Below, piece by piece: positions 1-52,300 of a DNA stretch of 52,300 bases. Source of the DNA: Opitutaceae bacterium. Lineage in GTDB: Bacteria > Verrucomicrobiota > Verrucomicrobiia > Opitutales > Opitutaceae. The stretch lies in assembly GCA_027485815.1 (NCBI GenBank), contig JAIXQE010000140.1, positions 1 to 52,300 on the forward strand, read 5' to 3'. The first letter of the stretch is position 1. The number at the start of each line of letters is the position of its first letter. Under the pieces are notes generated by a model, which saw only the letters and a program-made list of their open reading frames with translations, was not told the DNA's origin and ran no database searches. The position numbers and the translations under genes were made by a program.

Positions 1-2255
1 GCCCCGGGTTTGCCCGCGAGGACCGCGAGCACGGGGCGCAGTCCCCGCAGGAACGCGTGCCCGGCCTCGGTCGGCTCCCAGTCCTCCCACGCGTAGGCGA
101 CGTCGGGGCGCTCGAAGCGGCCGCCGAGGTAGTCCGCGCTGTACCCCGGCCGTTGCAGGCGATCCCAGGCGACCGGGAGGCCGCGGTGCTGGCGGTCGGC
201 CTGCGGGCGGAGCCGCCAGTAGAGGCCCCATTCCCACGGGGTGACCGCGGAGACGCCGTGCAGCCGGAACGCGGGCCAGTTCTCGCGGTGGTAAGCGGCC
301 AGCACCGGATCGCGCTCGCGGAGTTCGCGGGCGTTGATCGGCGTTGGGTAGTCCCAGCGGTGCCAGACCTGGCCGGCCTTGAGGCGCGCGGCCTCCCAGC
401 GGAGATTGTCTCGTTCGCGGACCGAGATGGGGAACGCGGCGTCGCCGAGGAATTGCGCGTTCCACTCGGCGAGGGCGAATTGCCACGGCACGCGGGCGGA
501 GCCGAAGTCGCGCCGGCCCTGGAACCAGCCGCGGTAGAGGGTCCAGTCCCAGGAGAACGGCGCCGCGTACTCGCAGAGGAACAGGGGCTTCACGCCGCGC
601 GCGGCCCAGCCCGCGAACCAGTCCGAGAGCTCCTGGGGCGGCGCGAAGTTGGCGTAGAAGTTGACCGTGTGCAGGGCGCCCAGGTTGCCCGCGGCGTGGT
701 GGTAGGTGACGCGCGACTCGTCGAACTGGCGGACCACCGCCTCCGCTCGCAGCGCCAGCGAGGCGTTGTGGCGGGCCCACGGTTCCCGGAGATCGCCCTG
801 GCCGAGCACGCGGTCGGGATCCATGTCGCCGGCGTAGCCCGCCGCGTTGTGGCTGAGCGCGAAGGCGACCACGGAAGCATGGTTCTGCACGCGGCGCACG
901 TAGCGTTCGGCGTGTTCCGCATAGCCCGCCGGGACGCCGGACCCGCCCCACTCGTAGTGGGAAAAGTGCGGCTGGGTAAAGGCGACCAGCATGCCCTCCT
1001 CATCGGCCGCGCGCAGGATCTCCGCGAAGCTGAGGTGCGCCCCCGGCTCGCAGCCGTAGTTGTGGGTGTAGACGAAGTTGAAGCCGATGCGGCGGAGGCG
1101 CCGGAACGTCTCGCGGGCGCCCTCGGAGGAGGCCGTGACGGTGCTGACCTGCGCGTTGTCCAGCGTGGTGGCGAAGAGCTGGAGCCGCGTGCCGTTAAGC
1201 ACGAAGTCGCGGCCCTCGGTCCAGAACTCGCGGAAGCCGAAGCGCACCGGCAGCGCCTCGTCCAGCGCCGTGCCGTCCTCCGCCACGAGGGTGGCGACCA
1301 GATCGTGAAGGTGGTCCGGCGTGTGGAGGTCCCACGCGAGCTCGGGCCGCCAGCGCTCCACGAAGGCCAGCCGGCCCCGGCGCACCTCGCGCCCGACGAA
1401 GGCCGGGCTGCGCCAGCGGTGCACCTCGGCCCCCGCGCGCGCCACCCGCACCTCGACGCGGTAGCGCCGCGCGGGGTCGAGGCCCTCCAGGCCGACCTCG
1501 ACGCGGGTTTCCCCGCGCCGCCACGAGGGGTCCACCTTGACGTCCGCGAGCCGGGCGCCCGCGGGCTGGCCCACGAGGAAGATATCGCCGCAGAGCCCGC
1601 GGCGCTCGACCCGGCCCTTGATCGTGCGCGCCTGGTTGCTGTCCGAGTACGAGACGAGGACCGCCCGCAGCGGCATCGCCGAAACCTGGAGGCTGAGGCG
1701 GTGGGTGCCGCCCGGGCGGCAGTGCGCGCCGACGTCGAGCTCGCCCCCAGGGTAGCGGATCTCGCCCACGCGGCGGCCGTCGATCCACACGACGGCGAGC
1801 GAGTTCACGTAGTCCGCGCTGAGCCGGATCCCGCGCCCGTCCCAGCCGGCGGGGACGGCAAACTCGCGCTCGTACCACGCGACCTCGAGGGCCGGCAGCG
1901 ACCGGTTCGCCCACGCCGCGTGGGCGTGGACAACCTGCGAATCCTTCTGCGGGTAGTCGCCGATGCCGGGCCAGCTGCCGGGCACCTTGAAGAAGCCCCA
2001 CTGGCCCGTCGGCGGCGGCCGTTCGCCCGGGTCGGCGGGCTGCCAGCGCCAGAGCCCGTTCAGGCAGACGCGCTCCCGCGTGGACGAGGCCTCGCGGTAG
2101 GCTCCGGCGAGGTCCCAGACCGCGGTGACCCCGGCCGGCAACGGTGCCGCGAAGGCGGAATCCGGCGCCGCGGCCCGGGCGGCCGCCGGGAGCAGGCACG
2201 CGAGCCACAGCGCGGGCGCGAGGCGGCGCAGGCGTTGGATGCGCGCCGGGTTCAC
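1..2255 (-). CDS. Glycoside hydrolase family 2-like protein (beta-galactosidase type), C-terminus cut by window edge
   Basis: The frame is open from a GTG at 2255 to the window edge, giving about 750 residues without a stop. It begins with a basic N-region and a hydrophobic Ala/Leu stretch ending ARA around residue 28, so it is probably exported. A jelly-roll sugar-binding region follows (about 50-230), then an immunoglobulin-like region and a TIM-barrel region containing RRIGFNFVYTHNY (about 400). The nucleophile block reads PLFLCEYA with Glu562, like LacZ LCEYAH. The acid/base block, which in LacZ reads SLGNE, reads ALSHN here, so Asn470 sits where the catalytic Glu is expected. The GTG overlaps the stop of the upstream sulfatase (GTGA), implying translational coupling. 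Substrate is unknown; family assignment is secure, activity is not. Confidence 0.85.
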   Translation of the reverse strand, partial: MNPARIQRLRRLAPALWLACLLPAAARAAAPDSAFAAPLPAGVTAVWDLAGAYREASSTRERVCLNGLWRWQPADPGERPPPTGQWGFFKVPGSWPGIGDYPQKDSQVVHAHAAWANRSLPALEVAWYEREFAVPAGWDGRGIRLSADYVNSLAVVWIDGRRVGEIRYPGGELDVGAHCRPGGTHRLSLQVSAMPLRAVLVSYSDSNQARTIKGRVERRGLCGDIFLVGQPAGARLADVKVDPSWRRGETRVEVGLEGLDPARRYRVEVRVARAGAEVHRWRSPAFVGREVRRGRLAFVERWRPELAWDLHTPDHLHDLVATLVAEDGTALDEALPVRFGFREFWTEGRDFVLNGTRLQLFATTLDNAQVSTVTASSEGARETFRRLRRIGFNFVYTHNYGCEPGAHLSFAEILRAADEEGMLVAFTQPHFSHYEWGGSGVPAGYAEHAERYVRRVQNHASVVAFALSHNAAGYAGDMDPDRVLGQGDLREPWARHNASLALRAEAVVRQFDESRVTYHHAAGNLGALHTVNFYANFAPPQELSDWFAGWAARGVKPLFLCEYAAPFSWDWTLYRGWFQGRRDFGSARVPWQFALAEWNAQFLGDAAFPISVRERDNLRWEAARLKAGQVWHRWDYPTPINARELRERDPVLAAYHRENWPAFRLHGVSAVTPWEWGLYWRLRPQADRQHRGLPVAWDRLQRPGYSADYLGGRFERPDVAYAWEDWEPTEAGHAFLRGLRPVLAVLAGKPG

Positions 2256-3889
2256 GGCTGCTTGCGCTTGCCCTGCTTGGCCCCCGGAGCACCAGCCGGC
2301 GGCGGGTCGGTACGGGCGAGCCGGGCGTTCTCCTCCGCCTGCCGTTCCCAGAGGGCCGCCAGCGTCCGGACGCGGTCCGGTTCGGCCGCCGCGAGGTCGC
2401 GCTGCTCCCCGCGATCGCGCGCCAAATCGTAGAGCTCCCACGGGCCGTCCTTCAGCGCGACGAGCTTCCAGTCGCCCGCGCGCAGGGCCCGGTTGCCCTC
2501 GTGCTCCCACCAGAGAAATTCCCGGTCGAGGGGAACCTCGGCGGCGAAGGCGGGCACGAGGCTCCGCCCCGGCCACGCGGGCACCGGATGCCCGCGGACC
2601 ACGGCGGGCCGGGCCGCTCCTGAGAGTTCGAGGAGCGTCGGGGCCACGTCGATCAGGTGGACCGGCGTGTGGCGGAGCTCGCCCCGGGCGCGGATGCCGG
2701 CGGGCCAGTGCGCGATCAGCGGCGTGGCGATGCCGCCCTCGTGCACCCAGGTCTTGTGGCGGCGGAACGGCGTGTTGGCGGCGCTCGACCAGCCCGGCCC
2801 GAGGCTCAGGTAGGTCGCGGCCGAGCCCGGCGCCGCCTGCGGATCGTGGCCGCCACCGCGGACCATGATCTCCGCACTGGCGCCGTTGTCCGAGCCGAAG
2901 AGGATCAGCGTATTGTCGAACGCGCCCATCGCGCGCAGCTGCGCCAGCACCCGGCCCAGCTCGCGGTCCATCTGGTCGACCATCGCCGCGTGCACCGCCA
3001 TCTTGGCCGCCTGGAAGGCGCGCTGCTCCGGCGTGAGTTCGGTCCAAGGGAGCGGGCGGTTGACCTCGCCGGGCCCGAGCGCGCGGATCGCGTCGGGGAA
3101 GGCGTAGGGCGGACCCACGTCTCGCTCCATTGGGGGCAGGTCGTGGCGGACGAGCCCGAGGCGGCGCTGGCGCGCGTGCCGCTCGGCGGCGATCGCGTTC
3201 CAGCCCCGGTGGTACGCGTCGCGGTGGCGGGCGATGTCGGCCGCCGGCGCGTGCAGCGGGAAGTGCGGGGCGGTGAAGGCCAGGTAGAGGAAGAACGGCC
3301 GGCCGGGGAAGCGCGCAGCGTGGTCGCGCAGGTACTTCACCGCGTGCTCCGCGGTGGCGGCGGTGGCATGGTAGTCGGGGGTCTGCACGCCGGGCAAGCC
3401 GTCGTCGGTGTTGCCCGGGGCGAGGAAGAAATTGTTCTGCCCCTGCCCGATCTCGAAGCTGTGTGCGAAGCCTTGCGCGCGGGGCGGGCCGTCGACGTGC
3501 CACTTGCCGGCGTGGAGGCTCCGGTAACCCGCCGGGGCGAGCAACTCGCTCGCGAGCGGCGCCCAAGCGGGGCGCAGGCCGCGGCCCCCGCTCGGCACCC
3601 CCGCCACGACGTCGCGCCGCACCTGCTGCGCGTAGAAGCCCGTCAGAACCGCCGCCCGCGAGGGCCAGCAGCGGGACGTGCTGTACGCCTGGGTGAAGCG
3701 CAACCCGCCAGCGGCGAGCGCGTCGAGGTTCGGGGTCGGGATCTCCCCGCCGTAGCAGCCGAGGTCGGAGTAGCCGAGGTCGTCGGCCAGAATGACGAGG
3801 AAGCTCGGCGGCGCGGCGGGGGCGGGCGCGGCGGCGCAGGCGACGGAGGCGAAGACGAGGCCGGCAAGGAGCGAAAGGAGGGGGCGCAT
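2252..3889 (-). CDS. Secreted sulfatase (formylglycine-dependent, arylsulfatase A family)
   Basis: 545 residues with a signal peptide (hydrophobic LLSLLAGLVFASVACA, cleavage near residue 20). The N-terminal metal-binding motif LADDLGYSDLG (about 34-44) and the CWPSR motif with Cys74 are the signatures of type I sulfatases, whose Cys is converted to formylglycine by a maturase (not in this window). Further family motifs are GKWHVDG, LYLAFTAPHFPLHAP and LFGSDNGAS (metal-binding Asp-Asn). Length is normal for secreted polysaccharide sulfatases. It lies between a dimethylformamidase-like gene and the GH2 gene on the same strand and overlaps the latter, so the trio is probably one operon acting on a sulfated glycan in the periplasm or outside the cell. 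The exact sulfated sugar cannot be read from sequence. Confidence 0.93.
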   Translation of the reverse strand: MRPLLSLLAGLVFASVACAAAPAPAAPPSFLVILADDLGYSDLGCYGGEIPTPNLDALAAGGLRFTQAYSTSRCWPSRAAVLTGFYAQQVRRDVVAGVPSGGRGLRPAWAPLASELLAPAGYRSLHAGKWHVDGPPRAQGFAHSFEIGQGQNNFFLAPGNTDDGLPGVQTPDYHATAATAEHAVKYLRDHAARFPGRPFFLYLAFTAPHFPLHAPAADIARHRDAYHRGWNAIAAERHARQRRLGLVRHDLPPMERDVGPPYAFPDAIRALGPGEVNRPLPWTELTPEQRAFQAAKMAVHAAMVDQMDRELGRVLAQLRAMGAFDNTLILFGSDNGASAEIMVRGGGHDPQAAPGSAATYLSLGPGWSSAANTPFRRHKTWVHEGGIATPLIAHWPAGIRARGELRHTPVHLIDVAPTLLELSGAARPAVVRGHPVPAWPGRSLVPAFAAEVPLDREFLWWEHEGNRALRAGDWKLVALKDGPWELYDLARDRGEQRDLAAAEPDRVRTLAALWERQAEENARLARTDPPPAGAPGAKQGKRKQP

Positions 3890-3943
3890 CGGCGGGGCAC
3901 GCCGAGGAAAGCGCCGGGCGGCGCCGCCCGCAAGCCGTCCCGG

Positions 3944-6313
3944 TCAGCGCGCCGGGCGGGGCACGCCGAAATGGGCGAGCACGTTGCGGAGCAGTCCCGC
4001 CATCCGCGGGTCATCCGCCAACACCCAGCCGGAGCCGATCGCGCCCGCATTGAAGACCCGCCCGCCATCCGGGCGCTCCCAATAGATGAGGTCCGCGCCC
4101 GTGTCCTCCGCGGGCTGGACCCGGCGCGAGAAGTAATCGAAGGCGCTGCCGCCCTTGCGCCAATGGACCCTCCCCCGCGCCAGCACGGCGATCCCCGCCG
4201 GATCAGCCGGCACGCTGCCGCCGGGCGGGGAGGGCTCCTGCTGCAGGCGGGCGAAGGTCGAGGGCAGGACGTCGAACTCGTGCGCGTTCGCGCGGCGCAC
4301 CCCGTCGCCCGCGTCGCCGAACGTGTCCCCGCGGCGCAGCCCGAGGTCCTCGGGTTGGCGGAACAGGAAGTGGGCGGGCTCCTCGACCACGTAGGGCCCG
4401 AACTGCTCCGGGGCCGCGGGCGCGTTGAAGCCGAGCAGGTCGAGGGCGATCAGGTTCACCCCGGGATGCCCGCACTCGCGCAGCAGCCCGCCGCGCCGTC
4501 CGTCGTGGCTGTGCCAGGCCTCGCCGCGGCGGGCGGCGGGCACCCGCGCCCCGGGACCGTCGGCCTTGCGGCATTCCATCACGGTGCCGGCGGCATCGAA
4601 GGACACCCGCCAGTAGACGGAGTTGCCGCTGAGCACGACGAGGTTGCCGCCGCCGCGCAGGTAGGCCTCCGCCCCGGCGTACATCGGGAGCGACCAGTAC
4701 TCGCTGTGCCCGACGACGAGGACCGCCGCGTAGCCGCGGAGCAGCCCCGGATCGCGGTGAAGATCGAGGTCGCTGGCGGTGTCGCAGGCGTAGCCCTGCT
4801 CCTCGAGCCACACGTGCGTGAACCGGTCGGCGCGGGCGAGGTGGCTGTAGCGCGTGGGGCCGCCGTAGAGGACGTGCGGGCCGGCGACGGGCCACGGCAT
4901 CCGCAGGCCCATCTGGTAGGTGCCCTGGCCGCGGGCGTGGTCGCGGTAGAGGTTGAAGGCGGGGAGGCCGCGGGAATCCCGCTCCACGCCGCCCGTGCCC
5001 CAGACCTGGTGCAACCCGGCGCGCGGCAGGGCGAACGGGGTGGCGTTGTAAGCGCGCCACGTGTTGGTCGCAAACAGCAGCAGCAACGGCGCGCGCGCCC
5101 GCGCCGGATTCCGCCGGACCACGAAGGTGCAGTCATACCGGCACGGAGCGCCGTCGTAGGGGAAGGTGAAACGGGCGACGTACAGTCCCGGGCGCGCGTC
5201 CGCGGGCACCGCCCAGCGGTGCGTGACGTCCCAGCGGCAATCGTAGAGGTCGTCGGCGGCGAGCCGCAGGCCGTGCCCGCGGCGCGGGTCCGCGACCGGT
5301 TCGGGCGCGCCGAAGCGGGGGACGTCCGCCGCGAACGACGGCCCGCCGATCATCCAGGTGCCGAGGTTGACGATCCGCCCCTCGCGTCCCCCGCCGGACG
5401 CATCCGCGACACGCTCTCCCCGCTCCTCGTCCAGCGGCCACCACGCGAGCGCGCCCGGCGCCGGCGGTCCGAGCCCCCGTGCGGCGAAACGCAGTTCCAC
5501 CTCCGCGGCGGTCAGGGCCCGCCCATAGACCGCAGGCGCCGCCAGGTCCCCGTCGAGGAACCGTTGCGCGACTCCCCCCTCCCCCATCGCCCCGAGCCGC
5601 AGCGGGTGCGCGCCGGGCCGGAGCGGACCGGCGAAGGGCCACGCGCCCGCCTCCACCCCATCGACGAAGACCCGCTTGATCGCCCCGTCCCAGGTCGCCA
5701 CGAGGTGATGCCACTGGTCCCGACGGATTCGGCCGGGGGCGGTGCGGTGCACGACCTGCGTCTCCTGCGAGACGCCGTCCCCGAGGAAGAAGCCGACGTA
5801 GCCCCCTTCCCCGAGGCCGAGCGCGAAGCCGTCGTCGGCGGTCTTGTCCTCCTGCGTGATCAGGCCCTGGAGGCGCCCGAGGTCCCAGGGGCGGAGCCAG
5901 CACTCGAGGGTGAGCGCGCGGAGTTCCGGGCCGAAGCCGCGGGCGCAGGCGACGTAGGAGCCCGGGTGGATCGGCTGGGGGCGCGCGGGTGCAGGCGGGA
6001 ACCGGTGGAGCACCTCATCCCCCTCCGGGTCATCAATCCGGCGCCCGAGGCGGCAGAGCGTCAACGCGTAGGGCACGCTGGCGCTCACGCACAGCTCGAG
6101 CTGACCGCCGGCGGGCACCGAGTGTTCGAGCGGGTAGGCGTGCACCCCGGGCACGGCGAGCGGCAGGTGGGGCGGGAGCGGGCCCGCGAGATCCGGGGCC
6201 GCCGGGGCGGGCCGCGTGGCGCAACCGGGCTGGGGCAGCGCGCCGGCGGCTGCCGCGGCGGCGGCCAGTCCGGAGCGACAGAGGAAGGCGCGGCGGCCGG
6301 GCAAGGGGTTCAT
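3944..6313 (-). CDS. Exported N,N-dimethylformamidase large-subunit-like protein with internal LamG domain
   Basis: 789 residues from the ATG at 6313, chosen because it gives an export signal: RRAFL followed by a long Ala-rich segment (Tat-like); a longer in-frame reading would bury it. A LamG/concanavalin-type domain lies at about 125-270 (LTLECWLRPWD, WHHLVATWDG, RVFVDGVEAG). The C-terminal half matches the dimethylformamidase beta-subunit domain: NTWRAYNATPF, GGPTRYSHL, VVGHSEYWS and GGGNLVVLSGN. In characterised DMFase the iron is held by two Tyr and one Glu; Tyr422 (WRAYN), Tyr456 or Tyr466, and Glu538 (HSEYW) have similar spacing, so a metal site may be kept (inference). It heads a probable operon with the sulfatase and GH2 genes. 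An amidase or other hydrolase on a polymer is possible; the substrate is unknown. Confidence 0.75.
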   Translation of the reverse strand: MNPLPGRRAFLCRSGLAAAAAAAGALPQPGCATRPAPAAPDLAGPLPPHLPLAVPGVHAYPLEHSVPAGGQLELCVSASVPYALTLCRLGRRIDDPEGDEVLHRFPPAPARPQPIHPGSYVACARGFGPELRALTLECWLRPWDLGRLQGLITQEDKTADDGFALGLGEGGYVGFFLGDGVSQETQVVHRTAPGRIRRDQWHHLVATWDGAIKRVFVDGVEAGAWPFAGPLRPGAHPLRLGAMGEGGVAQRFLDGDLAAPAVYGRALTAAEVELRFAARGLGPPAPGALAWWPLDEERGERVADASGGGREGRIVNLGTWMIGGPSFAADVPRFGAPEPVADPRRGHGLRLAADDLYDCRWDVTHRWAVPADARPGLYVARFTFPYDGAPCRYDCTFVVRRNPARARAPLLLLFATNTWRAYNATPFALPRAGLHQVWGTGGVERDSRGLPAFNLYRDHARGQGTYQMGLRMPWPVAGPHVLYGGPTRYSHLARADRFTHVWLEEQGYACDTASDLDLHRDPGLLRGYAAVLVVGHSEYWSLPMYAGAEAYLRGGGNLVVLSGNSVYWRVSFDAAGTVMECRKADGPGARVPAARRGEAWHSHDGRRGGLLRECGHPGVNLIALDLLGFNAPAAPEQFGPYVVEEPAHFLFRQPEDLGLRRGDTFGDAGDGVRRANAHEFDVLPSTFARLQQEPSPPGGSVPADPAGIAVLARGRVHWRKGGSAFDYFSRRVQPAEDTGADLIYWERPDGGRVFNAGAIGSGWVLADDPRMAGLLRNVLAHFGVPRPAR

Positions 6314-6432
6314 CGGCGGTGGAGCGCTCAACGGGCCGGGGGCGACGGCGGGCGGGGCATACCCCCACCCCACCCCGGCCGGGGGCCGGAGGCAAGCGCG
6401 CCGCCGGCCGCCGCGGCGCCGCGGACGGACGC

Positions 6433-6460
6433 AAAAAAGGGGCGCCCGCGGGCGCCCCGG
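6433..6460 (-). terminator. Rho-independent terminator
   Basis: A perfect 20-base palindrome (6439-6458, arms GGGGCGCC and GGCGCCCC) is followed, on the minus strand, by six T (A run at 6433-6438 on the plus strand). It lies 23 bases beyond the stop of the small secreted-protein gene and is placed to end the microcompartment transcript or that gene's own. Confidence 0.75.
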
Positions 6461-6482
6461 AAAGGATCGGACTGGGCCGGAA

Positions 6483-6803
6483 TCAGCTCTTCACCTCGGC
6501 CACCTTGGAGGCCGTGATGACCTTCTTGCCGTCCTTCTCGCTGACGGAGCCGGTCACGGTGATCTGCTTCACGCCCTTGCAGACGGTGCCGTGGAACTTC
6601 TTGGCGACATCGTTCTGTGCCATCAGGTAGGTGGTGTCCTTGCCACCCTCCTTAACGACGACCGCGTTCTGGCACGCGTCGGTCTGCTTCAGCGAGCACT
6701 TGGCGCACTGGCCGGCGCCGGTGAGGGTGACTTCCTTGTCGGCGGCGAAGGCAGAAGCGGCGATGAAGGCCGCGGCGAGGGGAGCGAGGAACAGCTTTTT
6801 CAT
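6483..6803 (-). CDS. Small secreted cysteine-containing protein (DUF6370-like)
   Basis: 106 residues, start ATG at 6803 preceded by AAGGAG ten bases upstream. The first 20 residues (MKKLFLAPLAAAFIAASAFA) are a clear signal peptide with cleavage after AFA. The mature part carries CAKC at about 34-37, further Cys at about 43 and 75, and a C-terminal segment ITVTGSVSEKDGKKVITASK. The pattern of Cys-X2-Cys plus a GTV-C-G and a TGxVSEKDGKK segment resembles small uncharacterised proteins (DUF6370) common in Planctomycetota and Verrucomicrobiota. Metal or thiol chemistry outside the cytoplasm is a guess. It follows the dehydrogenase gene by 76 bases on the same strand, so it may be the last gene of the microcompartment transcript or have its own promoter. 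Confidence 0.75.
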   Translation of the reverse strand: MKKLFLAPLAAAFIAASAFAADKEVTLTGAGQCAKCSLKQTDACQNAVVVKEGGKDTTYLMAQNDVAKKFHGTVCKGVKQITVTGSVSEKDGKKVITASKVAEVKS

Positions 6804-6879
6804 AGGGTGGTAACTCCTTGACCGAAACCACCCGCAACGGAATGGCAAGGAGGAACACCCCAAGACCGGAAGCCCGGAA

Positions 6880-7809
6880 TCAGGCGCGTTTGACCTTGGC
6901 GAACGTGTCGTTGAGCGCCTTGGCGGAGGCCTGCAGGGCCTGCAGTTCCTTGGGCCAGAGTTCGACCTCGACGTGGGCCAGCGCGCCCGCCCGGCCGACC
7001 ACGGTGGGGACGCTGATCGCGGTGCCGCGGAGGCCGTAGGCCCCCTGCTGGACCGTGGCGACGGGCAGCACCTGGCGGCGATCGAGGGCGATCGCGTGGA
7101 TCACCTCGGCGATCGTGGCGCCGACCGCCCAGCCGGCCCCGCCCTTGCGGCGGATGACCTCGGCGCCGCTGCCCTTGGTGCGCTCAAACACTTGAGTCTG
7201 GAAGGCGGGCGTGCAGCCGGGCATCCGCACCAGCGGCAGGCCGGCGTACGTGGCGGAGGACCACACGGGGAACATAGAGTCGCCGTGCTCGCCGAGAATC
7301 AGGGCCTTCACCTGCGTCGGCGCGAGCTTCAGCTCCTGCGCGATCAGCGAGCGGAAGCGGGCGGTATCGAGCATCGTGCCGAGACCGAGCACCTGCGACC
7401 ACGGCAGGCCGAGGCGGGACGCGGCGAGCTGCGTCAGGATGTCGACCGGATTGGAAACCACGAACACCAGCGCGTCCCGGCGCATCCCGGCGGCCTTGAG
7501 GCTGTCGAGGATGCCGTTGAACAGGGCGACGTTGCGGTTGATCAGGTCGAGGCGGGACTCGTCGGGCTTGCGGCGGAGGCCGGCGGTGATGACGAAGAGG
7601 TCGCTGTCCTTCGCGCGGGCGTAGTCGCCGGAGTAGATGCGCTGGTCGGCGAGGGAGGAGGCGCCGTGGAGGAGGTCGAGCGCCTCGCCCTCGGCCAGGT
7701 CGGCGTTGGCGTCGAGGATCTGGATCTCGGAGACGATGCCGGCGCACTGGAGCGCGAAGGCGGCGTTGGAGCCGACGCGGCCGCCGCCGCCGATGATGGA
7801 GACTTTCAT
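6880..7809 (-). CDS. Lactate/malate dehydrogenase-family enzyme of the microcompartment operon
   Basis: 309 residues. N-terminal Rossmann motif GGGGRVGS (7-14), Asp33 at the end of the second strand (NAD rather than NADP preference), catalytic His175 in LGEHGDS, Asp148 in LDTARF. In PVM operons this gene is usually called lactate dehydrogenase and is thought to recycle NAD inside or near the compartment. The specificity loop reads AGLRRKPDESR: counting back from the conserved substrate Arg86, residue 80 is Arg. That position is Gln in lactate dehydrogenases and Arg in malate dehydrogenases, so the real substrate may be a dicarboxylate or an aldehyde analogue. It is the last enzyme gene of the operon, 16 bases after the aldolase. 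A second, clearly housekeeping malate dehydrogenase lies at 44719-45702. Confidence 0.85.
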   Translation of the reverse strand: MKVSIIGGGGRVGSNAAFALQCAGIVSEIQILDANADLAEGEALDLLHGASSLADQRIYSGDYARAKDSDLFVITAGLRRKPDESRLDLINRNVALFNGILDSLKAAGMRRDALVFVVSNPVDILTQLAASRLGLPWSQVLGLGTMLDTARFRSLIAQELKLAPTQVKALILGEHGDSMFPVWSSATYAGLPLVRMPGCTPAFQTQVFERTKGSGAEVIRRKGGAGWAVGATIAEVIHAIALDRRQVLPVATVQQGAYGLRGTAISVPTVVGRAGALAHVEVELWPKELQALQASAKALNDTFAKVKRA

Positions 7810-7825
7810 GGGGACGCGGGGAGGG

Positions 7826-8917
7826 TCATTTGCCGCCGAGTTGGCGGAGGATCTGGGCGGTGACCGCCTGGACGACGGCCTCGATCTGCGGGTCGGGGGC
7901 GGAGTTCTCCGCGGGCGCGGCCGGCGCGGCGCAGACCGTGGCGGGGCGGAAATCGGCGTTGTCGCAGAGCTCGCACTCCTTGAGCCCGGCGCGGGGGTCC
8001 GGCATCCCCAGCTTCTGGCGGAGGTCGATCAACTCGCGGGCGTGGCGGCCGGAGAAGCGGTGCAGGCCGCCGCCGAGGCCGGCGGCGATCCAGACCGTGC
8101 GGCAGTAGGAGTCGATGTTCTCCATCTTCCAATAGGCGTCCTCGACGTCCTTGCCCCAGCAGATCACGCCGTGGTTCTCCATCAGCACGGCCTGGTGGTC
8201 CTTGCCGACCTCGCCCACCTCGTCCGCGTTGGCGGGCGTGCCGGGCGTCTGGTACTTGGCGACGCCGATCTTGCCGAGGAACACCTCCGCCTCGGGGATG
8301 AGGCAGGAGGGGATGTCGACGTTGGCGATGGCGAAGGCGGTGGCGTGCGGCGGGTGCGCGTGGACGCAGGACTTGGCCGCCGGCTGGCGCTTCATGATGC
8401 CGAAGTGGGTCATCGCCTCGCTGGTGCGCTTGCGGGTGCCGGCGAGCTGGTTGCCGTCGAGGTCCACCAGGCAGAGGTCCGCCGGGGTCATGAAGCCCTT
8501 GCAGATGAGGGTGGGCGTGCAGAGGGCGAGGTTGTCGCCGACGCGGATGGTGATGTTGCCGCCGTTGCCGTCGGTGTACTCGCGCTGCCAGAGGCGGCGG
8601 CCGATGTCGCAGATGCGCTCCTTGAGCACCTCGAGGGCGGGCGAGCGGAAGAAGGCGGCAATCTCCGCCGGGGTGCGGGGATCCGCGCCCGGCGTCCACC
8701 GGAACTCCAGATCGGGCGTCGAGGGCACCGGGGCGGCGGCCGCGGCGGCGGCGGCGGGCTTGGCGGCGGCGCGGGCGCCGGTGCCGCGGAAGGCGGATTG
8801 GAGGCTGCCGCCCCCGAGGACGTCGCGGGCGGAAGGCGTGAGGATGGCGCCGGCGGGGGGAGCCTCGCCCTTGCGCAGGAGTTCCTCGGCTTCGCGGGCG
8901 GTGATGACTTTCGGCAT
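7826..8917 (-). CDS. Microcompartment class II aldolase (fuculose/rhamnulose-1-phosphate type, PvmN-like)
   Basis: 363 residues, far longer than plain class II aldolases (about 215). The catalytic core spans about 95-300: GNGGNITIRVGDN, Glu167 in TSEAMTHFGIM, zinc-type His186 and His188 in VHAHPPHA, and His249 in ENHG. The first 70 residues hold a short helix (TAREAEELLRKGE) and PPAGAILTPSARDVL, a motif recurring in microcompartment proteins, then an Ala/Pro linker. The last 20 residues (IEAVVQAVTAQILRQLGG) form an amphipathic helix after a Pro/Ala linker, typical of an encapsulation peptide. The PVM enzyme cleaves L-fuculose- or L-rhamnulose-1-phosphate to DHAP and L-lactaldehyde. It lies between a shell-vertex gene and the dehydrogenase gene. 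The sugar preference cannot be told from sequence. Confidence 0.9.
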   Translation of the reverse strand: MPKVITAREAEELLRKGEAPPAGAILTPSARDVLGGGSLQSAFRGTGARAAAKPAAAAAAAAPVPSTPDLEFRWTPGADPRTPAEIAAFFRSPALEVLKERICDIGRRLWQREYTDGNGGNITIRVGDNLALCTPTLICKGFMTPADLCLVDLDGNQLAGTRKRTSEAMTHFGIMKRQPAAKSCVHAHPPHATAFAIANVDIPSCLIPEAEVFLGKIGVAKYQTPGTPANADEVGEVGKDHQAVLMENHGVICWGKDVEDAYWKMENIDSYCRTVWIAAGLGGGLHRFSGRHARELIDLRQKLGMPDPRAGLKECELCDNADFRPATVCAAPAAPAENSAPDPQIEAVVQAVTAQILRQLGGK

Positions 8918-8934
8918 GGGGGGAAGAAGCCGCC

Positions 8935-9231
8935 TCAGGCGGGCGGCTGGTAGAAGATTTCGTCGACGATCGCCGCGCAGTACGCGTCGACCGGGGTGGG
9001 CTCGGGGAAGGGCGCGGTCGCCTCGGCGCCCTCGGTGAACCCGATGACGTGGCCGACGCCGGCCCCGAGCTGGTCGTACACCACGAGGCTGCTGCCGGCG
9101 GCGAGGGGCGTCATCCCGGCGCCGCGGAACTGGTCCCGGCCAAACGGCTGGACGAGCAGGAAGCGCCCGCCGTGGTAGGCGGGGTCCTGCTGCGAGAGCG
9201 TGACGCGGCCGATGACGTGTCCGAGGCGCAT
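8935..9231 (-). CDS. Microcompartment vertex protein, BMC-P (EutN/CcmL family), copy 1
   Basis: 98 residues beginning MRLGHVIGRVTLSQQDPAYHG, the usual start of EutN/CcmL pentamer-forming proteins, followed by FLLVQPF, then LVVYDQLGAGVGHVIGF (the conserved D-x-x-GAG-x-G block) and a C-terminal VDAYCAAIVDEI that fits the closing strand. Pentamers cap the twelve vertices of the icosahedral shell. One of three divergent BMC-P genes here, which is the usual PVM complement; it lies two bases from the next BMC-P and 17 from the aldolase gene, so all are co-transcribed. Confidence 0.93.
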   Translation of the reverse strand: MRLGHVIGRVTLSQQDPAYHGGRFLLVQPFGRDQFRGAGMTPLAAGSSLVVYDQLGAGVGHVIGFTEGAEATAPFPEPTPVDAYCAAIVDEIFYQPPA

Positions 9232-9233
9232 CG

Positions 9234-9512
9234 TCAGCGGCCCGCGCGGGCGTCCTCCTCGTCGATCACCCCGACGATGATGTTGCGCAGCGGCGAATGC
9301 GGATCGCCCACGTGCGCGCGGGTGTGGGAGCCGTCAGTGGAGACCAGCACCCGCTGGTGGCGGCCGGCGGCGTGCGGGTCGAGGGCGAGGAACGGGGCGC
9401 CCTCCTCACGGCCGTGCTCGTCGAGCGGCTGGCAGATGATCTGCCGGTGGCCGGCCATGCTGGGATGGCAGACCGTGGTGACGATCACCCCGTCGACGCG
9501 CGCGACCATCAT
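9234..9512 (-). CDS. Microcompartment vertex protein, BMC-P (EutN/CcmL family), copy 2
   Basis: 92 residues: MMVARVDGVIVTTVCHPSMAG, RQIICQPLDEHG, then LVSTDGSHTRAHVGDPHSPLRNIIVGVID. The fold pattern and the closing I-x-G-V-I-D fit EutN/CcmL, but the central block is unusual: where relatives have D-x-x-GAG-G this copy has STDGSHTRAHVG. It is the most divergent of the three pentamer genes. Start could be either of two adjacent Met codons. It sits three bases after the aldehyde dehydrogenase stop. Confidence 0.88.
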   Translation of the reverse strand: MMVARVDGVIVTTVCHPSMAGHRQIICQPLDEHGREEGAPFLALDPHAAGRHQRVLVSTDGSHTRAHVGDPHSPLRNIIVGVIDEEDARAGR

Positions 9513-9515
9513 GGC

Positions 9516-10994
9516 TCAGTAGATCCGGAGGTTGTCGACCATCACGCACCGGCGCGTGCGCGTGAAGGTGGCGGGCGTCGTGATGCCCTCGCCCGTGGTG
9601 GTCGCGATCGAGTAGCTGAGGTAGCCCTCGCCGCCCAGGCCGAGGCCGGCGACGCACGGGCCGTTCTTGACGAACAGTGTGGTGTCGAGTGCGCGGGCCA
9701 TCTGCGTCATGTGGTCCACGTTGAGCGAATGGATGATCGCGGAGTGCTTGTAGCCGTGCTCCGAGCGGCGGGCGAGCTCGATGCCCTCCTCGACCGAGCG
9801 GACGCGCACGATGGGGATCATCGGCATCATCTGCTCCTCGACCACGAACGCGTGGTCCGCGGGCGTCTCCGCGAACAGCAGCGGCGTGGACGCCGGGACG
9901 TTCGCGCCCGCGTGCTGGGCAAGCACCGCGGCGTCGGCGCCGACGAGCTTGCGGTTGACCGCGGCGTGGGAGCAGCCGCCGGCGTCCTTCGAGAAGGTGA
10001 AGGCGGCGGCGGTCAGGCGCTCCACCTGGGCGGCATTGAGCTCGGCGGCGCCCGCGGCGAGCAGGGCCTCGCGGAAGCCGGCGAAGTGCGCGTCGGGCAC
10101 GAACACCTGCTTCTCCCCGATGCAGAGCAGGTTGTTGTCGAAGGCGGCGCCCTGGACGATGTCGCGCGCCGCCTTGCGCAGGCAGCCGGTGCCGTCGACC
10201 AGCACCGGCGGGTTGCCCGGGCCGGCGCAGACCGCGCGCTTGCCGGACTTCATCGCGGCCGCGACCACGGCGGGGCCGCCGGTGACGCAGAGCAGGCCGA
10301 TGTGCGGGTCGCGCGTCAGCGCGGCGAAGGTGTCGAGCGTCGGCTGCGCGACGGTGCAGACCAGGTTCTCGATCCCGAGGGCGGCCTGGATCGCCTCGTT
10401 GTAGGCGCGCACCGCGAGCGCGGCGGACTTGGCGCCGCCGGGGTGCGGGTTGAAGACGACGGCGTTCCCCGCGGCGACGATGTTGATGATGTTGCCGCTG
10501 AGCGTGGGGACGGAGTGGGTGACGGGGAGGATCGCGCCGATGACGCCGAACGGCGTGTACTCCTCGAGCGTGATGCCGTGGTCGCCGCTGAGCGCGAAGG
10601 GCTTCAGCCACTCGACACCCGGGACCAGCTTCACGATCTGGAGCTTCTCGATCTTGTGCTCGAGGCGGCCGATGCGCGTCTCCTCGAACTCGAAACGGCC
10701 CCACTCGGCGGCGTGCGCGGTGGCGAGGGACTTGACGATCTCGACCACCTTGGCGCGGCCGGCGATGCCCTTGGCCTGCAGCTGGGTGAAGGCGGCGTGC
10801 GCGGCGGCGCAGGCCTCGGGCACGGAGTCGAACACGCCGAGGCGCGGACCGCCGCGGACCACGGCGGGGGCGGCGGCCGCGGCGGAACCGGGGGCCGGCG
10901 CGGGGGACAGCACCGGCGAGCGGCCGAGGCTGCGGAGCACGTCCTCAACGACGGCGCGGAGGGCCTTTTCGTCCAGTTGCAGGGGGGAACTCAT
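9516..10994 (-). CDS. CoA-acylating aldehyde dehydrogenase of the microcompartment (PduP/EutE-like)
   Basis: 492 residues. Residues 8-24 (DEKALRAVVEDVLRSLG) form an amphipathic helix followed by a Pro/Ala linker (about 25-48), the classic N-terminal encapsulation peptide. The dehydrogenase domain follows: FGVIGAILPVTHSVPT (149-164), GNAVVFNPHPGGAKS (176-190), CVTGGPAVV (236-244) and catalytic Cys291 in NNLLCIGEKQV, as in PduP and EutE. In the PVM pathway it oxidises lactaldehyde with NAD and CoA to lactyl-CoA; with other routes it could use propionaldehyde or acetaldehyde. It sits between two BMC-P genes. No diol dehydratase or glycyl-radical enzyme gene is present, which argues against a propanediol-type compartment. 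Confidence 0.93.
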   Translation of the reverse strand: MSSPLQLDEKALRAVVEDVLRSLGRSPVLSPAPAPGSAAAAAPAVVRGGPRLGVFDSVPEACAAAHAAFTQLQAKGIAGRAKVVEIVKSLATAHAAEWGRFEFEETRIGRLEHKIEKLQIVKLVPGVEWLKPFALSGDHGITLEEYTPFGVIGAILPVTHSVPTLSGNIINIVAAGNAVVFNPHPGGAKSAALAVRAYNEAIQAALGIENLVCTVAQPTLDTFAALTRDPHIGLLCVTGGPAVVAAAMKSGKRAVCAGPGNPPVLVDGTGCLRKAARDIVQGAAFDNNLLCIGEKQVFVPDAHFAGFREALLAAGAAELNAAQVERLTAAAFTFSKDAGGCSHAAVNRKLVGADAAVLAQHAGANVPASTPLLFAETPADHAFVVEEQMMPMIPIVRVRSVEEGIELARRSEHGYKHSAIIHSLNVDHMTQMARALDTTLFVKNGPCVAGLGLGGEGYLSYSIATTTGEGITTPATFTRTRRCVMVDNLRIY

Positions 10995-11020
10995 CGGGCG
11001 GGCGGGGCGGCGCGGGGGCC

Positions 11021-11332
11021 TCAGGAACGGGCGGGATAGACCTTCTGGTTGAGCACGTCGACGGCGTCGACGATGCCGGTGATCACGGCGTCGACCGGCA
11101 GGGACTTCATCCCGCTGGCCTGGCGCGCGGAGCTGCCCTGGCAGAACAGGACGACCTCGCCGAGGCCGGCGCCGAGGGTGTCGACGGCGACCACGGTGTT
11201 GGCGCCCGGGCGGAACTGGGCCGGGTTGGCCTCGTCCACCAGCAGTGGCCGCAGCACCACGAGTTTCCGGCCCTTCATGGCCTCGTCCTTCTTGGTCGAG
11301 ACCACCGAGCCGATGACGCGCGCGAGGAACAT
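11021..11332 (-). CDS. Microcompartment vertex protein, BMC-P (EutN/CcmL family), copy 3
   Basis: 103 residues: MFLARVIGSVVSTKKDEAMKG, KLVVLRPLL, TVVAVDTLGAGLGEVVLFCQG and PVDAVITGIVDAV. It is the copy closest to textbook EutN/CcmL, with the D-T-LGAG-x-GE block and the S-S-R segment after the CQG turn. Predicted to form pentamers at shell vertices. It lies 26 bases ahead of the aldehyde dehydrogenase start and 19 bases after the third BMC-H gene, in one transcription unit. Confidence 0.95.
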   Translation of the reverse strand: MFLARVIGSVVSTKKDEAMKGRKLVVLRPLLVDEANPAQFRPGANTVVAVDTLGAGLGEVVLFCQGSSARQASGMKSLPVDAVITGIVDAVDVLNQKVYPARS

Positions 11333-11351
11333 CCGGGGAGCGGCCGGCGGG

Positions 11352-11651
11352 TTACTTCTTCGCCGCGGGGGCGGCCGCCTTCGGGAGCACGACCGCGACG
11401 TCGTCGTGGGGGCGCGGGATCACCTGCACGCTGACGACCTCGCCGATCGTGCGGGCGGCCTGCGCGCCGGCGTCGGTCGCGGCCTTGACCGCGGCGACGT
11501 CGCCGATGACCACCGCCGAGACGAGGGCGTTGCCGACCTGCTTCATCGGGCCGTGGAGCGAGACGTTGGCGGACTTGAGCATCGCGTCGACGCCGGTGAC
11601 GAGCGCGGTGAGGCCGCGCGTTTCGAGGAGACCAATTGCTTTGGAGGCCAT
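11352..11651 (-). CDS. Microcompartment shell hexamer, BMC-H (pore GNA type)
   Basis: 99 residues from ATG at 11651, chosen because [13 protein letters not shown] aligns with the usual BMC start; the frame is open further upstream but encodes only a Pro-rich non-homologous stretch. Single BMC domain: [24 protein letters not shown], pore segment [21 protein letters not shown], and [14 protein letters not shown]. The pore residue that is Ser in PduA (G-S-G) is Asn followed by Ala here. A 15-residue Ala/Lys-rich tail follows the domain. It lies between the acetate-kinase homologue and a BMC-P gene, apart from the other two BMC-H genes. Confidence 0.95.
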
Positions 11652-11695
11652 GGGAAGGACTGGGTTGAGGGGAGGTTGCGGAAAAGGGGGCGGGC

Positions 11696-12889
11696 TCAGG
11701 GGGCGGCGGTGAGGCAACGGTACGCCTCGCGGGCGACGACCAGCTCCTCGTTGGCGGGGATGACGAGCACGCGGGTGCGGGACGACGCGGCGGAGACCTC
11801 ACCCTCGGCGCCGCGGAGCGCCTCGTTGCGGGCGGGGTCGAGCGCGAGGCCGAGGCCCTCCAGCCCAGCGCAGATGGCGGCCCGGAGGTCGGGGTTGTGC
11901 TCGCCGATGCCCGCGGTGAACACCAGGGCGTCGCAGCCGCCGAGCTCCAACCAGAAGGCGCCGATCCAGTGCCGCGCGGAGTGGACGAACACGTCGAGCG
12001 CAAGCCGGGCGCGGGCGTCGCCGGCGGCGGCGGCCGCGCGGATGTCGCGCAGGTCGTTGCCCACGCCGGACAGGCCGAGCAGGCCCGATTCCTTGGTGAG
12101 CTGGCGCTCCACCTCGGCCAGCGGCAGGCCGAGGGTTTTCATCGCGAAGGGGATGGCGGCGGAGTCGAGGTCACCGACGCGGTTGTTCTGCGGCAGGCCG
12201 GACTGCGGGCTCAGGCCCATGCTGGTGCCAACGGCGACGCCGTCGCGGATGCCGGTGACGGAGCTGCTGCCGCCGAGGTGGCAGCTGATGACGCGCAGGG
12301 GGGCGGCGCCGGCGGGCAGCGGGGCCGGCCCAAGCTGGTACAGGCGGCGGGCGCGGGCGGCGACGTCGGCCCGGCCGAGCAGCTCGGCGGAGCGCTCGGC
12401 GACAAACTTGTGGCTGGCCCCGTGGAAACCGTGGCGCCGGATCCCGACCGCATGCCAGCTCGCCGGCACCGCGTAGCGCGTCGCGGCCTCGGGCACCCAC
12501 TGATAGAAGGCCGTCTCGAAGAGGGCGAACAGCGGCACCCCGGGCAATTTTTCCCGGAAGCGGCGGATGCCGGCCGCGTAGGGCGGGTTGTGCGCGGGGG
12601 CGATCTCGCGGAACCCCTCGAGCGCGGCGATGACGCGGTCATCCGCCGGCACGCAGCCCGTGACGTCGCGGCCGAGGACCGTCTTGAAGCCCACCCCGTG
12701 CAGGTCGGCCGCCGAGGCGAGGTGGCCGCCGGCGCGCAGCTCCGCCAGGCAGGCGTCGATCGCCACGCCGTAGTCGGTGACGCGCTCGGCCCCGCCCTTC
12801 GCGAGCAGCACCGCCTCCTCCGCGCCGGTGAAGCGGAAGAGCCGGTACTTGAACGAGGTCGAGCCGAGGTTGGCGACGAGGAGGTTCAT
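11696..12889 (-). CDS. Acetate-kinase homologue of the microcompartment operon (acyl-phosphate kinase)
   Basis: 397 residues, full length for AckA. Conserved: Asn7 in [22 protein letters not shown] (100-108), His156 in [33 protein letters not shown], Arg237 in [18 protein letters not shown] and IPANEEL near the end. Two residues essential in Methanosarcina AckA differ: the GHRVVHGG block reads GFKTVLGR, placing Lys69 for Arg91, and VFDTAFHQ reads LFETAFYQ, placing Glu125 for Asp148. In the PVM scheme this enzyme makes ATP and lactate (or propionate) from the acyl-phosphate produced by PduL; the altered pocket may reflect that. Two stem-loops lie in the 70-base leader just upstream. A second, ordinary AckA is not in this window. 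Confidence 0.88.
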
Positions 12890-12902
12890 CGGTGGCCGGG
12901 AG

Positions 12903-12954
12903 GCCGCGCCCGGAGGGCGCGGCGGGGGGCGCGGGACCGCGGGCGGCCCCGCGG
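12903..12954 (-). promoter_or_regulatory. Two adjacent stem-loops between a BMC-H gene and the kinase gene
   Basis: In the 70-base gap between the BMC-H stop (12960) and the kinase start (12889) there are two perfect hairpins: 12903-12923 (9-base stem GCCGCGCCC, 3-base loop) and 12937-12954 (7-base stem CCGCGGG, 4-base loop). Other gaps in this operon are 50 bases or less. There is no T run, so simple intrinsic termination is not expected. They could protect the 3' end of the upstream shell mRNA or attenuate transcription into the enzyme genes. Confidence 0.5.
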
Positions 12955-12959
12955 GGCGA

Positions 12960-13250
12960 TCAGGCGGAGGCCTGCTGGAGCCAGCGGCCGAGGCCGGCGA
13001 GATCCTCGTGCGGGCGCGGGATGACCTGGACGGCGATCACCTCGCCGACCTTCGCGGCCGCCTCGGCGCCGGCGTCAATCGCGGCCTTCACCGCGGCGAC
13101 GTCGCCCCGGAAGAACGCGCAGACGTAGCCGCTGCCGACGGCCTCGTAGCCCGTCATCGTGACGCTCGCGGCCTTGAGGGCGGAATCCGCCGCCTCGAGC
13201 ATCGCGCAGAATCCCTTGGTTTCGATCAGACCGACTGCTTCCTGAGCCAT
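12960..13250 (-). CDS. Microcompartment shell hexamer, BMC-H (pore GSG type)
   Basis: 96 residues, single BMC domain: [22 protein letters not shown], pore segment [37 protein letters not shown]. The G-S-G pore is the commonest type in PduA/CcmK relatives, but it is followed by YVCAFF rather than the usual LVTVIV, giving extra Cys and aromatic side chains close to the hexamer centre. The short C-terminal tail is [10 protein letters not shown]. Second gene-pair member with the BMC-H at 13288; 37 bases separate them. Confidence 0.95.
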
Positions 13251-13287
13251 GGTGGGAATAAGGATGAGGGTTGAAGTGGGCCCGGGC

Positions 13288-13557
13288 TCAGAGGCCGAGG
13301 CTGCGGACGAGCTCGCCGTGGGGGCGGGCGATGATGTGCGAGCAGATGAGTTCGCCGACGCGCTTCGCGGCCTCGGCGCCGGCCTCGACCGCCGCCTTCA
13401 CGCTGCCGACGTCGCCCTTGACGACGACCGTGACGAGGCCGCCGCCGATCTGGATCTGCCGGACCAGCGAAACGTTGGCCGCCTTGACCATGGCATCGCT
13501 GGCCTCGACGCTGCCGACGTAGCCGCGGGTTTCTACCATACCGATGGAATCATTCAT
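13288..13557 (-). CDS. Microcompartment shell hexamer, BMC-H (pore GGG type)
   Basis: 89 residues from ATG at 13557, chosen because [15 protein letters not shown] matches the normal BMC-H start; an upstream extension of the open frame has no homology. Single BMC domain with [36 protein letters not shown] and [14 protein letters not shown]. The pore tripeptide is GGG, lacking the Ser side chain of PduA, so a wider or less selective opening is possible. First shell gene of the operon, directly after pduL, so probably a major shell protein. Confidence 0.95.
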
Positions 13558-13607
13558 TGTCTGGATGGGGGAGTTGGAAGGATCAGTTTGCGGAAAAGGG
13601 GCGGCGG

Positions 13608-14285
13608 TCAGCGGACCAGTTCCACCGGCGTGCCGGGCTCGAGGGCGCACGCGTTGCCCTCGTCGGTGTCGATGTGGACCTCGAGCTTGAAGTCGGCGTG
13701 GACGCGGGCGAGGACGCGGTCGAAGGTGGTGGCGCAGGGCCCACCGACGCGCAGCCGCAGGTATTCGCCCGCCTTCACCCCGTAGAACGCGGCATCGTCC
13801 GGATGCAGGTGGACGTGCGGCGCGGCGCGGATCACGCCCTCCTTCATCTCAAAGAAACCCGCCGGCCCCATCAGCATGCAGCCGGGCGTGCCCGCGATGT
13901 TGCCCGAGGAGCGGACCGGGATGTCAAAGCCGAGCGCGATCGCGTCGGTCAACGCAAGCTCCACCTGGTTCAGGTCGCGGCACGGGCCGAGGATGCGAAG
14001 GTTGGAGATCACCCGGCTGCGCGGGCCGATCAGCGTGACCGTCTCCTTCGCGGCGAACTGGTCCTTCTGGTAGAGCCACTTCATCGGCGTCAGTTTGGCG
14101 CCCGGACCGAAAAGGGCCTCCACCGCCGCGGGCGTGAGGTGGCAATGCCGCGCGCTCACGTTCACCAGCAGCGGATTCGGGGCCTGCGCCTGCCGCGGCA
14201 GCGTCCGCCCGAGCCGCTGGTACAACGACCGCCGCACGAGATGCTCAATCTCGACCTGATGGGGAAGCGGAGGCGGGAGGGACAT
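13608..14285 (-). CDS. pduL: Phosphotransacylase PduL, microcompartment type
   Basis: 225 residues from ATG at 14285; the frame extends further but the extra part would overlap the divergent promoter region and has no homology. Residues 10-26 ([17 protein letters not shown]) are an amphipathic encapsulation helix with a Pro-rich linker. The PduL barrel follows with His47 and His49 in [29 protein letters not shown], the [11 protein letters not shown] loop (125-135), His157/159/161 in PHVHLHP and His204. These histidines are the known di-zinc ligands. PduL swaps CoA for phosphate on the acyl-CoA made by the aldehyde dehydrogenase and recycles CoA inside the shell. First gene of the operon, divergent from the DeoR regulator. 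Confidence 0.95.
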
Positions 14286-14391
14286 GGCGGGAGCTGGATG
14301 GCTTCGAGCAGTCAATGGGCCAGAAACGCCAAAATCTGTCAAGGTTGCGGTTGCAAGTTGGATCAAAATCTACCAAAAGATTCCACCAACG
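14286..14391. promoter_or_regulatory. Divergent promoter/operator region between pduL operon and deoR-type gene
   Basis: 106 bases, visibly richer in A/T than the flanks. A perfect TTGACA hexamer lies on the minus strand at 14342-14337, about 52 bases ahead of the pduL start; a good -10 at the right distance is not evident. The octamer CAAAATCT occurs twice as a direct repeat (14330-14337 and 14364-14371, 34 bases apart), and the first copy touches the TTGACA box. DeoR-family repressors often bind direct repeats, so these are candidate operators. Promoter call is tentative. Confidence 0.45.
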
Positions 14392-15174
14392 ATGTCACCG
14401 GAGGAGCGCCAAGCGAAGATCGAGGCCTACCTGCAGAAGGTGGAATTCGCTTCGCTGGAGGAACTTGCCCACCACGTGGGCGCCTCGGTGTCGACCGTGC
14501 GGCGGGACGTGGCGGGGTTGGAAGGGGGCAAGCGGGTGCGGCGCACGCACGGTGGCGCCAGATCCTTGCAACCGGCCAAGAGCGACGAGTTCGTCTTCAA
14601 CGTCCGGGACACGCACCAGGTGGCGGAAAAGGACGCGATCGGGCAGGCCTGCGCGGCGCTGATCGAGCCGGGGCAGAACGTCATCATCGACAGCGGCACC
14701 ACCTGCTTCCACGTGGCGCAGCAGCTCGGGGACAAGGTGGCCCAGATCATCACGAACTCGCTGCCGGTCGCGAACCACTTCTCGGGTTCGACCCGGCACG
14801 AGGTGCACCTCTCCGGCGGGGTGATCTACCCCCGGCTCGGCACGCTGGTCGGCCCGCACGCGGTGGAAACATTCGCCCGGATGCACGCCGACGTCGCGGT
14901 GCTCAGCGGCAGCGGGATCTCGCCGGAGGGGATCTACAACTCCCACGCGCTCATCGTCGAGATCCAGCGCGCGATGATGCGCGGCGCCGCCAAGGTGATC
15001 TTCTGCCTCGACCACGGGAAATTCGGCCGCCGCTCGACCTTCTTCCTCTGCGACTTCACCGGGGTCGACGTGATCGTGACCGACGCCGGCGCGCCGCCGG
15101 ACCTCGTCACCGAGCTGCGCGCCAAGGGCCTCGAGGTGATCGTGGCGCCGTCCGCCCCCCGGCCGCCGGGCTGA
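14392..15174 (+). CDS. DeoR-family transcriptional regulator of the microcompartment operon
   Basis: 260 residues from ATG at 14392, picked because [16 protein letters not shown] begins the typical DeoR helix-turn-helix; an upstream in-frame ATG at 14284 would overlap pdu[25 protein letters not shown] (split over about 16-36) with recognition helix SVSTVRRDV, then RRTHGGA. The effector domain shows the sugar-phosphate-isomerase-like fold: [44 protein letters not shown] and VIVTDAGAP. Divergent from the operon and sharing its promoter region, so it probably represses it and responds to a sugar phosphate. PVM loci commonly carry such a gene. Confidence 0.93.
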
Positions 15175-15185
15175 CTCCGCCGGGC

Positions 15186-16028
15186 TCAGAGCTCGACGTT
15201 GTCGATCAGGCGGAACTCGTCGATCCACACCGCGAGGGCCAGCAGGCTGCGCCCGGGCACGACCTCGCGCATCGCCTCGAGTTTGTGCGGGTCGACGAGG
15301 GAGATGTAGATCACCCGCAGCCGGCGCTTCTGCCCGAGCAGGTGCGTGACCTCGGCGATGATGCGATCCGGAATCCGCACGCCCTGCGCGACCATCTCGC
15401 GCGCCCGCCGCAGCGCCGCGGGCACCGCCGCCGCCTCCTGCCGCTGGCCCGGCGTCAGGTCCTTGCTCCGCGCCGTCCACGGCAGGCCGTCCGCGTCCCG
15501 CACCGTGGGCACGACCACCAGCTCCACCCCGAGGCAGAGGTCGGCGTTGAGCTTGCGCAGCACCGCCACCTGCTGGGCGTCACGTTGGCCGAGGACCAGC
15601 CGCTCGGGCCGGACCAGCTGGAGCAGCTTGAGGGTCACCGTGGCCACGCCGCGGAAGTGGTGCGGCCGCGAGACCCCGCACAGGGGCCGGCTGACGACGT
15701 CCTCGACCACCACGGTCGAGAACCCGCGCGGCAGCAGGTCTTCGGTCGCCGGCAGGAAGACCAGGTCCGCGCCGGCCGCGCGGCAGAACTCGGCGTCGAA
15801 CTCGGGCGAGCGCGGGTAGCGGGCGACCGGCTCGCTCGGGCCGAAGGCCAGGGGGTTGACGAAGACGGACACGACCACGGCGTCGCCCCGCGCGCGGGCG
15901 GCGGCGATCAGCGCCCCGTGGCCCGCGTGGAGGGCTCCGCTGGTGGGCACGAGGGCGACGGTCCGCCCGGCGCGACGCAGGTCCGCGACGGCGGCGGGCA
16001 ACTCAGCGGTGGCGGTGATCCGCTGCAT
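15186..16028 (-). CDS. panC: PanC-like protein (pantoate-beta-alanine ligase homologue) with altered ATP/pantoate site
   Basis: 280 residues, ATG at 16028. Overall pattern is Pan[16 protein letters not shown] (27-41) with His34 and His37, [51 protein letters not shown] and an IDNVEL ending. Several residues that bind substrates in known PanC differ: Gln of VNPxQF is Ala61, Lys of GEKD is Arg149, and the SSRN of the KMSKS-like loop is T-A-R-S (185-188). Gln153 and Arg187 are kept. PanC joins pantoate and beta-alanine using ATP. This may be a fast-diverged true PanC of the clade or a paralogue with another substrate. Convergent with the deoR gene, divergent from dapL. Confidence 0.75.
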
Positions 16029-16148
16029 GGGGGGGTGCGGAGACGTTGGACGCGGGCGGGGCCCGGAGGCAATCCCGGACGCGCCACCGAACGCGGACTT
16101 GAATTCGCCGGGGCCGCCCCGTTTGCTCCGCCCTTTCCGCCCGCGCCC

Positions 16149-17372
16149 ATGATCCGCATCAACGAGAACTACACCAAGCTCAAGGCCTCCTACCTCTTCA
16201 GCGACATCGCCAAGCGGGTCAGCGCCCACGTTGCCGCCCATCCCGACCAGCCGGCGATCCGCCTGGGCATCCGCGACGTCACCGAGCCGCTGCCGGCGGC
16301 GTGCGTCGCGGCGCTGCACGCGGCGACCGACGAGATGGCGCGGCGCGAGACCTTCAAGGGCTACGGCCCGGAGCAGGGCTACGCGTTCCTGCGCGAGGCG
16401 GTGGCGCAGCACGACTACGCGGCGCGCGGCTGCGCGATCGAGCCGGACGAGATCTTCATCTCCGACGGCTCGAAGTGCGACTGCGGCAACCTGCAGGAGA
16501 TCTTCGCGACGGACATCCGCCTCGCAATCCCCGACCCGGTCTACCCGGTGTACGTGGACACGAACGTGATGGCGGGCCGCACCGGCGGGAACGTCGACGG
16601 CCGCTACTCCGGGGTCACCTACCTCGACAGCACGCCGGCCAACGGCTACGTGCCGGCCCTGCCCGAGGGCGCGGCGGACCTGATCTACCTCTGCTTCCCC
16701 AACAACCCCACCGGGGCGGTGGCGACGCGGGAGCAGCTCACGGCGTGGGTCGAGTACGCGCGCCGCCACCGCGCGGTGATCCTGTTCGACAGCGCGTACG
16801 AGGCCTACATCCGCGACCCGCGCATCCCGCACTCGATCTACGAGATCCCGGGCGCGCGCGAGGTGGCGATCGAGTTCCGCAGCTTCTCCAAGACCGCCGG
16901 CTTCACCGGCACGCGCTGCGCCTACACCGTGGTGCCGAAGTCGGTGCAGGCGTGGGACGCCGCCGGCCGCCCGCACGCCGTCCACGCCCTCTGGAACCGG
17001 CGGCACACGACCAAGTTCAACGGTGTCGCCTACCCGATCCAGCGCGCGGCCGCGGCCATCTACACCGAGGAGGGCAAGCGCCAGACCGGCGCCCTGATCG
17101 ACTTCTACCTCGCGAACGCCCGCCTGATCCGCGAGGCGATGACCGGCCTCGGCTTCACCTGCGTCGGCGGGGACAACGCGCCCTACATCTGGGTCAACAC
17201 CGGCCGCGACTCGTGGGAGTTCTTCGACCTGCTGCTGCAGCGGGCGCAGGTGGTGTGCACGCCGGGCGCCGGCTTCGGCAAGTGCGGCGAGGGCCACGTG
17301 CGGATCAGCGCCTTCAACTCGCGCGCGAACGTCGAGACCGCCCTCACCCGCATCGCCGCGGCCCTGCGCTGA
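16149..17372 (+). CDS. dapL: LL-diaminopimelate aminotransferase
   Basis: 407 residues, usual DapL length. N-terminus [20 protein letters not shown] is characteristic, followed by [31 protein letters not shown], the strongly conserved [33 protein letters not shown] and the PLP-lysine block [17 protein letters not shown]. The C-terminal block is [19 protein letters not shown]. It converts tetrahydrodipicolinate directly to LL-diaminopimelate, the lysine and peptidoglycan route used by Verrucomicrobiota, plants and Chlamydiae. It is alone on the plus strand, divergent from panC and convergent with the transport operon. Confidence 0.95.
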
Positions 17373-17377
17373 GCCGC

Positions 17378-17408
17378 GGGGGGGCGCGGGCGTACCCGCT
17401 AGCGCCCC
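17378..17408. terminator. Hairpin between convergent dapL and auxiliary lipoprotein gene
   Basis: GGGGCGC (17381-17387) pairs with GCGCCCC (17402-17408), with a small inner CGGG/CCCG stem. It fills the 26-base gap between convergent genes and overlaps the lipoprotein stop codon. No T run is present on either strand, so the terminator call is tentative. Confidence 0.35.
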
Positions 17409-17962
17409 GCGATCTCCGCCGCCAGGCCCGCCACCGCGGCGCTCAGGCCAGCCGCCAAGCCGGCCTCGTCGCGGCCGTCCCACGTGAGTCCCGCGGCGCG
17501 AAACTCGCCGCCCACCAGCGCCGCGCCGCGCCGCGTGAGCTCCCACGTCGCGCGGAACTCCACCCCGCCCGCGGCGGTGCCCTCGGCGGAAAAAACGCGC
17601 ACGACCAGCCCGGCCGCGTCCGCCTCGCCGCCCCGGGGCGCCGGCGCGAGGCCGAGTCGCCGCAGGTTCTCGCCGAGCACGCGCGTGACGCCCTGCTCCA
17701 GCGGCTCGCCCCAGCGCGCCGCCTCGCGGAACGTCACCTCATGGCCGCCGCGCCGCACGACCAGCGCGGGCTGGCGCAGGTAGGCCGCGAGCTCCACCGG
17801 CCGCAGCGCGACCACCCCGCGCGCCGGCGCGGCCGCCCCGGCCTCCGCCGCCAGCAGGAAGAATCGCGTCGGATCCGGCCGCGGCGCGGGCAGCAGCGAG
17901 CAACCGGCCCCGGCGGCCGCGACGGCGAGCAGGGCAACGAGCAGGAAGGCGCGCGGGATCAT
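17399..17962 (-). CDS. ABC-type transport auxiliary lipoprotein (PqiC/ABC_trans_aux-like)
   Basis: 187 residues from ATG at 17962, which gives a lipoprotein signal: MIPRAFLLVALLAVAAAGAG with Cys21 as the lipidation site. The mature part (DPTRFFLLA near the start, VVALRPVELAAYLRQPALVVR, LGENLRRLG, AGLSAAVAGLAAEI at the end) has the YLxRPxLV-type block of the ABC_trans_aux family, periplasmic or outer-membrane lipoproteins that partner MCE proteins. It is the last gene of an operon with mlaD, mlaF and mlaE homologues, 19 bases after mlaD. Expected role: helping lipids cross the envelope. Confidence 0.85.
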   Translation of the reverse strand: MIPRAFLLVALLAVAAAGAGCSLLPAPRPDPTRFFLLAAEAGAAAPARGVVALRPVELAAYLRQPALVVRRGGHEVTFREAARWGEPLEQGVTRVLGENLRRLGLAPAPRGGEADAAGLVVRVFSAEGTAAGGVEFRATWELTRRGAALVGGEFRAAGLTWDGRDEAGLAAGLSAAVAGLAAEIAGR

Positions 17963-17981
17963 CAGGAAAGTCAGGCGCCGC

Positions 17982-18980
17982 TCACGGCCGCGGCCGGCCG
18001 GAAAGCAGGGCGTTGGGGTTGCGTTCCAGGTAATCGGCCAACCGGGTGACGGCGGCCGCCGCCTCATTCAGGCGCCCGAGGGTCTCGCCCAGCTCCGCCC
18101 CCACCCCGGCGTTGCCCGCGAAGAACCGGCGCGTCTCCCCCGCGGCCTCGCCGAAGGCCTGCATGGACCGCCGCGCCTCCGCGAGGGTCGCCGCCAGTTC
18201 CCGGCCCGCCGGCTCCACCTGCGCATCCACCCGCGCCAACGTGGCCCGCAGCTCGGTGGCCGCCGCATCAAGATTCACGAAGGTCCGCCGCAACTCCGGC
18301 GACGTCGCCAGCGCCTCGACCGCGACGCCGGTCGTCCGCCATTGGTCGACCAGGCCCTTCACGTCGATCCCGGCCACCTGGCGCCGCGTCTGGGCGACGA
18401 GCGCCTTCAACTCCTCCGCCAGGCCCACGAAGTCCACCCGCTTCACCTTCGCGAGGATCTCGGACGCACTGGCCTGGAACTCGGAGATCGCCGAGGGCAG
18501 CGCCGGCACCACCACGTACCGCGGATCCTTCGCCGCGGGATCCGCCGGGAAATCCGCCGGATTCACCAGGTCGAGCTCCACGTACAGCAACCCGGTCGCC
18601 AACCCGAGCACCCCAAGCTTCGCCCTCAGGCCGCGGTCCACCAGCCGCTGCAACGCGCCGGCCTGCCCCAGGTCGATCGCCGCACCGTCCACGGGCGTCA
18701 CCGCATCCTTGTGGATCTCACCGACCACCGCGACCACCGAGCGGCCGGTCGCCGGATCGTAGCGGAGGTTCAGGTCCACGACGCGCCCGACGCGCACGCC
18801 GCGGAGCTTCACGGGGGAGCCGAGGTCGAGGCCGTGGATGGACTCGTTGAAGAAGACGGTGAAACGAGGCGGCTTGGAGAGGAAGCTGATGCCGCCGAAG
18901 GAGACGAGGGACAAAAACAGCAACGCCAGCCCACCGATCACGAAGGCCCCGACGACGGCTGGACTTACCTTGGTCTTCAC
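17982..18980 (-). CDS. mlaD: MlaD/MCE-family substrate-binding protein
   Basis: 332 residues. One N-terminal transmembrane helix (VVGAFVIGGLALLFLSLVSF, about 9-28) anchors it in the inner membrane. The MCE domain follows: RFTVFFNESIHGLDLGSPVKLRGVRVG in two parts (about 38-64), VDLNLRYDP, LRAKLGVLGLATGLLYVEL. From about 175 onward the protein is long and helical with many Ala, Leu and Glu, as in PqiB-like or Mce tails that form a tunnel. It is encoded between mlaF and the auxiliary lipoprotein. Predicted to carry phospholipids between membranes. Confidence 0.92.
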   Translation of the reverse strand: MKTKVSPAVVGAFVIGGLALLFLSLVSFGGISFLSKPPRFTVFFNESIHGLDLGSPVKLRGVRVGRVVDLNLRYDPATGRSVVAVVGEIHKDAVTPVDGAAIDLGQAGALQRLVDRGLRAKLGVLGLATGLLYVELDLVNPADFPADPAAKDPRYVVVPALPSAISEFQASASEILAKVKRVDFVGLAEELKALVAQTRRQVAGIDVKGLVDQWRTTGVAVEALATSPELRRTFVNLDAAATELRATLARVDAQVEPAGRELAATLAEARRSMQAFGEAAGETRRFFAGNAGVGAELGETLGRLNEAAAAVTRLADYLERNPNALLSGRPRP

Positions 18981-19029
18981 GCGGGGGGAAGCTGGGCGAT
19001 CGGCCGGCGGAAGGACAGCCTGAACCGGC

Positions 19030-19806
19030 TCAGGCCGGCGCCGTCCGGGTGAGGAAGGCCCGGACCCGGGGGTCGGATGATTCGAGGAGCGCGGCGGGCG
19101 GCCCCGCGGCGATGATCCCCTGCTCCTCCCGGGCCAGCATGATCGCGCGGTCGGCGAGGGCGAAGATGGAGGCCAGCTCGTGCGAAACCACCACGATGGT
19201 CGTGCCGAAGGTGTCGCGGACCTGGCGAATGAGATCGTCGAGGCTGCGGGACGTCACGGGGTCCAGGCCCGCCGAGGGTTCGTCGAAGAACACGACCGCG
19301 GGGTCGAGCGCCAGGGCCCGCGCCAGCCCGGCGCGCTTGCGCATCCCACCGCTGATCTCGGCCGGGTAATAGTCCTCGAAACCCTGCAACCCGACCTGGG
19401 CAAGCTTGAGCGCGGCGAGTTCCCCGCGTTCCCGGCGGCTGAGTGGAGTGTACTCCTCGAGCGGCAGGGCGACGTTCTCGCGGAGGGTCAGCGAAGACCA
19501 CAGCGCACCGCCTTGGAAGAGCACCCCGAAGGTGCGCAGCAGCTCGCGGCGCCCGGCCGTGTCGGCCGCGGCGAAGGGCTCGCCGTGGAAGCTCACCCGC
19601 CCGCGCCGCGGCTCCTGGAGCCCGATCAGGTGGCGCAGCAGCGTGCTCTTGCCGCAGCCGGAACCGCCGATGACGAAGAAGATCTCCCCCGGCGCCACCG
19701 AGAAGGTGATGTCACGGAGCACCAGTCGGCCCTCGTAGCCGCAGTCGAGCGCCTCGGCGGCGATGGCGGGGATTTCCCCGGGGGCAAGGCGGGCGGGAGC
19801 GTCCAT
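19030..19806 (-). CDS. mlaF: ABC transporter ATP-binding protein MlaF
   Basis: 258 residues. Walker A IGGSGCGKSTLL with Lys53, signature EISGGMRKRAGLARAL, Walker B AVVFFDEPSAGLDPVTS, and a switch His in VVVSHELASI. The SGGM(R/K)KR form of the signature and the SAGLDP box are typical of the MlaF/MkL subfamily. It energises the MlaE permease to move lipids. It lies five bases after mlaE and 49 bases before mlaD. Confidence 0.94.
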   Translation of the reverse strand: MDAPARLAPGEIPAIAAEALDCGYEGRLVLRDITFSVAPGEIFFVIGGSGCGKSTLLRHLIGLQEPRRGRVSFHGEPFAAADTAGRRELLRTFGVLFQGGALWSSLTLRENVALPLEEYTPLSRRERGELAALKLAQVGLQGFEDYYPAEISGGMRKRAGLARALALDPAVVFFDEPSAGLDPVTSRSLDDLIRQVRDTFGTTIVVVSHELASIFALADRAIMLAREEQGIIAAGPPAALLESSDPRVRAFLTRTAPA

Positions 19807-19811
19807 CGGCG

Positions 19812-20936
19812 TCAGATCCCGAGCACGTCAAACAACACCGCGAACAAGGCGTCCGCGATGACCAGCAGGAGCAGGGCCGTCACCACCGCCGAGGTGGTGG
19901 CGCGGCCGACGCCGTCGGCGCTGCGCTCCGCCTGCAGCCCGCGGAGGCAGCCGGCGAGACCGACGATCAGCCCGAACGCGACCGCCTTGATCACGCCGGA
20001 AGCCACGTCGGACAAATCGATGATCGTGAGCAACTCCACCCAGAAGGCCGTCGGGGGAATCGCGAGCACGGCATAGGCGATCACCAGCCCGCCGAGGATG
20101 CCGAGGGCGTTCGCGTAGAGGGCCAGCACCGGCATCATCAGCGCCAGCGCCAGCAGGCGCGGCAGGACGAGGAACTGGACCGGTGGGATGCCGAGCGTGG
20201 CGAGGGCGTCGATCTCCTCGTTGGCCTTCATGTTGCCCAGGGTGGCGGCGTAGGCGGCCCCGGTCCGCCCCGCGAGCACCACCGCCGTCATCACCGCCCC
20301 CATCTCCCGCACCATCGAAAGGCCGACGAGGTCGGCGATCCAGATGTCGCCGCCGAACTGGCGCAGCACGATCGCGCCGGTGTAGGCGAGGGTCACGCCG
20401 ACGAGGAAGCTGATCAGGCTGACGATGGGGAGGGCCATCGCGCCGCACTGCTGCATCTCGGCGGCGCAATCGGCCCAGCGGAACCGCCGCGGGCTGCGCG
20501 CGAGGCGCACCGCGCTGAGGGCGCATTCGCCGACGAAGTCGAGGATTGCCCGCGCCTGCACCGCCACCTCCCGCGTCGCGAGCCCCACCGCGGTCAGGAA
20601 GCTGTCCGCGCGATCCGCCGGCGCGCCCCGGGCCTGCGCGGCCTCGAACTGCGCGAGGAGGTCGCGGAGCCGGGGCGGCAGCTCCGCATCGTCGCAGGGC
20701 AGCCCGGCCGCGCGGCACTCCCGGCGGACGCCCGCGAGGAAGAGCGGCAGCGAGCTGTCCCAGCGGCCCAGGGCCTCGGCGACCAAGCGGACCCCGACGG
20801 TGCCCGGCGGCAGCCCGGGCCAGACGGGCGGGGACTGGCTGATCTGCCACCCGCCGCCGACGGTGACCACCCCACGTTCCGCCACCACCTCGGTCCGCAC
20901 GGTGGCGGCGGCGGGAAGGGCGGGGGCGTCCGGCAT
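19812..20936 (-). CDS. mlaE: MlaE-family permease with N-terminal STAS-like domain
   Basis: 374 residues, ATG at 20936. Residues 1-110 form a soluble STAS-like (MlaB-like) domain with GVVTVGGGWQI and LGRWDSSLPLFLAGV. The MlaE permease part (about 130-374) contains FLVGVTLAYTGAIVLRQFGG, MVREMGAVMTAVVLAGRTGAAYAA, NEEIDALATLGIPP and a C-terminal multi-helix region. The glycine-rich EMG and AGRTG blocks and the EIDAL motif are diagnostic. Fusion of the STAS domain explains the lack of a separate mlaB gene. First gene of the operon, divergent from a phosphatase gene. Confidence 0.94.
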   Translation of the reverse strand: MPDAPALPAAATVRTEVVAERGVVTVGGGWQISQSPPVWPGLPPGTVGVRLVAEALGRWDSSLPLFLAGVRRECRAAGLPCDDAELPPRLRDLLAQFEAAQARGAPADRADSFLTAVGLATREVAVQARAILDFVGECALSAVRLARSPRRFRWADCAAEMQQCGAMALPIVSLISFLVGVTLAYTGAIVLRQFGGDIWIADLVGLSMVREMGAVMTAVVLAGRTGAAYAATLGNMKANEEIDALATLGIPPVQFLVLPRLLALALMMPVLALYANALGILGGLVIAYAVLAIPPTAFWVELLTIIDLSDVASGVIKAVAFGLIVGLAGCLRGLQAERSADGVGRATTSAVVTALLLLVIADALFAVLFDVLGI

Positions 20937-21041
20937 GCGCGGAGTCCACCGGCGCCGGCCGCGCGCGCCAACCCCATTTTGCGGCGGGGCGAGGTTTTGC
21001 CTCGTTTCCCGCGTCGCGGACGGCACGCTGCCGCGACCGCG

Positions 21042-21689
21042 ATGCCCCGCTACGAAACCCTGTTGCTCGATCTGGATGGCACCTTGGTGGACGCGTTCAC
21101 CACGATCCACCGTTCCTATTGCCACGTGCTGCCCCAACTCGGGCGCCCGGCCCCCACCCTCGCCCAGGTCCGCGCGGCGGTCGGCGGCGGGCTGGAGCGG
21201 GCGATGGGGCACTTCCTTCCGCCCGAGCTCGTGGCGGAGGGCGCGCGCCTCCACGTGGCGTACACCGACTCGATTTTGCTCGAGGACGTCCGCCTGCTGC
21301 CCGGCGCGCGGGAGTTGCTGGAGGCCCAGTACGCCCGCGGGGTGGTGCTGGCGGCGTTCACCAACAAGCGCGGCGAGCACTCGCGGCGGATCTGCGCCCA
21401 CCTCGGCGTCACGCCGTTCCTGCGCGGCGTGTTCGGCGCGGGCGACACTCCCTGGCTCAAGCCGCGGCCGGAATTCGCGGCCTACGCCCTCGGCCAACTC
21501 GGGGCGCGCGCGGAAAGCACCCTGCTCATCGGGGACTCGCCCTTCGACATCGCGGCCGCGCACGCGGGCGGGTTCGCCTGCTGGGCCGTGAGCACCGGCA
21601 CACACGCCGCCGCGGAATTGACGGCCGCCGGCGCCGACCGGGTGTTCGCCGGCCTGCCCGAGGTGCAGGCCGCCCTCGCCACCCCCTGA
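21042..21689 (+). CDS. HAD-family phosphatase (phosphoglycolate phosphatase-like)
   Basis: 215 residues from ATG at 21042; the frame is open upstream but that part has no homology. HAD motif I is LLDLDGTLVD with Asp10 and Asp12, motif II Thr in AFTNKRGEH, motif III Lys in WLKPRPE, motif IV LLIGDSPFDIAAA. The helical cap between motifs I and II is C1 type, as in Gph and related small-molecule phosphatases. Substrate unknown. It is followed 63 bases later by a sodium symporter on the same strand, which may be co-transcribed. Confidence 0.88.
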   Translation: MPRYETLLLDLDGTLVDAFTTIHRSYCHVLPQLGRPAPTLAQVRAAVGGGLERAMGHFLPPELVAEGARLHVAYTDSILLEDVRLLPGARELLEAQYARGVVLAAFTNKRGEHSRRICAHLGVTPFLRGVFGAGDTPWLKPRPEFAAYALGQLGARAESTLLIGDSPFDIAAAHAGGFACWAVSTGTHAAAELTAAGADRVFAGLPEVQAALATP

Positions 21690-21752
21690 GCCGGGGGTAG
21701 TTTCGCCTTTTCCCCGCCCCGCGTCGGCCCATCCTCGCCCGCACCCCGCCCC

Positions 21753-23222
21753 ATGAAGCTCACGCTCCTCGACTGGTCGATCATCCTCGTGTACCTCGCC
21801 GGCTGCCTCGCCGCCGGGCTGTGGATGCGGCGGTTCGTGCGCGGCGTGCAGGACTTCGCGGTGGCCGGGCGGGAGATGGACGTGAACCTCGGCATCGCCT
21901 CGCTGGCGGCGACGGAGCTCGGACTCGTCACGATCATGTACACGGCACAGCTGGGGTACGAGAAGGGCTTCGCGGGGGCGGCCATCGGCGTGATCATGTG
22001 GCTGGTGATGTGGTTCGTGGGCCGGACCGGGTTCGTGATCGCCCCCCTGCGCGCCTCGGGGATCATGACCATCCCGGAGCTGTTCGAGAAGCGCTTCAGC
22101 CCGCGCGTCCGCTGGCTGGCCGGGCTGTTCGTGGTCCTCGGGGGCCTGCTCAACATGGGCATCTTCCTCCGCCTCGGCGGCGAATTTCTCGTCCACGCCA
22201 TCGGCCTCCCGCCGGGCGCGCTGGAGTGGACGATGACCGCCCTGCTGGGGCTGGTCCTGCTCTACACCGCGCTGGGCGGGATGCTCTCGGTCCTCGTCAC
22301 CGATTACCTGCAATTCCTGGTGATGGGCGTGGGCATCGTGGTCACCTCGGTGCTGGTGCTCTGGCAGATCGGCTGGACGCCGCTCACCGCGGGGCTCGAC
22401 GCCGCCTGGGGCGCCGGGCAGCTGAAGGGGCACCCTTACAATCCGTTCCACGAATCCTCCTTCGGCTGGGGCTACCTGCTCTGGCAGTTCGTGTTCCAGC
22501 TGGCGGTGGTGACGACGTGGCAGACGCAGATCAGCCGGGTGCTCTCGGCGCGCAACGCGGACACCGCGCGGGCGATGTACCGCCGCACGGCGTTCTACTT
22601 CGTCGGCCGCTTCCTGCTGCCCGGCCTCTGGGGCGCGGCGGCCTGCGTGTGGTTCGCGGCGCAGGGCGGGCTGCCGGAGGGGCTGACCAGCCTGACGGCG
22701 ATGCCGCACTTCCTCGGCGTGGTGCTCCCGGCCGGCCTGATCGGCCTGGTGGTGGCCGCGATGTTGGCGGCCGAGATGTCGACCGACAGCGGCTACATGC
22801 TCACCTGGGCGACCGTGATCTACAATGACCTCGTCGCCCCGTGCCTGAAGCGGCCGCTGAGCCCGCCCGCGCAGCTGCGCCTGACCCGGGCGCTGGTCGT
22901 GGCGATCGCCGTCTTCCTGCTGTTCTACGGGCTCTGGTACGAACTCCCGGGCAACGCATGGGACTACCTCGCCGTCACCGGCAACATCTACCTCGCCAGC
23001 GTCTTCACGCTGCTTGTCGCCGGGCTTTATTGGCCGCGCGCCAACGCCACCGGCGCGGTCGCGGCGCTCGTGCTGGGCGCCGTGGGCCCGCTGGTCTTCC
23101 TCGTCCTCGGCCAGCGCCTGGCGATTGCCCCCGAGGTCGCCGGCGCCTCCTCCTTCACGCTCGCGGCCCTCGGGATGGTCGTGGGCTCCCTGCTGACCCC
23201 CGCCCGTCCCGTCCGCTCATGA
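21753..23222 (+). CDS. Sodium:solute symporter (SSS family)
   Basis: 489 residues with about 13 hydrophobic segments starting LTLLDWSIILVYLAGCLAAG. Family marks: FAVAGREMDVNLGIASLAAT (34-53), GRTGFVIAPLRASGIMTIPE, and AAMLAAEMSTDSGYMLTWAT (about 332-351), the last resembling the sodium-site helix of SSS proteins. Substrate is not clear; carbohydrate, carboxylate or amino acid uptake are all possible. Its stop overlaps the start of a 52-residue membrane protein (ATGA), suggesting the two work together. Confidence 0.9.
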   Translation: MKLTLLDWSIILVYLAGCLAAGLWMRRFVRGVQDFAVAGREMDVNLGIASLAATELGLVTIMYTAQLGYEKGFAGAAIGVIMWLVMWFVGRTGFVIAPLRASGIMTIPELFEKRFSPRVRWLAGLFVVLGGLLNMGIFLRLGGEFLVHAIGLPPGALEWTMTALLGLVLLYTALGGMLSVLVTDYLQFLVMGVGIVVTSVLVLWQIGWTPLTAGLDAAWGAGQLKGHPYNPFHESSFGWGYLLWQFVFQLAVVTTWQTQISRVLSARNADTARAMYRRTAFYFVGRFLLPGLWGAAACVWFAAQGGLPEGLTSLTAMPHFLGVVLPAGLIGLVVAAMLAAEMSTDSGYMLTWATVIYNDLVAPCLKRPLSPPAQLRLTRALVVAIAVFLLFYGLWYELPGNAWDYLAVTGNIYLASVFTLLVAGLYWPRANATGAVAALVLGAVGPLVFLVLGQRLAIAPEVAGASSFTLAALGMVVGSLLTPARPVRS

Positions 23223-23377
23223 ACACCGCCCTCGTCGCCTTCTGGGGCCTCCTCCTCGGGGCCTCCATCGTCTGGTACGGCTTCCTGGTCTTCCACGTCG
23301 GCTGGAAGGCCGGCCGCGAGATCCGCGACCTCACCGCGACCCTCGGGGCCGCCGACCGCCCGCCGGACCAGCGCTGA
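23219..23377 (+). CDS. Small membrane protein coupled to the sodium symporter
   Basis: 52 residues beginning MNTALVAFWGLLLGASIVWY with one hydrophobic helix (about 3-27) and a charged tail (WKAGREIRDLTATLG). The ATG overlaps the symporter stop in ATGA, the classic sign of translational coupling. No family recognised. Because the downstream recD2 start is only 24 bases away, all three may share a transcript. It may be an accessory subunit of the symporter. Confidence 0.65.
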   Translation: MNTALVAFWGLLLGASIVWYGFLVFHVGWKAGREIRDLTATLGAADRPPDQR

Positions 23378-23401
23378 CCGCGCGCCGGCCGCCGTCCCGC
23401 C

Positions 23402-25645
23402 GTGCCCTCCCCGCCCGCCACGCTCAGCGGCGTCATCGAGCGCATCGTCTTCCTCAACGAGGAAAACCACTACACCATCGCCGAACTCCGCCCCGAGGCC
23501 GCCGCGGGCGCCGGCCGGGCCCGCCCCCCGCTGGTCACGGTCGTCGGCGCCCTCCCGGGCGTGGAGTGCGGGGAGACGCTCCACCTCGGCGGCGAATGGG
23601 TCCGCCACGCCCAGCACGGGGACCAGTTCAAGGTCGCCACCTTCCGCAGCGAGCTGCCCTCCAGCGTCCACGGCATCCGCCGCTACCTCGGCAGCGGCCT
23701 CGTCCCCGGCATCGGCAAGGTCTACGCCAACAAGATCGTCGATGCCTTCGGCACCGACACGCTGCGCGTCCTCAGCGAGGAGTCCGCCCGCCTCCGTGAC
23801 GTGCCCGGCATCGGCCGCAAGCGCGCCACCGCGATCAAGGAGGCCTGGGACGCCAAGCGCACCGAGCGCGACCTCTACATCTTCCTCCAGACCTACGGCG
23901 TGACCCCCGCCCAGTGCGTAAAGCTGGTGCGGCAGTTCGGCGGCGACGCCCGCCGCATCCTCTCGGAGGAACCCTACCGCGCGGCGCGCGAGATCGAGGG
24001 CATCGGCTTCCGCACCGCCGACCGCATCGCGATCAACCTCGGCTTCGCCAACGACGCCCCGCCGCGCCTCGACGCCGGCATCCTCTACGCCCTCGAGACG
24101 CTGCAGGAGGAGGGCCACACCGCGTTCCGCGCCGCCGAACTCGCCGACCACACCGCCGCGCTGCTCGAAACCCCCGCCGCCCGCGTCGCCGACCGCATCG
24201 AGGCCCTCGTCGCCGCCCGCTCCCTCGTCCGGCACGACCCGCCCGGCGCCTCCCCTCCCCTGCCCGGCGCCGGGATGATCCAGTTGCCCGCGCACGACCG
24301 CGCCGAGCAACGCATCGCCGGCGCCGTCACGCGGCTCACCCGCGTCCCCAGCGGCCTGCCCGCCATCCGGATCGACGCCGCGGTGACGTGGGCCGAGGAG
24401 CGCGCGGGCTTCACGTTCCATCCGCTCCAGCGCGACGCCGTCCGCACCGCCCTCGCGAGCAAGGTGTCCGTCCTCACCGGCGGTCCCGGCACGGGCAAGA
24501 CCACCATCCTCCGCGCCCTGGTCGACATCCTCCGCGCCAAGAAGGCCCGCGTCCACCTTGCCGCCCCCACCGGCCGCGCCGCCCAGCGCCTCGCCGAGAC
24601 CACCGGCGGCTTCGCCTCCACCCTCCACCGCCTGCTCAAGTTCGACGCGAGCAAGGGCGGCTTCGACGCCAACGAACAGAAGCCGCTCGCCACCGACTTC
24701 CTGGTGGTTGACGAGGCCTCGATGCTCGATTCGCGCCTCGCCGCGGCGCTCCTAGCCGCCGTCCCCTCGCGCGCCCACCTGCTGCTCGTGGGCGACACCG
24801 ACCAGCTCCCCAGCGTGGGCGCCGGCAACGTGCTGAAGGATCTCATCGCCACGGACGCCGTCCCCGTCACGCGGCTGGCCGTGATCTACCGCCAGCAGGG
24901 CCAGAGCCGCATCGTGACCACCGCCCACGCGATCAACGCCGGCGATCCCGCCCTGCCGCCCGCCGTCGCGTCCGTGGCGGAGATCCCGGTCTGGGCCGAC
25001 CTGACGTTCGTGACCGCCACCGATCAGGAGGACTGCGTGCGCAAGGTGGTCGAGCTCTGCACCGAATACCTGCCGCGGCATTGGCCGTGGTTCCGGCCGG
25101 CCGCCGACGTGCAGCTGCTCGCCCCGATGCACAAGGGGACCGCCGGCGTCGGCAACCTGAACCTTCGCCTGCAGGAGGCCCTCAACGGCGCCGCCCGCGG
25201 CCTGCGGTTCCCCTCCGGCGAGTACCGGCCCGGGGACAAGGTGATCCAGCTGCGCAACAACTACGACAAGGGGCTCTTCAACGGCGACATCGGCACCGTG
25301 GTGGCGATCGACGCGGAGGCGGGGGCCCTGGAGGCGGAGTTCGACGGGGAGCGGCACCGGTTTGAGCGGGGCGAGACCGGTGACCTGGCCCTCGCGTACG
25401 CGATCAGCATCCACAAATCGCAGGGCAGCGAGTACCCGCTCGTGGTGGTGCCGCTGCTCAAGGCGCACTTCATGATGCTGCAGCGCAACCTGCTCTACAC
25501 CGCCATCACCCGCGGCCGGAAGAAGGTGGTGTTGATCGGCGAGCCGGCGGCGTACGCGATGGCGGTGCGCAACGCGGAGTCGAAGCAGCGCGTCACCCAC
25601 CTGCGCGAGAAGATCGCCGCCCTCGGCGCCTCCCCGCCGGCCTAA
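23402..25645 (+). CDS. recD2: RecD2-type DNA helicase (YrrC-like)
   Basis: 747 residues from GTG at 23402. N-terminal OB-like region (LSGVIERIVFLNEENHYTIA), then helix-hairpin-helix motifs (VPGIGKVYANKIVDAFG, VPGIGRKRATAIKEAW, IEGIGFRTADRIA), then superfamily 1 helicase motifs: Walker A LTGGPGTGKTT with Lys366, APTGRAAQRLAE, VVDEASMLD, LLVGDTDQLPSVGAG, VIYRQQ, and the C-terminal SH3-like and UvrD-C region with AISIHKSQGSEYP and LLYTAITRGRKKV. RecD2 is the stand-alone 5'-3' helicase of bacteria lacking RecBC partners. No recB or recC nearby. Confidence 0.93.
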   Translation: MPSPPATLSGVIERIVFLNEENHYTIAELRPEAAAGAGRARPPLVTVVGALPGVECGETLHLGGEWVRHAQHGDQFKVATFRSELPSSVHGIRRYLGSGLVPGIGKVYANKIVDAFGTDTLRVLSEESARLRDVPGIGRKRATAIKEAWDAKRTERDLYIFLQTYGVTPAQCVKLVRQFGGDARRILSEEPYRAAREIEGIGFRTADRIAINLGFANDAPPRLDAGILYALETLQEEGHTAFRAAELADHTAALLETPAARVADRIEALVAARSLVRHDPPGASPPLPGAGMIQLPAHDRAEQRIAGAVTRLTRVPSGLPAIRIDAAVTWAEERAGFTFHPLQRDAVRTALASKVSVLTGGPGTGKTTILRALVDILRAKKARVHLAAPTGRAAQRLAETTGGFASTLHRLLKFDASKGGFDANEQKPLATDFLVVDEASMLDSRLAAALLAAVPSRAHLLLVGDTDQLPSVGAGNVLKDLIATDAVPVTRLAVIYRQQGQSRIVTTAHAINAGDPALPPAVASVAEIPVWADLTFVTATDQEDCVRKVVELCTEYLPRHWPWFRPAADVQLLAPMHKGTAGVGNLNLRLQEALNGAARGLRFPSGEYRPGDKVIQLRNNYDKGLFNGDIGTVVAIDAEAGALEAEFDGERHRFERGETGDLALAYAISIHKSQGSEYPLVVVPLLKAHFMMLQRNLLYTAITRGRKKVVLIGEPAAYAMAVRNAESKQRVTHLREKIAALGASPPA

Positions 25646-25646
25646 C

Positions 25647-25714
25647 CGCGGGGCTCTGCGCCGGGGGGCCGATGTGGCCGCGGCTGCAGCCGCGGCCACA
25701 ACAGAGCCCCCGCG
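25647..25714. repeat. Nested GC-rich palindrome (REP-like), copy A
   Basis: A perfect 26-base palindrome at 25674-25699 is enclosed by a second pair of arms, CGCGGGGCTCTG (25647-25658) and its near-complement at 25702-25714 (one extra C). It starts two bases after the recD2 stop. The 16-base block at 25668-25683 recurs exactly at 51681-51696, and the GCAGCCGCGGCCAC part (25686-25699) recurs at 37466-37479, each time just after a gene end. No T run, so it is listed as a repeat rather than a terminator. Confidence 0.7.
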
Positions 25715-25763
25715 ACTCGTCTCCACGCTTGTCAAAGCCGACGCCCCGGCGGACGGTGGCCCC

Positions 25764-26678
25764 ATGCGCGCGCCACGCCTGCTCGCCGCCCTGCTCAGCC
25801 TTGCCGCCATCCCGTCGGGGCACGCGATCGTAATCTACGGCGGCACCGGGGTGGAGAACGCCACGGCTCCCGCCAGAGATCCGGGCTGGGCCCACGTGGG
25901 CTCCATCGGAGGCGCCTCCGGCGTCTACCTCGGCTCCTTTGGCGGCGTGCCCTGGGCCCTCACCGCCGCCCACGTCGGCGCCGGGACGCTCCAGCTGGAC
26001 AGCGGCAGCTTCGCCGCCGCGGGTGCCGCGGTCGTGATTCGCAACCCGGACGGTTCCGCCACCGACCTCGCCGCCTTTCCCCTCACCACCGCGCCGCTGC
26101 TCCCGAACCTTTCCCTCGCCAGCGCCGCGCCGGCCGCGAACTCCACCGTCCTGCTGATCGGAAACGGCAGCCGCGAAAGCGGCGCGTTGCGCTATTGGTC
26201 CGTAGCCGTCGATCCAACCGGCCCCGGCTCGGCCGACACGTGGAATGAGTTGCCCAACGCCACGGGCTCCAACCGTTCCGGTTATTCCCTCGGAGGCGCC
26301 GGCAAACGCTGGGGCGAGGCGCTCTACACCAGCACCTTCGATTACACGCTCGGCAGCGCCACCCAGACCGGGGTGGCGACCCTGCTGGTCGCGGTGAACG
26401 GTTCCGCCCAAGCCGCCGGCGGCGACTCGGGCGGCGCGATTTTCTTCCACAACGGCTCCTCCTGGGGACTCCTCGGGATCATCAGTGCGGTCGGCACCTT
26501 GGAGAACCAGCCGGCGAACACCGCCGTGACCTTCAACCAGACCCTCGGCGTCAGCATCCCCGAGTACCGCACCGCCCTGCTCGCCGCCGTCCCCGAGCCC
26601 GGCCACTACGCGCTCGGCGCCGGCGCCCTGAGCCTGCTCGCCGTAATCTGGCACCGGCGGCGCCAACCCCGTCGCTGA
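25764..26678 (+). CDS. PEP-CTERM-anchored trypsin-like serine protease
   Basis: 304 residues from ATG at 25764, giving a signal peptide (MRAPRLLAALLSLAAIPSGHA). The trypsin triad is visible: His70 in LTAAHVG, a candidate Asp101 in SATDLAAF, and Ser222 in GGDSGGAIF. The end reads VPEPGHYALGAGALSLLAVIWHRRR, the PEP-CTERM sorting signal (VPEP, one helix, Arg tail), cut by an exosortase not seen here. Composition is rich in Ala, Gly, Ser and Thr, as usual for exopolysaccharide-associated PEP-CTERM proteins. It probably acts at the outer surface. Neighbours are unrelated. Confidence 0.87.
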   Translation: MRAPRLLAALLSLAAIPSGHAIVIYGGTGVENATAPARDPGWAHVGSIGGASGVYLGSFGGVPWALTAAHVGAGTLQLDSGSFAAAGAAVVIRNPDGSATDLAAFPLTTAPLLPNLSLASAAPAANSTVLLIGNGSRESGALRYWSVAVDPTGPGSADTWNELPNATGSNRSGYSLGGAGKRWGEALYTSTFDYTLGSATQTGVATLLVAVNGSAQAAGGDSGGAIFFHNGSSWGLLGIISAVGTLENQPANTAVTFNQTLGVSIPEYRTALLAAVPEPGHYALGAGALSLLAVIWHRRRQPRR

Positions 26679-26748
26679 ACGGGACCGCATGGCAGGACCG
26701 GGTTCTCGCAGTCCCCGCCCCGCGCTCTTCAGCCCCCCACCCTTCCCG

Positions 26749-27564
26749 ATGAACCACGAGCTCCAGGACTTCGCGCAGGACGTCACCGCCGCCAGCCAGA
26801 CCGTGCCCGTGCTGGTCGACTTCTGGGCCCCGTGGTGCGGCCCCTGCAAGATGCTCGGCCCCGTGCTCGAAAAACTGGCCGCCGAGGCCGCCGGTCGCTG
26901 GCGGCTCGTGAAGATCGACACCGAGCGCCACCCGGAACTCGCCGCGCAGTTCGGCATCCGCGGCATCCCGGATGTCCGCCTCTTCCATCACGGCGCGGTG
27001 GTGGCGCAGTTTTCCGGCGCCCTGCCCGAACCCCGGCTGCGCGACTGGCTCGCGCAACACCTGCCCACGCCGCGCCGCGAGGCGATGGCCCGCGCCCGGC
27101 AACTCCTCCAAGCCGGCGACGCCCCCGCCGCCGCCCAGCTCCTCCGCCCGCTGCAGGCGACGCTGCCCGCCGAGGGCGAACTCGCCGCCCTCACCGCCCG
27201 CGCCGAAGCCTTCGTGGATCCGGCCGCGGCGCTGCGGCTCGCGGACACGGTACCCGCCGGCTCCGCCTGGGCCGAGGACGCCGAACTCGCCCGCACGCTC
27301 GCCACCGCGTTCCTCCGCCCCGGCCAGGCCCCGGGCCTGCCCGGCGGCCCGCTCGGGTTACGCTACCGCGAGGCGCTCACCCACCTGCAGGCCGGGGAGT
27401 TCGTCCCGGGCCTCACCGCGCTCGTGAGCGTGCTGGAGGAAAAGCCCGCATTCGACGACCAGCGCGCGCGCGGCCTGTGCTTGGCGGTGTTCCGCCACCT
27501 CGGGATGCGCCACCCGGTCACGGAACAGTTCTTCCGCGCCTTCTCGATGGCGGTGAACGCCTGA
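26749..27564 (+). CDS. Thioredoxin-domain protein with TPR-like C-terminus (YbbN/CnoX-like)
   Basis: 271 residues from ATG at 26749. Thioredoxin fold at about 5-105 with VLVDFWAPWCGPCKMLGPVLEKL (Cys30, Cys33 in WCGPC) and GIRGIPDVRLF with the cis-Pro. The remaining 160 residues are helical, Ala/Leu/Arg-rich and resemble the TPR domain of YbbN/CnoX (ARQLLQAGDAPAAAQLL, ALTHLQAGEFVPGLTAL). E. coli CnoX lacks a working CxxC, while this protein keeps it, so it may combine chaperone and thiol-redox activity in the cytoplasm. No signal peptide. The next gene begins 16 bases later. Confidence 0.88.
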   Translation: MNHELQDFAQDVTAASQTVPVLVDFWAPWCGPCKMLGPVLEKLAAEAAGRWRLVKIDTERHPELAAQFGIRGIPDVRLFHHGAVVAQFSGALPEPRLRDWLAQHLPTPRREAMARARQLLQAGDAPAAAQLLRPLQATLPAEGELAALTARAEAFVDPAAALRLADTVPAGSAWAEDAELARTLATAFLRPGQAPGLPGGPLGLRYREALTHLQAGEFVPGLTALVSVLEEKPAFDDQRARGLCLAVFRHLGMRHPVTEQFFRAFSMAVNA

Positions 27565-27580
27565 CGCGCCCCTCCCGCCG

Positions 27581-28192
27581 ATGACGTACGACGCCAGCTT
27601 CTGGGACCGACGCTACGGCGCCCTCGACTATTGCTACGGGACGGAGCCGAACGCGTTCGTCGCGGAATGCGCGACGCACCTCCCTCCGGGACCGGTGCTG
27701 TGCCTCGGCGAGGGCGAGGGCCGCAATGCGGTGTTCCTCGCCCGGCGCGGCCACGCGGTCACCGCGGTCGACCAGTCGGCGGTCGGCCTCGCGAAGGCCC
27801 GCCAACTCGCGGCGCGGCACGGGGTGGTCCTCACGACCCACACGGCCGACCTCGGCACCTTCACCATCGCGCCAGGCGCGTGGGCGGGGATTGTCGCGAC
27901 GTTCGTCCATCTGCCACCCGCCCTCCGGGCCCGGGTGCACCGGGCGGCGGCCGCGGGTCTCCGCCCCGGCGGTGGCTTCATTCTGGAAGCGTATCATCCG
28001 GATCAGGTGCACCACCGGACGGGCGGACCAGTGGACGCGCCGGAACTGCTGATGACGCTCGAGGACCTGCGCGCGGACCTCGCGGGACTGGACTTGGTTG
28101 TCGCGCAACAGCGGGAAACGGATCTGGACGAGGGTTCCGCGCACCAGGGGCGCAGCGCCGTAGTGCAGGTATTCGGCCAGCGCCCCGGTTGA
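27581..28192 (+). CDS. Class I SAM-dependent methyltransferase
   Basis: 203 residues. Motif I VLCLGEGEGRNAVFLARRGH (about 40-59) with acidic residue in VTAVDQS, then a TFVHLPPALRA block (motif IV region) and LRPGGGFILEAYHPDQ (post-motif). The N-terminus (FWDRRYGALDYCYGTEPNAFV) matches the TehB/tellurite-resistance-like subgroup, in which the substrate is usually unknown. It directly follows the thioredoxin gene, suggesting one transcript. It is convergent with the pcm gene. Confidence 0.85.
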   Translation: MTYDASFWDRRYGALDYCYGTEPNAFVAECATHLPPGPVLCLGEGEGRNAVFLARRGHAVTAVDQSAVGLAKARQLAARHGVVLTTHTADLGTFTIAPGAWAGIVATFVHLPPALRARVHRAAAAGLRPGGGFILEAYHPDQVHHRTGGPVDAPELLMTLEDLRADLAGLDLVVAQQRETDLDEGSAHQGRSAVVQVFGQRPG

Positions 28193-28213
28193 GCCGGCCC
28201 GGACTTGCCCGGA

Positions 28214-28933
28214 TCAAAGCGTCTTCGCCGCCCGTCCGGTCATCGGCACGAAGCGCACCGGCAGCACCGCGCGCAACCGCAGCGCCCCCTCGGCGTCCTT
28301 TTCCAACAGGCGCAGCTCCTGTTCCCCGCCGGCGGGGCCCACCGGGATGCAGAGTCGTCCCCCCGGCTTGAGCTGCTCGCGCAACGCCGGCGGCACCCGT
28401 TCCGGGGCGCAGGTCACGATGATCGCGTCGAAAGGCGCCGCCTCCGGCCACCCTGCGTACCCGTCCCCCGCGCGCACCGCGACCCGCGCGTAGCCCAACT
28501 GGGCCAGCCGCGCCGCCGCCTCCCGGGCGAGCGGGGCCACGATTTCCACCGTGTAGACCTCGCGCACGATTTCCGCCAGGACCGCCGCCTGGTAACCGGA
28601 GCCGGTGCCCACCTCCAACACCCGCGCGTCCGGGGTCAGCGCGAGGAACTGGGTCATCAGGCCCACGAGCGAGGGCTGGGAAATCGTCTGCCCGTGCCCG
28701 ATCGGCAGCGGATGGTCGGCATAGGCCTGGGCGAGGAAACGTTCCGGCACGAAGCGGTGGCGGGGCACGCGCCGGAGGGCCGCGAGGACCGCGGGGTCGG
28801 TCACGCCGGCGGCGGCGACCTCCGTGCAGACCAGATGCTCGCGGGCCGCCCGGAACGGATCAGCACCGTCCGCGGCCGCGGCGCCGCCGGGTTCGGCGGC
28901 CGCCAGTACCAGGCAAGGGAAGAAGGGCCACAT
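28214..28933 (-). CDS. pcm: Protein-L-isoaspartate O-methyltransferase, probably exported
   Basis: 239 residues from ATG at 28933. Pcm blocks: VPRHRFVPERFLAQAYAD, PIGHGQTISQPSLVGLM, VLEVGTGSGYQAAVLA, VYTVEIV, AGDGYAGWPEAAPFDAIIVTCA and PPALREQLKPGGRL. Normal cytoplasmic Pcm is about 210 residues; this one has a hydrophobic start (MWPFFPCLVLAAAEPGG) that looks like a short signal peptide, so repair of isoaspartyl residues in the periplasm is possible. A longer N-terminal reading exists but is Gly/Cys-rich and unlike the family. Confidence 0.9.
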   Translation of the reverse strand: MWPFFPCLVLAAAEPGGAAAADGADPFRAAREHLVCTEVAAAGVTDPAVLAALRRVPRHRFVPERFLAQAYADHPLPIGHGQTISQPSLVGLMTQFLALTPDARVLEVGTGSGYQAAVLAEIVREVYTVEIVAPLAREAAARLAQLGYARVAVRAGDGYAGWPEAAPFDAIIVTCAPERVPPALREQLKPGGRLCIPVGPAGGEQELRLLEKDAEGALRLRAVLPVRFVPMTGRAAKTL

Positions 28934-29003
28934 CGGGAAACCGGCGGCTCCGCCGGCCCCGCAGCCTAACCGCGCCTGCAACCCGGCGCAACCGGGTCCC
29001 GGT

Positions 29004-30002
29004 TCACCACACGAGCAGGCCGCCGGCAAAGGTCAGGCCGGCCCCGACGCTGCAGAAGATGATCCGGTCGCCCGGCGAGAAGATGCCCTCCTCGGCCGCC
29101 CAGCCGAGCGCCATCGAGACGCTGGCGGCGCTGGTGTTGCCGTACTTGGAGATGGTCACGACGAAGCGGTCGTAGGGGATGCCCACCCGTTTGCTCACCG
29201 CGGTGAGGATGCGGGCGTTGGCCTGGTGGGGAACGACCCACGCGATGTCCCCGGGCTTCAGGTTTTCGCGGGCGAGGGTCTGCTCGATCTGTTCGGAGAA
29301 CCCGATCACGGCGTGCTTGAACACCGAGGTCCCGTTCATCTGCAGGTAAAAGTTCTCCTTGTCGCAGCCTTCCGCACCGGGCCAGGGCATCCGGGCCCCA
29401 CCGCCGGGACGCTGGATCGACTCAAACTGGTCCGCATCGCCGCTCAGGCCCATCCGATGGAGCCGATGCCCGCCGGCGCCGCCGGTGAGGATCGCCGCCC
29501 CCGCCCCGTCCCCAAAGAGGAACGCGGTCTCGTGGTCCTGGGGGTTGGTGATCCGGGAAAGCAGCTCGGCCGTGACGACCACGACGTTGCGGGCGGTGCC
29601 GGCCACGATGAACGAACGGCCGACCTCCAGGGCGTAAAGCCAGCCGGAGCAGGCGGCGTTCACGTCAAAGGCCAGGGCCCGCGGCACCCCCAGGCGGCGG
29701 GCCAGTGCGCTCGCGGCGGACGGCACCGGCTGATCGGGGATGATCGTGGCCATGATGATGCCATCGATCGCGGAAACGGGCATGCCGGCCTGCTCCAAGG
29801 CATGCTGGACGGCAATCACCGCCAAGTCGGTCGCCGTCTCATCCTCGGCCGCGTGCCGTCGCTCCCGGATGCCGGTCAGGCGGATCATTTCCTCCTCCGT
29901 CCGGTGCGGGAAGGCCTTCAGGATCTCACTGTTCGGCCGGATGTTGGCCGGGGCGGCGTGGCCGACGCCGGCGATGCAGACCGTCTCGGAATGAATGCTC
30001 AA
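29004..30002 (-). CDS. fabH: Beta-ketoacyl-ACP synthase III (FabH-like)
   Basis: 332 residues if the TTG at 30002 is used (MSIHSETVCIAGVGH). A TTG at 30044, overlapping the upstream stop as TTGA, would add 14 residues; GGGAGGAGGGG lies between the two starts, so the choice is uncertain. Catalytic triad Cys118 (VNAACSGW), His259 (VPHQANARI), Asn289 (KYGNTSAA). FLFGDGAGAAIL and a C-terminal SVGAGLTFAGGLL are typical. It starts fatty-acid or related chains from an acyl primer. It is directly downstream of a lipoyl/E3-binding protein gene in the same direction, an unusual partner. Confidence 0.9.
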   Translation of the reverse strand: MSIHSETVCIAGVGHAAPANIRPNSEILKAFPHRTEEEMIRLTGIRERRHAAEDETATDLAVIAVQHALEQAGMPVSAIDGIIMATIIPDQPVPSAASALARRLGVPRALAFDVNAACSGWLYALEVGRSFIVAGTARNVVVVTAELLSRITNPQDHETAFLFGDGAGAAILTGGAGGHRLHRMGLSGDADQFESIQRPGGGARMPWPGAEGCDKENFYLQMNGTSVFKHAVIGFSEQIEQTLARENLKPGDIAWVVPHQANARILTAVSKRVGIPYDRFVVTISKYGNTSAASVSMALGWAAEEGIFSPGDRIIFCSVGAGLTFAGGLLVW

Positions 30003-30040
30003 GCAGGGCGAGCGAAACCCCTCCTCCCGGCTACGTCGAC

Positions 30041-30508
30041 TCAAGATTTCCGCGCCGCCAGGTACCGCGCGACGTCGTCGCCGGACACCCGTCCGCCCGG
30101 TCCCGTGGCTTCGATCCCGGTCAGCGTGGCCGGATCCAAGCCGGCCTCCTGGGCCAGCTTCGCCGCCCGGGGGGTCCAGATCAGGGCCGCCTTTGGCGCC
30201 GGCGCGGCGGCCGCAGCCGGCGCGGTGGCCGCGCCGGCGGCCAGGTGACGCAGGGACTCATCCTCGGTCTCCAAGCGCAGGAACGGGGAACCGGAGGGCC
30301 GGACATCGCCGGGAGCGACCAGAATGGCCCGCAAGACGCCATCCGCCGGCGATTCGAAGTCGAAGACCGACTTGTCGCTCTCCAACTCCGCCAGTTTCTG
30401 CCCCTTGCGGACCGTCTCGCCGGGCTGCGCCTTCAGGGAGATGACGGTGAGTTCGTTCACCGTGGCGCCCATCGCGGGCAGGGTGACTTCAATGAGGAAG
30501 GAGGCCAT
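30041..30508 (-). CDS. Stand-alone lipoyl domain plus E3-binding domain protein (E2-like without acyltransferase)
   Basis: 155 residues. Lipoyl domain at 1-80: EVTLPAMGATVNELTVISL, and ELESDKSVFDFESP with Lys46 as the lipoylation site. An Ala/Pro linker (about 92-108) leads to a peripheral-subunit-binding domain (TPRAAKLAQEAGLDPATLTG, then GPGGRVSGDDVARYLA). The catalytic acyltransferase domain of normal E2 (about 230 residues more) is absent and the stop is clean. It may carry acyl groups between a 2-oxo acid dehydrogenase and the coupled FabH-like enzyme. Alternatively it is a decaying E2; the intact domains argue against decay. Confidence 0.85.
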   Translation of the reverse strand: MASFLIEVTLPAMGATVNELTVISLKAQPGETVRKGQKLAELESDKSVFDFESPADGVLRAILVAPGDVRPSGSPFLRLETEDESLRHLAAGAATAPAAAAAPAPKAALIWTPRAAKLAQEAGLDPATLTGIEATGPGGRVSGDDVARYLAARKS

Positions 30509-30571
30509 GCGGGGAATTTGCCCCGGAGTGTGGAACCGGCCCGCGGAGGGTCAAGCGGCGCGGCTCAGCCG

Positions 30572-30838
30572 CCCGTGCGGCGGAAACACGGTTCGAGCTC
30601 CCGCCATCCTGCGGCCGCGGCGTCTATGGACGCCCCGCACAGCCTCGACCGCGGATGCAACCCTTTGCGCCTTTTGCGGCCATCCTGCTCCGGAAAACCT
30701 GACCAGAGGATGGCCACAAAAGGCTCAAAGGGCGCTGGGCGTGGACTACGCTGACGGTGGCGTCCATAGACGCCGCGCAGGCTTCAGGGCGAGCGCTCGG
30801 AACGGAGGGCTCCGGACCAAGGCCACGAGGCCTTCACC
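30572..30838. repeat. Long-inverted-repeat element, tandem copy 1
   Basis: Begins CCCGTGCGGCGG. Arms GCGGCGTCTATGGACGCC (30617-30634) and its exact complement (30759-30776) enclose 160 bases; inside, CTTTTGCGGCCATCC and GGATGGCCACAAAAG pair with one mismatch. The whole 75-base arms are imperfectly complementary. About 15 bases shorter than copy 2 ahead of the left arm. Open frames here give repetitive peptides and look spurious. With copies 2 and 3 it fills the gene-free stretch 30509-31344. Confidence 0.85.
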
Positions 30839-31119
30839 CCCGTGCGGCGGAGACACGGTTCGAGCCCCTGCCTCGGCGGCTCCCGCCATCCTGCGGCCGC
30901 GGCGTCTATGGACGCCCCGCACGGCCCCGACCGCGGGTTCGACCCTTTGCGCCTTTTGCGGCCATCCCGCTTCGGAAAGTCCGACCGGAGGATGGCCACA
31001 AAAGGCTCAAGGGACGCTGGGCGCGGACCGGACTGCAGGTGGCGTCCATAGACGCCGCGGAGGCTTCAGGGCGAGCGCACCGAGGGAGGGCTCCAAACCA
31101 CGGCCGCGAAGCCTTCACA
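30839..31119. repeat. Long-inverted-repeat element, tandem copy 2
   Basis: Complete copy. Arms at 30899-30916 and 31041-31058, again enclosing exactly 160 bases. Left arms of copies 1 and 2 are 282 bases apart, those of copies 2 and 3 are 283. Substitutions relative to copy 1 are scattered along both arms, so the copies have diverged since duplication. Confidence 0.85.
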
Positions 31120-31247
31120 CCCGTGCGCCGGAAACACCGCGGTTCGAGCCCCGCCTTGGCGGCTCCCGCCATCCTGCGGCCGCGGCGTCTATGGACGCCA
31201 CGCACGGCCCCGACCGCGGATTCGACCCTTTCCGCCTTTTGCGGCCA
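31120..31247. repeat. Long-inverted-repeat element, truncated copy 3
   Basis: Left half only: left arm at 31182-31199 and homology to copies 1 and 2 up to GCGGCCA at 31247, where it stops abruptly. The missing right half is replaced by the sequence at 31254-31301 that resembles an insertion-sequence end. Confidence 0.8.
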
Positions 31248-31253
31248 CGTTCC

Positions 31254-31301
31254 TGAGCTGGACCCCAGTCGTTGGACGGGTCTCCCCTCTGGTTACCCGT
31301 C
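31254..31301. mobile_element. Possible end of an IS3-family (IS150-like) insertion sequence
   Basis: TGAGCTGGACCCCAGTCG (31254-31271) followed by TTGGACG resembles the terminal repeat of IS150-group elements, as recalled from memory. GACGGGT (31275-31281) and ACCCGTC (31295-31301) form a small inverted repeat. It abuts the truncated third repeat copy. No transposase remains, so at most it is a remnant; the match is short. Confidence 0.25.
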
Positions 31302-31344
31302 ACTCGCTTAAGCTCCAGGCTGCGGCAGACCCGCACGAGTTGGC

Positions 31345-32139
31345 TCAGCCGCGGACGGCGCGCCACACGGCGAGGCAGCGGGCGATGACCGCGGGCAACT
31401 CCGCGAGCGGCACCATGTTGGGGCCATCGCTCAGGGCGCGGTCCGGGTCGGGATGGGTCTCGAGAAACAAGCCATCCGCCCCCGCCGCCAGCGCCGCCTG
31501 GGCGAGGGGCGGCACGAATTCGCGCTGGCCGCTGCTACGCCCGCCGCCGGCGCCGGGCAGTTGCACCGCATGGGTCGCATCGAAGATCACCGGCCGCCCG
31601 TGGCGGGCCATCAGCGGGAAGGCGCGCATATCCACCACCAGATTATGGTAGCCGAAGGTCGTGCCCCGCTCGGTCTGCCAGACTTCGCTGGCCCCGCCGC
31701 TGCGCAGCTTGGCGGTCACGTGCGCCATGTCTTGCGGGGCGAGGAACTGGCCCTTCTTGACGTTCACCGTCCGCCCGGTCGCGGCCGCCGCGAGCAGCAG
31801 GTCGGTCTGCCGGCAGAGGAAGGCGGGAATCTGGAGCACGTCACAGACCTCGGCCACGGGCGCCACCTGGGCCGCGTCGTGGATGTCGGTCAGGACCGGC
31901 AGGCCGAAGTCGCGGCGCACGGCCGCCAGCTGGGCGAGGCCCTCGGCGAGCCCGGGTCCGCGGGCGCCGGCGAGGGAAGTGCGGTTCGCCTTGTCGAAGG
32001 AGCCCTTGAAGACGAGCTGCAGCTCCGGATGGGCGGCGCCGAGGGCGGCGAGGGCGGCGGCCACCGGACGGCAAACCGCGTCGCCCTCGAGCGCGCAGGG
32101 CCCGGCGATCAGCAGCAGGCGGGTGGGATCGAAGCGCAC
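31345..32139 (-). CDS. kdsA: 3-deoxy-D-manno-octulosonate 8-phosphate synthase
   Basis: 264 residues. Motifs: [10 protein letters not shown] (10-19), [90 protein letters not shown]. Cys15 in AGPC sits where E. coli KdsA has Asn, so this is the metal-dependent class (Aquifex type), with His, Glu and Asp partners also present. It condenses arabinose-5-phosphate and PEP for lipopolysaccharide Kdo. It starts five bases after the pyrG stop, in a pyrG-kdsA operon as in many bacteria. Confidence 0.95.
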
Positions 32140-32143
32140 GGGC

Positions 32144-34490
<2,347 letters not shown>

Positions 34491-34512
34491 TCCGCTCCCT
34501 TTCCCCTCCCTT

Positions 34513-35520
34513 ATGTCCTCCTTCGATCTCATCGGTGTCGGTTCCCCCATCATGGACCTCCTGGCGCAGGTCCCCGACGACTTCCTCCACCGTCACGTGG
34601 CCGGGGAAAAGGGCGGGATGGTCCTGGTCGATGACCAGGAGATGGGGCGCATCGTCGGCCTGCTCGGGCAAGCCCCCGCGCGGACCACGGGCGGCTCCGC
34701 GGCCAATGCCACCTTCAACGCGGCCCGCCTCGGCCTGCGCGCCACGTTCCTCGGCAAACTCGGCCACGATGAACTCGGGGACGCCTACCGCGGCCGTTTC
34801 GCCGCCGCCGGGGTCGACGTCAGCCGCTTCAAGCGCGGCGCCCACCCCAACGCCCGCTGCCTCGCCCTCGTCACCCCGGACGCCCAGCGCACGATGCGCA
34901 CCTTCCTCGGCGCCGCGATGACCCTCGCCCCCACCGAAGTCTCCGCGGCCGACTTCGACGGCTGCCGCCACGCCCACATCGAGGGCTACCTGGTCTTCAA
35001 CCAATCACTCGCCGACGCCGTGCTCTCCTCGGCCCGCACCGCCGGCTGCACCACCAGCCTCGACCTCTCCTCCTTCGAGGTGGTCCACGCCGCCCGCGAC
35101 TGGCTGTTCCGCCAGTTCCGCCACGGGATCGACGTGGTCTTCGCCAACGAGGACGAGATCCGCGCCCTGTTCCAGGATGCCACCGCCCCCTACGAGACCC
35201 TCGCCCGCCGGCTGGCCGATCACGGGGTGCTTGCGGCGGTCAAGGTGGGCAAAGACGGCGCCTGGCTCGCCCGCGGTAGCGACGTGCACCGCGTCCATCC
35301 GCTGCGGGTGCCGAAGGTCCTCGACACCAACGGCGCCGGCGACGCGTGGGCCTCGGGCTTCCTCGCCGGCTTCCTGCGGGGCTGGCCCCTCGCGGCCTGC
35401 GGGGAACTGGCCTCGCTGATGGGCGGCGAAACGGTCGGTCACCTCGGTCCGATCATCCCGGAGGAACACTGGCCGGAGGTTTCCCGCCGGGCCCGCGCCC
35501 TCGCGCCCGCCAGCGCCTGA
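34513..35520 (+). CDS. PfkB-family carbohydrate or nucleoside kinase
   Basis: 335 residues. PfkB signature 1 region: TTGGSAANATFNAARLG (about 58-74) and FLGKLGHDELG; signature 2: DTNGAGDAWASGFLAG with Asp271 and catalytic base Asp277. IDVVFANEDEIRALF and AAVKVGKDGAWLA are typical of the adenosine-kinase-like branch. It phosphorylates a sugar or nucleoside with ATP; the substrate is not evident. It could serve the ribose or adenosine salvage pool. Convergent with the RsuA-like gene. Confidence 0.9.
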   Translation: MSSFDLIGVGSPIMDLLAQVPDDFLHRHVAGEKGGMVLVDDQEMGRIVGLLGQAPARTTGGSAANATFNAARLGLRATFLGKLGHDELGDAYRGRFAAAGVDVSRFKRGAHPNARCLALVTPDAQRTMRTFLGAAMTLAPTEVSAADFDGCRHAHIEGYLVFNQSLADAVLSSARTAGCTTSLDLSSFEVVHAARDWLFRQFRHGIDVVFANEDEIRALFQDATAPYETLARRLADHGVLAAVKVGKDGAWLARGSDVHRVHPLRVPKVLDTNGAGDAWASGFLAGFLRGWPLAACGELASLMGGETVGHLGPIIPEEHWPEVSRRARALAPASA

Positions 35521-35540
35521 CCGGGCCGGCTTCGGACGGT

Positions 35541-36245
35541 TTAACCCGGTCCGGCGCCGAACGTTCCCGGCGGCAACACCCGCCACTCCCCGGCCGCCAG
35601 GCCTTCCAAGGTGAGCGCGCCGAATGACTCCCGGTGCAGGGCCACCACGGAGGCGCCCAGGGCGGCGAACATCCGCCGCACCTGATGGTAACGGCCCTCC
35701 GTGAGGGTGAGCCGGGCCTCCCGCGGCCCCAGCACCTCCAGCGCCGCCGGCGCGCAAGGATGCTCCTCTCCCGGCAGCACCAAGGTCCCAGCCGCGAACC
35801 GTTCCGCCGCCTCCGCGGGGACCGCGCCATCGAGCACCGCCCGGTACACCTTCGGCACCTTGTGCCGGGGCGACGTCAGCCGATGCACGAGATCGGGCAA
35901 ATCGGTCAGCAGCAGCAGGCCGGTGGTCTCCTTGTCCAGCCGACCGATGCTGGTCACCTGCGGGTTCCGGCGGCGCCAGCGCTCCGGGAGGGCATCGTAG
36001 ACCGAAGGCCCTTCCCGACCCTCGTGGGAACACACGAGGCCCGCCGGCTTGTGGTACAGGAGCAGGAGGCCCTCGGGATGATCCAGCGGCTCCCCATCGA
36101 CCGTCACCGCGTCCGCAGCCACCCGCTGGCCAGGATCGTCCGCCGTTTCCCCGGCCACCCGCACCCGGCCCGCCCGGAGCCAATCCCGGGCCTCGCGGCG
36201 CGAGCAGTAACCGAGATTGGCGAGGGTTTGATCGAGGCGGCGCAT
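35541..36245 (-). CDS. RsuA/RluB-family pseudouridine synthase
   Basis: 234 residues. S4 RNA-binding domain at 1-60 (MRRLDQTLANLGYCSRREARDWLRAGRV), then the synthase domain with GRLDKETTGLLLLT containing the catalytic Asp, VPKVYRAVL, and LTEGRYHQVRRMFAALG. Length and domain order fit RsuA (16S U516) or related 23S enzymes. Divergent from a hydrolase gene with about 50 bases between. Confidence 0.92.
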   Translation of the reverse strand: MRRLDQTLANLGYCSRREARDWLRAGRVRVAGETADDPGQRVAADAVTVDGEPLDHPEGLLLLYHKPAGLVCSHEGREGPSVYDALPERWRRRNPQVTSIGRLDKETTGLLLLTDLPDLVHRLTSPRHKVPKVYRAVLDGAVPAEAAERFAAGTLVLPGEEHPCAPAALEVLGPREARLTLTEGRYHQVRRMFAALGASVVALHRESFGALTLEGLAAGEWRVLPPGTFGAGPG

Positions 36246-36295
36246 CGTGTACCTTCTTCTTGCGGCGGCGCCGAGGGCGCTGGCGAACGAAAACC

Positions 36296-37438
36296 ATGCT
36301 GGCCGGGATGCTTCTCCCCTTCGCGCTCGCGCTCTTCGCGCTGGGCCTTCTGACGGTGCGCCCCGCGCCCCCCTGGTCCCCGTGGAAGCTCGCAGTGCTG
36401 GCGGGCGAATTCGGCCACTGGCTCGCGCCCCTCGCGGTACTGCTCGCCGGCACCGCCTGGGCCTCCGCCAGCCCTCCCGGCGCCGCCCCCGCCGCCACCA
36501 CCGCCTTCGCCCTCGGCGCGGCCGCCCTGTTGCTCAAACCCGCCCTGGAAGCCCGGCGCCTCGCCGCCTCCCTGCCCCAGACGCTGCGGGAACGGTTCGG
36601 ACCCCGCCCTTTGCCGGAAACCCCGTTCTCCCTCTCCCGCCTCTACCTCGGACGCGGACCAGACCCGGTGAGGCCACGGGAATATACCTTCGGCCCCGGC
36701 CTACCCCTCGACTTCTATCCCGCCCAAGGGCGCAACGGCCACGGCCCGGCGCCCTGCGTGGTGGTCATCCACGGCGGCGGCTGGGACGGCGGCGATCGCC
36801 GGCAATTGCCCGATCTGAACCATCACCTCGCCCGCCGGGGCTATGCCGTTGCGGCGATCTCCTACCGCCTCGCCCCCCGCGCCATCTGGCCCGCCCAGCG
36901 GGAGGATACCCTGGCCGCCCTCGCCTTCCTCAAGGCGCAGGCGGCGGAACTCGGGATCGACGGCACCCGCCTCGTCCTCCTCGGCCGCTCCGCCGGCGGC
37001 CAGATCGCGCAGACCGTGGCCTACACCGCCCGCGACCCCGCCATCCGCGGGGTGGTCGCCTTCTATGCGCCCTCGGACCTGATCTTCGGGTACGAGCACA
37101 CCCACGAGGACGACATGCTCCGGTCGCCGCACCTGATGCGGCAGTTCCTCGGCGGCACCCCCGTCAGCGCCCGCGCGAACTATGAGTCCGCCAGCGCCTG
37201 GTTCCAAGTCCACCCCGGCTGCCCCGCCACGCTCCTCCTCCACGGCCGCAACGACTGCATTGCCTGGCACCTCCACAGCGGCCGCCTCGACGAACGCCTC
37301 GGGAGTGCCGACGTCCCGCGCTGCTACGTCGCCCTCCCTTGGGCGACACACGCCTTTGATTTCAACCTGCGCGGCCCTGGCGGCCAGCTCAGCACCTTCG
37401 CCGTGGACTGGTTCCTCGACCGGTTGACGGACCGCTGA
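36296..37438 (+). CDS. Membrane-anchored alpha/beta hydrolase (hormone-sensitive-lipase type)
   Basis: 380 residues from ATG at 36296; an in-frame start 36 bases upstream would add only Arg-rich sequence. Three hydrophobic N-terminal segments (about 1-85) come before the hydrolase domain. Oxyanion motif HGGGW at 159-163, nucleophile Ser232 in LGRSAGGQ, candidate Asp in LHGRNDCI, catalytic His in PWATHAFDFN. It is a carboxylesterase or lipase in or at the inner membrane; substrate unknown. Divergent from rsuA, convergent with sdhB. Confidence 0.88.
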   Translation: MLAGMLLPFALALFALGLLTVRPAPPWSPWKLAVLAGEFGHWLAPLAVLLAGTAWASASPPGAAPAATTAFALGAAALLLKPALEARRLAASLPQTLRERFGPRPLPETPFSLSRLYLGRGPDPVRPREYTFGPGLPLDFYPAQGRNGHGPAPCVVVIHGGGWDGGDRRQLPDLNHHLARRGYAVAAISYRLAPRAIWPAQREDTLAALAFLKAQAAELGIDGTRLVLLGRSAGGQIAQTVAYTARDPAIRGVVAFYAPSDLIFGYEHTHEDDMLRSPHLMRQFLGGTPVSARANYESASAWFQVHPGCPATLLLHGRNDCIAWHLHSGRLDERLGSADVPRCYVALPWATHAFDFNLRGPGGQLSTFAVDWFLDRLTDR

Positions 37439-37445
37439 AAGGATT

Positions 37446-37486
37446 GGCCGTGGCGATCCGCGGCCGCAGCCGCGGCCACCACGGCC
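37446..37486. repeat. GC-rich inverted repeat (REP-like), copy B
   Basis: GGCCGTGG (37446-37453) pairs with CCACGGCC (37479-37486) around CCGCGG repeats. GCAGCCGCGGCCAC (37466-37479) is shared with copy A after recD2. It lies eight bases past a stop codon and between convergent genes, so it could also stop transcription from both sides; no T run. Confidence 0.6.
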
Positions 37487-37493
37487 TACGAAC

Positions 37494-38303
37494 TCAGGCC
37501 CCGCCGCCGGACGCCTGCGACTCCGCCTGGAAAGCGGAACGCACGGACGCCGCCAGGAAATCCCGGTTCATCCGCGCGATGAAGTCGTGCGAGATGAGCT
37601 TCGGGCACGCCGCGCTGCACTCGTACTGGTTGCTGCAGTTGCCGAAGCCGGCTTCGTCCATCGTCTGCACCATCCCCAGCACGCGCCGATCGCGCTCCGC
37701 CTGGCCTTGGGGCAGCAGCCCGAGGTGGCTCACCTTGGCCGCCACGAACAGCATCGCGCTAGAATTCTTGCAGGCGGCCACGCAGGCCCCGCAGCCGATG
37801 CACTGGGCCGCGTCCATCGCCAGATCCGCCTGCCCCTTCGGCACCGGAATGGCATTCGCGTCGCAGGCGGAACCCGCGCGCGCCGTGATGAACCCGCCCG
37901 CCTGCTGGATGCGGTCGAAGGCCGAGCGATCGCAGATCAAATCCTTCTGGACCGGGAACGGCTTCGCGCGGAACGGCTCCAGCGTGATCACGGCGCCGTC
38001 CTCGAAGCTCCGCATGTAGGTCTGGCAGCTGGCGACGCCGCGGTGCGGGCCGTGCGGCTTGCCATCAATCATCAGCGAGCAGGTCCCGCAGATGCCCTCG
38101 CGGCAATCGTGGGCGAACGCGATCGGCTCCTCGCCCCGGCGCTCCAAGTCGTCGTTCACGACGTCGAGCATCTCCAGCAGGGACATGTTGGGATTCAGGT
38201 TCGCGGCCTTGTACTCCACGAACCGCCCCTGGGCGGCGGGGCCCTCCTGCCGCCAGACGCGCAGGGTGACCGAGATGAGCTTGGAGCTGGTGGGAGCAAC
38301 CAT
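37494..38303 (-). CDS. sdhB: Succinate dehydrogenase/fumarate reductase iron-sulfur subunit
   Basis: 269 residues. 2Fe-2S ligands in [14 protein letters not shown] and the later VASCQTYM; 4Fe-4S ligands in [13 protein letters not shown]; the last cluster involves [13 protein letters not shown]. Residues 1-55 lead with [18 protein letters not shown], the Bacteroidetes/epsilon type B form of SdhB. It passes electrons from SdhA to quinone through SdhC. It is separated from sdhA by 444 bases holding a four-helix-bundle gene, so it is the distal gene of the sdhC-sdhA-sdhB operon. Confidence 0.95.
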
Positions 38304-38310
38304 GGGAGAA

Positions 38311-38739
38311 GGACGATTGAAGATTGATGATTTACGATTTACGCGGCCCGGAGCCGCGCGGTGCGCAGGGACGCGACCACGATGGAAAGGATCTCGGAGC
38401 CTTCCTGCTGCAGGGCCTGCAAACGCCCCGCGGGGATCAGCTCCCCCTCGACCAGCAGCTCCATCCAGTAGAGCGACTCATCGCACTCCTCCTCGACGAT
38501 CTTTAACTTATGCACGAAGTCCGGCCGCGACTTGGCCCGGCAGGCGGAACGGTAATTGGCGCCCACGGAGGTCCCGGAGCGCAGCAACTGCCCGCCCACC
38601 GTCCGCGCGACCTCGTTGCGGGGCAGGGCCTGAACCAAACGGATCACGCGCAAGGCAAACGCCTTGGTCCGCTGCTTCATCTCTTCGGCGGTCATACGCG
38701 AGGTCTGCAAATCCGCATTCGTCAATCGCTCAATCGTCC
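38311..38739. mobile_element. Small element with terminal inverted repeats carrying a four-helix-bundle gene
   Basis: GGACGATTGA starts the left end (38311-38320) and the same ten bases in reverse complement end it at 38730-38739. The likeness continues inward imperfectly for about 30 bases (AGATTGATGATTTACGATTT at the left; GCGATTGACGAATGCGGATTT read inward from the right). The ends are A/T-rich against a GC-rich background. The enclosed gene's stop codon lies in the left repeat. No clear target duplication. It sits between sdhA and sdhB. Confidence 0.55.
38339..38695 (-). CDS. Four-helix-bundle protein (23S rRNA intervening-sequence protein family)
   Basis: 118 residues from ATG at 38695; a TTG 30 bases further up would add ten residues. 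Family pattern: [41 protein letters not shown] in two parts, then [33 protein letters not shown] is the family signature. Such proteins form pentamers of four-helix bundles; they are found inside intervening sequences of 23S rRNA genes and scattered elsewhere, function unknown. Here it is inserted between sdhA and sdhB inside a repeat-bounded element, which is unusual for an sdh operon. Confidence 0.9.
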
Positions 38740-38747
38740 CTTCACCC

Positions 38748-40670
<1,923 letters not shown>

Positions 40671-40680
40671 GGCGGGGAAG

Positions 40681-41475
40681 TCAGCGTTGGGGGGCGGAGG
40701 AGGCGGCGATCCGTTGCGCGGCGACCGTGCCCGCCGCCGGCTGGAGCAACCCGGTGAGGATCGCCCCGGGGATGGCGACGTTGCCGATGAGGTAGGCGAG
40801 GCTGAACAGCGCCACGCAGCGCCGCAACCCGGCCGCCCACTTGTGGTTCCGCAACCCCAGCGTCTGGGTCATCGCGTCGACGCCGTGCAGCAGGTGAAGG
40901 CTCAGCAGCGCCACCGCGATGATGTAGAACAGCGCCACCGCCGGTTGGCGGAAGCCCAGGAAAACCATGCTGTAGACGTCCTGCACCGCTTGGCCCTTGG
41001 CCACCACCGGGAAGCCCAGCAGGCGGAATTCGCCGCTCATCGCGTAGGAGGTCGCCGCCTTGAATTCACCCGCGCCCGCCACCGCGCCGACCGTGAAATG
41101 CGCCAGATGGTAAATCAGGAAGGCCAGCACCACCAGGCCGGAGTGCTTCATGTACCGCGACGCCACCGCCGCCTGGATCCAGCGCGAAACCCCGTAGGAC
41201 TCGGGTCCGCGCGCCGCCTTGTTCTCCAAGGCCAGCGCCACCGCCGCCCAGACGTGGATGCCCACGCAAACCAGCAACCCGACACGCACCACCCAGAGCA
41301 CCGGGCCGAGGGAGTGCAGGTAGGCGGCGTAGCCGTTGATCTGGTCCGGATGGCCGAAGATCTGCAGGTTGCCGATCAGGTGGCCGACCACGAAGCCGAC
41401 CAGCACCAGCCCGGTGACGGCCATCAGGATCTTCCGGCCGATCGAGGAGCTGAAGAGGAGACGAACAAGGTTCAT
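40681..41475 (-). CDS. sdhC: Succinate dehydrogenase cytochrome b subunit, type B
   Basis: 264 residues, five hydrophobic helices (about 14-38, 58-82, 108-130, 168-195, 222-245). His residues in [28 protein letters not shown] and HLLHGVDAM fit binding of two b hemes, as in Bacillus/Wolinella type B enzymes without a separate SdhD. First gene of the operon. In the 165-base upstream gap TAATAA on the minus strand (41571-41566) is a weak -10 candidate. Confidence 0.93.
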
Positions 41476-41640
41476 CGCGGAAAAATGCCAGGGGGAGGGA
41501 AAAACGAGCCGCCAAACTCGGCGCCCGCGCCCCCGAAGTAAAGGCGCCCGCCCCCACCCTCCAGCTTATTAGCGCGCCTAACCCGCCGGAGAAAAACCCC
41601 TTCGGTGAGCCGGCACTTCCGGGGTCGACCCGCCCGGCGC

Positions 41641-42561
41641 CTACCGGCCGGCCCAGGCCGCCAAGACGCCGCGGACGTAACCGATCGACTCCGCCAGCCC
41701 GGTCACCGGGTTGCCCGCCACCTTCTCATACTCAAACGACACGACCCCGTCGTACTTGATGTCCAACAGCGCCCGCAGCGTGCCCCGGATATCCAGCCGG
41801 CCCGCGCCCACCTCAATCGGGATGTCCCGCATCGCTCCCGGGACCGCCACGGAATCCTTCAGGTGCACGTCATACACCCGCGAAGCATACTTGCGGATCG
41901 CCGCCACCGCGTCCTCGCCGCCGCGCACCGTGTGGCCGACGTCGATGCAGAGGCCCACCCGGGAATCCAGGCCCTTCACCGCCTCGAACGCCACCGCCGG
42001 GGTCGGGTACACCTTGTCCTCCGGACCGTGATTGTGGATCGCCAACTTCTGGTCGAACTCCTTCGCCAACTTGGCGACCAAGGGGAGCGCCGCAAGGTCT
42101 GGCTTGCAAACCATCGTGGCCATCCCGGCCGCCTTGACGTTTTCGAACGCCCGGCGGCACTTGGCCTCGTCGTTGGGCAGGTTCACCACCCCGGAACCGG
42201 TCAGGGCGAGCCCGGCCGCCTGCAGCTTGGCGCCCACCGCCCGGCATTCCTCCACCGGGGCCGCCTCCCAGTTGCAATGCAGCCGGAACAACGCAAGGTT
42301 TGAGATGCGCATCACCTTGACCACGGCGATCGCCTCGTCGAGGGGCAGGTTGCGGAGGGAGTAGGAGGCGATCCCGAGGCGCAGGCCGTTTTCGCGGCCG
42401 CCGGGGAAGGTCGTGTAGGCCGGCAGGGCGGGCGCCGCCGCCGGCTGCTTCTCCTTCTTCTCCGCGGCGCGAAGGCCGGAGGCGGCCAAGGGGAGGCTCA
42501 GCACGCCCAAGGCGGCCGAACGCAGGGCTTCACGACGGGTCAGCGGGGAGGTCTGATGCAT
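41641..42561 (-). CDS. Exported sugar phosphate isomerase/epimerase-type TIM barrel protein
   Basis: 306 residues with a Tat-type signal (TRREALRSAALGVLSLPLAA, RR at 9-10) and an AxA-like cleavage site near SGLRA. The mature part is an AP-endonuclease-2/xylose-isomerase-like barrel: LRLGIASYSLRNLPLDEAI, KLAIHNHGPEDK, VGLCIDVGHTVRGGED, VYDVHLKD and GVVSFEYEK. His and Asp/Glu in these blocks are usual metal ligands. The substrate is likely a sugar derivative in the periplasm. It lies upstream of sdhC by 165 bases and need not be co-transcribed. Confidence 0.87.
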   Translation of the reverse strand: MHQTSPLTRREALRSAALGVLSLPLAASGLRAAEKKEKQPAAAPALPAYTTFPGGRENGLRLGIASYSLRNLPLDEAIAVVKVMRISNLALFRLHCNWEAAPVEECRAVGAKLQAAGLALTGSGVVNLPNDEAKCRRAFENVKAAGMATMVCKPDLAALPLVAKLAKEFDQKLAIHNHGPEDKVYPTPAVAFEAVKGLDSRVGLCIDVGHTVRGGEDAVAAIRKYASRVYDVHLKDSVAVPGAMRDIPIEVGAGRLDIRGTLRALLDIKYDGVVSFEYEKVAGNPVTGLAESIGYVRGVLAAWAGR

Positions 42562-42612
42562 GGGGGAAGGAATGGGGCGAAAAAAGGCGCACGCGCCGGC
42601 GCTTGGCGATGC

Positions 42613-43494
42613 TCAAATGACCGGCTCCGCCAGCGCGGCGGAAGCCCGCGCCACGGTCGCTCCCGGTGCCACGGCGGCGAACCGGCGCAGGTGCTTGAGG
42701 GCCACCTCGAACGACCGCGGCAACGGGGAACGCACGGTGCAGGGCTCCCGCGTGACCGGATGGGCGAAGGTCAACTCGCTCGCATGCAAGGCCAGCCGGT
42801 CGATCAGCGGCTTTTCCTCCTCGCGCCCCTTGTACCCCCGCTTGAGCCCCGAAAGGAGCAGCCGCACGTCCGGATGGCCGTAGAACACGTCGCCAAGGAT
42901 CGGCGCCCCCGCGGCCGCCAGATGGACCCGCAATTGGTGGGTGCGACCCGTGAGCGGCCGACAGGCGAGGAACGCATAACCCGCCGCGGGCTGCACCACC
43001 CCGCGCGCCGACGTCCGCCCGGCCGCGAAGCGCTCCAAGGTCGTGAACTCCGTCCGGCACTCCTTGCCGCCCCGCCCCCGAAACACCCGCATCCGACCCG
43101 GCTGGCGTTCATCCGGCCCCAGCGAGAGTTCGATCGTGAAAGCCTCCGGCAGCATCCCGGCCGCATCGCGCACCGGGGCCACCACCTTCATCTCCTGCCC
43201 CGGCGCCAGGACCACCACCATCGCGTGGTAGAGCTTGGCCACGGTCTTCGACTGAAACTGCCCCGAGAGGTAATCCAGGGCCGGCTTGGTCTTGGCGCAC
43301 AGCAGCGCCCCGCTCGTGTCCGCATCGAGCCGGTGCACGTTCGCCACGCCCCGGCCGTACGCCGGGTGCCCGTGCACGAGTCCCATCAGGTGCTCGCGGC
43401 CCTTGTCCCACCGGTCCGGCGCGACCAGCAGCCCGGAGGGCTTATCGAACACCACGAGGGATTCGTCTTCGAACAGGACGGGAGGAAGGGACAT
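42613..43494 (-). CDS. RluA-family pseudouridine synthase
   Basis: 293 residues without an S4 domain. VVFDKPSGLLVAPD, catalytic block NVHRLDADTSGALLCAKT, TVAKLYHAMV and LTGRTHQLRVHLAAAGAPILGD (two parts) define the RluA/RluC branch. The YGHPDVRLLLSGLKRGY insertion is clade-specific. It modifies uridine in 23S rRNA or tRNA, exact site unknown. Divergent from the DAHP synthase gene. Confidence 0.9.
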   Translation of the reverse strand: MSLPPVLFEDESLVVFDKPSGLLVAPDRWDKGREHLMGLVHGHPAYGRGVANVHRLDADTSGALLCAKTKPALDYLSGQFQSKTVAKLYHAMVVVLAPGQEMKVVAPVRDAAGMLPEAFTIELSLGPDERQPGRMRVFRGRGGKECRTEFTTLERFAAGRTSARGVVQPAAGYAFLACRPLTGRTHQLRVHLAAAGAPILGDVFYGHPDVRLLLSGLKRGYKGREEEKPLIDRLALHASELTFAHPVTREPCTVRSPLPRSFEVALKHLRRFAAVAPGATVARASAALAEPVI

Positions 43495-43615
43495 CGGCGG
43501 GATACGCGGCCCCCACCCTCGCCGCCCGCGGCCGCAAGGCGACTCCCAAAATGCCCTGCCCGCCGGCGCGCCAAGGCTTGCGCGTCACGTCCCGGCGCGA
43601 CCAAGCTGGCCGTTC

Positions 43616-44671
43616 ATGCAGAAGACATCGGACCTCAACGTGATCGAGACCCGGGCGCTCCCCCGCCCGGCGGACCTCCTCGCGGAGCTGCCCAAGACCG
43701 AGGCGCAGGCCGAGTTCGTCACGCATTCCCGCCGCGAGATCCACCGCCTCATCTTCACCGACGACCGCCGCCTGCTCCTCATCGTCGGTCCCTGCTCGAT
43801 CCACGACCTCGACGCCGGCCGCGACTACGCCCGCCGCCTCGCCGCCCTCGCCCGGGAAATCTCCGACCGGATCCTCGTCGTGATGCGGGTCTATTTTGAG
43901 AAACCCCGCACCACCGTCGGCTGGAAGGGGCTGATCATGGACCCGCACCTGGACGGCACCCACGACATCGCCGCCGGGCTCCGCCTCGGCCGCCGGTTCC
44001 TCCAGGACGTGCTCGACCTCGGGCTCGCCACCGCCACCGAGTTCCTCGATCCGATCACGCCCCAGTACGTCGCCGACCTCGTCTGCTGGGGCGCCATCGG
44101 GGCCCGCACCACGGAATCCCAGACGCATCGCCAGATGGCCTCCGGCCTCTCGATGCCCCTCGGCTTCAAGAACGGCACCGACGGCTCCCTCACCGCCGCG
44201 GTGAACGCCATCAAGGCCGCCGCGCAGGCGCAGACCTTCCTCGGGATCAACCTCGAGGGCGCGGCCGCCGCCGTCGCCACCCGCGGCAACCCCGATTGCC
44301 ACGTCGTCCTCCGCGGGGGCGCCGCCGGCCCCAATTACAGCCCGGAGCACATCCGCCGCACCGAGGAACTCCTCGCCCAGGCCAAGCTCCCGCGCTCGAT
44401 CCTCGTCGATTGTTCCCACGACAACTCCGCCAAGCAGCCCGCGCTGCAGCCGGATGTCCTCCGCGCCCTTCTGGCCCAGATCCGCGCCGGCAACACCTCG
44501 ATCATGGGCGCGATGATCGAGAGCAACCTCGGCGCCGGCAACCAGCCCTTCCCCCAACCCCGCTCCGCCCTCCGCTACGGGGTCTCCATCACCGACGGCT
44601 GCATCGACTGGGACACCACCGCCGCCCTCCTCCGCGAGGCCCACGCCGCCCTCGCACCTCGTTTCGCCTGA
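43616..44671 (+). CDS. aroG: 3-deoxy-7-phosphoheptulonate (DAHP) synthase, class I alpha
   Basis: 351 residues, ATG at 43616. [77 protein letters not shown] in two parts, [19 protein letters not shown] and [11 protein letters not shown] are diagnostic of the AroF/G/H group. First step of the shikimate pathway. The residues that set feedback by Tyr, Phe or Trp cannot be read safely. It is followed by malate dehydrogenase after 47 bases. Confidence 0.95.
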
Positions 44672-44718
44672 ACCGCGCCGGCCTCGACTTGCCCGCGCAA
44701 CCTCCTTTTCTCCGCACC

Positions 44719-45702
44719 ATGAAAAACCCAATCCGCGTCGCCGTCACCGGAGCCGCCGGCCAGATCGGCTACTCCCTCCTCTTCCGCATCGCCTCGGGCG
44801 CCATGTTCGGCCCCGACCAGCCGGTCATCCTCCAGCTCATCGAAGCCCCCGTCGAGAAGGCCCTCAAGGCCCTCGAGGGCGTGGTGATGGAGCTCGACGA
44901 CTGCGCCTTCCCGCTGCTGCAGGGCGTGGTGCAGACGTCCGATGCCGCGGTCGGATTCAAGGACGCCAACTGGTGCCTGCTCGTCGGCGCCAAGCCCCGC
45001 GGCCCCGGCATGGAGCGCGCCGACCTGCTCAAGGACAACGGCCGGATCTTCATTGAACAGGGCCGCATCATCGATGCCGTGGCCGCCGCCGACGCCCGCG
45101 TCGCGGTCGTGGGCAACCCCGCCAACACCAATTGCATGATCGCCGCGTCCCAGGCCAAGCGCCTGCCCGCGGAACGTTTCACCGCGATGGTGCGCCTCGA
45201 CCAGAACCGCGCCCAGACCCAGCTCGCCCGCAAGGCCGGCGTCCCCCTCTCCCAGGTGCGCGACATCTTCATCTACGGGAATCATAGCCCGACGATGTTC
45301 CCCGCCTTCGCCCACGCCACGATCAGCGGCCGTCCGGCCACCAGCGTCATCACCGACAGCGCCTGGCTGCAGGGCCCGTTCTGCGAGACCGTCGGCAAGC
45401 GCGGTGCGGCCATCATCGCCGCCCGCGGCGCCTCCTCCGCCGCTTCCGCCGCCAATGCCCTCGTGGATCACGTGCGCAGCCTGATGACCCCCGGCGCGGT
45501 GCATTCGATCGCCGTGAAGTCGAACGGGCTTTATGGCTTCGACGCGAACGTCTGGGCCGGGATGCCCGTCATCACGACGAGCCCGGGCTCGTACGAGGTG
45601 ATCACCGGCTACGCGATGGACGCCTTCGCCCAGTCCAAGATCGCCGCGACCAACAAGGAGTTGGTCGACGAGCGTTCATTCGTGGCGGAGATGATCGGTT
45701 GA
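44719..45702 (+). CDS. mdh: Malate dehydrogenase (housekeeping)
   Basis: 327 residues. [19 protein letters not shown] (9-27) is the nucleotide-binding motif of the type 2 MDH group. Active site: [14 protein letters not shown] with the substrate Arg, [23 protein letters not shown] and the catalytic His in [11 protein letters not shown]. This TCA-cycle enzyme is distinct in type from the microcompartment dehydrogenase at 6880-7809. Downstream sequence is a short-repeat patch. Confidence 0.95.
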
Positions 45703-45785
45703 CGGTGAGTCGGTTGACGGTGGGTCGGTGGTCGGTTGCCAGTTGCCGGTGAGTCGGTGGTCGGTTGCCAGTTATCGGTAAATCG
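45703..45785. repeat. Short tandem/degenerate repeats after mdh
   Basis: A 21-base unit starts at 45724 and recurs perfectly at 45753 (29-base period); a degenerate TCGGTTGACGGT form precedes them at 45696-45719. The repeats sit between convergent mdh and an unknown gene. The minus-strand frame through them gives repetitive peptides and is not a gene. Confidence 0.75.
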
Positions 45786-45807
45786 ATAGCGCCCACCGCC
45801 CACCGCC

Positions 45808-46506
45808 TCAGCGAATCAACCCGCTGAGCACCCGGCTGATCCCAAAGGCGTCCCGCACCGCCGCGAACGCCGCCATCAGCTCCGCCGGCGACGCGCCCCG
45901 CGGAAACACCACCTCCAAGGCCGCCCCCGTGCACCGCACCGCCGCCGCCACGTCCGGCACGGTCAGCACGCACTCCCGGCAATCCGAGGGATAGTCCACC
46001 CGCAGGGCGCTTTCCTCCCCCAATCCCTCCACCGCGTCGATCACCGCCTCGACCGCCACGCCCTTGCGGAGGGCGAAGGCGATCTCGGTGAAGGCGCCCG
46101 CGAAGAGGGCATTGAAGGCCTCGCCCCGGATCACTTCCCCCGGCCGCAGGCCCTGCAGGCTGGTCCGCGTCACGTACCGCGCCGGATCCGCCTCATCGAG
46201 GGCGTAGGTCATTTCCAGCGTGAAGTCCCGGGCCGTCAGCACCGCCGTTGGCGAAGACACCTGCAGCGACAGGTCCTTGCGCTTGTACTCCAGCGCGGTC
46301 CGCGCCTTCTGGAACAAATCCTCCGCCTCGGTCGCCAGCTCCTCCGCACAGAGCCGCGCCAGAAAGGTGCTGGTCGCCGGAGTCACGGCGTCCGGGACGG
46401 AATGATGCCCCTTCCGGAAGCCCCGCAGCGCCTTCACGGCCCCACCGCCCCGGGCCAGGAAGGCGATCTCGGCGACCACACGCGGGGGCAGGGGTTCGTT
46501 CGTCAC
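45808..46506 (-). CDS. Hypothetical protein, unknown family
   Basis: 232 residues from GTG at 46506 (MTNEPLPPRVVAEIAFLARGG); TTG at 46542 would add 12 low-complexity residues. No signal peptide or membrane segment. Mixed alpha/beta composition with EYKRKDLSLQVSSPTAVLTARDFTLEM in the middle and VLTVPDVAAAVRCTGAALEVVFP near the end. No motif that I can tie to a family. Convergent with mdh and divergent from the large cytochrome gene. Confidence 0.6.
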   Translation of the reverse strand: MTNEPLPPRVVAEIAFLARGGGAVKALRGFRKGHHSVPDAVTPATSTFLARLCAEELATEAEDLFQKARTALEYKRKDLSLQVSSPTAVLTARDFTLEMTYALDEADPARYVTRTSLQGLRPGEVIRGEAFNALFAGAFTEIAFALRKGVAVEAVIDAVEGLGEESALRVDYPSDCRECVLTVPDVAAAVRCTGAALEVVFPRGASPAELMAAFAAVRDAFGISRVLSGLIR

Positions 46507-46625
46507 GCTCCGAGCAAACGGCTCCCCGCCACCCCCGCGCAAGCCCGCTCCGGCCCGCTGTCACCCGCATCTGCGGGATGGACCGCCGCGGGCGCAGCGC
46601 TCAGTCTCGTCCCCGCCCCTCCCCG

Positions 46626-49600
46626 ATGATTCCGCCCCGCCCCGTCCTTTCCGCGGCGCTGCTCGCCTCGTCGCTGCTCGCCGGTACGCCCAGCGTTCCG
46701 CCGCCTTGGACCTTCGACGCCGAGCAAGCGGGCGCGCTGACCCTAACGGGAGGCGTTCATTTCGACCAACCCGGCCCCCGCCGGCCCGACTATCCCCGCT
46801 TCAGTCAGACCAATCGCGCCGCCCGCTTCGACGGCCGCGGCGCCCGCCTGGAGATTGCCGACCCCGGGACCGACAGCCCCTTCGATTTTCGCCACGGGGA
46901 CGCCCTCACCCTCGAAGCCTGGGTCCGCCTCGCCGACATCGGCCGCGGGGAAAATGTTTACCTGATCGGCAAGGGCCGGACGGATCCCCGCGCGGCGAAT
47001 CCGAATAACCAGAACTGGGCCCTCCGGCTACGCGAGGCCCGCGGCGCGGCGTCCCCCAGCTTCCTCTTCGCCTCCACCACCAGCTCCTGGCACCGCTGGA
47101 CCGCCGGCGAGGGCCTCCGCGCCGACGGCCGCTGGCACCATGTCGCGGTGACCTACGTTTTCGGCCAACCGAATTCCATCCGGGCCTACCTCGATGGGGA
47201 GGAAGTGTCCGGCGAATGGGATATGGCCGGCGCCACCAGTGCCCCTCCGATCGTCGACGACGCTCCGGTCTGGATCGGCTCCTCGATGGGCGGCAGCGCC
47301 GGGAGCAGCTTCCGCGGCTCGCTGGACGAGGTCCGCATCCATCGCGCCGCCCTGCCCGCGGCGGAGCTGCGCGCCCGCTTTGCCACGACCTTGCCGCCGG
47401 TCGCGGCCGCCCCGGCCGTGGCCGCCGCGCCCGACCCGAATGCCGGCAACGACAGCGCCGGCGGCACGCCCAAGGGCCCGAACGCCGGTTTGCCCGTGGT
47501 CAAGGCGGCCCAGCCCGCCGACTGGCGCCAAATTCCCGCGGGAACGGTTCAGGTCGAGCTCTGCGAGGATTGGCGGCCGGAGAAAAACGTCTGGCCCGAC
47601 GCGGCGCTCGCCGTCACCGACCGCTTTTCCGCCCCCGCCTTCGGCTTCTTCCGGGTACCGCACCGGTATGTGGACACGGGCGTGCGCGGCGCCCGTCCCG
47701 ATCCCTACCTGTTGAAGGCGCACGGCCGCATCACGTTGCCCGCCGGCCGGCATCGGCTGCTCCTCCGCAGCCGCGGCGCCGCGGCGCTCTTCGTGGATGA
47801 CCGGCGCGTGGCGATCACCCCGTTCCCGCCCCCCGGCACCGACGACAAGCCGGTCAAGGTGCAGGACACCTTCCTCGACCTGGGCGGAAACTTCCGCTTC
47901 GCGCCCCCGGGCAACCGGGACGCGTGGGTCGAGTTCGAATCCCCGGGCGGCGAACACCGGATCACCCTCGAGACCATTGTCGGCTATGTGATCAACGCCC
48001 GCAGTCGCCGGCGACCGGAACTCGGGGAGACCGTCGCCGCGTGGTCGCCCCAGGGTTCGTCCCAGTGGTACCTGCTGGCTCCCGGCCCGGAAAAACTGCC
48101 CTACGATGATGCCGGCTGGACCCGTTATGCCGAAGCGGAGGAGACTCGGCTGGCCGCGATCGATACTGCCGCGCGGGCCGGCCGGCGCGCCGAACATGCG
48201 GCCTACTGGGAACGCCGCCGCCGCGCCGCCGCGGCCTGGCTGGCGGCCACCCCCGAAACCCCGGTTCCCGCCTTACCCGCCGGCTTCCCCGCCCAGAATC
48301 CCATCGACCACTTCCTCGCGGCCCGCCTCGCCGCCTATCGCGGCGAAGCCTCCGCCAGCGTCCGCGGCGGGGTCGATTTCTGGACGCAGGTTCAGCCGAT
48401 CCTCGAATCCCGCTGCCTCGAATGCCATCAGGGCGGCAAGGCGAAGGGGGACCTCCACCTCGATTCCCGCCTCACCGCGCTCAAGGGCGGGGCCTCCGGT
48501 GAACCCGCCCTCGTGCCTGGCCAGCCGGACCACAGTCAGCTCCTCCAGCGCATCCTGTCCACCGATCCGGACGAACAGATGCCGCCGAAGGGCCCGCGGC
48601 TCTCCCGTCAGGAAACCGACACCCTCGCCGCCTGGATCCGGGGCGGCGCCGTCTGGCCCGAGTTTCCCGCCGTATCCACCGAGATCACCCCGCTGACGGA
48701 TGACCTGACGTTCCTCCGCCGCGTCACCCTCGATACGGTCGGGGTGGTGCCTTCCCTGGAGGAAATCGCCGCCTTCCAAGCGGATCGCGCCCCCGACCGC
48801 CGGGCCCGCGTGATCGATCGCCTGCTCGCCGACCCCCGCGCGGCCGACCACGCGATGGGCTACTGGCAGGACGTCCTCGCCGAGAATCCGAACATCCTCA
48901 ATCCGACCCTCAATAACTCCGGCCCCTTCCGTTGGTGGCTCCTGGAGTCGCTGCAGGACCGGAAGCCCCTCGACCTGATGGTCACCGAACTGGTGCGGCT
49001 CGGGGGTAGCGCCAAGGACGGAGGCCCTGCCGGCTTCGGGATCGCCTCCCAAAACGACGTGCCCTTGGCCGCCAAGGCGACCGTCCTCACCACCGCCTTC
49101 CTCGGAGTGGAGACCAAGTGCGCCCGCTGCCACGACTCTCCCGCCCATCGCTCCAAGCAGGAACAAGTATTCAATCTGGCGGCCCTGCTGGACGGCAAGG
49201 GGATCAAGGTGCCGGCCTCCAGCTCCGTGCCCCTCGCCAAGCTCCGCGAGGGCGGCCGCAAGCCGCTGATCGAGGTGACCTTGGAACCCGGCACCACCGT
49301 GCCCCCGCACTGGCCGTTCCCCGAGTTCGCCCCGGAGGCCCTCGCGGACGAGTTGGCGGAGGATCCCGCCCAAACCCGCGATCGCCTCGCCGCGCTGCTC
49401 ACCGCGCCCCAGAACGAGCGCTTCGCCCAAGTGATGGCCAACCGGATCTGGGCCCGCGTGATGGGCCGCGGATTGGTCGATCAGCCGTGGGATTGGGAAC
49501 GCTCCCGCCAGTCTCACCCCGACTTGCTCCGCTGGCTGGGCCGCGAATTGGTCCGGTCCGGCTACGCCGCCGACCACCTGCTGCGCCTGATCTTCAATTC

Positions 49601-50393
49601 GCACGCCTACCAGCGGCAAATCGACCCCGCCCTGTCCCGCCCCAACCCGCTCTTCGCTGCTCCCGCCACCCGGCGCCTCACGGCCGAACAGATCGTCGAC
49701 GGCGCCTTCGCCGCGGTCGGCAAGCCCTTCCGCACCGAGGAAGCGTCCCTCGACATCGATAGCATCCGGGAGACCGCCAATTCCATCTCCCTCGGGCAGC
49801 CGCGGCGGGCGTGGATGCTGACCTCCACCTCCAATGAACGCGACCGGCCCAGCCTCGCGTTGCCGCGCATCCAAGCCGTTTGCGACGTCCTCGCCGCCTT
49901 TGGGTGGCGCGCCAGCCGACCTGATCCCCTGAGCGAGCGGGAAAACGCCGCCAACCCGCTCCAGCCCGCCATCCTTGGCAACGGGATCGTCGGGACTTGG
50001 CTGACGCGCCTCAGCGACGATCACGCCGTCACGGCCCTCGCCCTCGCGGCGAAGAGCCCCGAGGCGTTGGTGGACAACCTCTTCCTGCGCCTGCTGACCC
50101 GGGCGCCGTCCGAGCCGGAAAGGGAGCGCTTCGCCGGCTTGCTGCGGCCCGGCTTCGCCAGCCGGCTGCGGACGCCCACCGTTCCCGCCGCCGCGGGACC
50201 TCGTCGGCCGGCCTACTACGTCTCCTGGTCCAATCACCTCGACGCCGACGCCACCCGGGTCCGGCAGGCGGAGGAAGCCGCCGCCCGCCGCGGCGATCCC
50301 CCGACCGCCCGCCTCGACGAGGATTGGCGGCGCCGGGCCGAGGACGTCCTCTGGGCCTTGCTCAACAGCCCCGAATTCATTTTCACCCCTTAA
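46626..50393 (+). CDS. Large exported LamG / cytochrome c-motif / DUF1549-DUF1553 protein
   Basis: 1255 residues from ATG at 46626 with a signal peptide ([14 protein letters not shown]). Order: LamG domain about 30-255 ([38 protein letters not shown]); a PA14-like beta-region about 300-470 ([21 protein letters not shown]); a planctomycete cytochrome C1-type domain with CLECH at 597-601; DUF1549 with a second CARCH at 832-836; DUF1553 to the end ([48 protein letters not shown]). The pairing with a DUF1501 gene downstream is typical of Planctomycetota/Verrucomicrobiota. Role is unproven; links to polysaccharide breakdown are often suggested. Confidence 0.93.
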
Positions 50394-50406
50394 CCCCTGC
50401 CCCGTC

Positions 50407-51669
50407 ATGAACCGTCGCGCCTTCGTCACCGCCCTGGGTCTCGCCCCCTTTGCCGCCCAACCGTTGCGCGCCTCCCTCGCGGGCACGGCTCCGCGCGGGC
50501 GCGCCGAGCATTGCATCTTCATCTGGCTGGGGGGCGGGATGGGGCAGATTGATACCTTCGATCCCAAGGCCTTGGGGGATAATCAGTCGGCCAAGAAGAA
50601 GCCCGGCGCGCTTTACCCGTCGATCGAGACGTCCGTGCCCGGCGTGCGGGTGTGCGAACACCTGCCGCGGACCGCGCGCCTCATGGAGCACGTGACCGCG
50701 GTGCGGTCGGTGAACCACAAGGTCATCGATGAGCATGCCTTTGCGACGAATCTGGTCCACACCGGGCGGATGGTGAGCGGCAACGCGATCTATCCTTCGA
50801 TTGGGTCCATCGTGGCGCACCGGCGGGGGGCGGCGAATCCGGAGGTCCCGGCGTACCTGCTGATCGGGTATCCGAATGTCAGCCGGGGCCCGGGTTTTTT
50901 GGGCATCAAGGATGGCTACATTTACTTGGTCGATACCGAGACGGGGCCAGCGGGGTTCAGCCGGCCCGAGGTGGTGGCGGCGGAGCAGGAGGCGCGGCGG
51001 CGGGCGCTGTTGGGGAGTGTCGCGGGGCGTGGCGGTGCCGGAGCGCAGGAGTATGCGGAGGCGCAGCAGGAGGCATTTCGTTTGGCGGGACCCGAGTTCA
51101 TGCGGCATTTCGACCTGACGCGGGAAGCGGCGACCGTGCGACAGTCGTACGGCGGTGAATTCGGCCAGCGGTGCCTGCTGGCGCGGCGGCTGGTGCAGGG
51201 GGGCGTCCGCTTTGTGGAGGTCTCGCACAACCTGAATTTCATCAATGGCGCGGGTTGGGACGTGCACAACGACGGCATCCGCAACCAGCACGGCCTGATC
51301 CGGGAACTCGACGATGCCTTCGCAGGGCTGATCGAGGACCTGGAGCGCCACCAGCTGCTGGAGAAGACCCTGGTGGTGATCGCCACCGAGTTTGGGCGGC
51401 CGGCGGGGTTTGATGCGCGGGGTGGCCGGGGCCACCAGGGGAGCGCGTTCACGATGGTCTTGGCGGGGGGCGGCCTGAAGCACGCCGGCGCCTATGGGGC
51501 GACCGATGACCTGTCGAAGGCGGTGACCGCGAATCCGGTGAGCGTGCCGGATTTCCACGCGACAATGTTGGCGGCCCTGCAGGTGGATGTGGGGCAGGAT
51601 CTGATGGATGGCGGGCGCCCGGTGCCGGTGACCGATGGCGGCCGGCCCGTCGCGGCGCTGCTGGGTTGA
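50407..51669 (+). CDS. DUF1501 (sulfatase-fold) exported protein
   Basis: 420 residues with a Tat-like start ([22 protein letters not shown] at 3-4). DUF1501 marks: [63 protein letters not shown] in two parts, [10 protein letters not shown] and [17 protein letters not shown]. The fold is related to alkaline phosphatase/sulfatase but no formylglycine motif is present. It follows the DUF1553 gene by 13 bases and surely shares its transcript; the pair is expected to act together in the periplasm. Confidence 0.95.
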
Positions 51670-51680
51670 GGGTCCGGTGT

Positions 51681-51716
51681 GCCGATGTGGCCGCGGTCCC
51701 CGCGCGGCTCCGCCGC
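51681..51716. repeat. GC-rich REP-like element, copy C
   Basis: GCCGATGTGGCCGCGG (51681-51696) is identical to 25668-25683 in copy A. Small GCGGC/GCCGC arms follow. It fills the gap between convergent genes. Confidence 0.6.
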
Positions 51717-52300
51717 TCAGCGACCGACCTTGCGCAGGCCCTTGTTGATCGCCGCGACGTTGCAGGCGGCCGGATCGTACTCGGGGCCGAGCCATTCGAG
51801 CCATTCGCGGCCGAGCTCGGTGTGCGGCTCCTGGATGCAAGCCAGCATGTCGTGGAACGCCTCCAAACCGCCGCAATCCTCGGGCGGCCCCGCGCGTTCG
51901 CCGCCCACGCAGACCGGGTAGACCTTGCCCTTGGCGAGGGGCTGGATGCCCTCCAGCCGCAGCTCCACCTGCCAACCCGGGCCAAAATGATACTGGTATA
52001 CGCCACGACCCCGGTGCTCGAGGTCCACGGTGGCCAGGGTCACGTCCCGGTCATCCTCGACCAAGCAGTCGTCCCGCTGGAGCGGGTTACCGTAGCGGAG
52101 GTCGTCGAACTGGAAGGAGTGCGTCTGGTAATCGAACCAGTCGAAGGCGACCTGGATGGCCTCGTGGAAACGGGAGAGCCACATCGACTCGCGCACGAGG
52201 AGCTGGCGCCAGACGCGGGGCTGGGCGCCCGTCAGCTCCAGGTGCAGCAGGAGCGCGCGGTCGCGGGACCGCTTCGTCCGGGCACCCTTGCCTTCGTGCA
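51717..52300 (-). CDS. Plasmid pRiA4b ORF-3-like protein, 5' end outside window
   Basis: The frame is open from the window's right edge to a stop at 51717 (about 194 residues). The visible start LLLHLELTGAQPRVWRQLLV, followed by FHEAIQVAFDWFDYQTHSFQFDDLRYG and VYQYHFGPGWQVELRLEGI, matches the PRiA4_ORF3 family, a small cytosolic domain of unknown function present in many bacteria. An internal ATG at 52196 would truncate the conserved N-terminal strand, so the real start is beyond the window. It ends with an EDCGGLEAFHDML segment typical of the family. Confidence 0.85.
   Translation of the reverse strand, partial: HEGKGARTKRSRDRALLLHLELTGAQPRVWRQLLVRESMWLSRFHEAIQVAFDWFDYQTHSFQFDDLRYGNPLQRDDCLVEDDRDVTLATVDLEHRGRGVYQYHFGPGWQVELRLEGIQPLAKGKVYPVCVGGERAGPPEDCGGLEAFHDMLACIQEPHTELGREWLEWLGPEYDPAACNVAAINKGLRKVGR

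Follow-up and report, generated by a model that had tools for sequence, protein, structure and literature searches.

We find that the tandem array lying between positions 30572 and 31247 of the window, the 52,300-nt stretch of Opitutaceae DNA analyzed here, is probably a cluster of copies of a dispersed, non-autonomous repeat, which is restricted to one genus and behaves like a MITE or a REPIN. As a genus-restricted MITE-like or REPIN-like family it is new, and its kind is already known. The repeat has terminal inverted repeats, is short, non-coding and present in tens of copies, and shows presence/absence polymorphism, all of which are MITE features; of the REPIN/RAYT features it has the inverted doublet of a palindromic unit, and neither a RAYT in the genome nor a repeat-flanked RAYT was found. 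With the array, REPIN-like spread can be tested on a compact example, in a genome in which the usual transposase was not detected. Because close carriers exist, some sites are unoccupied in relatives and the ends recur in a second genus, the moving enzyme and any effect on 3′ ends can be sought directly.

Anatomy of the array and of its unit

Comparing the window with itself for repeats gave direct repeats between about 30572 and 31247 that recur at spacings of 282 nt and 283 nt; two of the copies share a 205-nt stretch with 89% identity, and a stretch of 99 nt is present three times. The initial annotation had described this as a tandem array of 282-base elements with 18-base perfect arms in two copies and a half copy. 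The arms are there in copies 1 and 2 (30617–30634/30759–30776 and 30899–30916/31041–31058), where they are perfectly complementary, and only a single arm is present in the third copy. The 160 bases said to lie between the arms are the span including the arms, so that 124 nt are enclosed, and the imperfect complementarity assigned to 75-base flanks lies inside this span (53 and 51 of the 75 outermost positions pair, arms included), with only 23 and 16 of 75 pairing outside it. When up to two mismatches were allowed, the palindromic 16-mer GGCGTCYATRGACGCC had five matches in the window, all of them exact, where shuffles gave an expectation of 0.20, and this is far above chance. Tandem Repeats Finder at a score of 50 gave no report at the array, Rfam gave no window match above the gathering score (weak sub-threshold matches only), and the two long frames through the array matched no Pfam family at E 0.001. 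Elsewhere in the window, short tandem repeats lie at 45695–45773, including a 29-nt unit at 45713–45773 with 93% matches.

Each half-unit is about 75–95 nt long and carries two highly conserved boxes, the palindromic box 1 (CCGCGGCGTCTATGGACGCC) and box 2 (CCTTTGNGCCTTTTGYGGCC). There are two types, A in forward orientation and B, a diverged inverted relative of A, and orientation alternates along the arrays, as seen in 107 of 112 neighboring half-unit pairs over seven genomes (102/107 minus five overlapping matches to one palindrome). Tail-to-tail gaps measure 12–28 nt in 32/32 cases and head-to-head gaps mostly 100–115 nt (among 60 of the 75 gaps), with head-to-head pairs 255–285 nt long in 60/75 and a median of 269 nt. 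Since most complete arrays begin and end at box 2, running from box 2 of a B half to box 2 of an A half, the natural unit is the head-to-head BA dimer. Box 2 faces outward at both ends of the dimer and forms its terminal inverted repeats, with box 1 inside each end. The 282-base register is therefore half a unit off, the natural dimer of about 265–273 nt having box 2 at both ends, even though the 282/283-nt direct repeats themselves stand. Units occur singly or in short tandem arrays with short linkers, and this genome has eight BA sites and seven BABA sites, the others being truncated, solitary or cut by contig ends (three further weak profile matches in C10 and C73 were disregarded).

In the window, a dimer with its left half missing precedes two whole ones, and one direct repeat of the first unit begins at 30572. 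The features are as follows.

30041–30508, minus strand: neighbor gene with biotin/lipoyl and E3-binding domains (domain scan)
30562–30572, unstranded: left copy of the 11-bp direct repeat GGCTCAGCCGC bracketing the insert (sequence reading; sister comparison)
30573–30686, plus strand: first unit, without its left (B) half; end of the center region, then half-unit A at 30597–30683 (direct repeats, profile match)
30616–30634, plus strand: box 1
30664–30681, plus strand: box 2
30707–30968, plus strand: complete dimer; half-unit B 30709–30801 (inverted), center, half-unit A 30871–30965 (profile matches, folding)
30712–30729, minus strand: box 2
30759–30777, minus strand: box 1
30898–30916, plus strand: box 1
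30946–30963, plus strand: box 2
30989–31247, plus strand: complete dimer; half-unit B 30991–31082 (inverted), center, half-unit A 31154–31247 (profile matches)
30994–31011, minus strand: box 2, one mismatch
31041–31059, minus strand: box 1
31181–31199, plus strand: box 1
31229–31246, plus strand: box 2, one mismatch
31248–31341, unstranded: extra DNA to the right of the array, missing from sister locus L051, no clear repeat (sister comparison)
31342–31352, unstranded: right copy of the 11-bp direct repeat, overlapping the 3′ end of the DAHP-synthetase-family gene (sequence reading)
31345–32139, minus strand: neighbor gene of the DAHP synthetase I family (domain scan), which we take to be kdsA-like

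Searching the genome with 31248–31340 gave no convincing further copy, the best match elsewhere having E 0.177. By eye, GC-rich sequences that look alike (about GTTGGGCGGGTCGCC) follow several arrays within 60 nt on the right side, as around window 31248–31341, and they may represent an additional module of the element.

Half-units resemble each other more within an array than between arrays (identity 0.873 versus 0.780 for A and 0.869 versus 0.820 for B, half-units below 55 bits left out), as expected from local amplification. Two departures from the usual layout were seen. Three solitary A half-units of the same orientation lie about 1.1–1.4 kb apart (L033; C215:5033, 6121 and 7476), and in L009, at about 1854–1882 (C83), the last A half-unit contains, by eye, about 29 nt of unrelated palindromic sequence, possibly another small repeat.

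Dispersion and occupancy of sites

The initial annotation had proposed a genome-wide search with one unit, with occurrence at a single locus counting against it, and the search found a dispersed family. BLAST of one unit against its own 4.08-Mb genome (97.18% complete) gave at least 121 matches, and profile searches of the loci found in this way placed 83 half-units at 34 sites on 29 contigs (two short BLAST matches, C68:1-35 and C75:3-54, were left out of the profile searches). Nine of the 34 sites lie so near a contig end that one side has no scorable gene, and the copies are therefore probably under-counted. These contig ends show that the assembly does break at the repeat, as would be expected if the array were an assembly artefact or a purely local duplication, but dispersed copies with the same anatomy lie inside contigs with unique flanks and in other genomes, and we give this explanation practically no weight. 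Annotators should treat the repeat with caution, since several of its sites fall at contig ends and it gives rise to spurious reading frames.

Half-units are also present in six other genomes of the genus. Matches to the unit occur in at least 10 of 57 genomes, its own included, all within one of 31 genera, those in G002, G023 and G024 being single weak ones. With up to one mismatch, box 1 has 114, 79, 43, 22, 7 and 4 matches in this genome (G000), G010, G009, G021, G007 and G019, respectively, and one match each in four other genomes, where one place can be counted on both strands. Exact box 1 occurs in three of 372 genomes drawn from the order, six of the 372 being from the same genus. Box 2 with up to one mismatch is found in 22/57 genomes, often once, and since a reversed control pattern matches 7/57 genomes, about once each, single box 2 matches mean little. 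Plasmids and phages gave no match at E 1e-5. Among viral contigs there was one exact box 1 match, on a contig without box 2 at up to three mismatches, and this was taken as chance.

In another genus of the family, box 2 appears in a different setting. Seven of the nine box 2 matches in genome G031 form six outward-facing pairs whose starts are 91–93 nt apart, giving six elements of about 120 nt (L311, L315, L318, L321/L323, L325 and L327) in which box 2 ends surround a different palindrome, of the CGCGCTTATAAGCGCG type. The one element that we dissected has 24-nt ends that are 92% complementary around that palindrome. These elements are the best hint that box 2 may be a reusable mobile end. 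A modular superfamily in Opitutae is a tentative extension of this, to which we give a modest chance: the box 2 end (about GGATGGCCACAAAARGCNCAAA) would be reused with different palindromic cores across genera, in a RAYT-free spread of inverted dimers that depends on a different enzyme. Box 2-like sequences in alternating orientation and without box 1 were also noted at about 1500–1650 of L137 (G002), and in G043, from another family of the order, a box 2-like TTTTGTGCCTTTTGTGGCTATT adjoins other short intergenic repeats (L303, L308, L313, L320, L322 and L324).

At the window locus, the sister MAG ErkenSummer_bin-1681 (L051) has flanks that are 88–90% identical and no array. The matches in its genome, G057, are identical with those in G009, including their positions. 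The 11-bp sequence GGCTCAGCCGC stands in the window at 30562–30572 and 31342–31352 with 769 nt between, and the sister has one similar copy, GGCTCAGGCGC. The direct repeat may be a target duplication; it is a single case and overlaps coding sequence. After the two lineages split, the window array would have been either gained in this one or lost in the sister. Further empty sites were found at C129:4827 (in G009, G010 and G021), C129:8143 (in G010) and C62:5811 (in G009 and G010), and no clean target duplication could be defined at these three. Thus, all four sites compared for occupancy, the window included, are empty in at least one relative, and absence in a relative can also mean loss. Both species carry the repeat at other sites, in some cases with differing numbers of units: C33:4268 has two half-units versus six in G010, and C149 has two versus seven in G010, with one side only aligned.

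That the array might be a non-autonomous mobile element was one of two readings offered in the initial annotation, and it is supported by the 34 genome sites, the empty sister site, the presence/absence differences and the terminal inverted repeats formed by box 2. In the mechanism that we propose, an enzyme supplied in trans would recognize box 2, perhaps also box 1, and copy the dimer to new sites, and tandem units would arise through repeated insertion or unequal recombination. Since insertions into coding sequences or promoters would be removed, the surviving copies would lie mainly downstream of genes.

Conserved boxes, folding and gene context

Across 136 half-units from this genome and its relatives (relatives' half-units under 35 bits left out), conservation is dominated by the two boxes. 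Five of the six stem pairs of box 1 show the consensus in 132–135 of the 136 half-units and the sixth does so in 125/136. At sites shared with relatives, the three clean same-site pairs, out of eight, agree at 238/252 box positions, 444/531 inner positions and 379/441 outer positions (counts rebuilt from rounded fractions). Array expansion, weak alignment or different subfamilies disturb the comparison in the other five pairs, and with all eight taken together the boxes have identities of 0.93 and 0.91, the inner positions 0.67 and the outer positions 0.62. The better preservation of the boxes at shared sites means that constraint in place or gene conversion is possible, and it counts against a purely selfish element, which would not need it. 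Two of the same-site pairs, C183/L280 and C33/L262, have an identity of only about 44% inside the unit, so that repeat insertion or conversion is possible.

One explanation for such conservation is that a protein acting on the nucleoid or on DNA topology reads the boxes as double-stranded DNA, similar to what has been proposed for BIMEs, with the paired spacing of the boxes being important. The near-constant stem pairs of box 1, its conserved loop and the narrow range of unit length would fit a protein site of this kind. On the other hand, the family reaches multiple copies in just a few genomes, all of one genus, and is gained and lost between sister species, and the ends used in transposition would show equal conservation; we therefore hold this explanation to be improbable.

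The other reading in the initial annotation was that the folded form matters. The unit does fold far better than its shuffles, with z of −6.68 and −6.66 for the two strands, which an inverted dimer is bound to do. Selection on the long hairpin should make the two arms of a unit more complementary to each other than to arms taken from different sites, and this is not what we observe. Arm complementarity within the same unit versus between different sites was 0.5945 versus 0.5944 for tail-to-tail arms (n = 18 pairs) and 0.5905 versus 0.597 for head-to-head arms (n = 31 pairs), half-units under 55 bits being left out. With no co-variation between the two arms of a unit, we rejected selection on the long hairpin as unsupported; the check for compensatory changes that had been suggested came out negative, and what is kept instead is the two sequence boxes. 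Within the box 1 palindrome, double changes from T-A to C-G occur in 5/136 half-units and from C-G to T-A in 1/136, where related rows may count one change several times, and as evidence for pairing these are weak at most. Conservation extends to the unpaired loop of box 1, which would point to recognition of the sequence itself. The long hairpin is probably a by-product of the inverted layout of the dimer.

Arrays lie preferentially between convergent genes. Of 19 arrays with at least two half-units and both neighbors visible, 12 occupy convergent, seven co-directional and none divergent gaps, compared with 24 convergent gaps among 110 control gaps of at least 40 nt (p = 0.0005), and dropping a doubtful case leaves 11/18 convergent (p = 0.001). 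In relatives, 14/31 arrays are convergent versus 31/138 control gaps (p = 0.014; arrays with less than 400 nt of flank left out). The genes beside arrays and controls were called by third-position GC, not from annotation, and the left gene of C119 and the start of the left gene of C50 are doubtful. The window array is an exception, standing between co-directional genes of the DAHP synthetase family and with lipoyl/E3-binding domains. Of the six G031 elements, two are convergent, without clear bias. The bias toward convergent gaps is compatible with insertion tolerance or with a 3′-end function.

In the latter case, the repeat would be useful to the host as a bidirectional transcription barrier or 3′-end element, the stable fold of either RNA strand stopping read-through or protecting 3′ ends. 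The excess of convergent gaps in this genome and in relatives, the strong fold of both strands and the better conservation of the boxes at orthologous sites all speak for it. Yet no intrinsic terminator (stem plus T run) was found in 30400–31450, where the shuffle mean was 0.8, and the arms lack co-variation. In addition, the window copy and six other arrays of the 19 lie between co-directional genes, the G031 elements show no clear bias, and the convergent gaps of relatives work without the repeat. We consider such a barrier unlikely and continue to favor a dispersed element that works like a MITE or REPIN.

The 33 neighbor proteins that were scanned have varied functions, with nine of 30 lacking any family at E 1e-5, and no transposase was among the 33. 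A weak TniB match beside an array proved to be the ATPase part of a Clp protein, not a transposase.

The presumed moving enzyme and known repeat families

A search for a matching transposase, which the initial annotation had also advised, found none. PF01797, the RAYT-type family, had no match in G000 and none in G010, G021 and G019, all of which carry the repeat; G009 carries two PF01797 genes and G007 a single one. At up to three mismatches, box 2 was found within about 1.5 kb of none of 20 PF01797 loci in relatives, and at four mismatches, two of the 20 loci had one match each. An autonomous copy was sought as a transposon-sized outward box 2 pair without repeat units in loci L290–L328, and none was seen. 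By their coordinates, the 41 exact GGCCACAAAAGG places in the genome, from an incomplete MAG, all lie inside known repeat sites. In a limited literature set, a text search found the 16-mer GGCGTCYATRGACGCC and CCTTTTGTGGCC in no paper and GGCCACAAAAGG in the text of four papers with unrelated titles, and a topic search gave no description of the repeat family among the matches listed.

The BIMEs of E. coli consist of palindromic units in alternating orientation and with regular spacing. The window family is like them in all three respects; it differs in that its units are longer and of other sequence and that no REP signature or RAYT was found.

According to the portions of PMC3116915 used here, REPINs are REP doublets that form hairpins, occur in tandem clusters and leave single REPs read as remnants. 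The likeness to the window family is close, in that both are intergenic inverted doublets with a predicted hairpin, found in tandem clusters and as solitary remnants, with the doublet as the replicating unit (PMC3116915, same portions). It could then be argued that this is a true REPIN family whose RAYT was lost from the genome or lies in the unassembled part, the assembly being incomplete at 97.18% and PF01797 genes being present in G009 and G007. However, membership of the REPIN–RAYT system fails a key test, with PF01797 absent from the genome, and no box 2 at up to three mismatches lies near the 20 PF01797 loci. Moreover, box 1 shows no GTAG tag, and the two-box half-units far exceed the 20–40 bp given for REPs in the part of PMC3733652 drawn upon. 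We regard a true REPIN family as quite unlikely, and a repeat that merely works like a REPIN or a MITE remains the reading that we prefer.

As described in the sections of PMC10969869 consulted, bacterial MITEs (Correia, ERIC and QMITE2) resemble the window family in being short, non-coding and intergenic, with terminal inverted repeats, a stable fold and tens of copies, and QMITE2 lies mostly in 3′ untranslated regions. Unlike these MITEs, the window family is without a parental IS that could be found and without an established target duplication, and where they are AT-rich, it is GC-rich and has box 1 inside each end (PMC10969869, same sections).

The CGTC- and GTAG-tagged repeats are similarly palindromic, intergenic and able to form dimers, in the account that we used from PMC3733652. 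That part of the source says that CGTC repeats have no dedicated transposase and reports them for five phyla, Verrucomicrobia not among them. A CGTC-tagged REP is defined there by an unpaired CGTC at one end of the stem-loop, whereas CGTC in the window family sits inside the GGCGTC stem of box 1 (PMC3733652, same part). Opitutus terrae is said in the same part of PMC3733652 to be rich in GTAG repeats.
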